Part shown: positions 1 through 64,000 of the stretch, piece after piece | Layout: every line of letters begins with the position of its first letter | How positions within the stretch are numbered: position 1 is the first letter of the stretch | Assembly (NCBI RefSeq): GCF_013377755.1 | Contig: NZ_JABXWR010000001.1 | Span: 1,623,104-1,687,103 of the forward strand | Direction: 5' to 3' | Length of the DNA: 64,000 nt | DNA from: Methanofollis tationis | Lineage (GTDB): Archaea > Halobacteriota > Methanomicrobia > Methanomicrobiales > Methanofollaceae | Position numbers and translations under genes: made by a program | Notes under the pieces: generated by a model | Told to the model about the DNA's origin: nothing | The model's database searches: none | What the model saw: the letters and a program-made list of their open reading frames with translations, nothing else

Positions 1-525
1 GTGCCCGATCATGATCGGGGTGTCGAGTTTGAGGTTCGGGGAGAGTTCGGTCTGGAGTTCGACCTCTCCGCCTTCTCCCCGTTTGAATGACAGCCTGGAC
101 GGTTTCTTCCCGATATAGGTCCGCAGCTCCATCGGCTCGCGCAGGGGATCGATGGAGGGGTTGGTGACCTGGCAGGCGTCCAGGAGGAGGCGGTCGAAGA
201 TCGGCGGCAGGGGGCTGGCATTGCCCATGCCGGCCAGGATGATCTTGCCGGTCTTTGCCTGGTTGTAGATCGACTCCCTGGCGTCCCGCGTCCAGACAGG
301 GTGAGTGCGGTAGTCGCAGGGGTGCTCGGTGAGGGTGATCGCATCGCGCGGGCACATCGCAATGCAGCGGTGACAGGCCGTGCAGGTGCGCGAGTCGACG
401 ACGATCCGGTCTCCTTCCCATCTGAACGTTCCGTACGGGCAGTTCTCGACGCACCGGCCGCACTCCATGCAGCGGTCGCGGTCGATCGAGATCCGGTACC
501 GAAGAGGCACGCTCCCGATCGCCAT
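1..525 (-). CDS. Glutamate synthase, FMN/ferredoxin-domain subunit (5' part only)
   Basis: The reading frame starts at an ATG at 525 and stays open to the window edge, so only the N-terminal 175 residues are visible. It opens with a two-cluster ferredoxin domain: CMECGRCVENC followed by CTACHRCIAMC, a pair of CX2CX2CX3C motifs for two 4Fe-4S clusters. The start of a glutamate synthase FMN-barrel domain follows (ILAGMGNASPLPPIF, then KLDTPIMIGH). In archaea glutamate synthase is often split into separate genes for the amidotransferase, FMN and GXGXG domains, and this is the FMN part. Its start overlaps the stop of the upstream amidotransferase gene in a TGATG junction, which implies translational coupling. 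The role would be to make glutamate from 2-oxoglutarate and ammonia released from glutamine. Catalytic residues further along cannot be checked because they lie outside the window. Confidence 0.9.
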   Translation of the reverse strand, partial: MAIGSVPLRYRISIDRDRCMECGRCVENCPYGTFRWEGDRIVVDSRTCTACHRCIAMCPRDAITLTEHPCDYRTHPVWTRDARESIYNQAKTGKIILAGMGNASPLPPIFDRLLLDACQVTNPSIDPLREPMELRTYIGKKPSRLSFKRGEGGEVELQTELSPNLKLDTPIMIGH

Positions 526-1574
526 CAGTATACCCTCCCGATGACCGGTTCGCCGGCGCGAGGCATCCAGACGCGGTCGAGTTCGGGCTCCATGCGCCTG
601 ATCGCCGCCTCTTCAGAGGAGATGTAGAGGCGGTCGCCCTTCTCGGCGGCGATGAGGGGCCGGAGTTTGATCCGGTCGGTGAACCCGACGATCCCGTCGT
701 GGTTGGCGACCACGATGGCGAACGGCCCGTTCATCATCGCTGAGCCGTAGGTGAGCCTGATCGCCCGGTTCAGCGTCGCCTCCTTCTCCGGCATCACGTC
801 GATCTCGTCCCAGAACGGCGGCGCAAGCGCCCGGACGGTCATTTCCTTGTCGAGACCGTGCCTCCGGGCGAGCAGGTCCACCAGGTAGGCGACGACCTCG
901 GTGTCGGTGAACATCGTGCACTTGTAGCCGAAGCTCTCGATGTATCGCCGGTTTGTGCCGTAACTGGTGATCTCGCCGTTGTGGATCACGCTCCAGTCCA
1001 GGAGGTTGAAGGGGTGAGCGCCGCCCCACCAGCCCTTCGTGTTCGTCGGGTAGCGGTTGTGGGCGAGCCAGATATAGCCCTCGTAGTCCTGGATCCGGTA
1101 GAAATCGGCGACGTCCTCTGGCCATCCTGCCGCCTTGAAGACACCGATGTTCTTGCCGGACGAGTAGATCAGCGCACCCGGCACGGTGGTGTTCACCTTC
1201 ATCACCAGGTAGGTGACGATGTCCTCTTCAGGGGAGGAGGTCCCGCTCATCAGTGCAGCATCGGGTTTGAAGAAATACCGCCACGGTGTGTGGATCTTCT
1301 TCAGGTTCGGCTGCTCATAGGTCGGGATCTCCTCGTCATGCACGACCGTCCCCCAGGTCCGGAGGAGCGCCTCGACTACGCTCTTGGTCTCGACAATATT
1401 GTCAAAAAATATGTGGAGTGCATAGCAGTCCGCATACTCGGGGTAGATGCCGTAGGCCGCGTAGCCGGCCCCTTCGCCGCTGCCGCGTTCGTCCATCAAG
1501 GATAACGCACGTTTGATCTTTGAGCCGTCCATCAGGTTGCCGGCCCGATCGACGACACTGATAATTCCACACAT
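525..1574 (-). CDS. Glutamate synthase amidotransferase (class II GATase) subunit
   Basis: This 349-residue protein begins [10 protein letters not shown], so processing of Met1 would expose Cys2, the nucleophile of class II (Ntn-type) glutamine amidotransferases. Other family motifs are visible: [23 protein letters not shown] (the glutamine-binding NGE) and [11 protein letters not shown]. The length fits the stand-alone archaeal amidotransferase domain of glutamate synthase rather than a whole GltB. It hydrolyses glutamine and passes ammonia to the FMN subunit encoded immediately downstream. It is transcribed divergently from glnA, with about 100 bp between the two coding regions, so glutamine synthetase and glutamate synthase are arranged as one GS-GOGAT module. 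A GGTGG ribosome-binding-like sequence lies just upstream of the start. Confidence 0.93.
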
Positions 1575-1642
1575 AGTATTTCCACCGCTCCCTGATCTCA
1601 GGAATAGGATACGGTCTTACCCAATAAGATGTAACCAGTAAT

Positions 1643-1673
1643 GATATATACTATTGGGTGGAAACATGTTTCC
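1643..1673 (+). promoter_or_regulatory. glnA TATA box and NrpR-type operator
   Basis: A TATA-like element (GATATATA, 1643-1650) is followed by the perfect 14-bp palindrome GGAAACATGTTTCC at 1660-1673. This matches GGAA-N6-TTCC, the operator form known for NrpR, the euryarchaeal nitrogen repressor that is released by 2-oxoglutarate. The palindrome sits about 25 bp after the TATA box, where transcription would start, and ends 3 bp before the ATG at 1677. Bound repressor would therefore block initiation. The same layout recurs upstream of the amtB unit near 4317. NrpR itself is not encoded in this window. Confidence 0.8.
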
Positions 1674-1676
1674 GTT

Positions 1677-3005
1677 ATGTCAGCCGACGCGGTTGCAGCA
1701 ATGCTGGAAAGAATCAAGGCGGACAACGTAAAGTTCATTCGCCTGCAGTTCTCAGACCTGACCGGTCACCCGAAGAACGTCGCCATCCCGCACATCCAGG
1801 CCGAGAAGGCCCTGACCGACGGGATCGGATTCGACGGCTCGTCCATCGAGGGATTCGCCAGGATCGAAGAATCGGACATGGTCCTCAAGCCCGACATCTC
1901 CACCTACACGCTCCTGCCCTGGAGGAAGGGGGACGCCAAGGTCGCACGGTTCATCTGTGATGTCTACCTGCCCAACGGCAAGCCCTTAGAGGGCGACCCC
2001 CGCTTCGCCCTGAAGAAGGTCGTTGCCGAGGCCGCATCGATGGGCTACACCTTCAACACTGGCCCTGAACTCGAGTTCTTCCTCTTCAAGATGTGCGACG
2101 GAAAGCCGACCACCCAGTACCAGGACGTCGGCGGTTACTTCGACCTTGCTCCGACCGACCTTGCCGAGGACGTCCGCCGGGACATCGTCCTCGCCCTGAT
2201 CGAGATGGGCTTTGAGATCGAGGCCTCCCACCACGAGGTGGCCGAGAGTCAGCACGAGATCGACTTCAAGTACGGCTCGGCCCTCCAGACCGCCGACAAT
2301 GTCGTCACCTTCAAGTTCGCCACGAAGACGATCGCCCTCCTCAACGGGCTCCACGCCTCGTTCATGGCGAAACCGGTCTACGGGATCAACGGCAGCGGCA
2401 TGCACACGAACTGCTCCCTCTTCAAGGACGGAAAGAACGCCTTCTACGACCCGGACGCGCCCCTCCAGCTCTCGGAGACCGCCCTGTTCTTCATCGGCGG
2501 CGTCTTGAAGCACATCCGTGCGATCACCCGGGTCGCAAACCCGACGATCAACTCGTACAAGCGTCTCGTCCCCGGCTATGAGGCCCCGGTCTACATATCC
2601 TGGAGCGCTTCGAACAGGACGGCCCTCTGCCGTGTGCCGGCGCCCCGCGGCAACAGCACCCGTGTCGAGATCCGCAGCCCTGACCCGACCTGCAACCCGT
2701 ACCTCACCTTCGCCGCCGTCCTTGCGGCCGGTCTGGACGGCGTGAAGAACCGGATCACTCCGCCCCCGAGCGCCGACCGGAACATCTTCAAACTCAACGC
2801 CGCGGAGCGCAAGGCGGCTGGAATCGACACCCTGCCGGGCAGCCTCTACGAATCGAACGCCGCTCTCATGGAGGACGAGCTCATCTGCAACGCCCTCGGC
2901 CCTCACATCATCGAGAACCTCAACACGATCGCCGAGATGGAGTGGGACGCCTTCAGGACGATGGTCCACCCCTGGGAACTTGACCAGTACCTTTCCAAGT
3001 ACTAA
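1677..3005 (+). CDS. glnA: Glutamine synthetase, type I
   Basis: It converts glutamate, ammonia and ATP to glutamine. The protein is 442 residues from the ATG at 1677. The in-frame ATG at 1641 lies inside the TATA box and upstream of the operator, so it cannot be the translation start. Family motifs are present in order: [18 protein letters not shown], the glutamate/ammonia-site [11 protein letters not shown], the ATP-site [17 protein letters not shown] and [15 protein letters not shown]. The C-terminus [13 protein letters not shown] is typical of the GSI-alpha group. The segment where adenylylated enzymes carry NLYDL reads NIFKLN here, so adenylylation control is not expected. Control is probably transcriptional through the NrpR-type palindrome and perhaps through GlnK. 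Confidence 0.97.
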
Positions 3006-3006
3006 A

Positions 3007-3013
3007 TTTTTTT
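3007..3013 (+). terminator. Poly-T terminator after glnA
   Basis: A run of seven T residues begins 2 bases after the glnA stop codon. Archaeal transcription commonly ends at such T-tracts. No strong hairpin precedes it. Confidence 0.4.
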
Positions 3014-3022
3014 CTAACCGCG

Positions 3023-3116
3023 CCTTTAAAACCCGGTGAAGGATCTTTCCTTCCCTTTTTTGGACTGATGCATATGGTAAACACTTCATGCCCGTCACCG
3101 ATCTGCCGCACGGGGG
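3023..3116 (+). promoter_or_regulatory. Degenerate copy of the NrpR promoter and small-ORF leader, upstream of amtB pseudogene
   Basis: This stretch aligns by eye with the region before the intact amtB unit. TTTAAAACCCGGTG (from 3025) matches ATTAAATGCGGTG (from 4305). TGAAGGATCTTTCCTTCC (from 3037) resembles TGGAAGTCCACTTCCTTCC (from 4315) but has lost the GGAA-N6-TTCC spacing. ATGGTAAACACTTCATGCCCG (from 3074) resembles ATGGTGACAACGATGCACCCG (from 4343). CGATCTGCCGCACGGGG resembles the end of the small gene before 4655. The simplest reading is a duplicated operator, small ORF and amtB unit whose upstream copy has lost most of the small ORF and a functional operator. Confidence 0.6.
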
Positions 3117-4294
3117 GTGCGGACCATAGCGATCGAGGCGGGCGACACGGCATTCGTGTTCATCAGCACCGCCCTGGTGATGCTGATGACGCCGGCCGTC
3201 GGGCTCTTCTACGGCGGCCTTGTCAGGCGTAAGAATATCATCTCGATGATCGCCCTCTCCTTCATTGCCTTCTCCCTCGTCTTCGGCACCGATATCGGCG
3301 GGGTGATCGGCGGCCTCGACCACCTCGGCCTCGCCGGGGTCGGCATGGGCGGTGAGGGGATCCCGCACCTGCTCTTCATGGCGTTCCAGCTCACCTTCGC
3401 CGGGGTGACCCTTGCGATCGTCACCTCGGGCGCGGCCGAGCGGGTGAAGATCAGCTCCTTCATCGTTTTCGGGCTGCTCTGGACGACCCTGGTCTACGAC
3501 CCGATCGCCCACTGGGCCCGGGGCGGCGGATGGGCGCAGACGATGGGCGTGCTCGATCTCGCCGGCGGGATGGCCGTCGAGATCTGCTCGGGGTTTGCGG
3601 CGCTCGCCCTCTGCCTGGTGATCGGGCGGCGGGTCGGGTTCGGCACCTATACGATGGAGCCGCACAACATCCCGATGAGCCTTATCGGCGGCGCCCTGCT
3701 CTGGTTCGGCTGGTTCGGTTTCAACGCAGGGAGCGTGCTCTCCGCGAACGGTGCGGCGGCGAACGCCCTGGTCACCACCAATGCGGCGGCCGCCGCCGGG
3801 GCGCTCGCCTGGCTCTTTGCCTCCTGGTATCGGGGCAGGCCGAGCTCGCTCGGGATGATCTCGGGTGCGATCGGCGGCCTCGTCGCTATCACGCCGGCCG
3901 CAAGCTTCGTCGACCCGATGGGGGCCCTCGCCATCGGAGCCGGCGCCGGTCTCCTCTGCTATGGGGCGATGCTCCTGCGCATCAAATGTGGCCTCGACGA
4001 GAGCCTTGACGCCTGGGCCGTCCACGGTGTCGGTGGGCTCTGGGGGACGGTGGCCACGGGCGTCTTCGCGGTGGCGGCGGTCGGCGGGACGGCGGGACGG
4101 CGGGTCTCCTCGCCGGGAACTCCGGGCAGTTCCTCGTTCAGGTCGTCTGCGCCCTTGCCGCCATGGCCTATGCCTTCGGCATGACCTATCTCCTTGCAAA
4201 GGGGGTGGACCGGGTGATGGGGCTGCGGGTGAGCGAGGAGGAGGAGTACGTGGGGCTGGACATTGCCCAGCACGGGGAGTCGCTCCAGATGTGA
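3117..4294 (+). pseudogene. Ammonium transporter amtB, decayed copy (deletion plus frameshift)
   Basis: This is a close paralogue of the intact amtB at 4659 with several lesions. The codon matching the start ATG of the good copy is ATA (3126-3128), leaving only an upstream GTG at 3117. An in-frame loss of 12 codons has removed the third-helix segment that reads [12 protein letters not shown] in the intact copy, joining AFS directly to LVFGTD. A tandem 8-bp duplication at 4083-4104 shifts the frame, so reading 3117 gives a nonsense tail ending at 4184. Removing one 8-bp unit restores [15 protein letters not shown] and the family C-tail to 4294. The first pore histidine is Glu (MAVEICSG), while the second (WAVHGVGG) is kept. 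A stop-free but deleted membrane helix argues against function. Confidence 0.88.
4083..4104 (+). repeat. 8-bp tandem repeat causing the amtB frameshift
   Basis: GGCGGGAC occurs in 2.75 tandem copies. Deleting one unit restores the reading frame of the amtB copy exactly, so replication slippage here is the direct cause of the frameshift. Confidence 0.85.
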
Positions 4295-4302
4295 TTGAGA
4301 AA

Positions 4303-4330
4303 TAATTAAATGCGGTGGAAGTCCACTTCC
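4303..4330 (+). promoter_or_regulatory. TATA box and NrpR-type operator of the small ORF-amtB-glnK operon
   Basis: An AT-rich TATA-like element (about 4303-4311) is followed by GGAAGTCCACTTCC at 4317-4330. This fits GGAA-N6-TTCC and is palindromic apart from the two central bases. The spacing from the TATA box is the same as for glnA. The downstream genes (4343, 4659, 5862) are closely spaced and probably share this nitrogen-responsive promoter. Confidence 0.8.
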
Positions 4331-4342
4331 TTCCTGATAACG

Positions 4343-4657
4343 ATGGTGACAACGATGCACCCGGAAGGGTATGTGTTCTACCGGGGTGCGGGTAACCGGT
4401 CTGCCGGAGATCCCGGCAGCCTCTCCGCTGCGCCCCGGGGTGACGACGCCGAATACGTCGGCCTCACCACAATCGCCGTCGCCAAACGGTTCTGGCAGGA
4501 TGCCAGCCGTGCAGCGGCGATATCGGCAGGGCTCGAGGCGGTTGAGGGCAGCACCCCGGAGAGCCGCGCCCTGGCCGCGGTGGCTGAGGGGTTCTGGCAG
4601 GGCTCGATGGTCGAGGACGCGGCGACCGATGGCGCCGTCTGCCACGGGGTGATCTGA
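4343..4657 (+). CDS. Small protein of unknown function, first gene of the amtB-glnK operon
   Basis: This 104-residue protein starts at ATG 4343 (a second in-frame ATG is at 4355), 12 bp after the NrpR-type operator. I do not recognise a family. It has no membrane helix or signal peptide. Two similar aromatic segments stand out: [11 protein letters not shown] and [11 protein letters not shown]. The segment [13 protein letters not shown] resembles the cytoplasmic C-tail of the AmtB encoded next ([12 protein letters not shown]), the tail that contacts GlnK in known Amt-GlnK complexes. Its stop lies 1 bp before the amtB start, so the two are translationally coupled. A collapsed remnant of the same ORF precedes the amtB pseudogene. 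A nitrogen-linked role, possibly on Amt or GlnK, is inference only. Confidence 0.7.
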
Positions 4658-4658
4658 G

Positions 4659-5855
4659 ATGGCGATCGATGCCGGTGATACCGCTTTCATCCTCATCTGC
4701 ACGGCGATGGTCATGCTGATGACGCCGGGCGTGGGCCTCTTCTACGGGGGCCTTGTGCGGCGGAAGAACATCATCGCCATGATCACCCTCGCATTCATCG
4801 CCTTCTCGGTGGTCTCCCTCCAGTGGATCCTCTTCGGCTACTCCCTCGCCTTCGGCACCGATATCGGCGGGTTCATCGGCGGGCTTGACTACCTCGGCCT
4901 TGCAGGGGTTGGCATGGACGGCGAGGGGATCCCCGACCTGCTCTTCATGGTCTTCCAGCTCGTCTTTGCCGGCCTGACCCTTGCGATCGTCACCTCGGGT
5001 GCGGCCGAGCGGGTGAAGGTCAGCTCCTTCATTGTCTTCGGGCTGCTCTGGACGACCCTGGTCTACGACCCCCTCGCCCACTGGGCATGGGGCGGCGGGT
5101 GGGCGGCGTCCCTCGGCGCCCTCGACTTCGCGGGCGGCACGGTTGTCCACATCTCCTCGGGCTTCGGGGCCCTGGCCCTGGCGCTGGTGATCGGGCGGCG
5201 GGTCGGGTTCGGCACCTATACGATGGAGCCGCACAACATCCCCCTGACCCTCATCGGCGGCGCCCTGCTCTGGTTTGGCTGGTTCGGTTTCAACGCGGGC
5301 AGCGCCCTTGCGGCAAACGGTCTTGCGGCGAGCGCCTTCGTGGTCACCAACACCTCGGCGGCAGCGGGTGCGATCGCCTGGCTTGTCGCCTCCTGGTACC
5401 GCGGCAAACCGAGTTCGCTTGGCATGATCTCGGGTGCGATCGCCGGTCTCGTCGCCATCACTCCGGCGGCGGGCTTCGTCGACCCGGTCTCGGCGATCGC
5501 CATCGGTGGGATTGCCGGTCTGCTCTGCTACGGCGCCATGCTCTTCCGCCTCAGCCGCGGCCTCGACGAGAGCCTGGACGCCTGGGCCGTCCACGGCATG
5601 GGCGGGCTCTGGGGAGCGATTGCAACAGGTATCTTTGCGGTGGCGGCGGTCGGCGGTGTTGACGGTCTCCTCTACGGGAACGTCGACCAGTTCGTCATCC
5701 AGGTCGTCGACGCTGGTGCTGCGCTCGTCTACGCCTTCGGCATGACCTACGCCCTCGCGTGGATTGTCGACCGGACGCTCGGCCTCCGCGTCAGCGAAGA
5801 CGAAGAATATGTGGGCCTTGACATCTCCCAGCACGGGGAGTCGGCCCACGCGTGA
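4659..5855 (+). CDS. amtB: Ammonium transporter
   Basis: This 398-residue integral membrane protein has about eleven hydrophobic segments. Signature features of Amt channels are visible: [12 protein letters not shown] near the N-terminus, [26 protein letters not shown] with the first pore histidine at residue 164, and [11 protein letters not shown] with the second at residue 312. The C-terminal cytoplasmic tail ([19 protein letters not shown]) is of the kind that docks with GlnK, which is encoded 6 bp downstream. The protein conducts ammonium/ammonia across the membrane under nitrogen limitation. It is preceded by a coupled small gene and an NrpR-type operator. A decayed paralogue lies immediately upstream, so this is the functional copy in the window. 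Confidence 0.96.
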
Positions 5856-5861
5856 GGTGGC

Positions 5862-6197
5862 ATGATGATGAAGATGATCATCGCGGTGATACGCCCGGAA
5901 AAATTCGAACAGGTGGAAAAAGCCCTTGCGGAGAAGGGCTTTCCGGCAATGACCGTCTCCGAGGTGCGGGGGCGGGGCGAGCAGAAGGGCATCGCCCTCC
6001 GGTCCCGCGGCGGCCCGGTGACCGTCGACCTGATCCCGAAGATCAGGATCGAGATGGCGGTTTCGGCGACCTTTGCCGAGACCGTCGTCCAGATCATCAG
6101 GGACGCGGCCCGGACAGGCAGGATAGGCGACGGCAAGGTCTTTGTTCTGCCGCTGGACATGGCCGCAAAGGTCCGGACCGAGGAGGTGAGCATCTAG
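5862..6197 (+). CDS. glnK: PII nitrogen regulatory protein GlnK
   Basis: This 111-residue PII protein starts at ATG 5862; in-frame ATGs at 5865 and 5871 are alternatives. It opens with the family pattern KMIIAVIRPEKFEQVEKAL and has VSEVRGRGEQKG before the T-loop and GRIGDGKVFVLPL as the C-loop. The T-loop reads ALRSRGGPVTVD and has no tyrosine at the position uridylylated in bacterial PII. Control is therefore expected through nucleotide and 2-oxoglutarate binding alone. It is the last gene of the operon after amtB. Known GlnK proteins plug the Amt channel when nitrogen is plentiful. Confidence 0.95.
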   Translation: MMMKMIIAVIRPEKFEQVEKALAEKGFPAMTVSEVRGRGEQKGIALRSRGGPVTVDLIPKIRIEMAVSATFAETVVQIIRDAARTGRIGDGKVFVLPLDMAAKVRTEEVSI

Positions 6198-6231
6198 AAG
6201 AGGAAACCCGCACCCCGGTGTACAGATTCGC

Positions 6232-6266
6232 AGGCCGATCCTGACGCCCGGCCTGCATCTTTTTTT
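6232..6266 (+). terminator. Hairpin and T-tract after glnK
   Basis: AGGCCG (6232-6237) pairs with CGGCCT (6249-6254), followed by a run of seven T (6260-6266). It lies about 35 bp after the glnK stop codon. Confidence 0.5.
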
Positions 6267-6398
6267 GTCTCCCGCCGCTCAAAATCGCCTGCAGGCAGAT
6301 CATCTCCTCCTGCATCGGAGAAGAATGCTCCGGACACGGTACCCCTGCCTTGTACCCTTGCATCGCCGCACATGAAGGGGATATTCGGGGACGATGGC

Positions 6399-6518
6399 GG
6401 GCAAACCGCGCCGGCACCCCCATCCGGCATTTTCCCATCGAAAGATGCTCGGGCCTCCCCCTCCCTGCATGTCAGGGGCAATCCGCCCCCCGGTCCCCCC
6501 CCGCCGATTGCGATAGGG
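6399..6518. repeat. Dispersed intergenic repeat, copy 1
   Basis: This block contains two elements that recur at 6687-6810: an A element from GGGCAAACCGCGCCGGCAC to CAGGGGCAATC (6399-6483) and a C-rich D element ending CGATTGCGATAGGGG (6486-6518). No reading frame here resembles a protein. The stretch from 6198 to 6929 between glnK and the next gene is essentially made of such repeats. Confidence 0.7.
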
Positions 6519-6575
6519 GGGTAGATGGCAGAGATCCTCCCCTGGACTTTGCCCTGGCCTTCCCGGCCCAATCGT

Positions 6576-6624
6576 GTGCGGGGGTCCGGGGGCAAAAGCC
6601 CCCGGCGCGGGGATGCGGGAAGGC
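6576..6624. repeat. Repeat hairpin element, copy 1
   Basis: A perfect 8-bp stem, CCGGGGGC / GCCCCCGG with an AAAA loop, lies at 6586-6605 and is followed by GCGCGGGGATGCGGGAAGGC. A second copy lies at 6811-6859. The stem partners differ between copies but stay complementary (C-G here, T-A in copy 2). Confidence 0.75.
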
Positions 6625-6686
6625 AGTCGGTCGGTGCGCTGTGATCGAAAAAGAGGATCTTCGCCTCGATACCGGGGGGCATGCTG

Positions 6687-6859
6687 CCCCCCTGACCCCC
6701 TGCCGATTACGATAGGGGCAGGGACGGGCAACCACGCCGGCACGCCCACCCATCATTTTACATCGACGGATGCGCCGCCCGGCCCCTCCTCGCATGTCCA
6801 GGGCAATCGCACGCGGGAGTCCGGGGGTAAGAACCCCCGGCGCGAAGATCGGGGAAGGC
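6687..6859. repeat. Dispersed intergenic repeat, copy 2 (with hairpin)
   Basis: The order is D element (6687-6718), A element (6726-6810) and hairpin element (6811-6859). The hairpin is CCGGGGGT / ACCCCCGG with an AAGA loop at 6821-6840. Part of this block reappears in reverse orientation near 40312-40400, so it is a genome-dispersed family and not a local duplication. Confidence 0.75.
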
Positions 6860-6929
6860 GAATGAATCACGCTCGCATCCGTAAACGTGAGGACTTCGAA
6901 AGAACCATAAAATCGAAAAAAAGGGGACC

Positions 6930-7548
6930 TTACGCCTTCACTACCGGCGAGGCCGTCTCGTCGAAGGGGTTGGTCCGCATCGCAAGGGAGAAGAGGTACG
7001 GGTAATTGTTCTTGAGGTACTTCATGTAGTCCAGCCATGCGAGCGCCAGCAGGCGATAGGCGCGGTTGATGTCGCCGGCAAGGTGCTTCTGGTCGCTCTC
7101 CGGGGTGCCCGCAAGGTCTTCCCGCCGCTCCAGTTCGTCGGTGAGGTGGAAGACCGCCCTCAACACCTCGGTGAACGGCCCGTGCTCCAGCAGCATCGGG
7201 TTTTCGAGGAGGCGAAGAAGGAAGTTGCGTTTTTTTATCAGGTACTCCTTCAGCACGACCAGTTCTGCGGGATCGATTGTAACCGCCGAGGAATATGCCT
7301 CCAGATGCTTTCTGACCCTGGCGAAATCGGCGTCTGACCAGTCGTTTCCGACCACGAGATCCTCCTTGATCGACGAGAGGTTCGGGTCCCGGTCAGAGAG
7401 CCTGACCAGCAGGTTCGTCCCGACCTCGGAGAAGAACGTCCCGATCACCATGTTCATCTTCTCAAGCCGCTCGCGCTTTGCCCGCACCGAGAGGAGCTGA
7501 TTCAAGATGACCGTGACGAGCAGGACGTTGATCGGCAGGAAACCGAGG
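6930..7548 (-). pseudogene. Two-helix membrane protein of unknown function, 3' part (interrupted by IS)
   Basis: This is the C-terminal part of a gene cut by the insertion sequence at 7549-8804. Read from the junction it continues FLPINVLLVTVIL (second membrane helix), then NQLLSVRAKRERLEKMNM and a helical cytoplasmic domain ending DETASPVVKA. An in-frame TTG near 7505 could start a residual 191-residue soluble fragment. Joined to the 5' part at 8814-8938 the frame is restored exactly after removal of one 9-bp target duplication, giving about 247 residues. I do not recognise the family. Two N-terminal helices followed by a long charged helical domain is all that can be seen. Confidence 0.8.
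7540..7548. repeat. Target-site duplication, left of IS copy 1
   Basis: AAACCGAGG is repeated exactly at 8805-8813 on the other side of the element (8 or 9 bp depending on where the IS end is drawn). Confidence 0.85.
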
Positions 7549-8804
7549 ATAGTGTAACGAATCTTCTGTAAAAATAATTTGGCCCTGAATCCAATCTAGA
7601 TTTGGACAAAGGAGAAACAGGGCCATGGATCCCTTAGCGTTAATCGAAGATTATCTTTCCGATAATGAGAATGGCATGAAGACCCTCATCACCTGGTTCC
7701 TCAACCAGGTGATGCTGCTCGAAGCCCTCCACCAGGCGGGAGCCGAGCAGTATGAACGAACCGATGCGCGGAAGGCTCACCGAAACGGCTACAAGAAGCG
7801 CTCTCTAAAAACCCGATATGGAGAAACGATCCTCCAGAAACCACAATTCCGAGAGTTCCCCTTCGAAACACAGGTATTTGGACGCTATTCCCGGGTTGAG
7901 AAGGCTCTTGAGAATGCTATCTTTGAATCCTACCTTCAGGGAGTCTCAACCCGCCGGATCCAGGAGATTGTTGCTCATTTTGGCATCGAACAACTCTCTC
8001 CTGCTTCAGTATCCAGGATAGCAAAGGACCTCGATGAACAGGTCCATGCATTCCTTCAGAGGCCTATTGAACAGGAGATTCCCTATCTCTTTGTGGATGC
8101 TTCGTACTACAAAGTCAGAGAGGGACCACGCTACATCACCAAAGCTCTTCTGGTGATCGCCGGTGTTCGAATGGATGGCTACCGGGAAATCCTGGGAGCT
8201 AGAATCACTGATTGTGAAAATGAGATGTTCTGGTCGGGATTGTTCGAAGACCTCAAAGAACGAGGATTGGTGGGTGTCAAGATGGTTGTCTCAGATGGTC
8301 ATGCCGGGATCCAGAAGGCGGCGGAAGCCGCCTTCCTCGGCGCATCGTGGCAGATGTGCTCGGTCCATTGCACCCGGGCGGTTTTAAAGAATATTCCACG
8401 GAAACATCAGAAAGAAGTTGCTGAGTCCTTGAAGGAGGCATATGGGGACGAGGAAAGACTTCAGCAGCTTGCAGATGATCTGAACGAACGAGGATATCGG
8501 AAAGCGGCCAATACGATCGAGAGATTCATCCCGGGACTTATGAGTTACACGGCGTTCCCGAAAGAGCACGCAAAGCGGATCCGAACGACGAACATGATGG
8601 AAAGAGTCAACAAGGAACTGAAACGGAGAACCAAAGTTGTAGGGGCCTTTCCCAATGAAGAGTCACTCCTCAGGCTGGCAGGATCCATCCTGATGGACAT
8701 CAATGAGGAGTGGGTGACCGGCAGAAGATATTTGACGATGGAGGGGGAATGATCAAACAAGGAGACAGGGCTCAGACGAATTACAGAAGATCTGAAACAC
8801 TACC
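7549..8804 (+). mobile_element. IS256-family insertion sequence, copy 1
   Basis: This element of about 1,256 bp has imperfect terminal inverted repeats. The left end reads ATAGTGTAACGAATCTTCTG. The right end, reversed, reads GTAGTGTTTCAGATCTTCTG. It is flanked by a 9-bp direct repeat and encodes a single transposase. A nearly identical copy lies in inverse orientation at 14120-15375. Its flanks are the two halves of one gene, so insertion was recent and no rearrangement has followed. Confidence 0.92.
7625..8752 (+). CDS. IS256-family (Mutator-like) transposase, copy 1
   Basis: This 375-residue DDE transposase has an N-terminal DNA-binding segment (ERTDARKAHRNGYKKRSLKT). The catalytic core shows IPYLFVDASYYKVREG (first Asp), KMVVSDGHAGIQKA (second Asp) and NMMERVNKELKRRTKVVGAF (Glu), the typical Mutator/IS256 signature. 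The CSVHCTRAVLKNIP segment between the second Asp and the Glu is also characteristic. The protein is identical in sequence to the copy encoded at 14172-15299. It appears intact and probably functional. Confidence 0.95.
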   Translation: MDPLALIEDYLSDNENGMKTLITWFLNQVMLLEALHQAGAEQYERTDARKAHRNGYKKRSLKTRYGETILQKPQFREFPFETQVFGRYSRVEKALENAIFESYLQGVSTRRIQEIVAHFGIEQLSPASVSRIAKDLDEQVHAFLQRPIEQEIPYLFVDASYYKVREGPRYITKALLVIAGVRMDGYREILGARITDCENEMFWSGLFEDLKERGLVGVKMVVSDGHAGIQKAAEAAFLGASWQMCSVHCTRAVLKNIPRKHQKEVAESLKEAYGDEERLQQLADDLNERGYRKAANTIERFIPGLMSYTAFPKEHAKRIRTTNMMERVNKELKRRTKVVGAFPNEESLLRLAGSILMDINEEWVTGRRYLTMEGE

Positions 8805-8938
8805 AAACCGAGGGCGTTGAAGACGTAGTAATAGGTATTCTCCGGGTCCCCGAGGACCAGGAACTTCGCTGTGTAAATCACCGCCGAAGCGGCGACAAGA
8901 AAAATTCCAAGACGCATCTCCCATGTCAGGCGGCGCAT
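8805..8938 (-). pseudogene. Two-helix membrane protein of unknown function, 5' part (interrupted by IS)
   Basis: This is the N-terminal part of the gene continued at 6930-7548. The start at 8938 has GGTGATG upstream and gives MRRLTWEMRLGIFLVAASAV, a membrane helix, then YYYVFNALG up to the insertion point. Beyond the junction the frame runs into the insertion sequence and would end after about 17 foreign residues. Confidence 0.8.
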
Positions 8939-8974
8939 CGCATCATCACCACATAGAGGTGGGAGCGCGGGCAT

Positions 8975-9003
8975 AAAAAAGCGGCGTGCCGGAAAGGCAC
9001 GCC
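8975..9003 (-). terminator. Strong hairpin terminator of the FMN-binding gene
   Basis: On the minus strand GGCGTGCC and GGCACGCC form a perfect 8-bp stem with a 5-base loop, followed by six T residues (8975-8980). It lies about 30 bp beyond the stop of the gene ending at 9034. Confidence 0.75.
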
Positions 9004-9033
9004 TGACGCGGTTGCTGGTGACTATTTGCCCGT

Positions 9034-10623
9034 TCAGGCGTCGAGGATATCCTCGGCGGCCTCGCGGAATGCGTCCATGACGTACGGGATGCCGGAAACC
9101 TCGGCGGCCTCGGGGGTGAGGGCCATCAGGTCGTTCCTAGAGACCGAGGCGAGGCTGAAGTTCCTGCTCCCGGCCATGATCTGCTGCATGCCGGTCTTGA
9201 ACCGCTGCGAGTAGGTGTACAGCGCAATGGCCCCGAGCGGGATCTCGGACATGCGCTCGCCGTACTTCTCCTTGAGCTCTTCGTAGCAGACGAAGATCTC
9301 CTGGACCGTGGAGCCGTACTTCGAGACGGTCTTGGGGAGTTCGCCGGCATCGAGCCACTTCTGGATGTTCTTCCCGACCATGCCCGGGATCATCAGGGCG
9401 CGGCCCATGCAGACGGCCTTGACGTACGGGCTGCCCATGGCGAGCACCTTGAAGGCGTTCGCCTCGTCGGCGATGCCGCCGGCGATGGCGATGTCGGGCG
9501 TGCGGATGCCACGCGCCTTTAACCGCCCGCAGAACTCGTAGGTGAGCGCCTCGATGTAGAAGGTCGGAATGCCCCACTCTTCCATCATCGGCCAGGGGCT
9601 CATGCCGGTGCCGCCCGGTGCGCCGTCGATGGTCAGCAGGTCGATCTTCGCCTCGGAGGAGTACTTGATCGCCATGGCGAGCTCCTTCATGGAGTAGGCG
9701 CCGGTCTTGAGGGTGACACGCTTGAAGCCGATGTCCCGGAGACGGTCGACCTCTGCGAGGAAACCGTCCTCGGTCACGAAGCCGAGACGGGAGTGGCGCT
9801 CGAACTCCTTGATCGCGCCGGCCTTGTAGGCCTCCTGGATCGCCGGGTTCGTCGGGTCCGGGAGGACGATGTAGCCTCTCTTCTTGAGTTCAAGGGCGCG
9901 GTCGAGGGACTTCACCTTGATCTCGCCGCCGATGCACTTCGCGCCCTGACCCCACTTCAGCTCGATGGTTTCCAGGTTGTGCTTGGAGGCGACGTACTCG
10001 GCCGTGCCAAGACGGGTATCCTCGACGTTCATCTGGACCAGAAGTTCGCCGTAGCCCTCGTGGAACTTCTTGTAGGTCTCGATACGGCGGTCCATCTCAG
10101 GGGACTTCGAAACCTTGCCATTGTGGTCGCGCTCGAGCTGCGGGTCGATGCCGCAGACATTCTCGCCGCAGACCAGGGTAATGCCGGAGAGCGCGGCGCC
10201 GACGGCGAAGTGCTCCCAGTTCACGCGGGCGATCTCGGTCGAGCCGAGCGCACCGGTGAAGATCGGCACGCGCATCGGGACCTTGATGTCCCAGCCGTAC
10301 TCCGTCTCGGTGTTGACGGCGGAGAAGACGGCCGTGTCCGGTCCGATCTCGGTGCCCTCGGGGAGGCCGCGGGCGCCCACTGCATAGCCCTGGATATTCA
10401 GGTGGGAGAAGTCGATCGGGTAGTTCTTATCGGCACCGGCGGTGATCTCGCCGAAGGGGCCGGGGTAGAGGACCTCGCGGCCGCGGAACGAGGAGAGCCA
10501 GATATCACAGTTGCCCTTACAGCCATCGACACAGCGCGTGCAGAGGCCAGACATCGGGACGACGTTCCGGGAACGGTTGGAGGTCCCGACTGCTTCGTTT
10601 GCATTCGGTTGTCTAAGATTCAT
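9034..10623 (-). CDS. FMN-binding glutamate-synthase-family protein
   Basis: This 529-residue protein carries the FMN barrel of glutamate synthase: TIDGAPGGTGMSPWPMMEEWG, IAIAGGIADEANAFKVLAMG and AVCMGRALMIPG. The start at 10623 (MNLRQPNAN) was chosen because GGGGGA precedes it; longer in-frame starts lack such a signal. The N-terminal motif CTRCVDGCKGNC offers four cysteines, probably for an iron-sulfur cluster, in place of the two-ferredoxin module seen in the glutamate synthase gene at 1-525. It is far from the GS-GOGAT island and has no amidotransferase partner nearby. Its substrate may not be 2-oxoglutarate, and calling it true glutamate synthase would be unsafe. Confidence 0.9.
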   Translation of the reverse strand: MNLRQPNANEAVGTSNRSRNVVPMSGLCTRCVDGCKGNCDIWLSSFRGREVLYPGPFGEITAGADKNYPIDFSHLNIQGYAVGARGLPEGTEIGPDTAVFSAVNTETEYGWDIKVPMRVPIFTGALGSTEIARVNWEHFAVGAALSGITLVCGENVCGIDPQLERDHNGKVSKSPEMDRRIETYKKFHEGYGELLVQMNVEDTRLGTAEYVASKHNLETIELKWGQGAKCIGGEIKVKSLDRALELKKRGYIVLPDPTNPAIQEAYKAGAIKEFERHSRLGFVTEDGFLAEVDRLRDIGFKRVTLKTGAYSMKELAMAIKYSSEAKIDLLTIDGAPGGTGMSPWPMMEEWGIPTFYIEALTYEFCGRLKARGIRTPDIAIAGGIADEANAFKVLAMGSPYVKAVCMGRALMIPGMVGKNIQKWLDAGELPKTVSKYGSTVQEIFVCYEELKEKYGERMSEIPLGAIALYTYSQRFKTGMQQIMAGSRNFSLASVSRNDLMALTPEAAEVSGIPYVMDAFREAAEDILDA

Positions 10624-10693
10624 GTTTTCCCCCAGTGTAAAAGGGTGGTTCGTGCGAACGATCCATTGACGCCTTGGCGCTATCGCCAAAGTA

Positions 10694-10706
10694 GATAAGT
10701 TTATAA
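10694..10706 (-). promoter_or_regulatory. TATA box of the FMN-binding gene
   Basis: ATTATAAACTTA on the minus strand, about 75 bp upstream of the start at 10623, is the only good TATA-like element in this interval. Confidence 0.5.
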
Positions 10707-10807
10707 TGGCCCACTATTTAGTTCCTTCCAAATGTCTCTCATATATATCTTTTCCATGGTCTTGGGCCGGCCAATGGCAGAAAGAGAGGCAAACAAAAAA
10801 GAATGGG

Positions 10808-11125
10808 TTATTCCGCGCTGACTGCGCCCGGTTCCCCGCCTTCCAGCATCAGGGAACCGAAAATGAGTTTTTCCAGCACCTGGGCGACATACTTCATCCG
10901 CTGCGAGGTCTCCATATTCTCGTAGCGATGGACGTCTGCATAGATCTGGAGGCGGATCAGAGCGAAATGGAGGCGGTCGGCCTCTTCTTCGGAGAGCGTG
11001 TTTGCCTCGTTATAGATCGATTCGATCAGGTCGGGAAAGGTGGATATGTCGGCGATCGCTCCAGCGATCGGCGTATAGATACCGAGGGGGTCCCCGGTCC
11101 CCCTGAGCACCCGGAGAATATCCAT
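10808..11125 (-). CDS. Conserved-looking hypothetical protein downstream of Nbp35/Mrp
   Basis: This 105-residue mostly helical protein (DILRVLRGTGDPLGIYTPIAG, then SEEEADRLHFALIRLQIYADVHRYENM) has no cysteine clusters, signal or membrane segment. I do not recognise a family. It begins at the base after the stop of the Mrp/Nbp35 gene, so the two are one transcript and probably translationally coupled. That hints at a partner or accessory role to the iron-sulfur carrier, which is inference only. Confidence 0.75.
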   Translation of the reverse strand: MDILRVLRGTGDPLGIYTPIAGAIADISTFPDLIESIYNEANTLSEEEADRLHFALIRLQIYADVHRYENMETSQRMKYVAQVLEKLIFGSLMLEGGEPGAVSAE

Positions 11126-12004
11126 TTATCCCTCGACGATTTTGACCAGGTTCTCCATAACGGCGTCGATCGCCTTCCAGGCCGGGGAATTTGCATGCAG
11201 GTTGATGAACGGTCTTCCCTCGTCGCCGGCCTCCCTCATGGTGGGGTCAATCGGGATCGCCCCGAGGTATGGGACGCCGAGTTCCTCGGCCGCCTTCTTG
11301 CCGCCACCCTTGCCGAAAATATCGATCTCTTTCCCGCAGTCCGGGCAGATGAAGCCGCTCATGTTCTCGATGACGCCGATGACCGGGATATCGAGTTTCT
11401 CGATGAATTTCGCCGCTTTTTTCGAGTCCATCGTCGAGACTTCCTGCGGCGTGGTGACGATCACCGCCCCCTTGATGTTGGGTGCGAGCTGCACGATGGT
11501 GAGGGCCTCGTCGCCGGTTCCGGGTGGGAGGTCGACGACCAGATAATCGAGTGAGCCCCAGTTCACGTCCTCAAGGAACTGCTTGATCGCAGACATCTTC
11601 ATCGGCCCGCGCCAGATCACCGGGGTGTCGGCGTCCGGGAGGAGGAATTCCATCGAGACGACTGAGAGGTTGCCGGTGATATGGATGGGCTCGATCTTGT
11701 TCCCCATCACCATCAGTTTCTGCCCCTCGGCGCCGACCATCTTCGGAATGTTCGGGCCGTGGATGTCGAGGTCAAGGATGCCGACGTTCTTGCCGTGGTT
11801 AGCGAGGGCGGAGGCGAGGTTCACCGAGACAGTCGTCTTGCCGACGCCGCCCTTGCCTGAGAGGACCAGAATCACGTGCTTGACGTCGATCTTCACCTTC
11901 GGTGGAAGTCCCTTCTGCGGCGAGTCGCATCCTTCTTTCTGGGCGCTCGGGCAGGTTGAGCAGTTGCCGTCGCATTTTTCCTGTGCGTCTGTGGATTGTG
12001 CCAT
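11126..12004 (-). CDS. Mrp/Nbp35-family iron-sulfur carrier ATPase
   Basis: This 292-residue P-loop ATPase assembles or transfers 4Fe-4S clusters to apoproteins. The N-terminus has an Nbp35-like cysteine segment (CDGNCSTCPSAQKEGC). The deviant Walker A reads SGKGGVGKTT, the Walker B region is VVDLPPGTGDEAL, and the C-terminal cluster-bridging CXXC is ICPDCGKEI. A good ribosome-binding site (CAGGAG) precedes the start and a TATA-like ACTTATAGA lies about 45 bp upstream. The next gene (10808) follows without a gap. Confidence 0.95.
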   Translation of the reverse strand: MAQSTDAQEKCDGNCSTCPSAQKEGCDSPQKGLPPKVKIDVKHVILVLSGKGGVGKTTVSVNLASALANHGKNVGILDLDIHGPNIPKMVGAEGQKLMVMGNKIEPIHITGNLSVVSMEFLLPDADTPVIWRGPMKMSAIKQFLEDVNWGSLDYLVVDLPPGTGDEALTIVQLAPNIKGAVIVTTPQEVSTMDSKKAAKFIEKLDIPVIGVIENMSGFICPDCGKEIDIFGKGGGKKAAEELGVPYLGAIPIDPTMREAGDEGRPFINLHANSPAWKAIDAVMENLVKIVEG

Positions 12005-12099
12005 AATTATCTCCTGAATTTCGTGTGCTCTTTACACGTCTATAAGTATCTGTTTGCAGGTCTGCTAAAATGTTTATATTCGGGCAGGCTTCCACCGGT

Positions 12100-12549
12100 T
12101 CAGGTGCCCGGGTTCCTCTTCATATTCTCCATCCAGCCGACGCTGATGCCCGGGATCGCGTCGACCTCTGAGGAGTACGGTTTGATGTCCAGGAGCGGCG
12201 TGCCGTCGAAGGCGTCAAGCCCCCGCACCCGCAGGGTTCCCCCCTCGACGGCGACGAGGTCGACCACCCCGAAACCGATCGGGTTGGGGCGGTTTGGCGA
12301 TCTCGTCGAGAAGACGCCGCGTTCTGCGGGTTGGCCAGGGGGTATTGCCTTCAGCATCGTCCGGTCGGCCCGGTCGAGCCAGTAGAGGAGGATGAGGTGG
12401 GAGCACCGCTCGACGTCTGCAAGGCCATCGAGGTATTCAGGGAAGACCTCGATCTCGCTCTCTATGTCGGCAAGGCGTCCCTGCCTGGGTGCGTCGCCCT
12501 GACGTTTATACGGGGACCTGATCACCCCGATCTGCACAAGTTCCATCAT
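12100..12549 (-). CDS. TrmO-family tRNA (t6A37) methyltransferase
   Basis: This 149-residue protein belongs to the TsaA/TrmO family (UPF0066 fold), which methylates N6 of threonylcarbamoyl-adenosine 37 in certain tRNAs using S-adenosylmethionine. Visible motifs are IGVIRSPYK at the N-terminus, GVFSTRSPNRPNPIGFGVVDLV in the middle and LDAFDGTPLLDIKPY near the end, all diagnostic. It lies 6 bp after the Cas4-like C-half gene and is the last member of the four-gene operon starting with RNase HI. Confidence 0.92.
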   Translation of the reverse strand: MMELVQIGVIRSPYKRQGDAPRQGRLADIESEIEVFPEYLDGLADVERCSHLILLYWLDRADRTMLKAIPPGQPAERGVFSTRSPNRPNPIGFGVVDLVAVEGGTLRVRGLDAFDGTPLLDIKPYSSEVDAIPGISVGWMENMKRNPGT

Positions 12550-12555
12550 ATCAGT

Positions 12556-13101
12556 TCAGTCTCCTTCAAGGGAAAAAAGACATTCTGAACGGTAGGCGCA
12601 GTTCGCGCATCTGACCGGCGCATTGTGGTTGCGCCTGACTGCCCCGCTTTCGAGGCAGCGGCGCATCTCGTCCACCGTCGAGAGCACCTGCGAGCGGATG
12701 GCGTCGGTGAACTCGATCCGGTGCTGCTGTCCGTCGCCATAGACCAGGATCCCGTACGGGACGCGGGTGCCGTAGCGCTCCTCGACAAGGAGGCAGTAGG
12801 CGCCGAGCTGGAGGATGTGGTTCCAGTAAGGCTTTTTCGCCCGCCCGCTCTTCACCTCGACCGGGATATGGGCCCCGGTCATCTCGTCCCGCAGGACGTA
12901 GTCGGGCTTTCCCGAGATACGGTATTTTTCCGAGAACAACGCATCGCCTGGCTCCCCGAGGTCGGCGTAGAGCAGCTCGCCCTCAGGGATGCCGTACTGA
13001 TCCCGCACCTGCTGTGCGGCGTAGTGCCGCCGGATCGCAAAGACGAGCACGACGGCGGCCATGATCAGGAGAATCAGGACGCCTTGTAAATAGTCGATCA
13101 C
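12556..13101 (-). CDS. Cas4-like PD-(D/E)XK nuclease, C-terminal half with membrane anchor
   Basis: This 181-residue protein starts at a GTG overlapping the previous stop. An N-terminal membrane helix (YLQGVLILLIMAAVVLVFAI) leads to the catalytic core of the Cas4/RecB nuclease fold: GKPDYV with Asp67, PVEVKSG with Glu82 and Lys84, and the QLGAY motif with Gln98 and Tyr102. The C-terminus has CANCAYRSEC, the CX2CX5C that binds an iron-sulfur cluster in Cas4 together with one more N-terminal cysteine. That cysteine and the motif-I histidine are missing here but present in the protein encoded just upstream. The two genes therefore look like halves of one nuclease. No CRISPR array or cas1/cas2 is near. 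Confidence 0.82.
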   Translation of the reverse strand: MIDYLQGVLILLIMAAVVLVFAIRRHYAAQQVRDQYGIPEGELLYADLGEPGDALFSEKYRISGKPDYVLRDEMTGAHIPVEVKSGRAKKPYWNHILQLGAYCLLVEERYGTRVPYGILVYGDGQQHRIEFTDAIRSQVLSTVDEMRRCLESGAVRRNHNAPVRCANCAYRSECLFSLEGD

Positions 13102-13358
13102 ATCAGCCCCCAGAGAAGGATGATCAGGGCAAGGGCGAGGAGACCGTAGCCGAGAATCGTCAGCAGCCAGAAGATCTGCCGCTCGCGCTCGACCCTTGTC
13201 AGGGTGCGACCCACCTCGGCATGCTTCAGGTTGCCGCGCTCGATCGATGGAGACATGGTGGACCGACCGTTCCGTTCGAAGTGCCAGGAAGCGGCGCAGT
13301 AGGAGTATTCGGCGATCTCAGACGCCGAGATCACCGGCGTCCCCTCGCCGGCGGCCAT
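13098..13358 (-). CDS. Cas4-like nuclease, N-terminal half with membrane anchor
   Basis: This 86-residue protein contains what is normally the first lobe of Cas4: ISASEIAEYSYCAASWHFERNG with the first cluster cysteine (Cys21), then ERGNLKHAEVG with the motif-I histidine (His46). It ends in a membrane helix (residues about 62-84) and stops. The next gene begins within its stop codon (GTGA overlap) with another membrane helix followed by the remaining nuclease motifs. On the membrane the two helices could form a hairpin that brings both lobes together in the cytoplasm. A single-base frameshift in an originally fused gene is an alternative explanation. Confidence 0.78.
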   Translation of the reverse strand: MAAGEGTPVISASEIAEYSYCAASWHFERNGRSTMSPSIERGNLKHAEVGRTLTRVERERQIFWLLTILGYGLLALALIILLWGLM

Positions 13359-13780
13359 CAGCGGCCCCTCCGGGCGTCGAGTTCCCGGTTGCAGAGTTCG
13401 TCGGCGCGCCCGATCCAGGGGTCGGTCCGGCGGACCGACACAAAGGTCACCGACGTGAACTGCCCGGCGATACGGAGCACCTCGTCCTTCAGTTCGCGCA
13501 GGTGCTCCTTGTTCACGCGGTAGGCCCCGGTGATCTGGCGGACGACGAGTTCGCTGTCCGAGTACACCCGCACCGGCCCGTCCGTCTGCCGGGACGCCTC
13601 GGTCAGGGCGGCAATGATCGCCCGGTACTCCGCCGTGTTGTTCGTGGCGATCCCCAGATACTCTGAACGTTCGAGAACCGCTCGCCCGCCCTTTACAAAG
13701 AGAAAGGCATAGGCGGCATGGCCGGGATTGCCGCGGGACGCCCCGTCGGTGTAGATCTCAAGATCCTGGGTCTCCGGCAT
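13358..13780 (-). CDS. rnhA: Ribonuclease HI
   Basis: This 140-residue RNase H cleaves RNA in RNA-DNA hybrids. The four acidic active-site positions are visible: IYTDGASRGNPG (Asp), NNTAEYRAII (Glu), VYSDSELVV (Asp) and GRADELCN (Asp). The size is that of a stand-alone RNase HI without an extra hybrid-binding domain. Its stop overlaps the start of the Cas4-like N-half gene in a TGATG junction, so it heads a tightly coupled operon with the split nuclease and TrmO. Confidence 0.95.
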   Translation of the reverse strand: MPETQDLEIYTDGASRGNPGHAAYAFLFVKGGRAVLERSEYLGIATNNTAEYRAIIAALTEASRQTDGPVRVYSDSELVVRQITGAYRVNKEHLRELKDEVLRIAGQFTSVTFVSVRRTDPWIGRADELCNRELDARRGR

Positions 13781-13868
13781 GATGATTCCTGTACATTACA
13801 GGAAGGCAGGGCAGATATGCGTTGGGTTAACCATACCTCTATATGTCGGGAAGGCTGAACCGGGGCAT

Positions 13869-14119
13869 ATGGACACGGAGCGGCGGATTCAAAAGATCGG
13901 TGTCAGACTCGACTTCATCGAGTTCCCCACGCGGCACACCTGCGACGGCGAGAACCTTTCGCCCCGCCTGATCATCGAGGATCTCAGGGCACCCTGCGTC
14001 GCCCTGATCGTGCACAACCCCTATGAGGAGGGGTGCTCGTTCTCCCCATGGCTCGCGTGGAATATCGACCCTCTCAGGCATTCGGACGGCCGCGCCCTGA
14101 TCCCCGAGGGCGTCCCACC
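13869..14119 (+). pseudogene. YbhB/YbcL-family (PEBP) protein, 5' part (interrupted by IS)
   Basis: This is the first half of a phosphatidylethanolamine-binding-protein-like gene. From ATG 13869 it reads MDTERRIQKIGVRLDFIEF, then THTCDGENLSPRL-like family sequence (here RHTCDGENLSPRL) and SPWLAWNIDP, up to EGVP at the insertion point. The rest continues after the IS at 15377. Joining the parts after removing one copy of TCCCACC gives an unbroken protein of about 165 residues. Confidence 0.85.
14113..14119. repeat. Target-site duplication, left of IS copy 2
   Basis: TCCCACC recurs at 15377-15383 on the far side of the element. Only 7 bp match, one or two fewer than at copy 1. Confidence 0.75.
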
Positions 14120-15375
14120 GGTAGTGTTTCAGATCTTCTGTAATTCGTCTGAGCCCTGTCTCCTTGTTTGATCATTCCCCCTCCATCGTCAAATATCTTC
14201 TGCCGGTCACCCACTCCTCATTGATGTCCATCAGGATGGATCCTGCCAGCCTGAGGAGTGACTCTTCATTGGGAAAGGCCCCTACAACTTTGGTTCTCCG
14301 TTTCAGTTCCTTGTTGACTCTTTCCATCATGTTCGTCGTTCGGATCCGCTTTGCGTGCTCTTTCGGGAACGCCGTGTAACTCATAAGTCCCGGGATGAAT
14401 CTCTCGATCGTATTGGCCGCTTTCCGATATCCTCGTTCGTTCAGATCATCTGCAAGCTGCTGAAGTCTTTCCTCGTCCCCATATGCCTCCTTCAAGGACT
14501 CAGCAACTTCTTTCTGATGTTTCCGTGGAATATTCTTTAAAACCGCCCGGGTGCAATGGACCGAGCACATCTGCCACGATGCGCCGAGGAAGGCGGCTTC
14601 CGCCGCCTTCTGGATCCCGGCATGACCATCTGAGACAACCATCTTGACACCCACCAATCCTCGTTCTTTGAGGTCTTCGAACAATCCCGACCAGAACATC
14701 TCATTTTCACAATCAGTGATTCTGGCTCCCAGGATTTCGCGGTAGCCATCCATTCGAACACCGGCGATCACCAGAAGAGCTTTGGTGATGTAGCGTGGTC
14801 CCTCTCTGACTTTGTAGTACGAAGCATCCACAAAGAGATAGGGAATCTCCTGTTCAATCGGCCTCTGAAGGAATGCATGGACCTGTTCATCGAGGTCCTT
14901 TGCTATCCTGGATACTGAAGCAGGAGAGAGTTGTTCGATGCCAAAATGAGCAACAATCTCCTGGATCCGGCGGGTTGAGACTCCCTGAAGGTAGGATTCA
15001 AAGATAGCATTCTCAAGAGCCTTCTCAACCCGGGAATAGCGTCCAAATACCTGTGTTTCGAAGGGAAATTCTCGGAACTGCGGTTTCTGGAGGATCGTTT
15101 CTCCATATCGGGTTTTCAGAGATCGCTTCTTGTAGCCGTTTCGGTGAGCCTTCCGCGCATCGGTTCGTTCATACTGCTCGGCTCCCGCCTGGTGGAGGGC
15201 TTCGAGCAGCATCACCTGGTTGAGGAACCAGGTGATGAGGGTCTTCATGCCATTCTCATTATCGGAAAGATAATCTTCGATTAACGCTAAGGGATCCATG
15301 GCCCTGTTTCTCCTTTCTGCAAATCTAGGTTGGATTCAGGGCCAAATTATTTTTACAGAAGATTCGTTACACTGT
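14120..15375 (-). mobile_element. IS256-family insertion sequence, copy 2 (inverted relative to copy 1)
   Basis: This element has the same length and terminal sequences as copy 1 but lies in the opposite orientation. It differs at a handful of bases, for example near the transposase start and around the codons for FREFPFET. It splits a PEBP-family gene. The 5.3 kb between the two copies is unique sequence. Confidence 0.92.
14172..15299 (-). CDS. IS256-family (Mutator-like) transposase, copy 2
   Basis: This 375-residue transposase has the same amino-acid sequence as the copy at 7625-8752, with an intact DDE core (FVDASY, VVSDGHAG, MMERVNKEL). The few base differences between copies are silent. 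Identity between the copies implies recent transposition within this lineage. Confidence 0.95.
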   Translation of the reverse strand: MDPLALIEDYLSDNENGMKTLITWFLNQVMLLEALHQAGAEQYERTDARKAHRNGYKKRSLKTRYGETILQKPQFREFPFETQVFGRYSRVEKALENAIFESYLQGVSTRRIQEIVAHFGIEQLSPASVSRIAKDLDEQVHAFLQRPIEQEIPYLFVDASYYKVREGPRYITKALLVIAGVRMDGYREILGARITDCENEMFWSGLFEDLKERGLVGVKMVVSDGHAGIQKAAEAAFLGASWQMCSVHCTRAVLKNIPRKHQKEVAESLKEAYGDEERLQQLADDLNERGYRKAANTIERFIPGLMSYTAFPKEHAKRIRTTNMMERVNKELKRRTKVVGAFPNEESLLRLAGSILMDINEEWVTGRRYLTMEGE

Positions 15376-15376
15376 C

Positions 15377-15621
15377 TCCCACCCGAGTCCGAGACCGACG
15401 CCCCGGTCAGGATGGTACAGGGGACGAACGGCTACGGGAGCATCGGTTACCGTGGACCCTGCCCGCCGCCGGGCGAGACGCACCGCTACTATTTCAGAAT
15501 TTACGCCCTGGACTCTTTCCTGGCGCTCCCGCCGGGCTCGGGGCAGCACGATCTTGTGGCGGCGATGCAGGGGCATGCCACGGCATATGGCGAGACCTTC
15601 GCGATGTACAGGCGGCCGTAA
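15377..15621 (+). pseudogene. YbhB/YbcL-family (PEBP) protein, 3' part (interrupted by IS)
   Basis: This is the second half of the gene begun at 13869. It reads GTNGYGSIGYRGPCPPPG, HRYYFRIYALDSFLALPPG and HATAYGETFAMYRRP to the stop at 15621. GYRGPCPPPG...HRY is the ligand-pocket signature of this family. The half has no start of its own. Confidence 0.85.
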
Positions 15622-15655
15622 CCTTCGTCGCCGAACCGCAAAAAAGAGTTCTGGT

Positions 15656-16078
15656 TTAGATATTAGGGCTCCCGCTCTTGATCACGGCGGCGATCCGCTC
15701 CATCTCCACCGCCAGCAGGCGGATGACGTCGTCGACCGTGATGATCCCGACCAGGGAACCCCCCTCATCGGTCACCGGCACCCTTCGCACCCCTTTCTTC
15801 CGGATCGCTTCGAGCGCCTCGTACAGCCCGGTCGAGTCCGGGAGCGCGAGCAGGTCGGCGGTCATCACCGCACGCACCGGGATCCCTTTCGGGTCACGTC
15901 CTGCGGCGGTGACCCGGACGGTGATATCGCGGTCTGTGACGATACCCACCGGCTTTTTGCCCTCGACCACGACGACGCTTCCCACATTCTGCTCTGCCAT
16001 GATGCCTGCAACGTCATAGACCGGCGTCTCCGGCGGGACGCTCACCACCGGCGCCTGGCAGCATTCTATCAATGTCAT
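15656..16078 (-). CDS. CBS-domain pair protein
   Basis: This 140-residue protein is composed of two CBS domains: the first ends VVVEGKKPVGIVTDRDITVRV, the second GVRRVPVTDEGGSLVGIITVDDVIRLL. Such pairs bind adenine nucleotides and act as energy or ligand sensors. The start at 16078 is preceded by GGAGGGGAG; longer in-frame starts would run into the divergent kinase gene. It stands alone, convergent with the broken PEBP gene and divergent from the Clp1-like gene. An AT-rich patch at 16113-16124 probably carries promoters for both divergent genes. Confidence 0.9.
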   Translation of the reverse strand: MTLIECCQAPVVSVPPETPVYDVAGIMAEQNVGSVVVVEGKKPVGIVTDRDITVRVTAAGRDPKGIPVRAVMTADLLALPDSTGLYEALEAIRKKGVRRVPVTDEGGSLVGIITVDDVIRLLAVEMERIAAVIKSGSPNI

Positions 16079-16149
16079 GCTTCTCCCCTCCGATGGACCA
16101 TGTGTGGGAAAGAGGATATTTGAAGATACCGCACGCCTACCTCGTTCAG

Positions 16150-16929
16150 ATGATCGTCCCCCACCCTTTATGGGATGCGCTTCTTCCCCTCCTCTCAGGC
16201 ACCGTCTATCTGATCGGGGCTGGGAACTGCGGGAAATCAACCCTTGCACGATGGCTCTCTGAGAGATGCGGTGACGCCGCCCTGCTCGACGGCGACGCCG
16301 GCCAGCCGACGCTGGGGCCGCCCGGCACCCTCGGGCTTGCCCTGCCCTGTGGCGGCAGGCGTCGCCGGTTCGTTGGCGCTCTCACGCCGTCGATGGCGCC
16401 GCTCGCCACGCTCTCTGGTCTTCGCCTCCTCCTCGACGCCGCATATGCGGCGGGTGCTGCCACCGTGATCGTGGACCCGTGCGGGTATATCAGGGGCGAA
16501 GGGGGCCGGGAGTTCCAGCGCCGCTCGATCGAGGTGCTCAGTCCAGACCACATCGTCGCTGTCGGGCGGGATGCGGAGATCGATCTGGTGCTCTCCCTCT
16601 TTTCCTGCCGCACCGGCCTCTCGATTCACCGGCTCCCGGTCTCGCCCCATGCGCGGCGGCGCTCGCAGGCGGCGCGGCGCCGGTACCGCGAGGAACGGTT
16701 TGCGGACTGGATGGCCGACGCCCGTCCCCTCACCCTGCCCGGTGTCCTCAGGGCCGGGGTCTTCCCGGACCGGCCTGAAGGATATTTTGCCGGCCTCTGC
16801 GACGGCGACGGCTGGATGCTCACCGCCGGGGTGATCCTCGGGGATGCGGACGGGGAGATCTGCCTTCTGGCCCCGCCCTCGCTGCCCGGCAGGGCGGCGT
16901 ATATTGAGGTAGGGAGGTTCAGGCCGTAA
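16150..16929 (+). CDS. Clp1/Grc3-family polynucleotide 5'-hydroxyl kinase
   Basis: This roughly 259-residue protein has the Clp1/Grc3 P-loop GAGNCGKSTLARWL, then DGDAGQPTLGPPGTLGL, the characteristic DxDxGQ...GPPG stretch after the Walker A motif. Archaeal members phosphorylate 5'-hydroxyl ends of RNA or DNA in RNA processing or repair. The ATG at 16150 is preferred because it lies about 26 bp after the TATA-like GATATTT at 16114. An ATG at 16093 is possible but leaves almost no promoter space. The C-terminal part (ending ICLLAPPSLPGRAAYIEVGRF) is the usual small beta domain. Confidence 0.85.
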   Translation: MIVPHPLWDALLPLLSGTVYLIGAGNCGKSTLARWLSERCGDAALLDGDAGQPTLGPPGTLGLALPCGGRRRRFVGALTPSMAPLATLSGLRLLLDAAYAAGAATVIVDPCGYIRGEGGREFQRRSIEVLSPDHIVAVGRDAEIDLVLSLFSCRTGLSIHRLPVSPHARRRSQAARRRYREERFADWMADARPLTLPGVLRAGVFPDRPEGYFAGLCDGDGWMLTAGVILGDADGEICLLAPPSLPGRAAYIEVGRFRP

Positions 16930-17024
16930 TTTTCGCCCCTGCCATCGGCGTTTCGCAGTGCGGGCCAGGAAGAGGAACTGTTCCCATAAACTATTTTCCC
17001 GGGCGGGATGAAATTCTATCATTT

Positions 17025-17381
17025 ATGGAAGATCAACGTGTGGCGATCACAGAACGCCCTGCAGGGGATACCTCCGTCATCTCCATCGTGGGGAGACTCG
17101 ATGCCACCTCGTCGTCGTCGGCGTCTCTCGCTCTTGAGCAGAGCATCTCGCAGGGAAAACATGCGATCATCCTTGACCTCTCGGATCTCGCCTATACCAG
17201 TTCCTCCGGTCTGCGGGTGTTTCTTGCGGCGCTCAAGCAGATGCGCAAGGCCGGAGGGGAGGTGCTGATCGCCCGCCCGAACCCGCACGTGATGGAGGTC
17301 TTTACGATCGCCGGCTTCGACCGGATCATTCCCATCTACGAGAGCGTCGACGAAGCGCTTGCCGCAGCAGAAAAAGCATGA
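17025..17381 (+). CDS. STAS-domain protein (anti-sigma-factor-antagonist type)
   Basis: This 118-residue STAS domain has the pattern ISIVGRLDATSSSSAS, IILDLSDLAYTSSSGLRVFL and NPHVMEVFTIAGFDRIIPIY. The serine stretch in YTSSSGLRVF is where bacterial SpoIIAA-like proteins are phosphorylated. Archaea lack the sigma factors those proteins control, so the partner must be different. It is convergent with the histidine kinase gene, with 1 bp between the stop codons. No serine kinase of the SpoIIAB type is visible in the window. Confidence 0.9.
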   Translation: MEDQRVAITERPAGDTSVISIVGRLDATSSSSASLALEQSISQGKHAIILDLSDLAYTSSSGLRVFLAALKQMRKAGGEVLIARPNPHVMEVFTIAGFDRIIPIYESVDEALAAAEKA

Positions 17382-17382
17382 T

Positions 17383-18885
17383 TCAGGGGACGACCTTTTT
17401 CAGGGTGAAACAAAATGCGGCGCCCTCTTCCGACCGACCCGGCACCCGGTCTCCCGCCCGGATCGCCCCGCCGTAGCGCTTCACCAGCATGGCGGCGATG
17501 AAGAGGCCCATGCCCCGCCCGGGCTTCGAAGGATCGCTCCGGAAAAAGCGCTCGAATACTTTTTCTTTCTGGTGATCCGGGATCCCCGGGCCGTTGTCGG
17601 CGATGCAGATGCCGACCGCCTCGTCCTCGTCTCTGATCGAGAGCGTGATCGAGACATCGGGGCCGCCGAACTTGACGCTGTTTCCGATGAGGTTGACGAA
17701 GACCTGGCCGAGGAGATCGTCGGCGAGCACAGTGGCTTCGGTCCCGTCGTAGGCGATCGCAACGCCGGGCATATGTGCGATCGCCGTCGCGATCACCCGG
17801 CCCAGCGAGACCGGGATCAGGGCGGCCTCCCCGCCCCTGCATGTCCTGAGGATCCGCACCTCCTCGATGATCCCGCTGCTCTGCCTGATCCCCTGCAGGC
17901 ACCGGTCGGCGAAGGTGCGCTGTTCTCCTGAGATCTCTTCCCTGAGGAGGTCGAGATATCCCATCGCCACGCTGTTTGCGTTGTTGATGTCGTGGATCAT
18001 CACGTCGAGGTAGAACTCGGCTTCGGCCTTTGCAGCGGCGAGTTCCTCGGCAAGGGCGGCCTTGTGGATGACGCCGCCGACCTCGCGGCCGATCGCCTCG
18101 AGGCTCTCCTGCTCGATCGGGGTGAAGGGGTGGAAGTCAGAACTTGCGATGGCGAGGGCGCCGAGGACCGTGCCGTCGGGAACGCTGACCGGAACGATGG
18201 CGCGGGAATAGACGCCGAGTTCTCCCTCTTCGTGGGCGACCTCGAGATAGGCCTCGCTGTAGTCGGGGCGTCCCTGATGAAAGACCGCCAGCATCTCCGG
18301 GGCCGCTATCGCCAGATCGACGGATTCCGGGAAGTACAGGGTATAAAGGCCATACCATGCCCTGAGGTTGGCGGAACCTCTTTTTTTGTCTGAGAGATAG
18401 ATGGCCCCTGCGTCGAAGTCCAGCAGTTCCACCGTCTTTTGTACGACCGCCGTCAGGGTGTCTTGGAGGGAGGAGGAGGATGTGGTCGACCTGAGGATGT
18501 CGAGGACGATCCCGAGCTGACGGTTGAGCCGCTCGGCGCGATCCTCTTCAGACAGGCGTCCGCTGACGCTCGAAAGGGCGATCAGCAGCCTTTCCTCCTC
18601 TCCCCCGCTCAGCAGGCTTCCCCATGCCTCGAAGGTATGGTTTCCGGTGGTGATGCGGCTCAGGGCTGAGCCGCGAGCGCGAATCTCGTTGATAAATTCT
18701 GCGATCGCCTGATCTGAAAGAATTCCGCCTCCGATCTCCCCGAGTCGGCAGGCGCCGGGATCGGAACCCCTGCAAAATGCAGCCCTGAAACGGGCGTTCG
18801 TCTGGACGAGGCGTCCTTCCCGGCCCAGCACCATCAGGGGGAGACACACCGGCTCCAGAGCCTCGCCGACGTCGTTTATCTTCAA
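17383..18885 (-). CDS. Sensor histidine kinase with PAS-like and GAF domains
   Basis: This 500-residue soluble kinase has no membrane segment. The first 110 residues look PAS-like (LPLMVLGREGRLVQTNARFR). A GAF domain follows (VELLDFDAGAIYLSDKKRG through VLGALAIASSDFHPFTPIEQ). The phospho-acceptor region is DVMIHDINNANSVAMGYLDLL, with HDINN in place of the bacterial HELR. The ATPase domain has NLIGNSVKFGG (N box), CIADNGPGIP (G1) and GRGMGLFIAAM (G2). It probably senses an intracellular ligand. No response regulator is adjacent. Confidence 0.92.
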   Translation of the reverse strand: MKINDVGEALEPVCLPLMVLGREGRLVQTNARFRAAFCRGSDPGACRLGEIGGGILSDQAIAEFINEIRARGSALSRITTGNHTFEAWGSLLSGGEEERLLIALSSVSGRLSEEDRAERLNRQLGIVLDILRSTTSSSSLQDTLTAVVQKTVELLDFDAGAIYLSDKKRGSANLRAWYGLYTLYFPESVDLAIAAPEMLAVFHQGRPDYSEAYLEVAHEEGELGVYSRAIVPVSVPDGTVLGALAIASSDFHPFTPIEQESLEAIGREVGGVIHKAALAEELAAAKAEAEFYLDVMIHDINNANSVAMGYLDLLREEISGEQRTFADRCLQGIRQSSGIIEEVRILRTCRGGEAALIPVSLGRVIATAIAHMPGVAIAYDGTEATVLADDLLGQVFVNLIGNSVKFGGPDVSITLSIRDEDEAVGICIADNGPGIPDHQKEKVFERFFRSDPSKPGRGMGLFIAAMLVKRYGGAIRAGDRVPGRSEEGAAFCFTLKKVVP

Positions 18886-19010
18886 TCGCCTTCCTCTGGC
18901 TGATAGGTCTCCGTCCAGGCACCTAATAGTATCGCAATGTGCGTGTGGATCGCTCTGTCAGGCGTGGCCGCGCCAGATCCTGTGCCGCCGCAGGCTTCCT
19001 GCCCTGGGGG

Positions 19011-20510
19011 TCAGAAGTCCCGGTCGAAAGGCCAGAGCCCGGCCCGCCAGAGGGGGGCCGCAATTGCCCCTCTGATTCCGGGCGGGGGATTTATTGGCAC
19101 GGCAAGGAGTTCGGGCCAGAGCGCCTTGATGATCCCATGCTCGATCAGGGGGTGCCGCGATCCCCGGCACCGCCCCTCCACCGAGAACCCGGCGGCGATC
19201 AACTCCCTGGAGTTCCAGGGGACGAGCACCTCCTGGACGATGTCCCACTCCAGCTGCCCGGCCCCCTGCCACCGCGCCATCCGCTGCTCCTGAAAGAAGA
19301 GGTCGAGGATGTGGACCCCTGAACGGGCTGATGCCTCCCGCGCCTCTGATAGCCAGCGATCGAGGTGCTCGATCGTCATCCGATTGCTCTTCATCGGGCC
19401 AAGATCCCCGATCTCTGCCAGAAGTTCGCCGGTGCACTCCTGGTCCCAGGCGCGCCGATACAGGCATTTGAGAATCCCGCTGCCGTTACCCTTGATGCAG
19501 ACCCTATCCTGGGGGTAGTGATCGTACATCCCGCGGGCGATCGCCCCCCAGCCCTCGTGCGCCTCCGGGGCGTTTCTCCTGTAGATCTCAGCAAAATCGG
19601 CGCCCATGGACTCAGGGCAGGTGATCAGGTGGTGCTCCAGCCCGAGCCCGGTGATAAGGTTCCTGGAAACGTATATGTCAGGCGTTTTTACGGTTTTATT
19701 GTAATAGATCATCGTGAAATAGAAGATCTTCGGGCTGATGCCCCTGCAGGCGCTCAGGATGGTCCTCGAGTCCCAGCCCGCGGTGACGGTGTGTGCGAGA
19801 TCGAACCGTTTTGAGGCGCTCTCGATCATGCCCACAAGAACGCTCGCATATTTCCGGGTGCATTCTTCTGCACCGATCCTGTCCGGCCGGCGGTCAGGCC
19901 AGAACCGGTGGACGCTGCGCCTCTTCAGGTCCAGGTAGCGGTTCGGCAGCAGGTGTTTTATGCCGCTGTAGGGCGAGAGATCGCCCGGCCACCAGTATTC
20001 GAGGGCCTCGCGGTATTCAGGTGCCCCGACAAGTCGCTCCATCACCTCAGGGTCAGGGTCCAGGCCCAGCTCCTCGGCGATCATGCCGGGCTGGGAGGCG
20101 CACCAGAGGTCCGGGAGGGCTTCGGTCGTATGGACGACCTGCCTGAGCCCCATCGGATCGTTCATCAGCCAGGTCTCGTCAGGATCGGCATAGATGAGGG
20201 CCCATCTCCCGCCGAGCGCCTCGGTGAGCCGAAATAGATCGGTCGGCCGGACAATCTCTTCCAGGATACCCTGCAGAATGGCGGCGTTGTCCAGATCCGG
20301 GTGATAGGGATCGAGCAGGTAGCCGAGGAGGAGAAGTTTCCGGTCCCCATTCTCTGCCACCGTGACCGGCAGGTCGGGGTGGGCCGTTACGCAGAGGCCG
20401 TCGGCGACGGCATGCCTCTTCCAGGTATCGTATCTCTCCACAAAGCGGGGCCCCAGGATAAACTGACGCCGATACAGGAGTCTGGTATATTCTGATTCGG
20501 TAAAAGACAT
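19011..20510 (-). CDS. Asparagine-synthase-like protein lacking the amidotransferase cysteine
   Basis: This 499-residue protein has an N-terminal domain with class II amidotransferase-like features (LLGYLLDPYHP, GGRWALIYADPDETWLMND) but begins MSFTESEY with no Cys2. The C-terminal half has the adenylating PP-loop as TAGWDSRTILSA instead of SGGxDS. It then continues FYFTMIYY and RNLITGLGLEHHLI. Members like this are found in surface polysaccharide and peptide-modification clusters, where they form amides with ammonia or another amine. No such cluster is adjacent, so the substrate is unknown. The gene is AT-richer upstream, with several TATA-like elements between 20575 and 20595. Confidence 0.8.
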   Translation of the reverse strand: MSFTESEYTRLLYRRQFILGPRFVERYDTWKRHAVADGLCVTAHPDLPVTVAENGDRKLLLLGYLLDPYHPDLDNAAILQGILEEIVRPTDLFRLTEALGGRWALIYADPDETWLMNDPMGLRQVVHTTEALPDLWCASQPGMIAEELGLDPDPEVMERLVGAPEYREALEYWWPGDLSPYSGIKHLLPNRYLDLKRRSVHRFWPDRRPDRIGAEECTRKYASVLVGMIESASKRFDLAHTVTAGWDSRTILSACRGISPKIFYFTMIYYNKTVKTPDIYVSRNLITGLGLEHHLITCPESMGADFAEIYRRNAPEAHEGWGAIARGMYDHYPQDRVCIKGNGSGILKCLYRRAWDQECTGELLAEIGDLGPMKSNRMTIEHLDRWLSEAREASARSGVHILDLFFQEQRMARWQGAGQLEWDIVQEVLVPWNSRELIAAGFSVEGRCRGSRHPLIEHGIIKALWPELLAVPINPPPGIRGAIAAPLWRAGLWPFDRDF

Positions 20511-20559
20511 GGCAGATCACCGGACGGCTTTCCCGTGCCGATCGAGATCGACCGTACCG

Positions 20560-20757
20560 TCAGTGCCGCCATATTCTTGTATTATTATAATATGTTTTGG
20601 TCGGGTTGGAGATCGGCACCAGGACCATGGACAGAATTTCAGTGAAAGCCGGAAAGATTTCAGGCGTGCACGATCTCTGCAGTTCCTGTTCATAACTATA
20701 GAGATGTCGGGTTTGGCTATAATGTTCGTCGATAACCTTCTTGTCCTCGCTGGTCAA
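20560..20757 (-). CDS. Possible small ORF upstream of the asparagine-synthase-like gene
   Basis: A 65-codon frame with a TTG start gives SEDKKVIDEHYSQTRHLYSY and a neutral C-terminal half. The first half reads like a real protein, but no ribosome-binding site precedes it, base composition is lower in GC than the neighbours, and its 3' end overlaps the TATA elements of the next gene. It may be a gene remnant. Confidence 0.2.
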   Translation of the reverse strand: MTSEDKKVIDEHYSQTRHLYSYEQELQRSCTPEIFPAFTEILSMVLVPISNPTKTYYNNTRIWRH

Positions 20758-20774
20758 GACTGACGTGAATCACC

Positions 20775-21164
20775 ATGGCTCAGGTATATCCGGAATATAT
20801 CGGCATCGGTCTTTCGCCTTTTTATGACCTGTTTGATGAACTTGGCGAGGGGATTTGCATCCACGATGGGGAGGGGGCGATCCTCTGGTCGAACAGACGC
20901 CTTGAAGACCTTGCCGGATGCCCCGCGGGCTCGCTCGCCGGTCTGGATGCCGCCCTCTTTATTTCATCGCATTTCCTCCCGGAGCGTCAGAAACAAGAGA
21001 TCTTTGAGGGGTTGCTCAGGACCGCCTTTCTCAACGGTCTGCAGATCAGGGGATTGCGGTGCTCCCTTGAAGGGGCAAGGGGGTGTCAGATCGAGTATTC
21101 GAGCCATGTGATGGGGAGGGGGCCGTTCGCAGGGCTGAGGCTCGACCGCTTCAGGGAGGTGTGA
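20775..21164 (+). CDS. Stand-alone PAS-domain protein A
   Basis: This 129-residue protein consists of one PAS domain and nothing else: FYDLFDELGEGICIHDGEGAILWSNRRLEDLAG followed by a helical middle and a beta segment ending CQIEYSSHVMGRGPFAGLRL. No kinase, effector or membrane segment is attached. A paralogue lies 200 bp downstream. The two are separately promoted, with an AT-rich TATA region before each. A role as an adaptor or ligand sensor feeding the histidine kinase at 17383 is possible but unproven. Confidence 0.75.
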   Translation: MAQVYPEYIGIGLSPFYDLFDELGEGICIHDGEGAILWSNRRLEDLAGCPAGSLAGLDAALFISSHFLPERQKQEIFEGLLRTAFLNGLQIRGLRCSLEGARGCQIEYSSHVMGRGPFAGLRLDRFREV

Positions 21165-21364
21165 TCTCTGAGTATGGCAGGAATCTCCATAAATATGGTC
21201 CGTCTCCCACGACCCCATGGGACTTTTTCTAATTCGGCTCAAATTCACACCTAATTTTATAATGGGATGGCATAGGTGCTAAAATGTGAAATTAATCCTT
21301 TGCAATTACCAAAAAGGATATATATTATATTAATATTATATCTGCTGTTTGTTGGGGCGATACC

Positions 21365-21808
21365 ATGAGTTGTCTGGAACTGTCTGAAAAAACAGAGACT
21401 GATGTTTCCATTTTTGAACTTTTCAATGAGATGAACGACGGTATCGTGATACAGGAAATAAATGGGAGGTTCCTATGGGCCAACGAGGCGATGGGTGAGA
21501 TCATCGGCATCCCGCATTCCATGATCGTCGGTATGGACGCGGTTGATTTTTTCAGCGTATATTTCTCGCCGGTGCAACAGAACCAGAAACTCTTCATCAA
21601 TCTTCTTAAAAATACGTTTAAATATAATTTGAGCCTGAATCATGTTCTTTGTAACCTGAAATACTCTCCCGGCAGACTTTTTGAATATTCCACCAGGGTT
21701 ATGACCACTCACATGACCTCTGGCCTTAGAATGAATATCTTCAGGATCAGTGGCGGCTCAACGTCTGCTGTTTCAGCGGGTGGATACATCTCTTCAACCT
21801 GGAACTAG
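21365..21808 (+). CDS. Stand-alone PAS-domain protein B
   Basis: This 147-residue protein aligns along its length with PAS protein A: IFELFNEMNDGIVIQEINGRF, then FLWANEAMGEIIGI, VGMDAVDFFSVYF, LKNTFKYNLSL and FEYSTRVMTTHM. It has a short N-terminal extension and a serine-rich tail. The gene is notably AT-richer than its neighbours and is preceded by a very AT-rich stretch (21320-21350), suggesting a different history. No output domain is present. Confidence 0.75.
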   Translation: MSCLELSEKTETDVSIFELFNEMNDGIVIQEINGRFLWANEAMGEIIGIPHSMIVGMDAVDFFSVYFSPVQQNQKLFINLLKNTFKYNLSLNHVLCNLKYSPGRLFEYSTRVMTTHMTSGLRMNIFRISGGSTSAVSAGGYISSTWN

Positions 21809-21914
21809 ATCGGGGTGGTGCCTGTCTGACGGTGGAGCAGGGCGCCGGATACGAGCCCGCCTCTCCCCGGCATCATGAGAAGTAACATAACCCTGTCACC
21901 AACACTACTACTGC

Positions 21915-23117
21915 ATGCACATGACCGACGGCACTGTCCCGGCAGGTGAACTCCGGGAACGGATGGCCCGGTTCAGGGCCAGGATGGATGCGGATCATCC
22001 CGAATGGGAACTCGCCGTCTTTTTCGGCAGGATCAACCTCTACTATTTCACCGGCACCATGCAGGACGGCGTCCTGCTTATCCCCCGAGACGGCGAGCCT
22101 GTCTTCCGGGTGCGCCGGAGTTACGAGCGGGCCTGCGACGAGTCTTTCTTCCCCGATATCAGGCCGATGGGCAGCTTCCGCGATGCCGCGGGCGACCTTG
22201 AACACCCGGTCAGGAGCGTACACCTGGAGACGGAAGTGGTGCCGCTCGCCCTGCTGGAGAGGTTCAGGAGATATTTCTCCTTTGACCAGGCGCGATCCCT
22301 CGACCTGCAGGCGGCGAAGGTCAGGGCGATCAAAAGCGCCTATGAACTCGTGTGCATGGAGCAGGCCGGCGAGATTCACCGCCGCGTCCTTGAAGAGCGG
22401 GTGCCCGGTATCCTGCAGGAGGGGATGAGCGAGATGGCATTCATCAGCGCCCTCTATTCGGTCATGATCGAGGAGGGACACCAGGGCGTCGTGCGGTTCG
22501 GCTCCTTCGGCACCGAGATCGGGATCGGGCAGATCGGCTTTGGCGAGAGTTCTCTCTACCCCACCTGTTTCGATGGCCCGGGCGGCAATCGCGGCATGTC
22601 TCCGGCTATTCCTCTCCTCGGGAGCCGCACGAGACGGCTGAAGAAAGGCGACCTCGTCTTTGTGGATGCCGGATGCGGTGTTGCGGGCTATCACACCGAC
22701 AAGACCATGACCTATATGTTCGGTGCCCCGCTCCCTGATGACGCCATCGAGGCACACCGCAGGTGCGTGGAGATCCAGCACCGGATCGCGAGGGAGCTCC
22801 GGCCCGGGGCGGTGCCTTCAGCGATCTACGACGCGGTGATGGCGGACCTGGAACCGGCATTTCTTGAGAACTTTATGGGCTTTGGAACCCGGCGGGTGAA
22901 ATTCCTGGGCCATGGCATCGGCCTCCAGATCGACGAGATCCCGGTGATCGCCCGGGGGTTCGACGAACCCCTGCAGGAGCGCATGGTCCTTGCCCTCGAA
23001 CCCAAGAAGGGGATTGCGGGCGTCGGCATGGTCGGGATCGAGAACACGTTTGTGGTGACGCCTGCAGGGGGCCGGTGCATCACCGGCGACCATCCCGGGC
23101 TGATGCCGGTCTACTGA
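21915..23117 (+). CDS. M24-family Xaa-Pro aminopeptidase-like protein
   Basis: This 400-residue metallopeptidase has the creatinase/aminopeptidase P two-domain form: an N-terminal creatinase-like domain and a pita-bread catalytic domain. All five metal ligands appear in order: VFVDAGCG (Asp), YHTDKTMTY (Asp), [11 protein letters not shown] (His), LALEPKKG (Glu) and VGIENTF (Glu). It would remove N-terminal residues before proline or cleave related amide substrates. A second in-frame ATG at 21921 is an alternative start. A T-tract follows the stop at 23119-23125. Confidence 0.9.
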
Positions 23118-23142
23118 CTTTTTTTGAAGGGAGAGGGGGTGG

Positions 23143-24696
23143 TCAGGCCGCCGCCCGTCTCGACCAGACGATCCCGGCGCACAGGGCAAGCGCCGACACC
23201 GGGAGGGCGATCATCAGGGGGTCCACCACCGGCCACGGCATCGGGAGGATGGTGGGCACGCCGAAGATGGCGTTCGAGAGCCCGATCGCCCCTGACTCCT
23301 TTACGTGGACGAACACCGTCCAGAAGAACCAGACCAGCGTCCCGGCGAGGATGCTCCACGTCGCCGCCGTCTTCGAGGGCCGTTTCGCATAGAGGGCATG
23401 GGCGTACGCCGGCAGGAATGCGGAGGCGCAGAGGCCCATGAACATCGCCGTCGCCCGTGCGATGATGCTGCCGGGCATTACGTACGCGAGCAGGACGGAG
23501 AAGACGATCATCACCATCGTTCCGGCCTGCACTCCCACCATAGAGGCCTTCCGCCCGCGCCAGGTCCGCCAGATGTCGAAGCCCAGGGAGGTGCCCATCG
23601 TGTGGAAGAGGGAACTCAGGGTGGACATGGCGGCGGCGAGAAGGGAGAGCATGAAGATGGTGACGAAGAGGTCTGGCATGCTGGCGTTGATGAAATTCGG
23701 GATGATCGTGTCGATATTGCCGGCGGTCGCCGCCTCAAGGGCGATCTGCCCGGAGGTCTGGTAGAACCAGACGTTGGTGAGGGCCCCGACGGTGAAAGCG
23801 ACGCCGGTCATCATCAGGATGAACGGCCCGCCGATCAGGACGGCCCTGTTCAGCGCCCGGTTGTCCCTGACGGTCATGAACCGCACGGCGAGCTGGGGCT
23901 GGGCCAGGACGCCGATCCCCACGCCCAGCACCAGGGTGGTGACCAGGGTGTACCAGATCGGCGATCCAAGGGAAGGCATGGAGGTCCAGCCGGTCATCCC
24001 CGTGGCCGCAAGGCTCCCCGGGACCAGGGGGTTCATCGCCTCCAGCGCCCGGTTCGCCGCTGATACTCCTCCGAGGGAGACGTAGGTGAGGACGATCAGG
24101 ATGCTCATCCCTACGAGCATGATCCCGCCCTGCAGGGCGTCGGTGTACATCACGGCGATCAGCCCGCCCAGGATCACGTAGGCGGCGACGATGGCGGCAA
24201 ACGCAAGGAGCGCTGTGTCGTAGGGGACGAGCAGCGTGCTGGTGATGAACTGGGCGCCGCCGATGAGGATTGCTGCCGTATAGAGGGGCATGCCCACGAC
24301 GATGACGATGCCGGTGACATACTGCAGGAGAGGTGAGTCGTAGCACCGCCCCATCAGGTCGGGAAAGGTGACGGCATTGAGGCGCTGCCCGAGTTCGCGC
24401 GTCTTTTTCCCGAAGACAATGAATGCGAGCAGGATCCCCACCCCGATGTTCAGCACGGTCAGCCAGATCAGCCCCATGCCGAGTTGGGCGGCGACGCCGC
24501 CGAAGCCGATGATTGCCGAGGTGGAGATGAAAGTGGCACCGTAGGAGAGGGCGAGGACCACCGGATGGATCCGTCTGCCCGCCACCATGTAATCATCGCG
24601 CTCTTTTGTCTGTCGGTAGCCCAGGTAGCCCAGGCCGATGATCGCCGCCAGATAGATCAGGGTCACGGCGGCGAAGGTTGCGGTGTTAACCGCCAT
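23143..24696 (-). CDS. Sodium:solute symporter (SSS family)
   Basis: This 517-residue membrane protein has about thirteen hydrophobic helices. The N-terminus (NTATFAAVTLIYLAAIIGLG) is followed by DYMVAGRRIHPVVLALSYGA and SAIIGFGGVAAQLGMGLIW, as in sodium:solute symporters. LGGLIAVMYTDALQGGIMLVG is the usual signature around the sixth helix. The start at 24696 overlaps the end of a 42-residue accessory protein gene, so both are made from one mRNA with coupled translation. The transported solute cannot be told; acetate, amino acids or pantothenate are common in this family. Confidence 0.92.
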   Translation of the reverse strand: MAVNTATFAAVTLIYLAAIIGLGYLGYRQTKERDDYMVAGRRIHPVVLALSYGATFISTSAIIGFGGVAAQLGMGLIWLTVLNIGVGILLAFIVFGKKTRELGQRLNAVTFPDLMGRCYDSPLLQYVTGIVIVVGMPLYTAAILIGGAQFITSTLLVPYDTALLAFAAIVAAYVILGGLIAVMYTDALQGGIMLVGMSILIVLTYVSLGGVSAANRALEAMNPLVPGSLAATGMTGWTSMPSLGSPIWYTLVTTLVLGVGIGVLAQPQLAVRFMTVRDNRALNRAVLIGGPFILMMTGVAFTVGALTNVWFYQTSGQIALEAATAGNIDTIIPNFINASMPDLFVTIFMLSLLAAAMSTLSSLFHTMGTSLGFDIWRTWRGRKASMVGVQAGTMVMIVFSVLLAYVMPGSIIARATAMFMGLCASAFLPAYAHALYAKRPSKTAATWSILAGTLVWFFWTVFVHVKESGAIGLSNAIFGVPTILPMPWPVVDPLMIALPVSALALCAGIVWSRRAAA

Positions 24697-24814
24697 TCTG
24701 ATCCCCCTCACAGCCGTTGTTCCAGTTGATGAGCCCGTACACTATGCATGCAAGGGTGAAGCCCAGTGCAAGCAGATAGCCAATCCAGATCATGGGGTCG
24801 GATATGCCGAACAT
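24686..24814 (-). CDS. Symporter small accessory protein
   Basis: This 42-residue protein begins MFGISDPMIWIGYLLALGFT and contains a single membrane helix, then VYGLINWNNGCEGDQNGG. It matches in size, position and sequence style the small accessory proteins that precede sodium:solute symporter genes in methanogens. Its last codons overlap the symporter start. It probably stabilises or assembles with the transporter in the membrane. It is short enough to be missed by automatic gene finding. Confidence 0.85.
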   Translation of the reverse strand: MFGISDPMIWIGYLLALGFTLACIVYGLINWNNGCEGDQNGG

Positions 24815-25085
24815 GGTGAAAACCTGCCATCCGGTCTGATAACCGGATCAATTACACGGGAACGCAGCGAAAGGCCGGTTCCCTACCTAAATATGGGGAA
24901 AAGTGCGGAAAAGACAGACCCGAAAGTACACGAATGGGCATTGAGGTCCATCATGCTGCATACGGGCATGAACATGAATGGTCCGGCCCCCGATATATAG
25001 ATATGCCCGGCTGCGGCGCCCGGAGCAGAGACGCACACAGTAATAAATATTGGACCGCTCTATCACCCTCTGGAGGCGAAGACAG

Positions 25086-25283
25086 ATGCAGTGCACCGCA
25101 TACGCGCACCTCAATGGAGAGAAGTTGAAAGATCTGCAGGCAATGGAGAAGGAGTTCGGGACAATACTCGTCGCATACGAACCGGTCCCGCAGGTCGCTC
25201 ACCTCTCCGAGTCTGAACTCCTGGAGATCAAGGAGGAAGAAGAGAAGATCGGCAAGATCCTCGTCGCCTATGAAAAGACCTGA
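25086..25283 (+). CDS. Small protein with an internal repeat, unknown function
   Basis: This 65-residue protein starts at ATG 25086, with GGAGG 9 bp upstream and a TATA-like AATAAATAT about 40 bp upstream. After MQCTAYAH it is built from two related units: GEKLKDLQAMEKEFGTILVAYE and SESELLEIKEEEEKIGKILVAYE. Each is a charged helix followed by the strand G-x-ILVAYE. I recognise no family. It has no membrane segment. The clear promoter, ribosome-binding site and repeat support a real gene. Confidence 0.75.
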   Translation: MQCTAYAHLNGEKLKDLQAMEKEFGTILVAYEPVPQVAHLSESELLEIKEEEEKIGKILVAYEKT

Positions 25284-25436
25284 TCCGCTCTCCTTTTGAA
25301 ATGAGATCACCCCGGGGTTTGAGGGCGCCCCTCGCCCCGGAATACCGGTGACGACTGACCCCTCCACTACCCCTATTCTGCAGGCAGTTTGCCTCACCCG
25401 CTCCGCTCCAGGGATGAAGGTGTAATTCAAGAGCCA

Positions 25437-25450
25437 AAAAAAAGAAAAAT
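25437..25450 (-). terminator. T-rich terminator of the ribosomal protein operon
   Basis: On the minus strand a T-rich stretch, AATTTTTCTTTTTTTT, follows directly after the rpl12 stop codon. Confidence 0.5.
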
Positions 25451-25765
25451 TTAGCCGAAGAGAGCGCCGAGGCCGGCCATGCCGCCTTCCTCGTCTTCCT
25501 TCTCTTCTTCCTCTTCCGCTTCCTCTTCGACGGCTGCGGCGGGTGCAGCGGCGGGGGCGGCAGCGACGGCGACCGGTGCGGCGGCGGCCTTGCTGATCGC
25601 GTCTTCGATGTCCACACCGTCGAGTGCGGCCACCAGGGCCTTCACACGGGCGTCGTCAGCGGCGGTACCGGCAGCGGAGAGAACAGCCTTCACATTCTCT
25701 TCGTTGATGTCCTTGCCTGCGTTGTGCAGGAGCAGTGCAGCGTAGATATATTCCATTTCATTCAC
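25451..25765 (-). CDS. rpl12: Ribosomal protein P1 (archaeal L12)
   Basis: This 104-residue acidic stalk protein has the N-terminal dimerisation helices ([17 protein letters not shown]), an alanine-rich hinge and the charged C-terminal tail ending [11 protein letters not shown], the motif that contacts translation factors. It is the last gene of the L11-L1-P0-P1 operon. The in-frame start six bases upstream (MNEMEY) is the one used here. Confidence 0.97.
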
Positions 25766-25783
25766 CTCAAATTTCAGATTTCG

Positions 25784-26632
25784 TTATTCTACCAGTTCTT
25801 TCAGGGCAAGCGATGATCTGTACGCCTTTCCAATGATCGCATCGATGATGTCCTTCTCGTAGACACCGGCCTCGATACCGAGGCTGCGGGCTTCGCGGAC
25901 GGCCTTTGCGAGGATGGCACCCGTCGTCTGTGCGGTCGGGTACGCCGCGTTCACCGACAGGTTGAATGCCTGCTGGGCCGCGAGCGTGATCTGGCCAAGG
26001 AAGACGGTCTCGTCGATTGCGAGGGTCTCAGGTGCGAACACAGTGCCGTTCTGATATGCCGCCTTCAGGATCAGGCCGACGTCCATCGGCTTGATGCTGA
26101 GTTTTGCGAGCACGTCGGCCATCTTTGCATTGATGACCTCGCCCCTCTTCACGACCGTCTTCGTGTCCTTGATCTTGACCTTCCCGGCCTCGATCATTGC
26201 GGGAATCCCGGCCTGCTGGAGCTCGCCGACGATCGGGCCCGGCTTGAAGCTCGTCGGCCCCTTGGCGACGATGATGTCCTCGGGCGCAGTTTCGCCCGGC
26301 TTTGCGGCCATCTTCGTCTTCGTCTGCTCAAGGAGCTTGTAGAGCTTGAACGGGTTCTCGCTCGTGAAGATGAGTGCGCTCTGACCGGAGATGTGTGCGC
26401 TCATCCCTGCGACTTCGCCGCCGATCTCGTCAAGCGCACGGCGCGTCAGAGTCTTGCGGGCCATCTTGATGTAGGCGACGCCGCGGAGGTTCTCCCTGAT
26501 CTGCTGGAGCTGCGTTGCCGGGATGCCGTACATGTCGACAAGCCCGACCACGGGGTACTCCTCAAAGTGCCGCTTGATCTCCTCGACCTCCGTCCGCTTC
26601 CATGCGGGCAGGTGGTGGGTGTAGAGCGCCAT
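25784..26632 (-). CDS. rplP0: Ribosomal protein P0 (archaeal L10)
   Basis: This 282-residue protein forms the base of the ribosomal stalk and binds P1 dimers. It has the N-terminal rRNA-binding domain (VVGLVDMYGIPATQLQQIR, KMARKTLTRRAL) and the archaeal insertion domain. It ends IGKAYRSSLALKELVE, so the acidic P1-like tail seen in many P0 proteins is absent here. It is preceded without a gap by L1 and followed by P1 after 18 bp. Confidence 0.96.
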   Translation of the reverse strand: MALYTHHLPAWKRTEVEEIKRHFEEYPVVGLVDMYGIPATQLQQIRENLRGVAYIKMARKTLTRRALDEIGGEVAGMSAHISGQSALIFTSENPFKLYKLLEQTKTKMAAKPGETAPEDIIVAKGPTSFKPGPIVGELQQAGIPAMIEAGKVKIKDTKTVVKRGEVINAKMADVLAKLSIKPMDVGLILKAAYQNGTVFAPETLAIDETVFLGQITLAAQQAFNLSVNAAYPTAQTTGAILAKAVREARSLGIEAGVYEKDIIDAIIGKAYRSSLALKELVE

Positions 26633-27277
26633 TTAGATCAGCCTCACTGCGGGGCCCATGGTGGTCTTCACGTAGACCGAGCGGATGTTCTGCGAACCCT
26701 GCTCGAGAACTGTCTCGACCCTCTTCATGACGGCGTCGACGTTCTCCGCGATCTGCTCCGGGGCCATGCCGGTGGAACCGACACGCGCGTGGAAGACCTT
26801 CTTGTCCTTCGACCGGATCTTCACGGAGGAGCGCAGCCGCTCGATGATCGGCCTGACATCCGTCCCCGTCGGGATCGGCGTCGGCATCCTGCCGCGGGGA
26901 CCAAGGCGCGGACCGAGCCAGCGGCCAACCTGTCCCATCACGCTTGTTTCCGCAAGGAAAAAGCGGTACTCTGATGCGATCTTCCGTGCCTCACGGGGCT
27001 CGCCGCCCAGCCGCTCGATCTCCTCGGGGGAAATGATCAGATCCGCGCCGGCGGCTTTCGCCTGCGTGGTGATCTCGCCCTTGCCGAGAACGGCGACCTT
27101 CACTGCCGTGCCTACACCGTGGGGGAGGAGGATGGTCTCGTCAATACGGTTTTTGGGCTGCGCCAGATCGATATTCTTGAGGTTGATGGTAATATCAACG
27201 CTCTCCTGAAACTTCCGTTCAGGCGCAGTGTCCAGGGCTGTTTTCACAGCCTTCAGTATCTGTTCTTTCTCAACCAT
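26633..27277 (-). CDS. rpl1: Ribosomal protein L1
   Basis: This 214-residue L1 forms the mobile rRNA stalk near the E site. Visible motifs include KNIDLAQPKNRIDETILLP, VMGQVGRWLGPRLGPRGRMP and the C-terminal VKTTMGPAVRLI. In related archaea L1 represses its own operon by binding the mRNA. I could not identify that site with confidence in the 52-bp gap before this gene. Confidence 0.97.
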   Translation of the reverse strand: MVEKEQILKAVKTALDTAPERKFQESVDITINLKNIDLAQPKNRIDETILLPHGVGTAVKVAVLGKGEITTQAKAAGADLIISPEEIERLGGEPREARKIASEYRFFLAETSVMGQVGRWLGPRLGPRGRMPTPIPTGTDVRPIIERLRSSVKIRSKDKKVFHARVGSTGMAPEQIAENVDAVMKRVETVLEQGSQNIRSVYVKTTMGPAVRLI

Positions 27278-27329
27278 TGCGTACCTCCATAGTCTGCGAC
27301 CTTTTCGATCTCCTATGGATGTTTACCGT

Positions 27330-27806
27330 TCAGGCCTCGAGTACGCTGTCGAACTCGCCCGCATCGATTGCAGCGAGCATCTCCTTGGGCTTCTTGCCCT
27401 CGACGGTTACGCCGACGGAGACACAGGTGCCGACAACCTCTTTCACTGCCGTCTTCAGACGGTAGGAGAGCATATCGTCAAACTTCATGCGTGCAATTCT
27501 GACAGCGGCATCGAGCGGCAGATCACCCACAAACTGGGTGGCTGGCTCGCTGGACCCCTTTTCGATACCAACTTCCTTCATGATGAGCGCCGTTGTCGGA
27601 GGAATCCCCACCGTGACGGTGAAGTTCTTCTTATCGTCAACGTCGATCGTCACCGGCACCTGCATGCCGTTGAACTCTGCGGTCTTCTTGTTGATCTCAT
27701 CGATGACCGCTTTTACGTTGATACCGAGGGGACCCAGGGCAGGACCAATAGGCGGGCCTGCAGTTGCTTTGCCACCGGGTACCAATACCTCGACCGTTTC
27801 TGCCAT
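27330..27806 (-). CDS. rpl11: Ribosomal protein L11
   Basis: This 158-residue protein starts at ATG 27806 ([20 protein letters not shown]), the conserved L11 N-terminus. [19 protein letters not shown] and the C-terminal rRNA-binding domain with [13 protein letters not shown] follow. It is the first gene of the stalk operon. A TATA-like TTTTATC lies about 60 bp upstream, and a T-tract at the end of spt5 separates the two transcripts. Confidence 0.97.
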
Positions 27807-27897
27807 AGTACAATCACCATGCTTTCCCCGAAAGGGTACTGTGCTTGGGTGACTAGGGTTTCGCTGGCGGCCAGATAAAACTATCACCGGGGCAGGG

Positions 27898-27909
27898 AAA
27901 AAAAAAGGA
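27898..27909 (-). terminator. T-tract terminator after spt5
   Basis: A run of nine or more T on the minus strand lies directly beyond the spt5 stop codon, between spt5 and the rpl11 promoter. Confidence 0.5.
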
Positions 27910-27914
27910 GAGGA

Positions 27915-28391
27915 TCAGGTTTCGCCCCGGTCGATCACCCGGACGTTGTCGCCGCGCACGGTGATCGGGATCGGGACCATGGACTCATAGAGCTCGACGG
28001 TGATCTCCTCCTTGGAGGTATCTATCCGTTTTACGATGGCTTTTTCACCCTTAAACGGTCCTGCAATCAGTTCGACGATCGTCCCCTCATCGATCCCTGC
28101 GACCGCGGGCTTCGGCACCAGGTAATGGCTCACCTCGGCAAGGGAGGTCTCGCCCGGCACCACGGTGCGGGCGCTTGGCACCGACTCGATCAACTCCTCG
28201 ATCCTGGCGACCGGTTCGAGCGTCTCGACCAGCACATACCCCTTCAACTCGTCAGGGGAGAGCACGGCCGTCACCTTGAACGACGGGTCGACGGTGATCG
28301 CATGATAGATCCCGTCGACAACGGCACGCTCCTGTTTTGCCGTCGTCTTGACGGCAAATATATGGGTTTCAGTTTCCTCGGTCATGTGCAT
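27915..28391 (-). CDS. spt5: Transcription elongation factor Spt5 (NusG)
   Basis: This 158-residue protein has an N-terminal NGN domain ([40 protein letters not shown]) and a C-terminal KOW domain ([20 protein letters not shown]). It binds the RNA polymerase clamp and raises processivity, and links transcription to translation. It follows secE with stop and start codons overlapping. Confidence 0.96.
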
Positions 28392-28600
28392 CAGTGCGGC
28401 AGCACAAGCATGATCTCATAGATGATAAACCCGATGAACCCGATAAGGAGGACGCCCACTGCTGCCACGAGGGCGATCTTCTGGAACTCCTCGCGGCTCG
28501 GCGTCCTGGCCAGTTTCAGGACGCGGAGATATTTCTTGAAAAATTCCTCATGGATATTGGTCATCTTGATGGATTCAGCATTGATTTCCATTGTTTTCAC
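28391..28600 (-). CDS. secE: Protein translocase subunit SecE
   Basis: This 69-residue protein has a single C-terminal membrane helix ([20 protein letters not shown]) after the amphipathic [20 protein letters not shown] segment, the standard archaeal SecE/Sec61-gamma layout. It overlaps the end of ftsZ by 4 bp and the start of spt5. An internal start (MTNIHEEF) would also give a normal-sized SecE. Confidence 0.93.
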
Positions 28601-29691
28601 CTCAGAAAGTCGATATCAAACTCTTTTGCAACCTTGGGCCTGGAAGCCCTCTCGCTTCTGCCGTAGATCTGCGGGGAGTTCACCCCGGTGACGACGAGCA
28701 TCGTCCGCATCCGTCCCTGCATTTCGGGATCGACCTGTGCGCCCCAGATGATCCGGGCTGAGGGGTCGATCCGGTCATAGACCTCCTGCACGACCCCTTC
28801 GGCCTCGGCCATCGTCATGTCGGGCCCGCCGACGACGTTGACAAGCGCCGCCGTGGCGCCCGAGATGTCCACGTCGAGAAGAGGCGATCGCAGGGCTTTC
28901 TTCACCGAGTCGGCGGCCTTGTCCTCGGAGTCGGACTCGCCCATCCCGATCATGGCAACCCCGCCGCGCTCCATCACGGTCCGCACATCGGCAAAGTCGA
29001 GGTTCACCAGGCCGGGGACGGTGATCAACTCGGTGATCCCCTTCACGGCCCGCATCAGCACCTCGTCGGCCACCTTGAAGGCGGCGTACAGGGGCAGACG
29101 GGGCACCACTTCGAGCAGACGGTCGTTCGGGACGACGATGACGGTGTCGGCGACGTCGCGCAGGCGTTCGAGCCCGGCCTCTGCATTTTCCATCCTGATC
29201 GAGCCCTCGGAGGTGAAGGGCAGGGTGACGACGGCGATGGTGAGCGCCCCCTCCTCGCGGGCGGCCTTGGCGACGACCGGGGCCGATCCGGTGCCGGTCC
29301 CTCCGCCGAGGCCTGAGGTGATGAAGACCATGTCGGCCCCCTCGAGGGCGCCGACGATCTGCTCCTCGTTCTCAAGGGCCGCTTCCTCGCCGATCTGGGG
29401 GATCGAGCCGGCGCCCAGACCTCTGGTGCGCTGCCGTCCGATAAGGATCCGCTTGTCGGCCTTCGTCCTGATCAGGTGCTGGGCGTCGGTGTTGATGGCG
29501 ATCAGCCGCGCTCCTGTGATGCCCTCATCGGCGATGCGCGACATTGTGTTTGAGCCGCTGCCGCCACACCCGACAACGACGATCTCTGTTCTGAGATCTC
29601 GCAGGAGATCCTCAAGCTCGTCGTCGGGCTGGACGATATCCTCGAATTCCTCTCGTGCCCGTGATAATGCCTCTTCAACAATGGACTTCAT
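28597..29691 (-). CDS. ftsZ: Cell division GTPase FtsZ
   Basis: This 364-residue tubulin homologue forms the division ring. GTP-binding motifs are [13 protein letters not shown] and the tubulin signature [13 protein letters not shown]. The T7-loop region reads [11 protein letters not shown] with catalytic acidic residues. The short C-terminal tail ([12 protein letters not shown]) is conserved in archaeal FtsZ1-type proteins. The gene overlaps dtdA upstream and secE downstream by 4 bp each, so it sits inside a translation and secretion operon. Confidence 0.96.
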
Positions 29692-30992
29692 GTAATATAC
29701 CTCTCCAACCCCGGGATGTGGATGCGTGTCTCACTGCAGGACTGCACCATAGCAGGAGTGATGGTCCGGCCCTCCACTTCGATGTTCTGGCCGCGAGAGA
29801 GCCTTCCGAAGGACGGGCCGCCCGGCACACCGAGCGCCCGGGCCTGTGCGGGATCGAACCGCATCTTTCTCACGACGAGGTGATCCCCGTCGGTTGCAGT
29901 GCTCCACCGGTCATGTATGAGTTTAATACACAGGGATATTAAATCATGTATTATTTCTTCGCTTTGATTCTTGAAGGTAATGACTGAGGGTGTCAGCCCT
30001 CCGTCCCTGCCGACCACGACGGCAACGGGCATCTGTGCGAGCCCTTCGCGCAGGGCCTTCCCATCTGCCTTCTCCGCCTCGGAGAGGAGATGGGCCGGGA
30101 CGTCCACGACTCCGGGGTCACCCCGCCCGGAAAGGGTGCCGGTGTGCACCCTGCCCCCCGGGGCGATCCTATCGCCGATCGTTCGGATCGCCGCATAGGT
30201 CTCCCATGCGAGGTCGCCGATTCCGGTGATCTCGCCCTCTGAGAGGATGGGGAGGCCGGCATCGTCCAGGAGTGCAAGGAGGCGGTCCACCTCTTTTGGA
30301 GGGAGGGCTTTTTTGTCGATATAGGCGGCGACGGCCCCCGTATTCTCCGCCATCGCTCGCACCATCGCATCGTCGAGGAGAGGGACCTCCCGGGAGGGGG
30401 CGATGTGGCCGAAGGCGCCCCGGGAGGAGAGGGCGATTTCAGTCTGCCTGACCGCATAATGTGTCCCGCCGAAACCGACGAGGGGGATCACCGGCCCGGG
30501 GGAGGCCTCCAGCACGGCGAGAGCGGCCGCCTCTGCCGCCGCCGGGTCGTTCCACTCCGTCTCAGTACTCCCGATCTCGACGAAGAGGGAAGGGGCCTGG
30601 AGTGCTGTCGGGCCGTGGTGGGTGGCCTCGTAGCTGACCCGGTAACCGGCGGGAGCGTGGGAGGCGAGGCCGCGGAGGACGGCGTGCATCATCTCGGGCG
30701 CGGCGGGAGCGAGGCTCCGGGCCTCGCCGCCGAAGCATGGTTCGCCGAAGTTGCCGGTGACGTGGACGGTCAGGGCCGGCACCGGGTGGGAACTGGTATG
30801 CCTGGAGAGAAATACAATGAGATCGGCATCAACCCCTTCGGCATGGATGATCCGTTCGCCGGTCTCGTGGAAGGACAGGGAGGCGGCACGAGGGAGGGGC
30901 CAGTCTTCCCGCTCCTCGAGGAGAGAGCGGATCCGGCGGGCCAGGTTCGTGCCCGCAGGGTCAAGGCGGGAGTGGAGGAGGGCGATATGCAT
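29688..30992 (-). CDS. dtdA: D-aminoacyl-tRNA deacylase (archaeal DTD2 type)
   Basis: This enzyme removes D-amino acids from mischarged tRNA. The 434-residue protein has the archaeal DtdA pattern: [45 protein letters not shown] and [18 protein letters not shown]. Basic archaeal DtdA is about 270 residues. The extra C-terminal 160 or so residues here form an additional domain that I cannot assign. The gene heads the operon with ftsZ, secE and spt5. It is divergent from the small moeA-linked gene, with about 80 bp between them. Confidence 0.9.
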
Positions 30993-31072
30993 GATCCTGA
31001 TCTATCCTCACAGGAGCAAAAGGGTTGCCCGCCACAGGAAACGCTATCTTTTTGCAGGGCAACCACATCATC

Positions 31073-31255
31073 ATGGACGAAAATCTGATCGCAAAAGCGT
31101 TTGCCGAGAGCGGGATCACGACCGAGATCCGGTGCGAGGAAGCGTTCGCTATCAGCGAGAAGTATGGCATCCCGAAGATGGACATCGCCCGCTACTGCAA
31201 CCGGCACGACCCGAAGATCAAGATCCGCGGCTGTCAGCTGGGCTGCTTTAAATGA
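31073..31255 (+). CDS. Small cysteine-containing protein upstream of moeA
   Basis: This 60-residue protein starts MDENLIAKAFAESG and ends KIKIRGCQLGCFK. It carries four cysteines, including a final CX3C, and a histidine (CNRHDPK), which suggests metal binding. The middle (EEAFAISEKYGIPKMDIARYC) looks like a short helix-turn-helix. It overlaps the following moeA start by 4 bp, so expression is coupled to molybdopterin genes. I do not recognise the family. A metal-sensing or regulatory role is a guess from context. Confidence 0.75.
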   Translation: MDENLIAKAFAESGITTEIRCEEAFAISEKYGIPKMDIARYCNRHDPKIKIRGCQLGCFK

Positions 31256-32454
31256 GTCTCTTTCTCGAGGTAGTCCCGGTCGCCCTGGCGGTGGAGACCG
31301 TCAGGTCTATCGCCCCGGCGATCGGCGATGAGATAGTGCCGATCGGCGATGCGCTCCACCGCGTGCTCGCCGGGGACGTCCGGGCCGGCGGCGACCTCCC
31401 AGGCTTCGACCGTTCGGTGGTGGACGGGTATGCGGTGCGGGCATCGGACACGACCGGTTCGTCCGAGTCAATGCCGGCGATGCTCGCCCTCCAGGGGCGG
31501 ATCGAGATGGGGCAGGCGCCGCCCGGGAGCGTCGGGCCCGATCGCTGCTGGTACATCCCGACCGGTGGGGTGATGCCGCCGGGTGCGGACGCCGTCGCCA
31601 TGGTGGAGTACGCAGAGAGGGCCGGAGACGAGGTGCTCGTCCACCGGGCGGTCGCACCCGGCGAGAATGTCCTCGGGCGCGATGAGGACTTCGCCGCAGG
31701 CAGCGTCGTCCTCCCGGCCGGCAGGCGTCTCTCCCCGCAGGACCTCGGGGTGCTCGCCGCCGCCGGCGTCGCAGAGGTGGCGGTGCGTCGGGTGCCGAAA
31801 ATCGGGATCATCTCGACCGGCAACGAGGTCGTGCCGGTTGAGGCTGCCCTCACACCGGGCCGCGTGCGGGATGCAAACTCGTATCTCTGCGCCGGGTTCG
31901 TGCAGGAGCAGGGATGCGAGCCGCGCCTCTATGGGATCGTGCAGGACAGCCCCGCCCTCCTGCGGCCGGTGCTGGAGGAGGCGGCCGCCTCCTGCGACTG
32001 TGTCCTCATCTCGGGCGGGAGCTCGAAGGACGTACGTGATATGTCGGCCGGTGTGATCGGCGACCTTGGGGAGGTGCTCATTCACGGCATCGCCATCGCC
32101 CCGGGAAAGCCCACGATCATCGGGCGCGTCGGCACGACGCCGGTGATCGGGCTCCCCGGCCACCCGGGCTCGGCCTTTATCGTGCTTGTCGCCGTCGTCC
32201 GCCACCTGCTTGCGGCGATGAGCGGCACCCCGGTCAGCCCATGCCGGGTGCGGGCGCGCCTCGCCGCCAACATCCCTTCGGCGAAAGGGCGGGAGGACTA
32301 TGTCCGCGTCCGCCTTGAGGACGGCGCCGCAACCCCGGTATTCGGGAAGTCCGGCCTCCTTAACACCCTGGTGCAGAGCGACGGCATCGTCGTCGTCCCT
32401 GCGGGGTGCGAAGGCTTCGAGACGGGCGAAGAGGTGGAGGTGGTCCTGTGGTGA
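31252..32454 (+). CDS. moeA: Molybdopterin molybdenumtransferase MoeA
   Basis: This 400-residue MoeA inserts molybdate or tungstate into adenylylated molybdopterin. Motifs in order: DRSVVDGYAVRASDT, IPTGGVMPPGADAVAMVE, KIGIISTGNEVV, the binding loop ISGGSSKDVRDM and IGLPGHPGSAFIVL. All four MoeA domains appear complete. Molybdenum or tungsten cofactor enzymes, such as formylmethanofuran and formate dehydrogenases, are central in methanogens. It overlaps a second moeA-like gene by 4 bp. Confidence 0.95.
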   Translation: MSLFLEVVPVALAVETVRSIAPAIGDEIVPIGDALHRVLAGDVRAGGDLPGFDRSVVDGYAVRASDTTGSSESMPAMLALQGRIEMGQAPPGSVGPDRCWYIPTGGVMPPGADAVAMVEYAERAGDEVLVHRAVAPGENVLGRDEDFAAGSVVLPAGRRLSPQDLGVLAAAGVAEVAVRRVPKIGIISTGNEVVPVEAALTPGRVRDANSYLCAGFVQEQGCEPRLYGIVQDSPALLRPVLEEAAASCDCVLISGGSSKDVRDMSAGVIGDLGEVLIHGIAIAPGKPTIIGRVGTTPVIGLPGHPGSAFIVLVAVVRHLLAAMSGTPVSPCRVRARLAANIPSAKGREDYVRVRLEDGAATPVFGKSGLLNTLVQSDGIVVVPAGCEGFETGEEVEVVLW

Positions 32455-34304
32455 AGCGTTACCTCGACCTTGTCTCCCTGGAGCGGGCGCTGGCAATCAT
32501 CGGAGAGGCGTTTGAGTGCCGCCCCCGCACGGCGCGGGTGCCCCTTGCAGGGGCGTCTGGCCGGGTGACAGCCGCCCCGATCTTCGCCCGGTTCTCGGTC
32601 CCGACCATCCACATATCGGCGATGGACGGGATCGCCGTGCGGAGCGCCGACACCCGGGGGGCCAGCGAGAGCCGCCCGGTCGTCCTCGCTAACGCCGCGC
32701 GGGTGAACACGGGAAACATCGTCCCGCCCGAATACGACGCCGTCGTGATGATCGAGGACGTCTGGATCGGCGAGGGTACCTATACGGTCAGGAAGGCCGT
32801 CGCCCCCTGGCAGCACGTCCGCCCGGTTGGCGAGGACATCGGCGAGTCCGAGATGATCCTCCCCTCCCTGCACCTGATCCGCCCTCATGAACTCGGGGCG
32901 CTCGCATCCTATGGGGTGACCGAGGTGGAGGCGCTCGCCTTCTCGGCCGGGCTTGTTCCCACCGGGTCTGAACTGGTGCCGGCCGGCACCCTTCCGGGCC
33001 CGGGCCAGGCGGTGGAGAGCAACACCCTGATGGCGGCGGCGCACCTCCGCACCCTCGGGGTGGAGGCCCGCCGCTACGCCATCGTCCCGGACGAGCCCGA
33101 CCTTATACGGTCGGCGATCCTGGAGGGGGTGCGCGAGAACGACCTCCTCATCGTCTCGGCCGGATCGTCGGCGGGGACGCGCGACTACACCGCCTCGATC
33201 ATCGCCGAACTCGGGGAGGTGCTCGTCCACGGCGTGGCGATCAAACCGGCAAAACCGGTGATCGTCGGGAAAATCGAGGGCAAACCGGTGATCGGGCTGC
33301 CCGGCTACCCGCTCGCAGCCCTCACCGTGCTCCGTGAGATTGTCACCCCGCTCGTTGCCCGCTACGGGTTTCCCGTGCCTGAGGCCGGGACCGTCGAGGC
33401 CGCCCTCACCACCACCCTGCACTCGGATATCGGCACCGACGAGTTCGTCCTTCTCTCGACCGGGCGGATCGGCGGCCGCTGGGTTGCCGTGCCCCAGTCG
33501 CGCGGCGCCGGCGTCCAGATGAGTGCTGTCCGGGCGAACGCCGTGATGACCATACCGGCTGCAAAGGAGGGCGTCGAGGCCGGTGAGACGATACGGGCGC
33601 GCCTGATGGTCCCGCGCCGGCAGGCCGAGGAAGCGGTGCTGATCACCGGGAGCCACGACCCCTGCCTGGACCGTCTCGCCGATATGGTCCGGCCCGGCGG
33701 GGTGGAGGTCCACTCCACCCATACCGGGAGCATGGGCGGACTTCTCACCCTGAAAAAGCGGCAGTGCCACGCCGCTCCGATGCACCTGCTCGCTCCCGAC
33801 GGTGAGTACAACATTTCCTTCCTCCAGAAGTACCTCCCCGGCGAGGAGATAGTTCTGGTCTGCGTCGCCGAACGCGAGCAGGGGCTGATCTCGCGGGAAG
33901 GCGTCACGCTCGACGACCTGGCGGCCCTGCGGTATGCGAACCGGCAGAAGGGTTCGGGGACGCGGCTGCTCCTCGATTATCTCCTGAAAGAGCGAGGGGT
34001 CGATCCGGCCCTGATCCGGGGCTACGAGCGCGAGTTCACCACACACCTCGGCGTTGCCCTGGCCGTCCGTTCGGGCGAGGCCGATTGCGGCATGGGCGTG
34101 TACTCGGCCGCGCAGGCGCTTGGCCTGAAGTTCACCCCGGTGGCGACCGAGCGCTATGAGCTGGCGATGCACACCGACACCCTTGACGACCCGCGGGTGC
34201 GCGCCTGCGTCGATGCGATCGACTCGGACGCCTTCAAGCAGGTGCTCCTGCAGATGGGTGGATACCGGGTCAGCGAGACAGGCGCGAGGCGCGTACTGCC
34301 ATAA
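32451..34304 (+). CDS. MoeA fused to a periplasmic-binding-protein-like domain
   Basis: This 617-residue protein starts at a GTG that overlaps the moeA stop. Residues 1 to about 395 are MoeA (HISAMDGIAVRSADT, ENDLLIVSAGSSAGTRDYT, VIGLPGYPLAALTVL). The remaining 220 residues form a type 2 substrate-binding domain of the LysR/ModE-associated kind (VLITGSHDPCLDRLADMV, GTRLLLDYLLKERGVDP, DCGMGVYSAAQALGLKF). The fusion is known in archaea and bacteria with paired moeA genes. The binding domain may select molybdate or tungstate or sense the cofactor; the ligand is not known from sequence. Confidence 0.92.
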   Translation: MKRYLDLVSLERALAIIGEAFECRPRTARVPLAGASGRVTAAPIFARFSVPTIHISAMDGIAVRSADTRGASESRPVVLANAARVNTGNIVPPEYDAVVMIEDVWIGEGTYTVRKAVAPWQHVRPVGEDIGESEMILPSLHLIRPHELGALASYGVTEVEALAFSAGLVPTGSELVPAGTLPGPGQAVESNTLMAAAHLRTLGVEARRYAIVPDEPDLIRSAILEGVRENDLLIVSAGSSAGTRDYTASIIAELGEVLVHGVAIKPAKPVIVGKIEGKPVIGLPGYPLAALTVLREIVTPLVARYGFPVPEAGTVEAALTTTLHSDIGTDEFVLLSTGRIGGRWVAVPQSRGAGVQMSAVRANAVMTIPAAKEGVEAGETIRARLMVPRRQAEEAVLITGSHDPCLDRLADMVRPGGVEVHSTHTGSMGGLLTLKKRQCHAAPMHLLAPDGEYNISFLQKYLPGEEIVLVCVAEREQGLISREGVTLDDLAALRYANRQKGSGTRLLLDYLLKERGVDPALIRGYEREFTTHLGVALAVRSGEADCGMGVYSAAQALGLKFTPVATERYELAMHTDTLDDPRVRACVDAIDSDAFKQVLLQMGGYRVSETGARRVLP

Positions 34305-34716
34305 GCACCGCCTCTTCGGGTGTGGCGCAGGGGAAGACGCCGTCGATCTTCCAGGTGCCAACCCCGAACACCGCTTTTTTCATCTTCAGGGCGAGGGCGA
34401 TCTCAGAGAGGGTGCCGAATTTCCCTCCTATAGCAATCACGGCGTCGGCCGACCCGACGACGAGGGCGTTTCGCGCATGGCCGAGTCCAGTCCTGATGAC
34501 GACGTCGAGGTACGGGTTTTCCCCGCCGGTGCCCGGCAGGATCCCGACCGTCGTCCCGCCCGCCTCCTTCGCCCCCTTGCATGCGGCCTCCATCACCCCG
34601 CCGAGCCCGCCGCATACGAGGGTTTCGTGGTTGCCGGCGATCAGGTAGCCGGCGATCTCTGCCGCTTCGTATTCCTCAGGGGAACAGTCCCCTGCCCCGA
34701 CGATTGCGATCTGCAT
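34270..34716 (-). CDS. SLOG-fold (TIGR00725/LOG-like) nucleotide-binding protein
   Basis: This 148-residue protein starts MQIAIVGAGDCSPEEY at ATG 34716. It has ETLVCGGLGGVMEAACKGAKEAG, AIAIGGKFGTLSEIALAL and related Rossmann-like features of the SLOG/lysine-decarboxylase-like superfamily. The short form without the full PGGxGTxxE motif has an unassigned biochemical role; nucleotide or sugar-phosphate binding is likely. Its last 35 bases overlap the end of the moeA-fusion gene tail to tail. Confidence 0.85.
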   Translation of the reverse strand: MQIAIVGAGDCSPEEYEAAEIAGYLIAGNHETLVCGGLGGVMEAACKGAKEAGGTTVGILPGTGGENPYLDVVIRTGLGHARNALVVGSADAVIAIGGKFGTLSEIALALKMKKAVFGVGTWKIDGVFPCATPEEAVLMAVRASRLSR

Positions 34717-34857
34717 GGGTGAGGGATCGGTACCTGAAGGTAAAAACCGTGGCGCCCGCCCCTTCTGCGCGCCCGATTGAAAAACTACTTTGTCTGTTAC
34801 ACCCCACCACACTACGCATGATTACCGCCCCATGCGGGGGCGTGCAGAGGGATAGAG

Positions 34858-37800
34858 GTGAAGGAAGTCACCAGCAGTTATGATGCACAGGCGATCGAGG
34901 GGCGCGTCCAGGAGTTCTGGCGGGCCGCCGACACCTATGCTCAGGTAAAAGATCTGCGGCGTTCAGGCAAGCAGTTCTTCTTTGTAGATGGCCCCCCGTA
35001 CACCACCGGCCACATCCACCTGGGAACAGCGTGGAACAAGATCATCAAGGACGCCGTTCTCCGCCGGCACCGGATGTGCGGGAAGAACGTCATCGAGCGG
35101 GCCGGCTATGATATGCACGGGTTGCCGATCGAGGTTCAGGTCGAGCACCAGCTTGGCTTCACCTCGAAAAAGGATATCGAGGCCTACGGTATCGACCGGT
35201 TCATCGAGCGCTGCCGGGAATTTGCCCTTACCAACATGGCGGTGATGTCTGATCAGTTCAGAGCCCTTGGTATCTGGCTCGACTTCGACAACCCCTACCA
35301 GACCGTTAAAAAGGAGTATATTGAGGCGGCGTGGTGGACGCTTGCGCAGGCCGAGAAGAACAGGATGCTCGAACGGGGCCACCGCGTGGTGAACTGGTGC
35401 CCGAGGTGCGAAACCGCCATTGCCGACTCTGAAGTGGAGTACGACGACGCCACCGACCCCTCCATCTATGTGAAGTTCCCGGTGAAAGGCACCGATGACG
35501 AGTACCTGGTGATCTGGACCACGACGCCATGGACGCTCCCGGCAAACGTCGCTGTGGCCGCCCACCCCGGGATCGTCTACGCCCTGGTCGCCGCCCGGAA
35601 AGAGGGCGTCGAGGAGAAACTCTGGATCGCCGAGGCGCTCGTCGAGGAGGTGCTCAGGAAAGGGCGGTACCAGCACTTTGATGTTCTCAAAACCGTCACC
35701 GGCGCCGACCTCGCCGGGATGGAGTACGAGTCCCCGCTCGCCGCTTCAGTGCCGGCGCAGAAGGAGATCGCCCACCGCGTCGTCCTCGCCGATTACGTGG
35801 CCCTCGAAAATACCGGGCTCGTGCACACCGCACCGGGCCATGGCTGGGACGACTACCTCACCGGGATCAAATACGATCTTCCCGTACTCTGCCCGGTCGA
35901 CGGCACCGGCCGGTTCACAAAAAGGGCCGGGGTGTTTGACGGGCTTTACGTCAAAGACCCGGCGACGAACCGGCAGGTCATGGACGCCCTTGGCCCCTGC
36001 CTCCTCCACGAGGGGAAGACCACCCACCGTTACGGCCACTGCTGGCGGTGCAAGACCCCGATCATCTTCCGGGCCACCGAGCAGTGGTTCATCAAGGCCT
36101 CGGAGATGCGGGACAAACTTCTCGACGAGGTCGGGAAGGTCACCTGGTACCCGGACTGGGCGGGCAGCGCCCGGTTCTACGACTGGGTGAAGGAGGCCCG
36201 CGACTGGTGCATCTCGCGCCAGCGCTACTGGGGCATCCCGATCCCGGTCTGGCAGTGCGACACCTGCGATGCACGGCGGGTGATCGCGACCGTCGCCGAA
36301 CTCGAAGAGGCGAGCGGGCAGGCGGTCGCCGATCCGCACCGCCCGTACGTCGATGCGGTCACCATCCCCTGCACCTGCGGCGGGACGATGCGCCGGGTCT
36401 CCGACATCTTCGACGTCTGGTTCGACTCGGCCGTGGCCTCGTGGGCGACCCTCGGCTACCCCGGCGAAAAAGAGGCGTTCGAGAAATACTGGCCCGCAGA
36501 CTTCATCACCGAGGGGCAGGACCAGACCCGCGGCTGGTTCTACTCGCAGCTCGGCGCCTCGACGGTTGCCTTCGGCAGGGCTCCCTATAAATCGGTGCTG
36601 ATGCACGGCTTCGCCCTTGACGCAGAGGGGCGGAAGATGTCCAAGAGCCTGGGCAACGTCGTGGCCCCGGAGGAAGTGATAAAGACCTTCGGCGTGGACG
36701 TCCTCCGCCTCTACGTTCTTTCCGCAAACGCACCCTGGGACGATATGAAGTTCAACTGGGAAGGCGTGAAGACGGTCAACCGGGCCCTCAACATCCTCTG
36801 GAACGTCTACCGTTTCCCCCTGCCCTATATGGTCCTGGACAACTTCGCACCCGCACAGACCGCAGGCGGACTCTGGGATGAGACGGCTGTTCTGCGGATG
36901 CTTGATCAGATGCCGGACGAGGACCGCTGGATCCTCTCGCGGGTCAACAGCCTTGTCGCCAGTGTGGAGGCCGACTTCGCCGGGTTGAACCTCCACCGGG
37001 TCACCCGTTCGCTCATCACCTTCGTGCTCGAAGACCTCTCGCGGTGGTACCTCCAGATCGTCAGGCCCAGAATGTGGCTCGAAGAGGACGCCCCGGAGAA
37101 GCGCTACGCCTACGAGACGGTGTATTACGTCCTCCGCAGGCTCGTCTGCCTCCTTGCTCCTTTCACCCCGCACCTCACCGAGGAGATCTACGGGAACCTG
37201 CGGTGCGAGGGCGATCCGGCGAGCGTCCATATGCTCGACTGGCCCGCGGCCGACAGCGCCCTCATCGACGCGCCCCTTGAAACTGCGATGGGTGTCGTCC
37301 AGTCCTTTGACGATGCCGTGGCCACGGCCCGGCAGGACGGAAAGCGGAAACTTCGCTGGCCGGTCGGCGAGGTCGTGGTCGTGACCGACGCCCCGGCGGT
37401 GCGGGACGCTGTCGCCAGGCTTTCGGGACTCTGCGCCTCCCGCGCCAACGCGAAAGTGGTCACCGTCGTCACCGGGTGGTGGGATCGGATCGGCTGGAAG
37501 GCCGAGGCCGTGATGCGGGTGCTGGGCCCGAAATTTGGAAAAGAGGCCCCGAAGGTGAAAGGGGCGATCGAGGGGGCAGACGGCAACGCCCTGAAGGCCG
37601 CACTCGAAGCCGACGGTAAGGCGAGCGTCGGGGATTTTGAGGTGACGCCTGAGATGGTGACGTTCATCGAAGAGGTCCCTGAAGGCGTGTTTGCCGCCGC
37701 GATGCCCGACGCCACCGTCTATGTCGATGTCACCCTTACGCCGGAGATCGAGGCCGAGGGGTATGCCCGCGAGGTGGTCCGCCGTCTTCAGGAGATGCGC

Positions 37801-38031
37801 CGGCAGCGTGACCTGAAGGTGGACGAGAACATCGCCGTCGAGATTGCGATCGCCGATGCAGGCGTTGCCGACCTTGTGCGGGGTATGACCAATCTCGTCA
37901 GCGGCGAGGTGCGGGCCGCCTCGCTTGCTGTCCACGATGGCGCTGCCCTCTCGGGCGCCTGGGAACTCACTGCTGAATGGGAGGTCGAAGGCGTGCCGAT
38001 GCTGATGGGCCTCTCACGGGCCCAGGACTGA
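34858..38031 (+). CDS. ileS: Isoleucyl-tRNA synthetase
   Basis: This 1,057-residue class I synthetase starts at GTG 34858 after an AGAG ribosome-binding signal. The HIGH motif is GHIHLG and the KMSKS motif is EGRKMSKSLGN. An editing domain (WTTTPWTLPANVAVAAHPG) lies between them. WDDYLTGIKYDLPVLCPVDG and the C-terminal anticodon and helical domains follow. The length matches eukaryote-like archaeal IleRS. The 3' end overlaps the convergent thg1 gene by 18 bp. Confidence 0.97.
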   Translation: MKEVTSSYDAQAIEGRVQEFWRAADTYAQVKDLRRSGKQFFFVDGPPYTTGHIHLGTAWNKIIKDAVLRRHRMCGKNVIERAGYDMHGLPIEVQVEHQLGFTSKKDIEAYGIDRFIERCREFALTNMAVMSDQFRALGIWLDFDNPYQTVKKEYIEAAWWTLAQAEKNRMLERGHRVVNWCPRCETAIADSEVEYDDATDPSIYVKFPVKGTDDEYLVIWTTTPWTLPANVAVAAHPGIVYALVAARKEGVEEKLWIAEALVEEVLRKGRYQHFDVLKTVTGADLAGMEYESPLAASVPAQKEIAHRVVLADYVALENTGLVHTAPGHGWDDYLTGIKYDLPVLCPVDGTGRFTKRAGVFDGLYVKDPATNRQVMDALGPCLLHEGKTTHRYGHCWRCKTPIIFRATEQWFIKASEMRDKLLDEVGKVTWYPDWAGSARFYDWVKEARDWCISRQRYWGIPIPVWQCDTCDARRVIATVAELEEASGQAVADPHRPYVDAVTIPCTCGGTMRRVSDIFDVWFDSAVASWATLGYPGEKEAFEKYWPADFITEGQDQTRGWFYSQLGASTVAFGRAPYKSVLMHGFALDAEGRKMSKSLGNVVAPEEVIKTFGVDVLRLYVLSANAPWDDMKFNWEGVKTVNRALNILWNVYRFPLPYMVLDNFAPAQTAGGLWDETAVLRMLDQMPDEDRWILSRVNSLVASVEADFAGLNLHRVTRSLITFVLEDLSRWYLQIVRPRMWLEEDAPEKRYAYETVYYVLRRLVCLLAPFTPHLTEEIYGNLRCEGDPASVHMLDWPAADSALIDAPLETAMGVVQSFDDAVATARQDGKRKLRWPVGEVVVVTDAPAVRDAVARLSGLCASRANAKVVTVVTGWWDRIGWKAEAVMRVLGPKFGKEAPKVKGAIEGADGNALKAALEADGKASVGDFEVTPEMVTFIEEVPEGVFAAAMPDATVYVDVTLTPEIEAEGYAREVVRRLQEMRRQRDLKVDENIAVEIAIADAGVADLVRGMTNLVSGEVRAASLAVHDGAALSGAWELTAEWEVEGVPMLMGLSRAQD

Positions 38032-38736
38032 GAAGAGATAGGCCCGGCCCTCAGGGGCCGGGAAGAGCGGCAGGTCTTCGTCGATGACGACGCCGCGCCG
38101 CTGGACGGTGACCCGCTCCCCGGTCTGCGGGTTCACCCCCTCTTTTGTATAGGTGCCATATCTGACCAGGGTGCCGCGCCGCTGCCATGCCGGCGTTTCG
38201 GTGAGGTTGACCCCCCGCGCAAACATCAGATCGTGCATCCCGGCGGCTTTCATCCCCCGCAGCATTGCAGCCGCTTCTCGGGGTGTGTGCCCATCCTCCA
38301 CCAGGGCCGCCTGGCAGTAGGCATTGATGTGGTTCCGCCATGCCTCGGCCTGGCGCATGGCAAGGTATTCGAGGGCGTATTCGGGCGTTGCGGGGACGAC
38401 GCGGGAGTCGAAGGCGATGGGTTCGTCGCAGCCGTACTCCAGGGTGAAAGCGCTCGCCGCATAGGAGGCGGCGACCGAGTCGAGTTTCTCCACCCGCCCG
38501 CCGAAGGGGAGGGCGGTGCAGTAGAGATTGATCTCGTCGGAGAACGTATAGGCGAAGAGGGGGTTGAGGCCGCTCCCGGCAAGCAGTCGCCTGCAGGTGC
38601 CGGTCATCGCCGCATGGAACCGGGCGTCGAAGGGCTTCTCACAGGTCCGGGTTAGCCCGTGGAAGGAGCGGCCGTCGAGGCGCAGAAAGACCGGGGGGTA
38701 GATAGCAAGGGCCGAGAAGATCTCGTGGCTCTCCAT
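38014..38736 (-). CDS. thg1: tRNA(His) guanylyltransferase Thg1-like protein
   Basis: This 240-residue reverse (3'-to-5') polymerase has FLRLDGRSFHGLTRTCEKPFD and YTFSDEINLY, the two palm motifs with metal-binding Asp and Glu residues. ACC HINAYCQAAL-type sequence is present as NHINAYCQAAL. Archaeal members add G(-1) to tRNA-His or repair 5' ends of tRNA. It is immediately followed upstream by the PRC-barrel gene in the same direction with 15 bp between, so the two may be co-transcribed. Confidence 0.93.
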   Translation of the reverse strand: MESHEIFSALAIYPPVFLRLDGRSFHGLTRTCEKPFDARFHAAMTGTCRRLLAGSGLNPLFAYTFSDEINLYCTALPFGGRVEKLDSVAASYAASAFTLEYGCDEPIAFDSRVVPATPEYALEYLAMRQAEAWRNHINAYCQAALVEDGHTPREAAAMLRGMKAAGMHDLMFARGVNLTETPAWQRRGTLVRYGTYTKEGVNPQTGERVTVQRRGVVIDEDLPLFPAPEGRAYLFSVLGP

Positions 38737-38751
38737 GGGTTCATGAACGCT

Positions 38752-39024
38752 TCAGGAGAAGCTCTCGTCTTTTGTGCTCCGAAATGCCGTCGAAATGTGA
38801 CGGACGATGATGATGTCCCCGACATTTTTTATGATCCTGAAGGGGATGAGAAGGCCGCGGTGACCCTTGGAATCGGCAAGTTCGGGGTTCAGTTTCCCCA
38901 CTGCAAGGGCGTCGATCTTTTTTCCGTCGATGTCAAGCAGAACGTCGTCGACTTCCCCGACGAGAATCGCCTTATCGGTGTATACGTTCATCCCAAAGAG
39001 CTCGGTGACCTGTGTCTTCATCAC
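38752..39024 (-). CDS. PRC-barrel domain protein
   Basis: This 90-residue protein consists of one PRC-barrel beta domain: VTELFGMNVYTDKAILVGEV, DDVLLDIDGKKIDALAVGKL and GLLIPFRIIKNVGDIIIV. Archaeal PRC-barrel proteins occur in RNA processing and cell division (CdpB-type). Its position before thg1 and opposite a membrane protease does not decide between them. The start is at 39024, or one codon later. Divergent TATA-like elements (CTATAAACGATAAAAAG) fill the 49 bp before the next gene. Confidence 0.85.
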   Translation of the reverse strand: MMKTQVTELFGMNVYTDKAILVGEVDDVLLDIDGKKIDALAVGKLNPELADSKGHRGLLIPFRIIKNVGDIIIVRHISTAFRSTKDESFS

Positions 39025-39073
39025 TATCGGTTCATGGTATAGACTATAAACGATAAAAAGTCTATCATTTCAC

Positions 39074-40219
39074 ATGAACGGATCCCTTAAGATCGGGCAC
39101 TTATTCGGCATTCCTATCTATCTTCACTGGACTTTCCTGCTGGTGATCCCCCTGTTCGCATGGATCATCGGTTCGCAGATACTCCTCACGACCGAACTGA
39201 TCGCAGGCCTCTTTGGCACCGAGATCACCATGACCCTCTTTGCCGGCGGGGCCGCACCCTATATCCTTGGGACAGCAATAGCGCTCGGCCTTTTTGCCGG
39301 GGTGCTCGTCCACGAGCTCGCTCACTCGCTGGTGGCCCGGTCGAAAGGTATCAAGATAAACTCGATCACTCTCCTGATCTTCGGCGGCGTCGCCTCGATG
39401 GAAGAGGGGCTGCCCGACCCGAAGATCGAGCTCCCGATGGCGCTTGCCGGACCCCTGACGAGCGGGGCGATCGGCCTTGTGTGCTGGGCCGTCACCTATG
39501 CCGCCGCCGCCCTGGTCGTCGGAGGGCAGATCAGCCCCGCGATCGGCGGTGTCCTGATCTTTTTCTTCGGCTACCTCGCCCTGTTAAACATCATACTCTT
39601 CCTCTTCAACCTGCTCCCGGCCTTTCCGATGGATGGCGGGCGGGTGCTGCGGGCCTGGCTTGCTAAAAAGATGCCCCTTCATCAGGCGACCCGGATCGCC
39701 GCCGATGTCGGCCGCGGGTTCGCCGTATTCTTCGGGATATTTGGGTTTCTCGTCTTCAACCCGATCCTGATCATCATCGCTTTTTTCATCTACATCGGGG
39801 CGAACCAGGAGGCCACAATGGTCCGTTATAATTTCCTGCTCCAGGACGTCACGGTCGGCGACGTGATGACCTCGCCGGTCCAGACCGTGCCGCCTGAAAT
39901 CTCGGTCTCCGAGGTGATGCGGATGATGTACGAGACCAAGCACCTGGGCTTTCCGGTGGTGGACCGGGGTGTCCTTGTTGGCATGGTCACCCTCGGCGAC
40001 GTCCACGCGGCGCCCGAGATCGACCGCGAGGCGATGCAGGTGCGCGACCTGATGTCGAAGGACGTTCTCACCCTCTCGCCCTCGGCCGCCCTCGCCGAGG
40101 CGATGCAGATCATGTCCAGGACCGGGATTGGCCGGATACCGGTGAAGCAGGGGAACGATCTGGTCGGGATCGTCACCAGGACCGATATCATGACGACGCT
40201 GGAGATCAAGGAGGCGTGA
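39074..40219 (+). CDS. Site-2 protease family membrane metalloprotease with CBS pair
   Basis: This 381-residue protein has an N-terminal M50 membrane domain of about six helices and a C-terminal pair of CBS domains. Zinc ligands are in VLVHELAHSLVARSKG and FNLLPAFPMDGGRVLRAWL. The CBS domains run from about residue 262 (VGDVMTSPVQTVPPEIS) to the end (NDLVGIVTRTDIM). Known homologues (MJ0392 type) cut membrane proteins and are gated by ATP at the CBS pair. The substrate is unknown. Confidence 0.94.
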   Translation: MNGSLKIGHLFGIPIYLHWTFLLVIPLFAWIIGSQILLTTELIAGLFGTEITMTLFAGGAAPYILGTAIALGLFAGVLVHELAHSLVARSKGIKINSITLLIFGGVASMEEGLPDPKIELPMALAGPLTSGAIGLVCWAVTYAAAALVVGGQISPAIGGVLIFFFGYLALLNIILFLFNLLPAFPMDGGRVLRAWLAKKMPLHQATRIAADVGRGFAVFFGIFGFLVFNPILIIIAFFIYIGANQEATMVRYNFLLQDVTVGDVMTSPVQTVPPEISVSEVMRMMYETKHLGFPVVDRGVLVGMVTLGDVHAAPEIDREAMQVRDLMSKDVLTLSPSAALAEAMQIMSRTGIGRIPVKQGNDLVGIVTRTDIMTTLEIKEA

Positions 40220-40580
40220 GGGCGCGGTGGGGGGATCTGTTCCACTCGAAGATCTGATCTAACGAGAACTCGAAGTCCGCCCCTGCCCGGGGGTAATACT
40301 CTCTCCGGGTGGAGATGCCACCGCGCCGGGGGTTGCACCCCCGGGCCTCTGCATGCGATTGCCGTGGATCTGCGGGGACGGGCCGGCCCGAGTGTATGCT
40401 CATCCTCGCACCGGTCATAGCGTTGGGGAGCAGAAGCCCCGCTGGTAGGGGCGCACCCGACGTACCGTTCAGAATAATTGATCAATCTTAGCCCCCCCAG
40501 ATCTCGGCCCTCAGCCAGCCTCTATAATTTATTTTTCTGGTTCACGGCGGCCAGAACAACCGCACCCACCAAAAGTACAT
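40220..40580. other. Intergenic stretch without a credible gene, contains repeat copy 3
   Basis: The 360 bp between the site-2 protease gene and the metallo-hydrolase gene hold short hairpins (for example GGGG / CCCC near 40424-40439) and an inverted copy of the dispersed repeat described at 6687-6859. Frames across it show no protein-like sequence. Confidence 0.6.
40312..40400. repeat. Dispersed intergenic repeat, copy 3 (reverse orientation)
   Basis: Reading in plus orientation, CGCGCCGGGGGTTGCACCCCCGG is followed by GCATGCGATTGCCGTGGA and GGGGACGGGCCGGC. It matches the reverse complement of 6740-6845 at most positions. The 8-bp stem CCGGGGGT / ACCCCCGG (40326-40344) is kept, with a TGC loop in place of AAGA or AAAA. 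Confidence 0.65.
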
Positions 40581-41249
40581 TCACCGGTATTTTTTGAGGT
40601 CATCCGGCAGGAACGGCCCGCCATGTCCGGTATGGATCCGTGCGGGACGCCACGCCAGGATGATCCCGATGCTCCTTTTCGTCTCGTTGATATCGTCTGC
40701 AAAGAAGGGCAGGCCCGGTTTTTCGAACGGTATTGATGGCATGATGGCATCGCCCACAATCGCATCCCCGCTGGCGAGGCATACCGAAACCGAACCGGGG
40801 GTATGGCCCGGCGTCGGTATGACGGCCCCGTCGATCCCGAATTCCCGAAGATCGAACCGTTCCGAAATGAGAATGTCCGGCTCAACCGGCGGGAACCTGG
40901 CCTTCTTCTCACCCCCGAGGAGTGCTCGCATGAACCTGCCGGAGAGACCGGTCGGGTGCAACAGCCCCTGGTATCCGTTTCTGAGTTTTTCTGCATCATC
41001 CCGGTGAATGGCAACCTTTGCCCCGGTCATCTCCCTGAGTCTCTGCGCCGAACCAGCATGATCACCATGCCCGTGGGTGAGAAGGATTAAACGGATATCT
41101 CCGGGTTCGATTCCCCGTTCCTTCGCCGCATCAAGGATAGCCTCTTCGCTCCCGGGATATCTGGTATCGATAAGAATTGTTCCGTCCTGCCTGACCAGAT
41201 AGGCATATGCAATTCCCAGCCTGACGGGATAAACCTCAATTGCCGACAC
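40581..41249 (-). CDS. Metallo-beta-lactamase-fold hydrolase
   Basis: This 222-residue protein has the metal motif LTHGHGDHAGSAQRL, a second ligand region (VIPTPGHTPGSVSV) and the bridging Asp (AIVGDAIMP). A final His is in RIHTGHGGPF. The closest description is a glyoxalase-II-like or generic MBL hydrolase acting on thioesters or lactones. No neighbour points to a substrate. A TATA-like element is not obvious upstream. Confidence 0.88.
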   Translation of the reverse strand: MSAIEVYPVRLGIAYAYLVRQDGTILIDTRYPGSEEAILDAAKERGIEPGDIRLILLTHGHGDHAGSAQRLREMTGAKVAIHRDDAEKLRNGYQGLLHPTGLSGRFMRALLGGEKKARFPPVEPDILISERFDLREFGIDGAVIPTPGHTPGSVSVCLASGDAIVGDAIMPSIPFEKPGLPFFADDINETKRSIGIILAWRPARIHTGHGGPFLPDDLKKYR

Positions 41250-41390
41250 TCATCCGCCTCCGTGGTGACAGATGTCCGCCGTCCGGGAAAAATGTATTGA
41301 GATGAGGGAGATGGTGAAAAACGTCAGAACCTGACGCAGTGCGTTTTGACCTCCCGCAGGATACTCTCCGGCCCACCCCCCATCTTTTTT

Positions 41391-43037
41391 TTAAAAAGCG
41401 AACTGGTCGTCCAGCGGCGTCTCCCCGGCCACCCGCCTGAAGGCGGCGAGGTCGGCGAAGGGGCGCTTCGCGAGCACCTTCGGCAGGATCTTCTTTCCGA
41501 TGCCGGGGATGTGGCCGATCGCCGTGTGCGGCAGCGTGTTGATCTCGATCGGTTTCGGCAGGGCGGTGATAGAGCGCATCCCCCACCCGACGACGACGGC
41601 GTCGGTGACGGCACCCGCGGGAAGAGCGAGGGGGAAGCCGACCAGGATGGGGTAAGACCCCATCTGCCGCCCAAAACTCGTCCTGCCGCTCACTTCGATC
41701 CCGACATCGCGCAGCACGGTGCCCGCGGGAAAGACGCGGCCGAGCATCGGGAGGTCGAACTTCGTCCTCGTCCACTCTTTAAAGGCCCTGAAGGCGGCGT
41801 CCTGTTGCCCGAGGGTGTTCTCGTCGTAGGCGCGTGTGCCGGCGAAGGGCATCAGCTGCCTGATGTTCACCCGCCGCACCATCAGGCCGGAGGCGAGCAC
41901 CTGCTCCAGAAAGGTCCGGTTTTTGTCGTAGGTCAGGGCGGTCTCCCCGGCGAGGCCGCAGACGAAGTTCAGGCCGGGCAGGAGGTCGGGGACGCCGTCC
42001 CGGCGGCCGCCGCCGATCTCGTTGACGATCTCGATCGCCCTGAATACATCGTCCGGGAGTGCTTTGAGGTTGTTCGCCCGGATCACCGCAGGGTCGGCGG
42101 TCTCCATCCCGAAAGCGGCGACGTCGCCCGGGGTGTGCCCGGCGACGATCGCTGCAAGGGCGGCGCGGCTCTCCTCCTCATAATGGACGATGGTGCCGGG
42201 GTTCACGTTGTCGATGTGGAGGGTCAGCAGGTCTGGTGCCGCCGCACGGATCCCTGAGAAGAGGGCCTCGATGAGTTCGGGCCGTGGCCGGGCAAACTCG
42301 GCGCCGCCCGCGCTGCCGTAGGCGAGGAGGTCGGGCTGGCGGCCGAGACGGAAGTGGCGGGCCCCTGCGGCGTGGAGCGCCCCGACCTCGGCACTGACCC
42401 CGGCCGCAGCGCGGTAGTGGGGCGGGCCGTAGAAGGGTTCGGTACAGAACGAGCAGCCGCCGGTGACCGAGCGGGAGCAGCCCTGCGCTGTCTCCAGCTC
42501 GATCATGACGCGAGGGAAGAGCGGGTGCTGTCGCACGACCGGGGCGCCCAGCACGCTCCAGCGGTCGATAGCCGTGTAGTCGGCCTGTCCCGTGGGCTCG
42601 CCACCTCCCAGGAGGGAGTCGAGCGCCGCGGAGGGTGAGCCCTGGAGGAGGTGATCGAACCCTGCCGCCGCCGCCCGCACCGCTTTCCTCCCGCCTTCGG
42701 CAGCGTAGCCGAAGCCGATCGGCCCGCCCAGCACCTTTTTGGGGCCGCGGATCTGCACCCCGATCTGCGAGAGTTCGGTGAGCGTCGCCGGGGTGCCGGC
42801 AAGATACTTCCCCGGCACGGTGACACCGGCGATGACGAGCAGGAGGGCGGCGTCGGAGAACGTCCGCAGGGCCAGGGGGTCTTTGCGCACGGCGTCGATG
42901 GTGGTGTACCTGACGGTATAACCGCGCTCGGCGAGCACGCCGGCGCAGTACCTGATGTAGGGCGAGATATAGGGCGGGACGCCGAGGCACGCCGGTTCGT
43001 CGACGTAGCCGTCGAGGATGACTGCGTCAGAGGTCAT
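41391..43037 (-). CDS. Radical SAM protein with C-terminal helix-hairpin-helix (COG1031 type)
   Basis: This 548-residue protein has an N-terminal B12-binding-like Rossmann domain (CAGVLAERGYTVRYTTID), then a radical SAM core. The cluster cysteines are spaced CX7CX2C (CSRSVTGGCSFC) instead of the common CX3CX2C, a known feature of this archaeal family. The C-terminus has a helix-hairpin-helix DNA-binding motif (AIGHIPGIGKKILPKVLAKRPF). The combination of radical chemistry and a nucleic-acid-binding tail suggests a DNA or RNA substrate, which has not been established. It overlaps mptE by 11 bp. Confidence 0.9.
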   Translation of the reverse strand: MTSDAVILDGYVDEPACLGVPPYISPYIRYCAGVLAERGYTVRYTTIDAVRKDPLALRTFSDAALLLVIAGVTVPGKYLAGTPATLTELSQIGVQIRGPKKVLGGPIGFGYAAEGGRKAVRAAAAGFDHLLQGSPSAALDSLLGGGEPTGQADYTAIDRWSVLGAPVVRQHPLFPRVMIELETAQGCSRSVTGGCSFCTEPFYGPPHYRAAAGVSAEVGALHAAGARHFRLGRQPDLLAYGSAGGAEFARPRPELIEALFSGIRAAAPDLLTLHIDNVNPGTIVHYEEESRAALAAIVAGHTPGDVAAFGMETADPAVIRANNLKALPDDVFRAIEIVNEIGGGRRDGVPDLLPGLNFVCGLAGETALTYDKNRTFLEQVLASGLMVRRVNIRQLMPFAGTRAYDENTLGQQDAAFRAFKEWTRTKFDLPMLGRVFPAGTVLRDVGIEVSGRTSFGRQMGSYPILVGFPLALPAGAVTDAVVVGWGMRSITALPKPIEINTLPHTAIGHIPGIGKKILPKVLAKRPFADLAAFRRVAGETPLDDQFAF

Positions 43038-43647
43038 GGCCGAGGAGGGCGAGGAGGCGGCGGGCCCAGATAAGTTTGCCCCGCTTCACCGGGTCGACCG
43101 AGGGGTCGTCGAGGTCGAATCCGACAAGACGAACGTCCGCCGCCCCGAGGGCATGGGCGGCGAAGACGGCGCGGTCGCCATCGGAAAACCCACCGAAGTT
43201 GTGGATACGCCCGAAGGGTTCGGCCTGTGTCGTCCCGACGATGGGGCCGGAGAACCTGGGCACCCAGGCGCGCAGGAGCGCGATGTTGTCCCCGTGCGCA
43301 TGAGCGACGACAACTGTTCCCTGCCGGTTCATCTCCGCCAGTGCGTCGGTCGCCCCGTCAAGATCGGTGAAGACGGCGTCCGGGCGGATGCCGCGGGTGT
43401 ACAGCACCTCGGCGGCGGCGTCCGCTGCGATGACCGCCCCTTTGATCCGGTCGACCTGGCGCGGCAGGCATGGGGCGTTGCCGCAGACCGTGACCGTGCG
43501 GCCGCGGCAGAGGGCGTCGAGGGCAGGGAGATCGTCGCGGTCGAGGAGGTCGGCAAGAATGCGGGCGGCCTCCTCGTCGCCGGTCCGGTCAAAGGAGAAG
43601 TAGTCCAGGATCTCTTCGTACAGCGGTTCCCAGTCCTCAAACCTCAT
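43027..43647 (-). CDS. mptE: 6-Hydroxymethylpterin diphosphokinase, archaeal MptE
   Basis: This 206-residue DUF115-type enzyme phosphorylates 6-hydroxymethyl-7,8-dihydropterin in the route to tetrahydromethanopterin. Family sequence is seen in GRTVTVCGNAPCLPRQVDRI, IAADAAAEVLYTRGIRPDAV and FTDLDGATDALAEM. It supports a methanogenic host. It overlaps the DHH gene upstream by 11 bp and the radical SAM gene downstream by 11 bp, so the three form one operon. Confidence 0.9.
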   Translation of the reverse strand: MRFEDWEPLYEEILDYFSFDRTGDEEAARILADLLDRDDLPALDALCRGRTVTVCGNAPCLPRQVDRIKGAVIAADAAAEVLYTRGIRPDAVFTDLDGATDALAEMNRQGTVVVAHAHGDNIALLRAWVPRFSGPIVGTTQAEPFGRIHNFGGFSDGDRAVFAAHALGAADVRLVGFDLDDPSVDPVKRGKLIWARRLLALLGHDL

Positions 43648-45139
43648 GTTTCGCCTCGTCCTCCAGCCCGACGATCCTGCGGATCCGCTTCAGGATGGGC
43701 TCGATGATCAGGCCGAGGAGTTCCTCCTTGTCCTTGACCATCGAGAAATAGGTGAGCGGGATCACGGCCGCGGCCATGGTCGCATGCCCTCCTGCCTCGC
43801 CTATGCCCTTGAACGCCTCTTCGAGCACCTTGCCGATGTGAATCCTGATGTCCCGGTTCCGCGCTGAGAAGATGATGCTGGTGTCGGTGATCCCGTAGAT
43901 GATGGCGGTGTTCACGCCCTCAAGATTGATGAGGAGATCGGCGGCCTGAGGGATGGCGTCCCGGTTGCGCAGGTAGCCTACGTTGGCGAAGAGATAACCC
44001 GAAACGACCTCGCGGTCCTGGATGGCACTGCCAATTACCTCGAGGGTCTCCTGCGATACGGCCGGGGACATGATCTTGTCGAGGATGTCGCGGTCGGTGA
44101 GCGGGAGAAGGAATGCGGCATAATTGAAGTCCTGAGGCGTGATGTTACGCCGGAAGTCCCGTGTGTCCGCCCTGATGCCGTACAGGAGGGCGGTCGCCAC
44201 CTTCGTATCGACCGGGATGTCGAGTTCCTGAAGATACTGTGTCATCACCGAGGCGGTCGCCCCCATGCCCGGCCTGATATCGACGAAATCGACCTTGGAG
44301 GTGTCGTGGGTGCCGTTTTTATGGTGGTCGATGATGATGTTCACGCGGGCGTCCTTACCGAGGGCGTTGTTCACGCCTGGCCCCGAGGAGTCTACAAGGG
44401 CAAGGTGGTCGCAGGCCGAAAGGAGTTCCGGCGTGATCTGCTCCATCTTGATGTCGAGGAGGTTGACAAAGGCGCGGTTCTCCTGGTGGCCGATGGTGCC
44501 GTCGTACAGGATACGCGAGACGAGTTTGCCGCCGCTGGCGTCGTGCGCGATCACCGCCAGCGCCATGGCGCTTGATACTGAATCGGGATCAGGGTTGGTA
44601 TGAGCGATGATCCCAAGGGTCCCCTCCCAGGATCCGAGCAGAGTATAGAGGCGCCGTGCGATGCGCGACGATGATAGCCTCCTGATCCGCAGCACGGCGG
44701 TCTTGGCGATCACCTCCTGCGGGTATAACACCACATCGGCGCCGGCGGCCTCGAGCTGGTTCTTGCTCACCGGATCGGTTGCGCGTGCGATCAGGTGGGC
44801 GGATGGATATTTCGCCTTGGCGGTCCTGACGACGGCGAGGTTTGCGTCCTTGTCGTTTGAAAGAACGAAAATGACTTCGGGCACAGGCAATTCGTCAAGC
44901 GCTGCCGGATCCTTGAGTTCCCGGACGATCGCCTGATATTTCTGATCGAGCAGATCCTGCACTCTTTTCTCATCTTTATCAAGAATGAGGATTGAATCGG
45001 TCTCTTTGAGGAGTTCCTCAACGACGTTGTATCCTGTGCTCCCGCAGCCGCATATGAGGTATTTGATCTTCCCGGACGACCCGGTCTGAGCTGCATCGGC
45101 CATCGCAGTCTTGTGTGATCTTTCGGGATAATTAACCAT
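43637..45139 (-). CDS. RCK (TrkA-N) and DHH/DHHA1 phosphoesterase fusion
   Basis: This 500-residue protein joins an N-terminal RCK nucleotide-binding domain (KYLICGCGSTGYNVVEELL) to a DHH phosphoesterase. DHH motifs are HTNPDPDSVSSAMAL, LALVDSSGPG and INIIIDHHKNG-like sequence (here NIIIDHHKNG). DHHA1 ends in EAGGHATMAAAV. The architecture fits enzymes that hydrolyse linear or cyclic dinucleotides such as c-di-AMP. ATG 45103 is an alternative start to 45139. A TATA-like ATATCGAAATTA region lies just upstream, next to the divergent tRNA gene. Confidence 0.9.
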   Translation of the reverse strand: MVNYPERSHKTAMADAAQTGSSGKIKYLICGCGSTGYNVVEELLKETDSILILDKDEKRVQDLLDQKYQAIVRELKDPAALDELPVPEVIFVLSNDKDANLAVVRTAKAKYPSAHLIARATDPVSKNQLEAAGADVVLYPQEVIAKTAVLRIRRLSSSRIARRLYTLLGSWEGTLGIIAHTNPDPDSVSSAMALAVIAHDASGGKLVSRILYDGTIGHQENRAFVNLLDIKMEQITPELLSACDHLALVDSSGPGVNNALGKDARVNIIIDHHKNGTHDTSKVDFVDIRPGMGATASVMTQYLQELDIPVDTKVATALLYGIRADTRDFRRNITPQDFNYAAFLLPLTDRDILDKIMSPAVSQETLEVIGSAIQDREVVSGYLFANVGYLRNRDAIPQAADLLINLEGVNTAIIYGITDTSIIFSARNRDIRIHIGKVLEEAFKGIGEAGGHATMAAAVIPLTYFSMVKDKEELLGLIIEPILKRIRRIVGLEDEAKHEV

Positions 45140-45191
45140 CGCCGCAACCTTTATATCGAAATTAGGCTAACATAGTATGGTCAAAGCACAG

Positions 45192-45264
45192 GGGCCTGTA
45201 GCTTAGTTTGGCATAGCGGCGGACTCTTAATCCGCAGGCCAGGGGTTCAAATCCCTTCAGGCCC
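45192..45264 (+). tRNA. tRNA-Lys (anticodon CTT)
   Basis: The acceptor stem GGGCCTG pairs with CAGGCCC. The anticodon stem GCGGA / TCCGC encloses the loop CTCTTAA with anticodon CTT. The T-arm is AGGGG-TTCAAAT-CCCTT. No intron is present. The discriminator base is G, and CCA is not encoded. Confidence 0.97.
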
Positions 45265-45265
45265 G

Positions 45266-45683
45266 TTCTTTCTGTTCTGAAAAATTCTTTGTGCCTGAGT
45301 TCGATCTGATCGCATTTCTGTCCGCTCTTTTGCCTGCATCTCTGATCCGTTCGTGTATTTTTCAAGACCGACTGCGGTGCGGCATACACCGCCGGGCAGC
45401 GTTGGGCCTCGCTGGAGAAGGTGGTTCGGGGAAGACGGGTGGTTCTGAAAAATATGCTGTCCACTCACGCGAGAGGCCGCGATGAAACCGGGCCCTGTTC
45501 TAATCCCTGAGATCTTCGCGGAAATATGCGTCTTTTCGCGCCTAATCGCGTGAACCTTTCCCGGAAAATCATGTGACTGTCCTGAAACGCTTCTCGTCCC
45601 TTCTCTCATGTACTCCATCCCGGGTCGCCTGAGCAGGGTCGGGTGAAGGTGTCCTGACCTCCCACACAAGGGAGCGAAGAGCA
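45266..45683. other. Intergenic stretch without a credible gene
   Basis: The 418 bp after tRNA-Lys contain overlapping short frames on both strands, none with a ribosome-binding site or protein-like composition. I see no RNA gene or repeat here. Confidence 0.5.
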
Positions 45684-46574
45684 TTATTTCCCGACCGCCA
45701 CCAGCATCTCCTCAAGGCTCGGGTAGCGCGACTCGATCCGCTCCACCGTCCCACCGGCCGCCGCCACGGCCGCGGATACCCGGTTCATTCCGGCGACATC
45801 GCCGGCTGCAGCCATGTAGATGCCGTCGGATCGTGTATAGGCCAGGGAGGGTTCAAGGGCGCTCGCGTTTGGGATGGTGAAATAGACCTCGTAGGTGAGG
45901 GAGCCGAACCGCTCCCTCAGGTCCCGCATCGTGCCGAAGGCCTCGATCCGGCCCCGCCTCAGGATCATCACCCGGTCGCAGATCTCCTCGATCTGGTAGA
46001 GGTTGTGCGCCGAGAGCACGATCGTCCTCCCTTCGGCGCGCAGCTCCCTGAGATACTCTCCGATAAACCGCCCGGTCATCGGGTCGAGCCCGGACGAAGG
46101 CTCGTCATAGACGAGGAACCGGGGATCGTGTAGCAGGGAGCGTGCGATCGCCACCTTGCGCCGCATTCCTTTCGAGAGCTCGCCGATCTTCTTCTCGCCG
46201 GCGTCGAGAGAGAGGGAGGAGAGGAGGCGCCCGCTGCGTTCACGGATCTCCCCGCCTGAAAGCCCATAGATCTCGCCGAAGAAGGCGAGGTAGTCGGCGA
46301 CCCTCATTGTCTCGTACAGGCGCGACTCCTCAGGGAGGTAGCCGAGGGTCTGCTTCAGGGCGTGCGGGTTTCTGACCACATCGACGCCGGCGATCGCAAG
46401 GCTTCCCGTGGTCGGGGACGAGAGCCCGGAGAGGATTTTCAGGAGCGTCGTCTTCCCGGCCCCGTTGTGCCCCACAACCCCGAGGATCTCTCCTTCTCCG
46501 AGATCAAAACTCACGCCGTCGAGGGCCCTGAACGCCCCGTAGTCCTTCACCAAGTTGCGTGCCGCGATCATCAT
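45684..46574 (-). CDS. ABC transporter ATP-binding protein
   Basis: This 296-residue ATPase has Walker A GHNGAGKTT, signature ELSKGMRRKVAI, Walker B FLVYDEPSSGLDP and H-loop VLSAHNLYQIEEI. It is of the DrrA/NatA type with a C-terminal accessory domain. The start at 46574 (MMIAARNLVKDYG) was chosen because the protein family begins there. An ATG at 46604 would add ten residues. It is divergent from the two permease genes that should complete the exporter. Confidence 0.92.
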   Translation of the reverse strand: MMIAARNLVKDYGAFRALDGVSFDLGEGEILGVVGHNGAGKTTLLKILSGLSSPTTGSLAIAGVDVVRNPHALKQTLGYLPEESRLYETMRVADYLAFFGEIYGLSGGEIRERSGRLLSSLSLDAGEKKIGELSKGMRRKVAIARSLLHDPRFLVYDEPSSGLDPMTGRFIGEYLRELRAEGRTIVLSAHNLYQIEEICDRVMILRRGRIEAFGTMRDLRERFGSLTYEVYFTIPNASALEPSLAYTRSDGIYMAAAGDVAGMNRVSAAVAAAGGTVERIESRYPSLEEMLVAVGK

Positions 46575-48448
46575 ATCGGAGTCGTACGCCACCGGATATA
46601 TCATATCGCATACTGCCCAACCGTTCCTGCAAGGAGTCGATCCCGATCAGCCTGCGAACCGCCCTGACCATTGCGCGCTGGGAGACGAAACGTTCCCTCA
46701 CCACGATGAGCAGAGACGTCCTCCCCATGACTGCCGTCCTTCTCGTCGCTCTCCTCCTCGCCTCGGGTATCACCGCAGAGAGCGGCATCCGTCTCCAGGA
46801 CGGTATCTACACGGTGGGGATCGACGATCCCGCCGTAGCGGCGATCCTCTCAGGCGACCCGGCATTCTCGGTGAGTCTCACAGACGGCGCCACGCTCGCC
46901 CAGAGACCGGGCGCATACGACCTCGTCATCTCGGGTGGCAGGGCCAGGGCGGCCCGGACCGAGAAGGGTGCGGCGGCGCTCTCTGCATTCTCCATCGCAT
47001 ACCGGAACTACCGTACCGGTATCTACACAGGCGAAGAGGACCTCTTTGCCGCATACCCCCTCTGGATCGAGACGGTAGAGGTGACGAGCAGCCTCGACTT
47101 CACCGCCACCGAAAGCGGACAGATCATCGCCCCAAAACCGCAGGAAGGGAGCGACGTTCGGCCCTCAGGCCAGGTCGAAGAGGTGCCGACACCTTCGTCC
47201 ACCCTCGCCGTCTCCGCGGAAGAACTCCGCCAGGACCTCGCCGCCGCCCCGGCAGGGAACGAGGGGATCGCGCGCTACCTTGGCATGTTCTCAGGCGGCC
47301 CTGACCTCGGGGAGTTCAAGACCCCCTCGCAGCTCTCCCCGCCCCTCCCCTTCGACTCGCTCATTTACATCTTCGTCTTCATCTTTCCGCTCTACTTCAC
47401 CTCCCAGTTCGCGATGATGTCGATTGCAAACGAGCGGATCGAGCGGCGGGGCGAGATCCTTCTTTCCACCCCGGCCGGACCGCTCACCATCATCGCCGGC
47501 AAGATGCTCCCCTACTTCCTCCTGATGATCGCCGTCTGCTCGGCGATTGTCCTCATCACCGGCGGATCGTTCGTTGTCATCTTCCCCCTCATCCCGGTGA
47601 TCCTCTTCTTCCTTGCGGCGGCACTGCTCATCGGCATGACGGCGCGGAGCTTTCGAGAACTCTCCTTCCTCTCCATCTTCTTCTCGACGGTGATGACCTC
47701 GTACCTCTTCTTCCCCTCGATCTTCGCAAATGTCCACGTGATCAGCCTGATCTCGCCCCTGACCCTGGTGGTCCTCAACTTCCAGGGCACGGGCTTTTCT
47801 GCGGCCGACTACCTCTATGCGACCGCCCTCTTCTGGCTCTCAACCGCCGTCGTCCTCTGGCTCTGCGCCCGCAACTTCACCGAGGAGCAGCTCTTCTCGC
47901 AGGAACGCCTCACCTCCCGCCTCCGCTCCTTTATCTTTGCGGCGATGGCCCGGGACCACCCCTTCGCCTCCCTCGTCGCCGTAAACCTCCTCGCCATCCC
48001 GCTCATCTTCATGGTGCAACTGATGTACCTGGTGCTCCTCTTCAACCTCCCGCTGCCGTGGTCGCTCATCGCCCTGATCCTCCTCGCCGCCTTCACCGAG
48101 GAGGTCGCCAAGTCGATCGGGATCGTCGCCCTCTTCCGCGGGATCCCGGGCTTTTTCACCTGGCGAAACGTGCTCCTCGCCGCCGTGGCGACCGGGTTCG
48201 GTTTCCTCCTCGGTGAGAAACTTCTCCTCTTCGTGATGATGGCGCAGGTCACCGGGTCGCTCTTCGGCTCTGTCCTCTTCTCGGGTTTCGGCCTCCTCTG
48301 GATGCCCTTCCTTCTCCATACGGCAGGCGCCCTGATCGTGGGGGCGGTGCTGAAGGTCGGCGGGCGTCGGGCCTATCTCCCGGGCCTCCTCCTCGCGACG
48401 GCGGTCCATGCCTCGTATAACCTCATCCTGATCGGGGGTGCACTGTGA
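46559..48448 (+). CDS. ABC-2 permease fused to a PrsW-like intramembrane protease domain
   Basis: The first 440 or so residues are an ABC-2 type permease: TALTIARWETKRSLT, a first helix, a large extracytoplasmic domain, then five or more helices (YIFVFIFPLYFTSQFAMMS onward). The remaining 190 residues carry the PrsW protease motifs: FTEEVAKSIG (EExxK), TGFGFLLGEKLL, LLHTAGALIVG and AVHASYNLIL. The start is uncertain. ATG 46559 overlaps the divergent ATPase gene. Homology begins near 46650, where AAGGAG precedes an in-frame ATC but no standard start codon. It overlaps the second permease gene by 4 bp. Confidence 0.82.
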   Translation: MPRSSYRSRTPPDISYRILPNRSCKESIPISLRTALTIARWETKRSLTTMSRDVLPMTAVLLVALLLASGITAESGIRLQDGIYTVGIDDPAVAAILSGDPAFSVSLTDGATLAQRPGAYDLVISGGRARAARTEKGAAALSAFSIAYRNYRTGIYTGEEDLFAAYPLWIETVEVTSSLDFTATESGQIIAPKPQEGSDVRPSGQVEEVPTPSSTLAVSAEELRQDLAAAPAGNEGIARYLGMFSGGPDLGEFKTPSQLSPPLPFDSLIYIFVFIFPLYFTSQFAMMSIANERIERRGEILLSTPAGPLTIIAGKMLPYFLLMIAVCSAIVLITGGSFVVIFPLIPVILFFLAAALLIGMTARSFRELSFLSIFFSTVMTSYLFFPSIFANVHVISLISPLTLVVLNFQGTGFSAADYLYATALFWLSTAVVLWLCARNFTEEQLFSQERLTSRLRSFIFAAMARDHPFASLVAVNLLAIPLIFMVQLMYLVLLFNLPLPWSLIALILLAAFTEEVAKSIGIVALFRGIPGFFTWRNVLLAAVATGFGFLLGEKLLLFVMMAQVTGSLFGSVLFSGFGLLWMPFLLHTAGALIVGAVLKVGGRRAYLPGLLLATAVHASYNLILIGGAL

Positions 48449-49518
48449 AGCCGCGTCATGTCTGGACCATCGCAAAAAAAGAACTCCGGGGGATCGGAAA
48501 CGAGCGGACGATCGTGCTTGCGATCCTGCTGCAGGTATTCATCGCCATGTTCTCCTCGTTCCTGGTCGTCGGCCTCACCTCGCTCTACGACCCCTCGTCC
48601 CTCGGCGGGATGTCGGGGGGGTATGCGGTCGGGTATGCCGGCACCGATTCGCCGCTTGCAGACCTGCTCGAAGAGAAAGGCGACTTCGAGGTCTACCGGA
48701 TGGACCTCTCCGAAGCGGTCGCCGCCCTGCAGGAGCGGAGGCTTGCGGCAGTGGTCTATGTCCCTGATACCCCTCCGGACGGTACCGACCCGGTGAAGAT
48801 CACGCTCTACACCCTGAAAAACGACATCTCCGCCTCGGTGACCGGCGTGAAGATCAGGGAGGCGATGGAGGCCTATGAGGTGATGCTCAGGGAGGCGAGA
48901 GACGACCGCCTCACTGCAGAGCCCGTCGAGATCGCCGTTCCTGCAGATGTACGCGGCCAGAGTTTCTTCATCTTCGTTTACGGCCTCCTCGTGCCCCTCC
49001 TCCTCTTCATGCCGGCGATCATCTCGGCGAGCCTGATCATCGACTTCATCACCGAGGAGTACAGCACAAAAACCCTCGACACGCTCCTCTCGACGCCCCT
49101 CACCTTCACCGAGATCCTCTGGGGAAAAGTGCTCGCTGCATGGGTGCTCGTCCCGCTCCAGGCCGGGGCGTGGATCGTCCTCCTGGCAGCGAACGGGATC
49201 GCGATCCGCAGCACCCTTGCGATCCTCCTCCACGTATCGGCGGCGTCCCTGGTGCTGATCCTCATCGGGGCGATCGCCGCCCTTCACTATCGTGAGCGGA
49301 CGAGTGCCCAGTTCGTCTACTCGACCGCTCTCGTCGCCGTCCTCCTCGCCGTCCTCGCCATCCCCGGCAACCCGGCGAACCTGATCGTCCTGCTCGCAGC
49401 CGGTTCGCCAGCGCCCCTGCATGGGGCGGCGCTCGTCGGTGTCCTTACCGGGACGGCCTTCCTTGCGATCATCACCGATCGCTATGCGCGGCGGCTGGCG
49501 GCACGGGCGGCGCAATAG
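48445..49518 (+). CDS. ABC-2 type permease
   Basis: This 357-residue permease begins at a GTG overlapping the previous stop. It has an N-terminal cytoplasmic start (HVWTIAKKELRGIGNERTIV), one helix, a 110-residue external domain and then about five helices (FFIFVYGLLVPLLLFMPAII onward). ITEEYSTKTLDTLLSTPLT is the usual coupling segment of NatB-like permeases. With the PrsW-fused permease and the divergent ATPase it would form one export complex; the cargo is unknown. Confidence 0.9.
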   Translation: MKPRHVWTIAKKELRGIGNERTIVLAILLQVFIAMFSSFLVVGLTSLYDPSSLGGMSGGYAVGYAGTDSPLADLLEEKGDFEVYRMDLSEAVAALQERRLAAVVYVPDTPPDGTDPVKITLYTLKNDISASVTGVKIREAMEAYEVMLREARDDRLTAEPVEIAVPADVRGQSFFIFVYGLLVPLLLFMPAIISASLIIDFITEEYSTKTLDTLLSTPLTFTEILWGKVLAAWVLVPLQAGAWIVLLAANGIAIRSTLAILLHVSAASLVLILIGAIAALHYRERTSAQFVYSTALVAVLLAVLAIPGNPANLIVLLAAGSPAPLHGAALVGVLTGTAFLAIITDRYARRLAARAAQ

Positions 49519-49667
49519 GATTGTCAGGAAGGGTAAAAGGTCCGATGGCTGCTTATTTTTCCGTATGGGCCGAAAATAACTGTAGATATCACCACATTTC
49601 TGCTAATCGGGCGGAGAAAATCAGAAAAAATATACAATAGCCCTCCGCACATGTAGCGTGATCCATC

Positions 49668-50972
49668 ATGATCCGAACAGTATCCTTCATGGCAGGAGCG
49701 GTTCTCGCTCTTTTCCTTCTCGTGGCCCCGGCCGCCGCCCTCGGCGGCGACGAGGCCTGGATAGAGGTCAGGTGCAATGTGAACGGTGCATCGATCTACT
49801 TCGACAACGACTACAAAGGCCAGATCACAAGCGGCGTGCTGAGCGTGCCTGTCTATACGACCGGTGCGCCGTATTACACGGCAAAGGCGACGATGGACGG
49901 TTATTACACCGCATCGACCTCGATCGGCTCGTACCCCTCAATTGGAGAGTCTAAGACCATCTACATCACCTTAAACCCGGTTCCGACCCCGGTTCCCCCC
50001 TCCACTGGCTCCATCTCGGTGACCTCCAGCCCGAGCGGCGCAAAGACCTATCTGGACGGTTCCTACTATGGCAGGACGCCGCAGGTGATCAGCGGCCTCT
50101 CTGTGGGGTCGCACACGGTCAGGGTCGAGTACGACGGTTACCAGACCTGGACCCAGACCGCCGGCGTCAGTGCCGGTGGGGTCACGAGTGTCTATGCCAC
50201 CCTGGCGCATGAGCCGACCTACGGCTCGATCTACGTCTCTTCGAGCCCGTCGAACGCCAATGTCTATCTTGATGGCACGTATAAGGGCACGACCCCGATG
50301 ACCATCAGCGGCGTCTCGCAGGGGTCTCATTTCCTCGAGATCGAGAAGGCCGGGTACCATGAATGGAGCAGCTCGGTAAAGGTCGTCTCAGGCCAGCAGT
50401 CCTACATCTCGGCCACCCTTGACCCCAACTCACAGCCGACCTCAGGGACGATCGTCGTCTCCTCCACCCCGGTCGGTGCCTACATCTATCTGGACGGGAG
50501 TTACCAGGGCAGAACAACTGCGCAGGGCTTTGTGATCATCGGCGTCTCGCCGGGCACCCGCACCGTGACCCTGAAACTCGACGGCTACCAGGACGCCGCC
50601 ACCTCGGTTAACGTGAACGCAGGGCAGCAGTCTTCGGTCTCCCTCACCCTGCAGACCCCCGGTGCAAACACCGGTTCGATGACGATCACCTCCACCCCCG
50701 CAGGTGCCGAGGTCTACCTGAACAACGCGTATAAGGGTATCACACCCCTCACCCTCAGCGATCTCGCCGTGGGCTCATACACCGTCTCGGTCCAGCTCCA
50801 GGGCTATACCGAGTGGACCACCACCGCCACCGTGAACGCTGGCGCCACGACCCCGGTTTCGGCGCAGCTCGTGCCGGCAACGACGCCGACCCCTGAGGCA
50901 GCGGCGATGCCGCTGACGGTGTTCGGCGCCATCGCCCTGCTCGGTGCGGTGCTCGTCCTGCGCAGGCGCTGA
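49668..50972 (+). CDS. Surface protein with five PEGA repeats
   Basis: This 434-residue secreted protein begins with a signal peptide (SFMAGAVLALFLLVAPAAAL). Five beta-rich PEGA-type repeats follow, the last four very regular: each starts S-S-P/T-x-G-A-x-x-YLDG and includes G-x-x-x-V-x-x-x-GY. The C-terminus is a helix followed by arginines (AIALLGAVLVLRRR), which anchors the protein in the membrane. PEGA domains are common in cell-surface proteins. A ligand cannot be inferred. Repeats begin at about residues 26, 105, 176, 246 and 317. Confidence 0.9.
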   Translation: MIRTVSFMAGAVLALFLLVAPAAALGGDEAWIEVRCNVNGASIYFDNDYKGQITSGVLSVPVYTTGAPYYTAKATMDGYYTASTSIGSYPSIGESKTIYITLNPVPTPVPPSTGSISVTSSPSGAKTYLDGSYYGRTPQVISGLSVGSHTVRVEYDGYQTWTQTAGVSAGGVTSVYATLAHEPTYGSIYVSSSPSNANVYLDGTYKGTTPMTISGVSQGSHFLEIEKAGYHEWSSSVKVVSGQQSYISATLDPNSQPTSGTIVVSSTPVGAYIYLDGSYQGRTTAQGFVIIGVSPGTRTVTLKLDGYQDAATSVNVNAGQQSSVSLTLQTPGANTGSMTITSTPAGAEVYLNNAYKGITPLTLSDLAVGSYTVSVQLQGYTEWTTTATVNAGATTPVSAQLVPATTPTPEAAAMPLTVFGAIALLGAVLVLRRR

Positions 50973-51035
50973 GAACACCCCCCCACTTTTTTTCGATCGC
51001 ATCTTTCAAAAGGGCGGATGCCCATAGATCACAGG

Positions 51036-52355
51036 ATGAAGACCGTGGTCATCTCGCCGGGCATTGCCACCTATGGGGCGATGCTCATCGGCGGCGCCGT
51101 CAGGGATGCAGGGCACGAGGTGCGGCTCTCGACCGCTCTGGCCGCCGGGGACGCCGACGTAGTGCTCCTCAGCCTGTTTTCGACACAGCACCTGATGGAT
51201 CCCGTGATCAGGGATTTCGTCGCCGGGGTGCGGGCTTCGGAGCGCCCGGTCTATATCGGCGGCCCGGTCTCCGCATACCCGGAGTACGTGCTCGGTGAAC
51301 TCGCCCCGGACGCTGTGGTCGTTGGCGAGGGGGAAGAGACGGTGCCGCGCCTCCTCGACCGCGGCGTCTTGCCCGATCTCCCCGGGATCGCCTTCTCTCA
51401 CGGTGGGCGGACCGTGATCACACCGCCGGCGCCGCCGGCCCAGGTGGCGCACCGCCCGCTCCCCCTGATCCCTGACGATATCGGGCGGCAGAGCATCAGG
51501 GGGGCGAACGCCTATATCGAGACGCACCGGGGCTGTACCGGCGCCTGCACCTTCTGTCAGGTGCCGCGGTTCTTCGGGAGAGAGATCAGGAGCCGCGACC
51601 TCGACGAGATCAGGGAGGAAGTCCGGGCGTTCAGGGATAAGGGCGCCGTGCGCCTCTCGGTCTCGGGCGGGACCGGTTCGCTTTTCGGGTATCATGGGAA
51701 GATCGACGACGACGCCGTCATTGCTCTCCTCCAGATGCTCGCCGAGGAGCTCGGCCCGAAAAATGTCTCGGCCCCGGACATCAGGGTGGACGCGATCACC
51801 GACGAGATCCTGGAGGCGATCCGGAAATTCACGATTGGCTGGCTCTTCTACGGTTTCGAGTCGGGAAGCGACGCCGTGCTCAGGCAGATGGGCAAGGGTG
51901 TCACCGTCTCCCAGATGCACGAGGCAGTGGAGCGGTCGCGCCAGCATGGCCTGAAGGTCGCCGGGTGCTTTATCGTCGGCTACCCGACCGAGACCGCGGA
52001 GGACTACGAGGCGACAAAAGAGTTCGTCGCCGAGGAGATGCTCGACGACGTCTTCGTCTCGGTGGCTGAACCGATCCCGAAGACCCCGCTTGCCGACCTG
52101 GTGCTGAGGACGCCGCACGAGAAGAACCCGGTCTACGCGCCTCATGAAGGGGAATACCGCTCCCTCCGTCTCACCGAGGCCGAGGCGCGCTGGTTCGATC
52201 TCTCCCAGCACGCCGATATGTACAAACCCCTCCTCCACGTGGTGACCGACGAGGTCTTCAACATGTACCTTGCCGAGGCGAGAAAGCAGGGCGAGGATGT
52301 CAGGCGGGCGACGGCGCTGATCGAGCGCTATGAGAGGGCGGGAGACGAAGGCTGA
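51036..52355 (+). CDS. B12-binding-domain/radical SAM protein (MJ1487 type)
   Basis: This 439-residue enzyme starts at ATG 51036 (MKTVVISPGIATYG); ATG 51018 is an in-frame alternative. The N-terminal 130 residues form a B12-binding-like Rossmann domain (VVLLSLFSTQHL, VYIGGPVSAYPEYVL, VVVGEGEETV). The radical SAM core has CTGACTFCQVPRFFG with CX3CX2C. GFESGSDAVLRQMGKGVT and GCFIVGYPTETAEDYEAT are MiaB/UPF-type signatures. The substrate of this archaeal family is not known to me. Confidence 0.9.
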   Translation: MKTVVISPGIATYGAMLIGGAVRDAGHEVRLSTALAAGDADVVLLSLFSTQHLMDPVIRDFVAGVRASERPVYIGGPVSAYPEYVLGELAPDAVVVGEGEETVPRLLDRGVLPDLPGIAFSHGGRTVITPPAPPAQVAHRPLPLIPDDIGRQSIRGANAYIETHRGCTGACTFCQVPRFFGREIRSRDLDEIREEVRAFRDKGAVRLSVSGGTGSLFGYHGKIDDDAVIALLQMLAEELGPKNVSAPDIRVDAITDEILEAIRKFTIGWLFYGFESGSDAVLRQMGKGVTVSQMHEAVERSRQHGLKVAGCFIVGYPTETAEDYEATKEFVAEEMLDDVFVSVAEPIPKTPLADLVLRTPHEKNPVYAPHEGEYRSLRLTEAEARWFDLSQHADMYKPLLHVVTDEVFNMYLAEARKQGEDVRRATALIERYERAGDEG

Positions 52356-52396
52356 ATCGTAATTTTTCCGCGATATCTATCTGAGAAGGAACTATC

Positions 52397-55240
52397 GTGA
52401 GACCAAAAACACGTGCCGCCCTTGCATTCATGCTCGGCGTCGCCCTTCTCATGTCGGCGGGCGCCGCCGTCACCTTCACCGATTCGCTGCCGGACAAAAC
52501 CAACCTCACCGATGGCGAGAAGAAACTCTCCTCCGAACTGCTCGACCTGGTGAGGGCATCTGAAGAAAACGGGGCGGTGATGGAGACTGACGTCGCCGGG
52601 GGGCAGATCTTCGGGGCGTCGGCTGAAGAGAGCCCCGAGGATACCGTCTACGTCTATGTCACCGTCGATCCCGCCGCCTCCACCGCCGTGATCGACGCCT
52701 ATGCCTCCGCGGTCACCGGGCGGGACGAGGGCTACCATCTTGCCGCCGCGGTGGTGCCGGTGGCGGCCCTCGCCGATCTTGCGGCCCTGCCAGAGGTCGT
52801 CTCGGTGATGCGCGTGCTGCCTCCCATGGTCAACGCCGGTTCTGTGGATACGGAGGGCGACACCCTCCTCCGTGCAAAAGCCTTCAGGAACGCAACCGGC
52901 TATGGCGGGGCCGGGGTGCGGATCGGGATCATCTCCGACGGTGTCGATCATATCGAGACGGCCGTCGCCTCCGGCGACCTGCCTGAGGACGTCCATGTGC
53001 TCTCCAATGAGCAGGGAGGGAACGAGGGGACGGCGATGCTTGAGATCGTTCACGATATCGCCCCTGACGCCGATCTTTACTTCCATGACCACGGTAGCAG
53101 CTGGATCGAATTCAACGCCGCCATCGATGCCCTCGCTGCCGCCGGGTGCACGGTGATCTGCGACGACATCGCATGGACAACCGTGCCCTATTTCCAGGAC
53201 GGGATCATCGCCTCGCATATCCAGTCTCTGGTCGATGAGGGTGAGATTATCTATGTCTCTTCGGCCGGGAATTACGCTAAAGCCCATTACCAGGGGGGTT
53301 ATGTGGACGGCGGCAACGGCTGGCACGACTTCGGCGGGGACATCGAGCTCCCCTTCACGGTCCCCGCAGGTGCATCAATCTTCGTCGTCCTCGAATGGAA
53401 CGACCCCTGGGGCTCGTCGTCGAACGATTACGATCTCTATGTCTACGATTCCTTGGGGACGAAGATCGCATCCAGCACCGGTCCGCAGGACGGGGACGAC
53501 AACCCGATCGAATACGCATCGGTGAGAAACACGGGCGCCTCGGCCGCAAAGGCGTATATTGGGGTGAAAAAATACTCCGGTTCCGCCCGGGCCCTCGAAA
53601 TATTCACCTTCGGGGCATCCGTCGACGCCTCGTACAGCACGACCGCAGACTCGGTCTTCGGCCACCAGGCTGCAGAGGGTGTCATCGCCGTCGGGTCGAT
53701 CGACTATGCCGATGTGATCCGGTACTACTCTTCCCGCGGCCCTTCGACGATCTCCTATCCTGTTGCGGTGCAGCGGGAGAAACCTGAGATCTCGGCGACG
53801 GACGGCGTCTCGGTCACCGGCTCCGGCGGTTTTCCCTCCACCTTCTACGGGACGAGCGCTGCCGCCCCGCATGTGGCGGCGATCTCTGGGCTTGTCTGGG
53901 GGCTCGCTCCTGACCTGAGCGCTGCCGAGGTGCGGGAAAAAATGCTTTCGACCGCAGAAGATCTCGGCACAGGCGGCTTCGACACCATCTACGGCTACGG
54001 GAGGGTCGACGCCTTCGATCTGTTCCTCGCCACCGGGGAGGCCCCGACGGCGTCGTTCAACGCCGCACCGCTGAGTGGACCGGCGCCGCTGACGGTGACC
54101 TTCACCGATCTGTCGGTTGGGGCGACGGCCTGGCAGTGGTCTTTCGGCGATGGTGGGGCCTCGACGGAGCAGCACCCGGTCCACACCTACGCGATGCCCG
54201 GAACCTATACCGTCTCGCTCACGGCGTCCAGCCTCTTTGGCAGTACGACGGCCGAAAAAGCAGGGTATGTTACGGTGACAGCGCCGGCACTGGCGGCGAA
54301 CTTCTCCGCGAACAGGACGGCAGGGACGGTCCCCTTTGCCGTGCAGTTCAACGACACTACCGCGGGGGCCCCCCTCGCATGGAACTGGTCCTTTGGCGAC
54401 GGCGTCACCTCCACGGAGCAGCACCCGCTCCACACCTATCTGATGCCGGGGAACTACACTGTCTCTCTCGCCGTCGCCGACGCCTACGGGAGCATGGACA
54501 CGGCGGCCGCGGAGGGGTACGTCACCGCGGAAGCCCCGCCCCTGGTCGCCGCCTTCACGACGAATGTCACCTCGGGTTTCGTTCCCTTCGCCGTCGGGTT
54601 CAACGATACTACCGCAGGGGCGCCGGTCGCATGGAACTGGTCATTCGGGGATAATGGAACCTCGATCGAGCGGCACCCAATCCATGCCTATACAATGCCG
54701 GGCATTTATACCGTGAACCTCACCGTCACCGATGCCTACGGGGCGGTGAGCGGCAATGAAACGATCATACGGGCAAAACTGCTCCTGCACCCGGCCTTTT
54801 CGGTGAACCTTACCGCCGGCGTCGTCCCCCTCGCGGTCTGCTTCACCGATCTCACGGCCGCGAACGCATCGGCGTGGCTCTGGTCCTTCGGCGATGGAAA
54901 CACCTCGATCGAGCAGCACCCGGTCCACACCTACACCGTAGCCGGCGCCTACACGGTCTCCCTCACGGTGAATGGAGACTGCGGGTCGGTGACGAAGAGC
55001 GGTTACATCAACGCCCTCCCCCTGCTCTACGGCGACGCCAACAACGACGGCACCGTGAACCAGGCCGACACCCTCCGGGTGCTCCGTGAGGTGGTTGGCA
55101 TTGTTGATATGCCCCCGGCAGGCATCGACCGGTTCCAGAAGACCGACGTCCACAGAAACGGTGCGATCGAAGTGGGCGACGCCCTCTTCATCGCGCAGTT
55201 CAATGTCGGGCTCCGGGACGTGTGGTTTGAGATAGTCTAA
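52397..55240 (+). CDS. Secreted subtilase-like protein with PKD and dockerin domains
   Basis: This 947-residue protein starts at GTG 52397 and has a signal peptide (residues about 7-24). A subtilisin-like domain has Asp181 (GIISDGVDH), the oxyanion Asn292 (VSSAGN) and Ser487 (YGTSAAAPHVAAISGLV). The expected HGT motif is replaced by NEGT at 209-212, with a histidine at 219 in EIVHDIAPDA. Four PKD domains follow from about residue 550, each with WSFGDG and HTY. The C-terminus has two calcium-loop segments of a type I dockerin (GDANNDGTVNQADTLRVL and DVHRNGAIEVGDALFI). It is exported and probably attached to a cohesin-bearing partner, none of which is visible here. Confidence 0.9.
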   Translation: MRPKTRAALAFMLGVALLMSAGAAVTFTDSLPDKTNLTDGEKKLSSELLDLVRASEENGAVMETDVAGGQIFGASAEESPEDTVYVYVTVDPAASTAVIDAYASAVTGRDEGYHLAAAVVPVAALADLAALPEVVSVMRVLPPMVNAGSVDTEGDTLLRAKAFRNATGYGGAGVRIGIISDGVDHIETAVASGDLPEDVHVLSNEQGGNEGTAMLEIVHDIAPDADLYFHDHGSSWIEFNAAIDALAAAGCTVICDDIAWTTVPYFQDGIIASHIQSLVDEGEIIYVSSAGNYAKAHYQGGYVDGGNGWHDFGGDIELPFTVPAGASIFVVLEWNDPWGSSSNDYDLYVYDSLGTKIASSTGPQDGDDNPIEYASVRNTGASAAKAYIGVKKYSGSARALEIFTFGASVDASYSTTADSVFGHQAAEGVIAVGSIDYADVIRYYSSRGPSTISYPVAVQREKPEISATDGVSVTGSGGFPSTFYGTSAAAPHVAAISGLVWGLAPDLSAAEVREKMLSTAEDLGTGGFDTIYGYGRVDAFDLFLATGEAPTASFNAAPLSGPAPLTVTFTDLSVGATAWQWSFGDGGASTEQHPVHTYAMPGTYTVSLTASSLFGSTTAEKAGYVTVTAPALAANFSANRTAGTVPFAVQFNDTTAGAPLAWNWSFGDGVTSTEQHPLHTYLMPGNYTVSLAVADAYGSMDTAAAEGYVTAEAPPLVAAFTTNVTSGFVPFAVGFNDTTAGAPVAWNWSFGDNGTSIERHPIHAYTMPGIYTVNLTVTDAYGAVSGNETIIRAKLLLHPAFSVNLTAGVVPLAVCFTDLTAANASAWLWSFGDGNTSIEQHPVHTYTVAGAYTVSLTVNGDCGSVTKSGYINALPLLYGDANNDGTVNQADTLRVLREVVGIVDMPPAGIDRFQKTDVHRNGAIEVGDALFIAQFNVGLRDVWFEIV

Positions 55241-55247
55241 AACCCTC

Positions 55248-55283
55248 TCTTTTTTCCCGGTAAGGACGCCCGCCGAAAAAAAG
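55248..55283. terminator. Bidirectional terminator between the subtilase and ribonucleotide reductase genes
   Basis: AACCCTCTCTTTTTT on the plus strand faces AAAAAAAGGGTT, giving a T-tract for each convergent gene and a partial stem. The whole 45-bp gap is used this way. Confidence 0.5.
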
Positions 55284-55285
55284 GG

Positions 55286-58200
55286 TTAGCTGCAGCCGCT
55301 CCAGCCGCAGTTCTTGCAGATCCCCTGGTTGCACCCCTCGCCGAAGTCGAGTTCGGCGCCGCATTCAGGGCAGAGGTTCTTCTTTTTCTTCCCTGAGACT
55401 TCGGTGATCTCCCAGGTGTCCAGGGTGGTGATCGTCTGCTTCGAGGCCGCAAGGTCGATGCACCTGCCCACGACGTCGGCGCAGGAGAGGCCCTCCGAGG
55501 CCGGGTTCCTGATGGCCGAGATGCAGTTCACCTTCGCAAACTGCTTGACGAACTTCTGGTGGGGCACGCCGTTCTGGAGGCCGGTGGAGATCGCCCGCCC
55601 CAGGGCGTTGGAGTTCGCCTCGCATCCCCCGCTCCCGACGGTCCTGATGAAGACCTCCCACGGCCGGCCGTCGAGGAGGTTGACGGTGATATAGAGGCGG
55701 CAGCACCCTGACTGACAGAGATAGGTTCGGCCGGCGAGTTCCTTTGGGCGGGTGGGCAGCCTCTCCGCGGGCTTTTCTTCCGGTTTTTTCTCCTTCAGGG
55801 CGAGCACTACGTCTTCTCGGCTGCCCGTCCGGTAGATGGTCATTCCCTTCAGGCCGCTCCGCCACGCCATCAGGACTGCTTCGGCGATCTCCTCGCGGGT
55901 GGCGGCGTTCGGCATGTTGATCGTCTTCGAGATGGAGGCGTGGATGTGCCGCTGGAAGATCGCCTGCATGCGCACGTGGTCCCGCCAGTCGATGTCGAGA
56001 GCGGTCTGGAAGAGTTTCCTGAAGGAGATCGGGAGCCACCCGACGTCCCTGACCGTACCGGTCTCGTGGACGTGGTCGATCACTTCCTGCACCCGCCGTT
56101 CGGCCTCGTCCGGGGTGAGGCCGAGCGCCCCGACGACCCTGCGGAGTTCGGCATCGAAGATCGGGTGGAGTATCACGAAGGTCTTGCCGACGGTGTTCTT
56201 CCGGGTGTAGGCATAGGAGAAGACCGGTTCAATCCCGCTCGAACACCCGGCGAGGAGAGAGATCGTCCCGGTCGGGGCGATGGTGGTGAGGGCGGCGTTC
56301 CGCATCGGATAATCGCCCCAGACGCTCCCTTCAAAGGAGGGGAAGGTTCCCTTCTCCGCGGCAAGGGCGTGGGATTCATCCACGGCAGTGTCGTTGACAA
56401 GGGCCATGATCCGCTCGCAGGCTGCACGCCCCTCCTCGGAGTCGTACGGGAGGCCGAGCATCAGGAGGGCATCGTGGACTCCCATCAGCCCGAGGCCGAC
56501 CTTCCGCGTCTTGCGCGTCGCCTCCTCGATCTGCGGGATCGGGAAGACGTTTCGGTCGATGACGGCGTCCAGGAAGTGGACCGCCATGCGAGTGATCTGT
56601 TTGAGCCCCTCTTCATCGACGGCGCCGTCCCTCACAAACTTCGCCAGGTTAATCGAACCGAGCACGCAGGACTCGAAGGGGAGAAGGGGCTGTTCGCCGC
56701 AGTTGTGCACGACCAGACCGTTCGCATCGAAGGCATTGACGCCCGGCACCTGCACATCGTAGACCTCCTCCTCGCCGTCATCTTCGAGCGCAGACACCGT
56801 CGCAACGAAACGCTCCCGATTCAGGGAGCGCGAATATGATGACAGTGCCTGTTCAAGCGCTTCTTTTTTCCGTGCGTGGATGAAGCCAACCCTTTCCCGG
56901 AAGAAGAGGAGGTTTTCACCTGCGATCACCAGTTCATACTGGGTACGCACGCGGTAGTGCTTTGACCCACCGTCCCCGTCTGGCAGCACCGAGAGTCCGG
57001 CCTCCCTGCGCCGATAGATCCGCGAGGCGATTCCGAGGCGGAGAAGCATCCGCTGGACGCTGCGGAGGAGTGGGAGCGAACTCTGCGCCAGCCTGACGCT
57101 GATCCCTTTCTTCGTCGTTCCCTGCACCGAGGCGTCGCAGTCGAAGAGGCCAGAGAGGAACCCGCAATAACCGGCAGACGATGCCTTTTCAAGAGCAGGC
57201 GTGATAGTCTTCCTGCCGGGAGCCATCCCATATGAGACCGCAAGATCGCGGATGGCAGCAAGCTTCAGCGTGTGTTCGCCCCGCCCTTCGACGGCAGACC
57301 AGCCTGAAAAATCAGAGCGTTGGGCGAGCGTATACGCGCACGCCTCCGCGTGCCCCATCACCGACGCCGTACCGCGGTCGTTCTCCCAGACCGAGAGAAC
57401 GGCGGCATCTGATTTCAGCGTGCCGTCACCGACAAGAAGGCCGAGGAGATATCCTTCTTCCCTGCCGAGGGGGCCGTGCCAGGCCGGAAGGCTGCGGTGA
57501 TCGTGAAGAAGGATCTGATCGCCTGAAGAGAGGTCGCCCGCACACGTCCATTCGGTCTCCGTGCGATAGCGGGTCATGGATTTTACGCGGCAGACCGGGT
57601 GGTTCCTGGTTACCCTCAGGCAGTGACCCTCTTTCGTGGTCATCTTCACCACCTCCTTTCTCCCTGTGGAGAAGAATCCCCCCGGACCTGACCTGAAGGT
57701 CATGCCGTTCGCCGCCGCATCGAATGCCGTTCCAACGAGGTCGGCGACCTGGCGGGGGCCTGCGCCGGTCATCACCCATGTGTCCGCGGTGACGCACGGA
57801 TTCGTCGTATCGATCTCCCCCAGCTGCGGGGTCGGGTTCTTCCGGTTGATCTCGTCGTAAAAGAGAACGCCGGGCTCACCATTCTTCCAGATGCCGTCGA
57901 CGATGCCGTTCCAGATGGCGCCGACGGTGATCTCCTCGCCCGTATGGGGGTGGGTGGTCCAGACCTTCTGGAGCTGCCCGGCCTCGACGAACTCCATGAA
58001 GCGGTCGTTGACCATCACCGAGATGTTGAAGTTCGAGAGTTCGCCCTCGACGTTCTTGGCGTGGATGAACCGCAGGATGTCAGGGTGCCAGACGTTCAGG
58101 ATCCCCATGTTCGCCCCGCGCCGCCGTCCGCCCTGTTTGATCACGTCGGTGGCGGCGTTGAAGACCTTCATGAACGAGATGGGGCCGGATGCGACGCCGT

Positions 58201-58555
58201 CAGTGGACTGGACCGGTGCCCCCTCCGGGCGGATCCGCGAGAAGTTGTAGCCGGTGCCGCCGCCGCTCTTGTGGATCAGGGCGCCCCATTCGAGGGCGTG
58301 GAAGATCTCAGGGATCGAGTCGCCGACGTACAGGGTGAAACAGGCCGAGAGCTGGCCGATCTCGGTCCCGGCATTCATCAGGGTGGGGGAGTTGGGGAGG
58401 AAGCGGAGGGAGTGCATCGCCTCATAATATTCCTCGCGCTCGCTCTCGTTCTGCGCAAGCGCCGCAGCAACGCGCCGGCAGATATCGTCAAATGTTTTCT
58501 CGCCCTTGCGGAGGTACCGCGCCGCAAGGATGCTATCAACTACTGAATCGCTCAT
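55286..58555 (-). CDS. nrdJ: Adenosylcobalamin-dependent ribonucleotide reductase (class II) with intein
   Basis: The precursor is 1,089 residues. Removing the 365-residue intein leaves a 724-residue enzyme that reduces ribonucleotides to deoxyribonucleotides. Extein motifs are LPNSPTLMNAG, KSGGGTGYNFSRIRP, GGRRRGANMG and, spanning the splice junction, TNP/CGEQPLLP. The joined NPCGE is the N-x-C-x-E active site, whose cysteine bears the thiyl radical. The APTGTISLLAGCSSGIEP loop follows. The C-terminus has a zinc-ribbon-like CPECG...CKNCGW. Until the intein splices out, the protein cannot be active. NudC is encoded 72 bp upstream in the same direction. Confidence 0.95.
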   Translation of the reverse strand: MSDSVVDSILAARYLRKGEKTFDDICRRVAAALAQNESEREEYYEAMHSLRFLPNSPTLMNAGTEIGQLSACFTLYVGDSIPEIFHALEWGALIHKSGGGTGYNFSRIRPEGAPVQSTDGVASGPISFMKVFNAATDVIKQGGRRRGANMGILNVWHPDILRFIHAKNVEGELSNFNISVMVNDRFMEFVEAGQLQKVWTTHPHTGEEITVGAIWNGIVDGIWKNGEPGVLFYDEINRKNPTPQLGEIDTTNPCVTADTWVMTGAGPRQVADLVGTAFDAAANGMTFRSGPGGFFSTGRKEVVKMTTKEGHCLRVTRNHPVCRVKSMTRYRTETEWTCAGDLSSGDQILLHDHRSLPAWHGPLGREEGYLLGLLVGDGTLKSDAAVLSVWENDRGTASVMGHAEACAYTLAQRSDFSGWSAVEGRGEHTLKLAAIRDLAVSYGMAPGRKTITPALEKASSAGYCGFLSGLFDCDASVQGTTKKGISVRLAQSSLPLLRSVQRMLLRLGIASRIYRRREAGLSVLPDGDGGSKHYRVRTQYELVIAGENLLFFRERVGFIHARKKEALEQALSSYSRSLNRERFVATVSALEDDGEEEVYDVQVPGVNAFDANGLVVHNCGEQPLLPFESCVLGSINLAKFVRDGAVDEEGLKQITRMAVHFLDAVIDRNVFPIPQIEEATRKTRKVGLGLMGVHDALLMLGLPYDSEEGRAACERIMALVNDTAVDESHALAAEKGTFPSFEGSVWGDYPMRNAALTTIAPTGTISLLAGCSSGIEPVFSYAYTRKNTVGKTFVILHPIFDAELRRVVGALGLTPDEAERRVQEVIDHVHETGTVRDVGWLPISFRKLFQTALDIDWRDHVRMQAIFQRHIHASISKTINMPNAATREEIAEAVLMAWRSGLKGMTIYRTGSREDVVLALKEKKPEEKPAERLPTRPKELAGRTYLCQSGCCRLYITVNLLDGRPWEVFIRTVGSGGCEANSNALGRAISTGLQNGVPHQKFVKQFAKVNCISAIRNPASEGLSCADVVGRCIDLAASKQTITTLDTWEITEVSGKKKKNLCPECGAELDFGEGCNQGICKNCGWSGCS
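56702..57796 (-). other. Intein with LAGLIDADG homing endonuclease, inside nrdJ
   Basis: The intein is residues 254-618 of the precursor. It begins with Cys (CVTADTWVMTGAG), has a block B (LRVTRNHPVCRV, with the TxxH pattern) and ends in VVHN followed by Cys+1 of the host. LAGLIDADG-like motifs are GYLLGLLVGDGTL and YCGFLSGLFDCDA, each keeping an acidic residue. The central region therefore looks like an intact homing endonuclease. The insertion site is directly before the catalytic cysteine. Confidence 0.93.
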
Positions 58556-58627
58556 TCTGGTGCACCATAAAATATGAGTTGAGGGGTGATCTCCACGATC
58601 AAATTGGTCTCATCGGTTATACTATTT

Positions 58628-59443
58628 TCACTGCCCTGCAAGCCAGTCCTCGATCAGCGCCCGCGCGATCGATGCCGGTCCCGGGAGGTCGGGGAGGGCG
58701 TCGGCGTTGAACCATCCGGCGTCCTCGATCTCCTGTCTGTCCGGGACGGCCTCGCCGCCGCCGTAATCTGCGGTAAACCCGATCATCAGGGAGTGGGGGA
58801 AGGGCCAGGGCTGGCTCCCGAAATACCTGAGATTGGCAATGGCGATCCCGGTCTCCTCCATCACCTCTCTCCGTGCGGCGTGCTCGACATTCTCGCCCGG
58901 TTCGACGAAACCGGCGACGACGGAATAGCGGCCGGCCGGAAAGTGTGGGGAGCGGGCGAGGAGGATACGCTCTTTGTCGGTGACCCTGACGATCACGGCC
59001 GGGGAGAGGCGCGGGTAGGCGACGAGGCCGCAGGACGGGCAGACCCGGGCGATCTCGTCCTTTTTCCTCAGGGTCGCCGCCCCGCACTGCCCGCAGTAGC
59101 GGTGGGTGCGGTCGAAGTCCACATACTGGACGGCCCGCCCGACAATGCCAAGTTCCTCATCTCCGACAGTCCCGAAGAGGTCGCGGAGCGGGACCGGCCT
59201 GAGGCCCGCCGGGACAGTCTTAACGCTGGCGGCACAGATCGGGCGGCCTTCGAGGCTGCCGATGAAGAGTGTGAACTCAGAGGGCGAACTGTCCGGGATG
59301 TGGGAGAGCAGGGGCGAATCGTCCGGTCTGCAGAGGACGTCCCCGCCCCTGACGAGGACGAAGATAGGGGGGTGCAGGGGCGTATCCGCTGGATGGAAGT
59401 CAAGGCGCTCTGTGGTGAAGTGTGGGGAGAAGGCCGGTGTCAC
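58628..59443 (-). CDS. nudC: NADH pyrophosphatase NudC
   Basis: This 271-residue Nudix enzyme cleaves NAD(H), and homologues also remove NAD caps from RNA. It has the zinc ribbon YCGQCG...VCPSCG, the Nudix box GFVEPGENVEHAARREVMEETG-like sequence (two halves at about residues 183-205), and the NudC-specific SQPWPFPHSLM. The N-terminal domain (FSPHFTTERLDFHPADTPLH) is shorter than in some relatives. It lies upstream of nrdJ in the same orientation. Confidence 0.94.
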   Translation of the reverse strand: MTPAFSPHFTTERLDFHPADTPLHPPIFVLVRGGDVLCRPDDSPLLSHIPDSSPSEFTLFIGSLEGRPICAASVKTVPAGLRPVPLRDLFGTVGDEELGIVGRAVQYVDFDRTHRYCGQCGAATLRKKDEIARVCPSCGLVAYPRLSPAVIVRVTDKERILLARSPHFPAGRYSVVAGFVEPGENVEHAARREVMEETGIAIANLRYFGSQPWPFPHSLMIGFTADYGGGEAVPDRQEIEDAGWFNADALPDLPGPASIARALIEDWLAGQ

Positions 59444-59468
59444 ACTGATGGGTTAGTTATGTCTGGCA

Positions 59469-59702
59469 TTAGGGATTATGCCTGTGGCAGGACTCACAAA
59501 GATGAATGTTTATCAAAGGCCGCTGAAAAATCTTTATATGGCTAAATGCCGCCGCCTTGTTACATAAAATACGTCCGGAACCTGCAGGATCTGTCACAGC
59601 GACTTCTGTCCGGAGTGCACGGGCAGCGGCCTTGGTATCTGTTCCGTATAGGTCCACAAAGGTCTGATCGACCTGTTCATCGTGATTCATCGTCTCGTAC
59701 AC
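59469..59702 (-). CDS. Doubtful small ORF
   Basis: A 77-codon frame starting at GTG 59702 (internal ATG 59690) gives NHDEQVDQTFVDLYGTDTKA and later loses protein character. A plus-strand TATA-like CTTTATATGG near 59532-59541 lies within it. It is possibly a remnant; support is weak. Confidence 0.2.
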   Translation of the reverse strand: MYETMNHDEQVDQTFVDLYGTDTKAAARALRTEVAVTDPAGSGRILCNKAAAFSHIKIFQRPLINIHLCESCHRHNP

Positions 59703-59743
59703 GGTCTGGTTTGGGATCTTCTAAGTGCTTTGTACGGGTGGCG

Positions 59744-59980
59744 GTGACGGTCAGGGATCCGGTCGTCGGAGTGCGCGTGCTGCCCGGTTGGAGGATCCTC
59801 TCGGTGCTGTATCGGTGGCCGTACGAGATTCTCCCCCTCGCCCACCGGCAGGTCATGGAGTATCTCGATGCCCATGGCCTCCGCCAGACCTGCCCTGAAC
59901 GAGAGACCTACCTCAACGACCCGACGGAGATCGCGGCAGGAAACCCTATGACCGAGATCCAGTACCCGATTGAGGACTGA
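59744..59980 (+). pseudogene. GyrI/AraC-effector-binding-like domain, C-terminal fragment
   Basis: About 78 codons read VVGVRVLPGWRILSVLYRW, EILPLAHRQVMEYLDAHGL, ETYLNDPTEIA and MTEIQYPIED. This is the second half of the GyrI-like small-molecule-binding domain that occurs alone or fused to AraC or MerR regulators (about 150 residues when complete). The upstream part of the frame (from ATG 59546) does not look like the missing half. The gene therefore appears truncated at its 5' end. Confidence 0.6.
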
Positions 59981-60221
59981 GAATGACCCCTGCAGCTTTT
60001 TCCTGGCAATTAACCTTGCCGTCGGAGCAGATTTCGGTTCATCTGATCAGACCCCCCGCCATCCAATCCTCCTTGGCCAGCACTCACATCTCCCCCGGAA
60101 CCTCGAAAACGAATCTGAATCCGCCTCTGGGGTTTTTGCAGAAATATCCGGGATCAGATAGAGGTGAGGCAGAACACCCTTTTATCCTCGGCCGACATGG
60201 GCAGGTGCATGGAGGGATGAG

Positions 60222-60671
60222 ATGGACCCTGATAGAGCACTCAGCGCGATCGGCAGACTGCTGTCGACACAGTCCCTTGCAGTACTGGCCACATTGGACG
60301 GAGAAGAGCCCTATACAAACCTGATTGCGATCGCCCCGTCGGTTGACCTGAAGCGGCTCCTGTTCTGCACCTCACAGTTCACCAGGAAACATGAGAATCT
60401 CCAGAAAAATCGGCATGTGGCCCTGCTCATTGACAACAGGCGTGGTAATCCGCGTGACTTTGGAGAAGCCACTGCTGTCACCGTCCTCGGTGTTGCACGG
60501 GCGGTGGAAGAGGGAGGCCGGAAAGAATCAGAGAGGGAATTTCTGCAAATTCACCCATATCTCGTCGATTTCGTCCATTCGCCAACGACCGTCCTCTATG
60601 AAGTGAGGATCAGGAGATACGTCCTGGTCCGGCGGTTCCAGAATGTCAGTGAGGTGGCGATGGATGAATGA
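60222..60671 (+). CDS. Pyridoxamine 5'-phosphate oxidase-fold flavoprotein
   Basis: This 149-residue split-barrel protein (RLLSTQSLAVLATLDGEEPYTNLIA..., with RKHENLQKNRHVALLIDNR) belongs to the PPOX family that binds FMN or F420. The N-terminal pattern fits small archaeal oxidoreductases. The gene is preceded by a ribosome-binding-like GGAGGGATGAG. Its last 8 bases overlap the start of the dikinase-like gene, so their translation is coupled. Confidence 0.88.
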   Translation: MDPDRALSAIGRLLSTQSLAVLATLDGEEPYTNLIAIAPSVDLKRLLFCTSQFTRKHENLQKNRHVALLIDNRRGNPRDFGEATAVTVLGVARAVEEGGRKESEREFLQIHPYLVDFVHSPTTVLYEVRIRRYVLVRRFQNVSEVAMDE

Positions 60672-62862
60672 ATATCTGGCCCCGCTTGAGGATCTGCCTT
60701 CCGATGCCCTTTCCCTCTGCGGGGGGAAGGCGTTGAATCTCGGCCGTCTCATGCGCTCCGGCATCCGGGTGCCTCCAGGCATCTGCGTCACCACTGACGC
60801 CTACAGTTCCTATATTGACGAAACTGGAATCAGGGGTCGGATCATACTTGAACTTGCACGCAAGGATTTCCGTGATATGCGGTGGGAGGAGGTGTGGGAC
60901 GCTGCGCTCAGGATTCGCACCCTGTTTTCCAGAACCCCGCTGCCGCCCGGACTCCATGACCACCTTGCCGCTGCCATCGGATCGCGTTTCGGGGAGAGAC
61001 CGATCGTCGTCCGATCGTCCTCGGTTGCCGAGGACTCGGTGGCTGCTTCGTTTGCAGGCATTCACGAATCTTTTGTGAACATAGGGGGAGTGGAGGTGAT
61101 CATCGACCACATCAGGCTCGTATGGACCTCGCTCTGGTCCGATGCGGCCCTCCTCTACCGGCAGGAGATAGGTCTGGAGCCGGCATCGAGCGCAATGGCA
61201 GTTGTCCTGCAGGAGATCGTCGTGGGAGAATCATCCGGGATCCTCTTTACGGTAAACCCGCTCGATGAGGATGAAACGATCATAGAGGCAGTATGGGGCC
61301 TGAACCAGGGTCTTGTCGATGGGGCGGTGGAGCCGGACCGCTGGGTGATCGATCGCCGCACCGGACAGGCGGTCTCCCATCAGCCCCCCTCAGAGAGGGG
61401 TGAGATGGTCGTCCCGGTGCTCGCCGGGGTTGCGGTGAGGCAGACGACCCCGGATCGTGCGGGGCGTCCTCCCCTCACTGACAGAGATATCAGATCGCTC
61501 CTGGAGATCGGACACACCGCCGAGGAGATCTTCGGAGCCCCGCAGGATATCGAGTGGACGAAGACGGAAAACGGCATCGTGGTTCTGCAGGCCCGTCCCG
61601 TGACGGCGAGGGAGCGGACCGACAGGAGGCAGTATTATCTCGGCCTCAAACGGAGTCGCTTGCGACTGCGTGCATTGCAGCAGGAGATCGAGGGCAGATG
61701 GCTCCCCGGGATGATCGAGGAGGGGCAGCGCCTTGCCGAAACCGTTCTCCTGGCCATGGACGATCAAGCGCTTGCGGCGGCGATCCAGGGCCGGCAGGAG
61801 AGGCAGAGGGAGTGGGAAAAGATCTATCTTACCTATTTCATCCCCTTTGCACACGGCGTCCGCCTTTTTGGAACCTTCTACAACGACACCGTCCACCCCG
61901 CCGATCCCTATGAGTTCGTTGATCTCCTGGTCGGGGGCCGCCTCATCAGTCTGGAACGAAACCGGGATCTGACTGAGATGGCGGCTGAGGTGCGTCTGAA
62001 CCCTGCAGCCCTGAATGGCATCGTCCTAAACACGCCTGAAGATCCCCTGAATACACGGTTCAGTCGATTTCTCACCCGTTATGGGGGTGCGCTGGGTGAC
62101 GACGAGGAGGTGCGGAGGGGGATCATTGGGGTGATCCGGGAGATGGCGTCCGGGCACCGCAGCGAGCGTCATGGTGATGAGCGGAGCGTTGACCTGCGTG
62201 AGCGTTTTCTCTCCCATGTTTCGGTGGAAGGGCGGGCTGATGCAGAGGAACTGCTCGCCCTTGCCCGGCGGAGCTATGAATTGCGGGACAACGATAACCA
62301 TGCCCTGGATCGGATTGTCGGTGAGGTGCGGCGCGCTGTTGCTGAGGGAAGAAAAAGGCTTCATAGCCGAGGAATCGAAACAGACGACGATACCCCAGCC
62401 GAAGAGGTTGCCCGTGCCCTCCGGGAGCGAGGATATGTGCCTGGCCGCCCGGCAGTGAGAACGGCGGACGCCGCAGAATCTGGTGTGCAGGCCCGTCAGA
62501 TCACCGGTCAGCCTGCCTCGCGTGGGGCGGCATGCGGCCCGGCATGCGTTATCAGAGCGAGCGCCGACCTTTTCAGGGTAAAAAGCGGCGACGTTCTGGT
62601 CTGCGACGCGATCGAGCCTGGGATGACGTTTGTGATCCCGCTGTGTGCGGCCGTGGTCGAACGCCGCGGTGGGATGCTCATCCACGGTGCGATCATCGCA
62701 CGGGAGTATGGCATCCCCTGTGTCACCGGCATACCCCGTGCAACCGGGGTGATCAGGGACGGCGAGCAGGTCTGTGTTGATGGCTATCAGGGTATCGTCA
62801 CGATCCGGCATCCGGTGGAGCCGGCGCTCAGGGCCGTTCCAGCAGAAATAAGGGGAGGATGA
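60664..62862 (+). CDS. PEP-synthase/rifampin-phosphotransferase-like dikinase
   Basis: This 732-residue protein has an N-terminal ATP-grasp domain of the PPDK type (CGGKALNLGRLMRSGIRVPPG, VRSSSVAEDSVAASFAGIHES, VVLQEIVVGESSGILFTVNP). A middle region of about 280 residues is unlike pyruvate-binding TIM barrels. The C-terminal swivelling domain has GGMLIHGAIIAREYGIPCVTG, with the phospho-carrier histidine. ATP-grasp, variable middle and terminal histidine domain is the layout of Rph (rifampin phosphotransferase), not of PEP synthase. The natural substrate is unknown. The start at 60664 overlaps the PPOX gene. Confidence 0.85.
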   Translation: MNEYLAPLEDLPSDALSLCGGKALNLGRLMRSGIRVPPGICVTTDAYSSYIDETGIRGRIILELARKDFRDMRWEEVWDAALRIRTLFSRTPLPPGLHDHLAAAIGSRFGERPIVVRSSSVAEDSVAASFAGIHESFVNIGGVEVIIDHIRLVWTSLWSDAALLYRQEIGLEPASSAMAVVLQEIVVGESSGILFTVNPLDEDETIIEAVWGLNQGLVDGAVEPDRWVIDRRTGQAVSHQPPSERGEMVVPVLAGVAVRQTTPDRAGRPPLTDRDIRSLLEIGHTAEEIFGAPQDIEWTKTENGIVVLQARPVTARERTDRRQYYLGLKRSRLRLRALQQEIEGRWLPGMIEEGQRLAETVLLAMDDQALAAAIQGRQERQREWEKIYLTYFIPFAHGVRLFGTFYNDTVHPADPYEFVDLLVGGRLISLERNRDLTEMAAEVRLNPAALNGIVLNTPEDPLNTRFSRFLTRYGGALGDDEEVRRGIIGVIREMASGHRSERHGDERSVDLRERFLSHVSVEGRADAEELLALARRSYELRDNDNHALDRIVGEVRRAVAEGRKRLHSRGIETDDDTPAEEVARALRERGYVPGRPAVRTADAAESGVQARQITGQPASRGAACGPACVIRASADLFRVKSGDVLVCDAIEPGMTFVIPLCAAVVERRGGMLIHGAIIAREYGIPCVTGIPRATGVIRDGEQVCVDGYQGIVTIRHPVEPALRAVPAEIRGG

Positions 62863-62932
62863 ACATTGCCGGAAGATGGGCCCCGTCCTTAGAAGTGCCG
62901 CCCGTTCTGTTTGCCGGTTCAGGGGATGTCTT

Positions 62933-63508
62933 TCAGGGGCGGATCCGCTTCAGGAGCCAGGCCATGTTCCCCCCGAGGTTCCGCATCGTCAAAAGCCCCT
63001 CCTCGTCCTTCTCCACATCGCCGGCTTCAAGTCCGACGCCGAGGTTCCAGTACGAGGATCCGACCGTGAACATCTGCGAGATCCCGAAGAGGTGGTTGAT
63101 GGTGTCGAAGGCGTGGACCGCACCGGCGCGACGAACGGCGACGACGGCCGCACCGGCCTTGCGGGCGAACATGCCGCCGTTGGCAATCGAGACAAAACCT
63201 GCCCGGTCGATGAGGGCCTTCGTCTCGGTGCTGACGTCCGCGAAGTAGGTCGGTGATCCGATGATAATCCCATCTGCCGCGACCATCTTCGCAATGCAGT
63301 CATTGACAAAGTCGTTGTCGATGACGCATTTTCCATCCCGGTTCTCGAAGCATTTGGCGCAGGCGGTGCAGCCGTGAACCTTTTTCCCGCCGATCTGGAC
63401 GAATTCGGTCTCGATGCCTTCCTTCTCAAGTTCCGCGAGCACTTCTGCAAGGAGGCGGGCGGTGTTCCCGTCCTTCCTCGGGCTCCCGTTGAATGCGACG
63501 ACTCTCAT
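62933..63508 (-). CDS. Iron-sulfur flavoprotein (flavodoxin-like NADPH-dependent FMN reductase family)
   Basis: This 191-residue protein starts MRVVAFNGSPRKDGNTARLL at ATG 63508. It has the compact cysteine motif CTACAKCFENRDGKC (CX2CX2CX6C) that binds a 4Fe-4S cluster in Isf proteins, and FMN contacts in IIGSPTYFADVSTETKALIDRAG. Isf proteins transfer electrons, often from ferredoxin to oxygen or peroxide detoxification in methanogens. A small cysteine-containing frame and the HIT gene lie upstream in the same direction with almost no spacing. Confidence 0.9.
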   Translation of the reverse strand: MRVVAFNGSPRKDGNTARLLAEVLAELEKEGIETEFVQIGGKKVHGCTACAKCFENRDGKCVIDNDFVNDCIAKMVAADGIIIGSPTYFADVSTETKALIDRAGFVSIANGGMFARKAGAAVVAVRRAGAVHAFDTINHLFGISQMFTVGSSYWNLGVGLEAGDVEKDEEGLLTMRNLGGNMAWLLKRIRP

Positions 63509-63509
63509 C

Positions 63510-63680
63510 TCAGGTCTCCTGTGTGCGAAGGGTGGTGTACTGCCTTGATATGATTCTTCTCTCGTGCCAGCAGATGGCGGTGACTTCATCCATGATGTCC
63601 ATCACCCTGTTTCCGGAGGGCCAGATCGCTTCGCAGATCTCACAGATCTCCTGATCCCCATCAGTACACTCTTCTCTCAG
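63510..63680 (-). CDS. Possible small cysteine protein with CTG start
   Basis: A 56-codon frame fills the gap between the HIT and flavoprotein genes. It reads EECTDGDQEICEICEAIWPS, then VMDIMDEVTAICWHERRI, with a CXXC and two further cysteines. Its only upstream in-frame start is CTG at 63680, with GGGGTG before it; internal ATGs are at about 63614 and 63605. It overlaps the HIT gene end by 20 bp and stops 1 bp before the flavoprotein start. The sequence looks protein-like, but a non-standard start makes this tentative. Confidence 0.4.
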   Translation of the reverse strand: MREECTDGDQEICEICEAIWPSGNRVMDIMDEVTAICWHERRIISRQYTTLRTQET

Positions 63681-64000
63681 GGATCACCCCGCGCACCCCT
63701 CCCCTGGGGTCAGGGACGTCCCCGTCATAGCGTGGGATGAGGTGCAGGTGCAGGTGCATCACCGTCTGCCCGGCGGCAACGCCGACGTTCACCCCGATGT
63801 TCCAGCCGTCTGGACGGTAGCGCTCCTCAATGATGGTGCGGCAGCGGGCGACGAGATCGAAGAGCGCTGCCCTCTCCTCATCGGTGGCATCGAAAAATGA
63901 GGAGACGTGGCGGAACGGGATGATCAGGATATGTCCCTGCGTGACCGGGAAGGCGTCAAAGCGTGCGTATGCCAGAGCGTTTTTTGTGACGATGCAGTCG
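63661..64000 (-). CDS. HIT-family nucleotide hydrolase (3' part)
   Basis: The frame enters from the window edge, so the N-terminus is missing. The visible 112 residues include VTQGHILIIPFRHVSSFFDA and the histidine triad VMHLHLHLIPRYDGD, the HxHxHxx active site of HIT hydrolases and transferases acting on nucleotide phosphates such as AMP-lysine or dinucleoside polyphosphates. It ends RGVIPERRVY. It is probably co-transcribed with the flavoprotein gene downstream. Confidence 0.92.
   Translation of the reverse strand, partial: DCIVTKNALAYARFDAFPVTQGHILIIPFRHVSSFFDATDEERAALFDLVARCRTIIEERYRPDGWNIGVNVGVAAGQTVMHLHLHLIPRYDGDVPDPRGGVRGVIPERRVY

Follow-up and report, generated by a model that had tools for sequence, protein, structure and literature searches.

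Two overlapping genes of Methanofollis tationis appear to encode the two ends of a single Cas4-type nuclease, each end carrying a membrane helix at the point where the chain is divided. The best overall explanation, to which we give a probability of about 0.7, is a two-chain, membrane-bound Cas4-type nuclease that acts independently of CRISPR at the cell envelope; taken by itself, the proposal that the two proteins are halves that assemble into one enzyme is, judging from their sequences, very probable. Archaea often encode Cas4 proteins away from CRISPR loci, and what these proteins do is an open question. The two genes, referred to here as the N-half and the C-half, lie in the stretch of 64,000 nucleotides that was analysed (the window), in a tightly packed row with rnhA and trmO (Table 1). 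The stop codon of rnhA and the start codon of the N-half have one base in common (TGATG), and 6 nt separate the C-half stop from the trmO start. Elsewhere in the window, a Mutator-family insertion sequence (14123-15373; transposase at 14172-15299) with 21-nt imperfect terminal inverted repeats breaks a gene for a phosphatidylethanolamine-binding protein (YbhB-like), the halves of which are at approximately 13860-14165 and 15388-15618.

Table 1. Features of the split Cas4 locus and adjoining genes, in window coordinates.
Feature	Position	Strand	Evidence and remarks
rnhA, RNase HI, 140 aa	13358..13780	-	PF00075 4e-14; neighbour, probably outside the system
N-half of putative Cas4-type nuclease, 86 aa	13098..13358	-	C21, W25, G42, H46, C-terminal membrane helix
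Membrane helix 1, N-half residues ~65-83	13110..13166	-	Hydropathy 2.5 over 19 residues
GTGA overlap, C-half start codon and N-half stop codon	13098..13101	-	
C-half of putative Cas4-type nuclease, 181 aa	12556..13101	-	TIGR00372 81.8 bits, PF01930 4e-13
Membrane helix 2, C-half residues ~5-23	13033..13089	-	Hydropathy 2.9
trmO, tRNA m6t6A methyltransferase	12100..12549	-	TIGR00104 169 bits; neighbour, probably outside the system
Mrp/ApbC-type Fe-S carrier ATPase	11126..12004	-	PF10609 1e-102; next in the ancestral rnhA-trmO-mrp row

Motifs, membrane helices and predicted fold

The PD-(D/E)XK active site of the Cas4 family and the four-cysteine pattern of a predicted 4Fe-4S cluster are both present at this locus, but each is divided between the two proteins. 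The N-half has one iron-sulfur cysteine (C21) and the motif-I histidine (H46), and the C-half, after its N-terminal membrane helix, has D67, E82-x-K84, Q98-x3-Y102 and C165-x2-C168-x5-C174. The Cas4 profile TIGR00372 is divided in the same manner, with positions 1-61 matching the N-half weakly (15 bits) and positions 63-179 matching the C-half with 81.8 bits against a cut-off of 65; the Pfam Cas_Cas4 score of the C-half is 50.1 against a cut-off of 22.7, and the N-half by itself scores under every family cut-off. Because the halves cover complementary pieces of the profile, they appear to be the two ends of one Cas4, and the original prediction of a split Cas4-like nuclease with a membrane helix on both proteins is borne out as regards both the placement of the motifs and the profile matches. 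Across 17 aligned split pairs A12, E14, C21, W25, G42 and H46 are kept in the N-half, and D67, E82, K84, Q98, Y102 and the three cysteines are invariant in the C-half; the four cysteines and the active-site residues are still invariant when the halves encoded by Planctomycetota plasmids join the alignment.

On the break side, about 20 residues of the N-half and about 56 residues of the C-half have no Cas4 counterpart. Each of these extra parts includes a strong membrane helix, one per half and right at the break, and by this comparison of sequences the membrane hairpin is an insertion into Cas4. Lysine and arginine residues flanking the helices in the 17 split pairs are distributed unequally, 57 and 65 on the side of the nuclease but 3 and 1 next to the loop, a bias that by the positive-inside rule would place both catalytic parts in the cytoplasm and direct the cut loop outward. 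A natural fused homologue (L011) was modelled with AlphaFold (pLDDT 91.4, pTM 0.87) from an alignment of fused and split relatives, the single chain standing in for the two-chain complex. In the model a hairpin of two long helices, residues 41-90 and 96-130, extends from the nuclease across the membrane, and the motif-I histidine (H50) is on the first helix. Among PDB entries, Foldseek ranks highest the Cas4 of a type I-C adaptation complex, Dna2 and an Argonaute-associated Cas4, with E values of about 1e-6, and the predicted structure of the fused homologue is that of a Cas4 on a helical membrane stalk.

These features suggest how the enzyme might be put together. After completing the N-half, the ribosome would begin again at the start codon within the overlap, the helix of one half would pair with that of the other in the membrane as a hairpin with a cut loop, and the cytoplasmic parts would then close into a single nuclease with its 4Fe-4S cluster near the inner membrane face. 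To this nuclease the N-half would give one iron-sulfur cysteine and the catalytic histidine, and the C-half the Asp, Glu, Lys, Gln and Tyr residues and three cysteines.

Distribution, descent and possible roles

Profile searches identify separate N-half and C-half genes in 33 genomes belonging to five families of the phylum: eight Methanofollis genomes, 21 of the family f21, one each of f25 and f16, and two of f9, with one of the two f9 pairs on a truncated contig. A single-chain form is seen in five genomes, four of them Methanofollis and the fifth (G353) from family f27, and these natural fusions all join the halves in the same order and retain both membrane helices. When the profile is built from the fused form, the search turns up no additional membrane-type copy in the class to which Methanofollis belongs, but other classes of the phylum contain clear copies; the distribution is patchy, with a minority of genomes in each class searched carrying a split or membrane-type Cas4. 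A contig scan with one window protein gave matches in Methanofollis only. The membrane Cas4 copy in G367 (L127) has decayed: it contains several stop codons and has a helicase fragment alongside. A viral origin was considered and rejected, as two scans of viral contigs revealed no relative of the pair and a phage collection yielded a single, weak match.

Outside the phylum of Methanofollis the pair is known from plasmids only. In Paludisphaera borealis (Planctomycetota), one plasmid encodes a 91-residue protein with the cysteine, glycine, histidine and terminal helix of the N-half, followed with an ATGA overlap by a 169-residue protein, annotated as a PD-(D/E)XK nuclease, that has an N-terminal helix and all of the C-half motifs. 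The same pair with a 4-nt overlap is present on plasmid pSINAC03 of Singulisphaera acidiphila. An MmeI-like restriction-modification enzyme adjoins the Paludisphaera pair and an annotated N-6 DNA methylase the pSINAC03 pair, so that the restriction-modification context comes from two related plasmids. We also note a third plasmid, pPL62-2 of Planctomyces sp. SH-PL62 (L172), which has a C-half disrupted into two frames, no annotated N-half and, immediately upstream, a gene for an IS701 transposase.

In a tree of the nuclease core, calculated with the membrane columns removed and with 54 ordinary Cas4 proteins from the Methanofollis phylum for comparison, all membrane-type copies, both archaeal and plasmid-borne, fall on one side of a branch with support of 98/91; none of the 54 ordinary proteins has a membrane helix. 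The fused state requires two changes on a tree of the joined halves, in which some branches are weak and the two fused groups are well separated, so that by this tree the split form is ancestral within the clade and fusion occurred twice. Purifying selection acts on both halves: dN/dS across 11 close pairs is 0.10-0.36 in the N-half and 0.06-0.19 in the C-half. Within Methanofollis and most of f21, the tree of joined halves also indicates that the pair was inherited vertically.

Cas4 proteins studied to date cut single-stranded or branched DNA (PMC12538437), and by analogy the membrane-tethered nuclease would degrade or trim such substrates. The C-half gene of one archaeal genome (G348) directly abuts a downstream gene for a superfamily-2 helicase that has a Hef-like helical insert (PF21210; L115:3097-5169). 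The membrane tether, the restriction-modification neighbours on the plasmids and a helicase in some archaea together fit DNA processing near the envelope. Defence or repair has been suggested as the role of solo-Cas4 proteins (PMC5704561), and the most likely role of the pair would be to destroy or trim DNA at the envelope, either to defend the cell from plasmid or virus DNA coming in or to clear DNA ends. That it serves in defence or on incoming DNA is a tentative suggestion, with the odds somewhat against it. It is somewhat unlikely that the pair is instead a housekeeping repair nuclease parked at the membrane, trimming ends in the manner of Dna2 or Cas4; the structural matches to the Dna2 nuclease, the vertical inheritance and the helicase in G348 are consistent with such a function, but its presence in a minority of genomes of each class is not what it would lead one to expect. 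Distinctly unlikely is a membrane nuclease that takes part in DNA uptake or processes nutrient DNA rather than defending the cell. The catalytic parts are predicted to lie just beneath the membrane, and in one genus of f21 a conserved protein of about 217 residues, predicted to be exported and with no Pfam match (for example L117:5872-6528) adjoins the pair in approximately nine genomes, which would suit uptake; however, this neighbour is not conserved elsewhere and no competence genes were identified near the pair. As the neighbours differ between families, the pathway in which the two-chain nuclease acts is not fixed by its gene context.

The break and the surrounding genes

The two halves are in different reading frames in every split pair, and the C-half start codon lies within an overlap of 4-25 nt in all of them except that of the Methanofollis genome G003, with GTG needed as the start codon in a few f21 genomes. 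The 4-bp overlap described in the original prediction is the GTGA of the window, and among the 12 Methanofollis genomes eight are split, seven of these with a GTGA or ATGA overlap. In the remaining four the product is a single chain of 274-278 residues, its membrane helices joined by a short loop into a hairpin. In G003 both the N-half stop and the C-half start have been lost through a single T-to-C difference from the window, and the next ordinary C-half start is 23 nt past the new N-half stop, inside the membrane-helix region; the C-half of G003 is still under purifying selection despite the loss of its usual start. Programmed ribosomal frameshifting across the overlap, giving one polypeptide, would make sense of the overlapping frames and would yield a sensible fused chain in G003, where the only near start is the one beyond the stop. 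We nevertheless consider it highly improbable. Most lineages have the C-half in frame +2 relative to the N-half, whereas one genus has it in +1, no slippery site is conserved (the lone canonical slippery heptamer is in L146), and the other pairs have C-half start codons in the overlap.

The locus sits between rnhA and trmO in all 12 Methanofollis genomes, and from this arrangement a functional coupling to RNase HI and TrmO, with action on R-loops near the membrane, had been proposed. A membrane nuclease working with RNase HI, and perhaps TrmO, on R-loops or RNA-DNA hybrids would account for the tight packing of rnhA, N-half, C-half and trmO in the genus, but in other families of the order the gene directly after rnhA is trmO or the Mrp gene and no Cas4 intervenes, and no rnhA or trmO was found near the split pairs in the loci examined outside Methanofollis. 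The association is thus confined to one genus, and since rnhA and trmO are adjacent without Cas4 in other genera of the order, the split pair was inserted into an existing row of genes. The association is no evidence of a common function with the split Cas4, nothing specific indicates R-loops, and we regard a partnership with RNase HI as even less probable than frameshifting. The other role put forward in the original prediction, action on nucleic acid that enters or leaves the cell, may still hold.

Error or decay, in which a single-chain membrane Cas4 was broken by a frameshift, can be dismissed as a negligible possibility: although four Methanofollis genomes and G353 encode one chain and the copy in G367 is degenerate, so that close relatives include split and single-chain forms rather than fused chains alone, no base was missed at 13098-13101, the same break with ordered start and stop overlaps occurs in eight Methanofollis genomes, 25 other archaeal genomes and two plasmids, both halves are under purifying selection, and the split is reconstructed as ancestral.

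The statement that there is no CRISPR array, cas1 or cas2 holds for the window but not for the genome. About 0.4 Mb from the locus is an array (L096; C1 2,035,000-2,043,000) in which a CGGTTCATCCCCACGCGAGTGGGGAACTC-type repeat occurs 54 times in the 8 kb that were read, and a Cas1 match adjoins it. The 29-nt repeat is typical of type I-E systems, which are normally without cas4. A solo cas1 encoding 311 aa (L095:9968-10903; C1 ~34,967-35,902) has no cas genes beside it, and matches of similar score are present in most Methanofollis genomes. A search of the same genome for a second Cas4 gene found none. The split Cas4 therefore lies outside CRISPR loci as solo-Cas4 proteins do, and with no cas1 or cas2 beside it in the window it does not show the adjacency of a CAS-Cas4.

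Relation to known Cas4 proteins

On sequence tests the split form qualifies as a member of the Cas4 family, and it would differ from known Cas4 proteins in the number of its chains and in its location. One of its nearest known counterparts is solo-Cas4 (COG1468/PF01930, TIGR00372; reviewed in PMC5704561), with which it shares the PD-(D/E)XK core, the QxxxY motif, the four cysteines and a position outside CRISPR loci, but it consists of two chains, each with a membrane helix at the break, rather than one, and it forms a separate clade (98/91); the words 'split' and 'transmembrane' are absent from the main text of that review. The predicted fold of the fused homologue resembles that of CAS-Cas4 proteins such as the type I-C protein (PDB 8d3l), which, unlike the pair, are neither split nor membrane-anchored and have cas1 and cas2 adjoining. 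ACE1, an Argonaute-associated member of the Cas4 family (PDB 9iab, 9iac), likewise has a Cas4 fold and is a Cas4 outside CRISPR, but it was solved as one chain of about 266 residues, and no Argonaute gene was seen near the split pairs on inspection. The Dna2 nuclease domain (PDB 5eax) is similar in the predicted fold of the nuclease core, whereas the split Cas4 has no fused helicase, has membrane helices and is made of two chains. A literature search, with most subscription journals outside its coverage, turned up no account of a Cas4 that is split or membrane-bound. The split membrane Cas4 is a genuine and conserved form that has apparently gone undescribed so far, and one that annotation pipelines would overlook, the N-half being labelled a 'hypothetical protein' in both Planctomycetota plasmids.

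A broader and rather unlikely proposal is that this is an ancient, dedicated membrane Cas4 of archaea and bacterial plasmids, made of two obligatory subunits, that cuts DNA on entry, a non-CRISPR defence that could be controlled by the pairing of its single-pass subunits. The conserved split through an iron-sulfur nuclease, together with two later re-fusions, would provide a naturally occurring two-chain enzyme that could be regulated through its assembly. The division of the active site and the iron-sulfur site between two co-translated chains would, like the membrane location, be a distinctive and testable property of the clade, and the predicted membrane location gives a direct hypothesis for the role of solo-Cas4 proteins.

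Follow-up and report, generated by a model that had tools for sequence, protein, structure and literature searches.

The C-terminal part of an archaeal ABC-2 half-permease, encoded in the window (the whole stretch of 64,000 nucleotides of DNA from the methanogen Methanofollis tationis that was analysed), is, by sequence, a PrsW-like domain truly fused to the transporter. As judged from gene content, this permease (perm1), a second half-permease (perm2) and an ABC ATPase are one coupled unit, whose gene set is fixed and is lost together. We hold with about even confidence that the trio is an ABC exporter with a built-in PrsW-type protease, which would cut membrane peptides or tails and extrude the fragments. 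The features are listed in Table 1.

Table 1 Features of the locus; residues of perm1 are numbered from 46646, and rows refer to complete homologues from across the phylum
Feature	Position	Strand	Remarks
ABC ATPase (DrrA-like)	45684..46604	-	divergent from the permeases; PF00005, E 3.9e-30
AAGGAG motif resembling a ribosome-binding site, followed by ATC as proposed start codon at 46646	46631..46648	+	
perm1: ABC-2/type V half-permease with C-terminal PrsW-like domain, 600 aa	46646..48448	+	PF12698
Large loop between transmembrane helices 1 and 2, about residues 47-234	46784..47347	+	helix boundaries of the model
PrsW-like domain, C-terminal 149 residues, about five transmembrane helices	47999..48445	+	PF13367
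Motif 1, EExxK (E485, E486, K489)	48098..48112	+	invariant, 59/59 rows
Motif 2, FxxxE (F520, E524), and K525	48203..48217	+	E524 and K525 59/59; F 58/59
Motif 3, His (H558)	48317..48319	+	59/59 rows
Motif 4, HxxxN (H588, N592)	48407..48421	+	H 59/59; N 56 and D 3 of 59
perm2: second ABC-2 half-permease	48445..49518	+	PF12698, E 6.7e-18; 4-base overlap with perm1

A PrsW-like domain at the end of a half-permease

An earlier, sequence-only reading of the locus had placed PrsW motifs at the end of an ABC-2 permease. This was confirmed: four motifs were located, and PF13367 (PrsW) was the sole Pfam match of the isolated 149 residues (E 4.8e-5; score 23.4 bits, cut-off 23.5). The domains of two distant homologues scored 34.7 and 33.8 bits with the same model (cut-off 23.5), and a genome-wide PF13367 search matched at this place alone (21.9 bits). 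Among 18 fused proteins, 12 pass the cut-off, the one from the window falls below it and five were undetected; when whole proteins were scanned, just two of 59 matched PF13367 at E 0.01. Alignment of the domain by hhalign gave 94.3% with stand-alone archaeal PrsW, with EExxK, FxxxE and HxxxN in register, versus 5.5% with Rce1/CPBP. PF02517 (Rce1/CPBP) did not match the isolated domain, and membership of that family was rejected: EExxxR is absent and EExxK is present instead in all 59 rows. In a tree, a single split (support 100/99) separates fused from stand-alone PrsW domains. A sequence search of the PDB with the domain profile returned no match.

The 59 complete homologues share 23-79% identity. 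At the level of the order, the residues E, E, E, H, H and N occur in 62 of 62 rows, and K in 61. Strictly invariant columns number 18 over the 600 residues of perm1, and eight of them fall into the last 149; E485, E486, K489, E524, K525, H558 and H588 account for seven of these eight. The window holds 296 stop-to-stop ORFs of 100 aa or more, and a four-motif pattern with loose spacing, written after the motifs had been seen, matched one of them, compared to 0.029 matches per window in shuffled ORFs and two in 200,000 shuffles of perm1 alone. Loss of EExxK and His in homologues had been named beforehand as what would speak for a non-catalytic membrane domain. These residues are kept in every complete homologue examined and are invariant in the 59 rows from across the phylum, and the earlier reading therefore passed its own test.

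In the predicted perm1 model (pTM 0.78), all motif residues lie mid-way along membrane-length helices, and EExxK (485-489) sits inside model helix 470-499. No PrsW-group chain was among the rows listed by VIA-align for the full model, and the domain was therefore folded alone. Its best VIA-align rows were APH-1 chains (Z 9.9, 9.8 and 9.1) and Rce1 (4cad, Z 6.7), where a helical bundle with Z below 13 may reflect a common arrangement. The APH-1 chains were the only three rows at Z of at least 8 and covered 142-145 of the 149 residues. Foldseek on the isolated domain was not significant (E 0.85), and a search of viral folds in BFVD gave nothing convincing. As a best match, the predicted fold is that of the PrsW/Rce1/APH-1 group.

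The transporter and its partners

In 10 distinct contexts from the genus, the 30 codons that precede the conserved TIARWE contain no ATG, GTG or TTG, and all ten keep the start context AGGAGTCGATCNNGATCAG. We propose that the usable perm1 start is the ATC at 46646 and not an ATG, GTG or TTG near the N-terminus. ABC2_membrane_3 (Pfam) was found in both permeases (E 5.7e-8 in perm1, 6.7e-18 in perm2); together with the type V fold and the ATPase partner, this places perm1 among the ABC-2/type V permeases. The large perm1 loop probably lies on the extracellular side, and within it a putative ABC transporter domain, 2p0s, could be aligned to residues 53-130 (Z 6.3). With the full perm1 model, the Foldseek rows below those of type V transporters were mostly noise. 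Searches of the PDB with the full-length perm1 profile and the perm2 sequence gave no match.

In the ATPase translation, Walker A (GHNGAGKTT), the signature (LSKGM) and Walker B (YDEP) can be read directly. The protein matches TIGR01188 (drrA) at E 1.3e-67, yet below the cut-off of that model. PADLOC matched neither permease, and its ATPase matches were those expected of generic ATPase domains. perm1 has no NCBIfam match. In at least one RefSeq record of the fused protein, a divergent PrsW branch is hidden under the sole label 'ABC transporter permease subunit'.

The search for the fusion elsewhere that the sequence-only reading had called for showed it to be widespread: of 232 genomes from the order, 174 have the fused permease, as do 198 of 392 sampled across the phylum. 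As 132 of the 320 good genomes in the phylum sample gave no perm1 match, the job of the trio is not universally needed. In all 57 loci perm2 adjoins perm1 on the same strand; the ATPase is adjacent in 54 of them, either divergently (45) or at the head of a same-strand operon (9). Where perm1 was lacking, perm2 was missing as well (17 of 17 examined genomes); it was found in all six controls. The trio is single-copy in most genomes, with conserved gene order and lineage-wide inheritance.

Proposed cutting and extrusion, and other readings

In the mechanism we propose, the ATPase would drive two different ABC-2 (type V-like) half-permeases as one ABC exporter, a direction taken from the fold alone. 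The PrsW domain on one half-permease would be catalytically active as an intramembrane protease and cut a membrane-embedded peptide or the tail of a membrane protein, candidate targets being spent signal or sorting peptides and damaged tails. The hydrophobic fragment may then be removed from the membrane by the ATP-driven half of this complex. Since the residues needed by the enzyme are unchanged in very distant relatives, pump and enzyme are probably one machine. More tentatively, and at somewhat less than even confidence, this covalent protease-exporter may be ancestral to much of the phylum and use ATP hydrolysis to pull or expel the products of the PrsW domain.

Counted against this reading is the top structural match of the domain, APH-1, a scaffold that is not known to be proteolytic. 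If the domain were a pseudo-protease with a structural or assembly role, as APH-1 has in gamma-secretase, the transporter might move a lipid or a drug, and several type V rows are titled as lipid or drug transporters (e.g., ABCH-9C with ceramide, and ABCA1). However, all 59 rows retain EExxK, the motif-2 Glu and both His, and a non-catalytic reason would be needed for each of these residues. Moreover, APH-1 itself carries QExxR, where CPBP proteases have EExxxR according to an excerpt of PMC6588880, and the fused domain has EExxK. We regard such a pseudo-protease as distinctly unlikely. Also unlikely, if a little less so, is a dedicated maturation exporter, whose protease would trim the product of one particular gene elsewhere in the genome, be it a secreted peptide, a lipoprotein or a surface protein, and which would export nothing else. 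Fused proteases are known from peptide exporters of other ABC classes, and the large loop joining helices 1 and 2, which is variable, could recognise a substrate. The sequence-only reading had proposed a search for a conserved short peptide gene nearby. ORFs of at least 20 aa from the two gaps flanking the cassette (45140-45683 and 49519-49667) were set against ten congener loci, five of them with wider flanks. Most matched only one 95%-identical locus (L035); matches beyond it overlap or adjoin a tRNA-Lys gene or are a few weak fragments in L002, L036 or L037. Such a gene was not supported: none of the gap ORFs compared across the ten loci looks like a conserved peptide gene. A trio found phylum-wide, mostly in single copy, is more in keeping with a general substrate than with a single peptide; single copy, conserved gene order and lineage-wide inheritance argue for a housekeeping substrate over a dedicated secreted peptide. 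For the idea that the trio clears remnants of sorting signals, co-occurrence with archaeosortase A says nothing either way, as TIGR04125 is present in 320 of 320 good genomes of the phylum sample.

The domain might instead act as a sensor that turns transporter flux into a gene-expression signal, namely as a site-1 protease that cuts a membrane-bound regulator when a membrane-active compound engages the transporter. ABC-coupled sensing is known in other systems, and the model for such a protease would be B. subtilis PrsW, which a section of PMC4602095 describes as a site-1 protease in the antimicrobial-peptide response. Nevertheless, no regulator gene is common to the cassettes, in which only the ATPase and perm2 recur at near and far loci, and we consider sensing quite improbable.

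Little is known of how archaea rid the bilayer of spent signal and transmembrane peptides. A conserved fusion of protease and transporter would make cutting and clearance testable together in one gene deletion, and point mutants in EE or H versus the Walker residues could separate cutting from transport.

Comparison with known systems

Like the PrsW family (PF13367, MEROPS M82), the fused domain has EExxK, FxxxE, His and HxxxN/D in the same order and register; unlike it, the domain is joined to a transporter and forms its own branch of the tree. In stand-alone archaeal PrsW proteins, motif 2 is preceded by an invariant DG pair (16/16); the fused domain lacks this pair and has an invariant Lys after the motif-2 Glu. 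APH-1 of gamma-secretase and Rce1 are the nearest structures to the isolated domain. Rce1 differs by its EExxxR, and it cuts prenylated CAAX proteins, as stated in a portion of PMC6588880.

Residues 1-424 of the full perm1 model resemble type V ABC transporters (VIA-align Z up to 15.5, with ABCH-9C at 15.5, NosY of NosDFY at 15.1 and ABCA1 at 14.1), to which perm1 adds the large loop and the protease. None of the rows listed for this model matched residues 425-600 as a domain together with the permease. NF041647 (ABC permease/CPBP intramembrane protease) is alike by name, combining an ABC-2 permease with a protease of the same superfamily. perm1 does not match it, the protease here is PrsW-like and not CPBP-like, and perm2 matches the N-terminal part only at 41.1 bits (E 1e-10) versus a cut-off of 435, so that membership was rejected. 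A description of an ABC-PrsW fusion was not found among the open-licence PMC papers searched.

The functional analogue lies in Firmicutes, where the S2P-type proteases Eep and RasP are paired with the ABC transporters EcsAB/PptAB. In S. aureus, the processing and export of lipoprotein-leader peptides require Eep as well as EcsAB (part of PMC7157817). In B. subtilis, Ecs affects intramembrane proteolysis via RasP and was proposed to be a membrane peptide cleaner (passages of PMC2996298). These are separate polypeptides with a protease of a different family, and by Pfam neither perm1 nor perm2 is an EcsB-type permease, with no EcsB family found at E up to 1. By analogy, we infer that the trio may be the one-piece archaeal counterpart of this two-piece pathway. 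If so, it would be a hard-wired cut-and-extrude machine, one complex for what Firmicutes do with separate proteins.

Identity of the C-terminal domain of perm1

When the 149-residue extension of perm1, the first ABC-2 half-permease of the cassette, was searched in isolation, PF13367 (PrsW) was the sole Pfam match, with 23.4 bits (E 4.8e-5) against a cut-off of 23.5; the equivalent domains from two distant homologues reached 34.7 and 33.8 bits. Scans of the whole protein miss the domain, giving a PrsW match at E 0.01 in only 2/59 perm1 homologues. A PF13367 search of 25 genomes covered 18 with the fused protein, of which 12 passed the cut-off, that of the window fell just below it and five went undetected. 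In profile-profile comparisons, 30 fused domains matched 16 stand-alone archaeal PrsW proteins at 94.3%, and the 127 aligned columns held EExxK, FxxxE and HxxxN in register; 12 domains of the related Rce1/CPBP family gave 5.5%, and stand-alone PrsW against CPBP 35.5%. The EExxK and H motif labels follow published accounts.

The structure model of the isolated domain (pLDDT 88, pTM 0.81) gave no significant match in a Foldseek search; in VIA-align, APH-1 chains were the only rows at Z of at least 8 (9.9, 9.8 and 9.1; Rce1, 6.7), values to be read with the caution due to any Z below 13 for helical bundles. Two papers place APH-1, Rce1 and PrsW in one homologous group (PMC6588880; PMC4602095). 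In the whole-perm1 model (pTM 0.78), residues 1-424 align with the type V transporters ABCH-9C (Z 15.5), NosY (15.1) and ABCA1 (14.1). Six ABC-2 helices come first, then one close to the membrane surface (422-433) and finally a PrsW module of about five helices, with E485/E486, E524, H558 and H588 (numbered from 46646) in mid-helix. We infer the sidedness of perm1 in the membrane.

Gene order and translation start

In 57/57 loci the next gene on the strand of perm1 is that of the second half-permease, perm2, which was found in 0/17 genomes without perm1, versus 6/6 controls. The ATPase gene adjoins the permeases in 54 of the 57 loci (divergent in 45; in the other 9 it precedes them on their strand); among the remaining three, a contig end truncates L066, and no ATPase was found in the stretches of L105 and L107. 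A Haladaptatus plasmid carries the same three-gene operon, whose products RefSeq labels ATP-binding protein, 'ABC transporter permease subunit' and permease without mention of a protease. The trio is shown to have an intact ABC exporter architecture and to be inherited as a unit. Besides the reading frames of the trio, no family recurs across near and far loci alike.

Features at the cassette locus
Feature	Position	Strand	Remark
TrkA-N/DHH/DHHA1 fusion protein	43637-45139, within 41391-45139	-	Pfam
tRNA-Lys (CTT)	45192-45265	+	sole tRNA gene found in the window
ABC ATPase	45684-46604	-	divergent from both permeases
Apparent AUC start of perm1	46631-46648	+	
perm1, ABC-2 half-permease	46646-48448	+	149 extra residues C-terminal to permease part
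perm2, ABC-2 half-permease	48445-49518	+	
Surface protein	49668-50972	+	four PEGA domains, C-terminal hydrophobic tail

The genome holding the window comprises 2.25 Mb in 2 contigs, and the closest named loci are from Methanofollis metagenome-assembled genomes. The PEGA gene adjoins the cassette in this genus and some others; the TrkA-N/DHH/DHHA1 gene lies nearby in 27/40 loci of the order, usually alongside genes of 206 and 548 aa. Apparent ORFs around tRNA-Lys are partly its antisense reading. In Haladaptatus (L187, NZ_CP085330.1, 5147-10071), the operon is followed by genes for a DUF4112 protein and a proteasome-like subunit (Pfam).

Within the genus, AUC seems to serve as the start codon of perm1. 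All ten distinct start contexts keep AGGAGTCGATCNNGATCAG, and none has an ATG, GTG or TTG in the 30 codons that precede the conserved TIARWE; in seven, none occurs since the last in-frame stop. Outside the genus, such a codon lies 5-11 codons upstream of the TIARWE position in 51/51 contexts.

Spread and conservation of the fusion

Matches to perm1 were present in 174/232 genomes of the Methanomicrobiales (116/135 good genomes) and, by profile search, in 198/392 genomes sampled across the Halobacteriota (188/320 good genomes). The remaining 132 good genomes of the phylum sample, more than 40%, include whole genera. Within the order, the whole cassette is absent from the listed genomes of one genus (g9) and several of another (g40), mostly of about 2 Mb or smaller; our guess at the cause is genome reduction.

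In the order alignment (own numbering), E487, E488, E526, H560, H590 and N594 occur in 62/62 complete rows and K491 in 61; row 63, L004, is a fragment. The phylum alignment holds 59 rows (29 near, 30 far; 23-79% identity to the window), with L121 and L127 omitted for a broken N-terminus in one and a near copy in the other; both show the motifs. Only 18 columns of the whole perm1 are invariant in 59/59 rows, and eight of these are E485, E486, K489, E524, K525, P554, H558 and H588. F520 is F in 58 rows, and position 592 holds N in 56 rows and D in the other three. The alignments place every motif residue of the covalently attached, PrsW-like domain under strong constraint. For the PrsW motifs we assume the 'motif 2' / 'motif 3' numbering. 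When 59 fused domains and 16 stand-alone ones were placed in one tree, which carries a warning of long branches, one branch parted the two groups (support 100/99), a split that fits a single fusion event.

Proposed function and known systems

The archaeal fusion would join intramembrane cutting and peptide export or clearance in one complex; here we infer catalysis by the PrsW-like domain, its substrate and the direction of transport. Counted against this cut-and-export reading are the frequent lack of a match among good genomes, APH-1 as top neighbour, and the search for a substrate, which found none among ORFs in the gaps beside the cassette compared with congener loci. Archaeosortase A (TIGR04125) is present in 320/320 good genomes of the phylum sample, and its co-occurrence is thus uninformative. 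Three rival readings stand out: an exporter dedicated to maturation, a sensor acting in regulated proteolysis, and an APH-1-like pseudo-protease scaffold. The last is in line with the top structural neighbour of the domain, APH-1, which is not known to be proteolytic.

Our searches of open-licence PMC papers turned up no description of an ABC-PrsW fusion. The design idea is known, since a CPBP-type counterpart already bears an NCBIfam name (NF041647). What appears undescribed so far is the PrsW-type branch of permease-protease fusion, together with its spread and constraint. For the cut-and-export reading, the closest working precedent is Eep/EcsAB and RasP/Ecs. In S. aureus, the production and export of linear peptides derived from the leaders of lipoproteins requires both an intramembrane protease, Eep, and an ABC transporter, EcsAB (PMC7157817). 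RasP-mediated intramembrane proteolysis in B. subtilis is affected by Ecs, a proposed cleaner of membrane peptides (PMC2996298). These systems are analogues of the archaeal fusion, not relatives.
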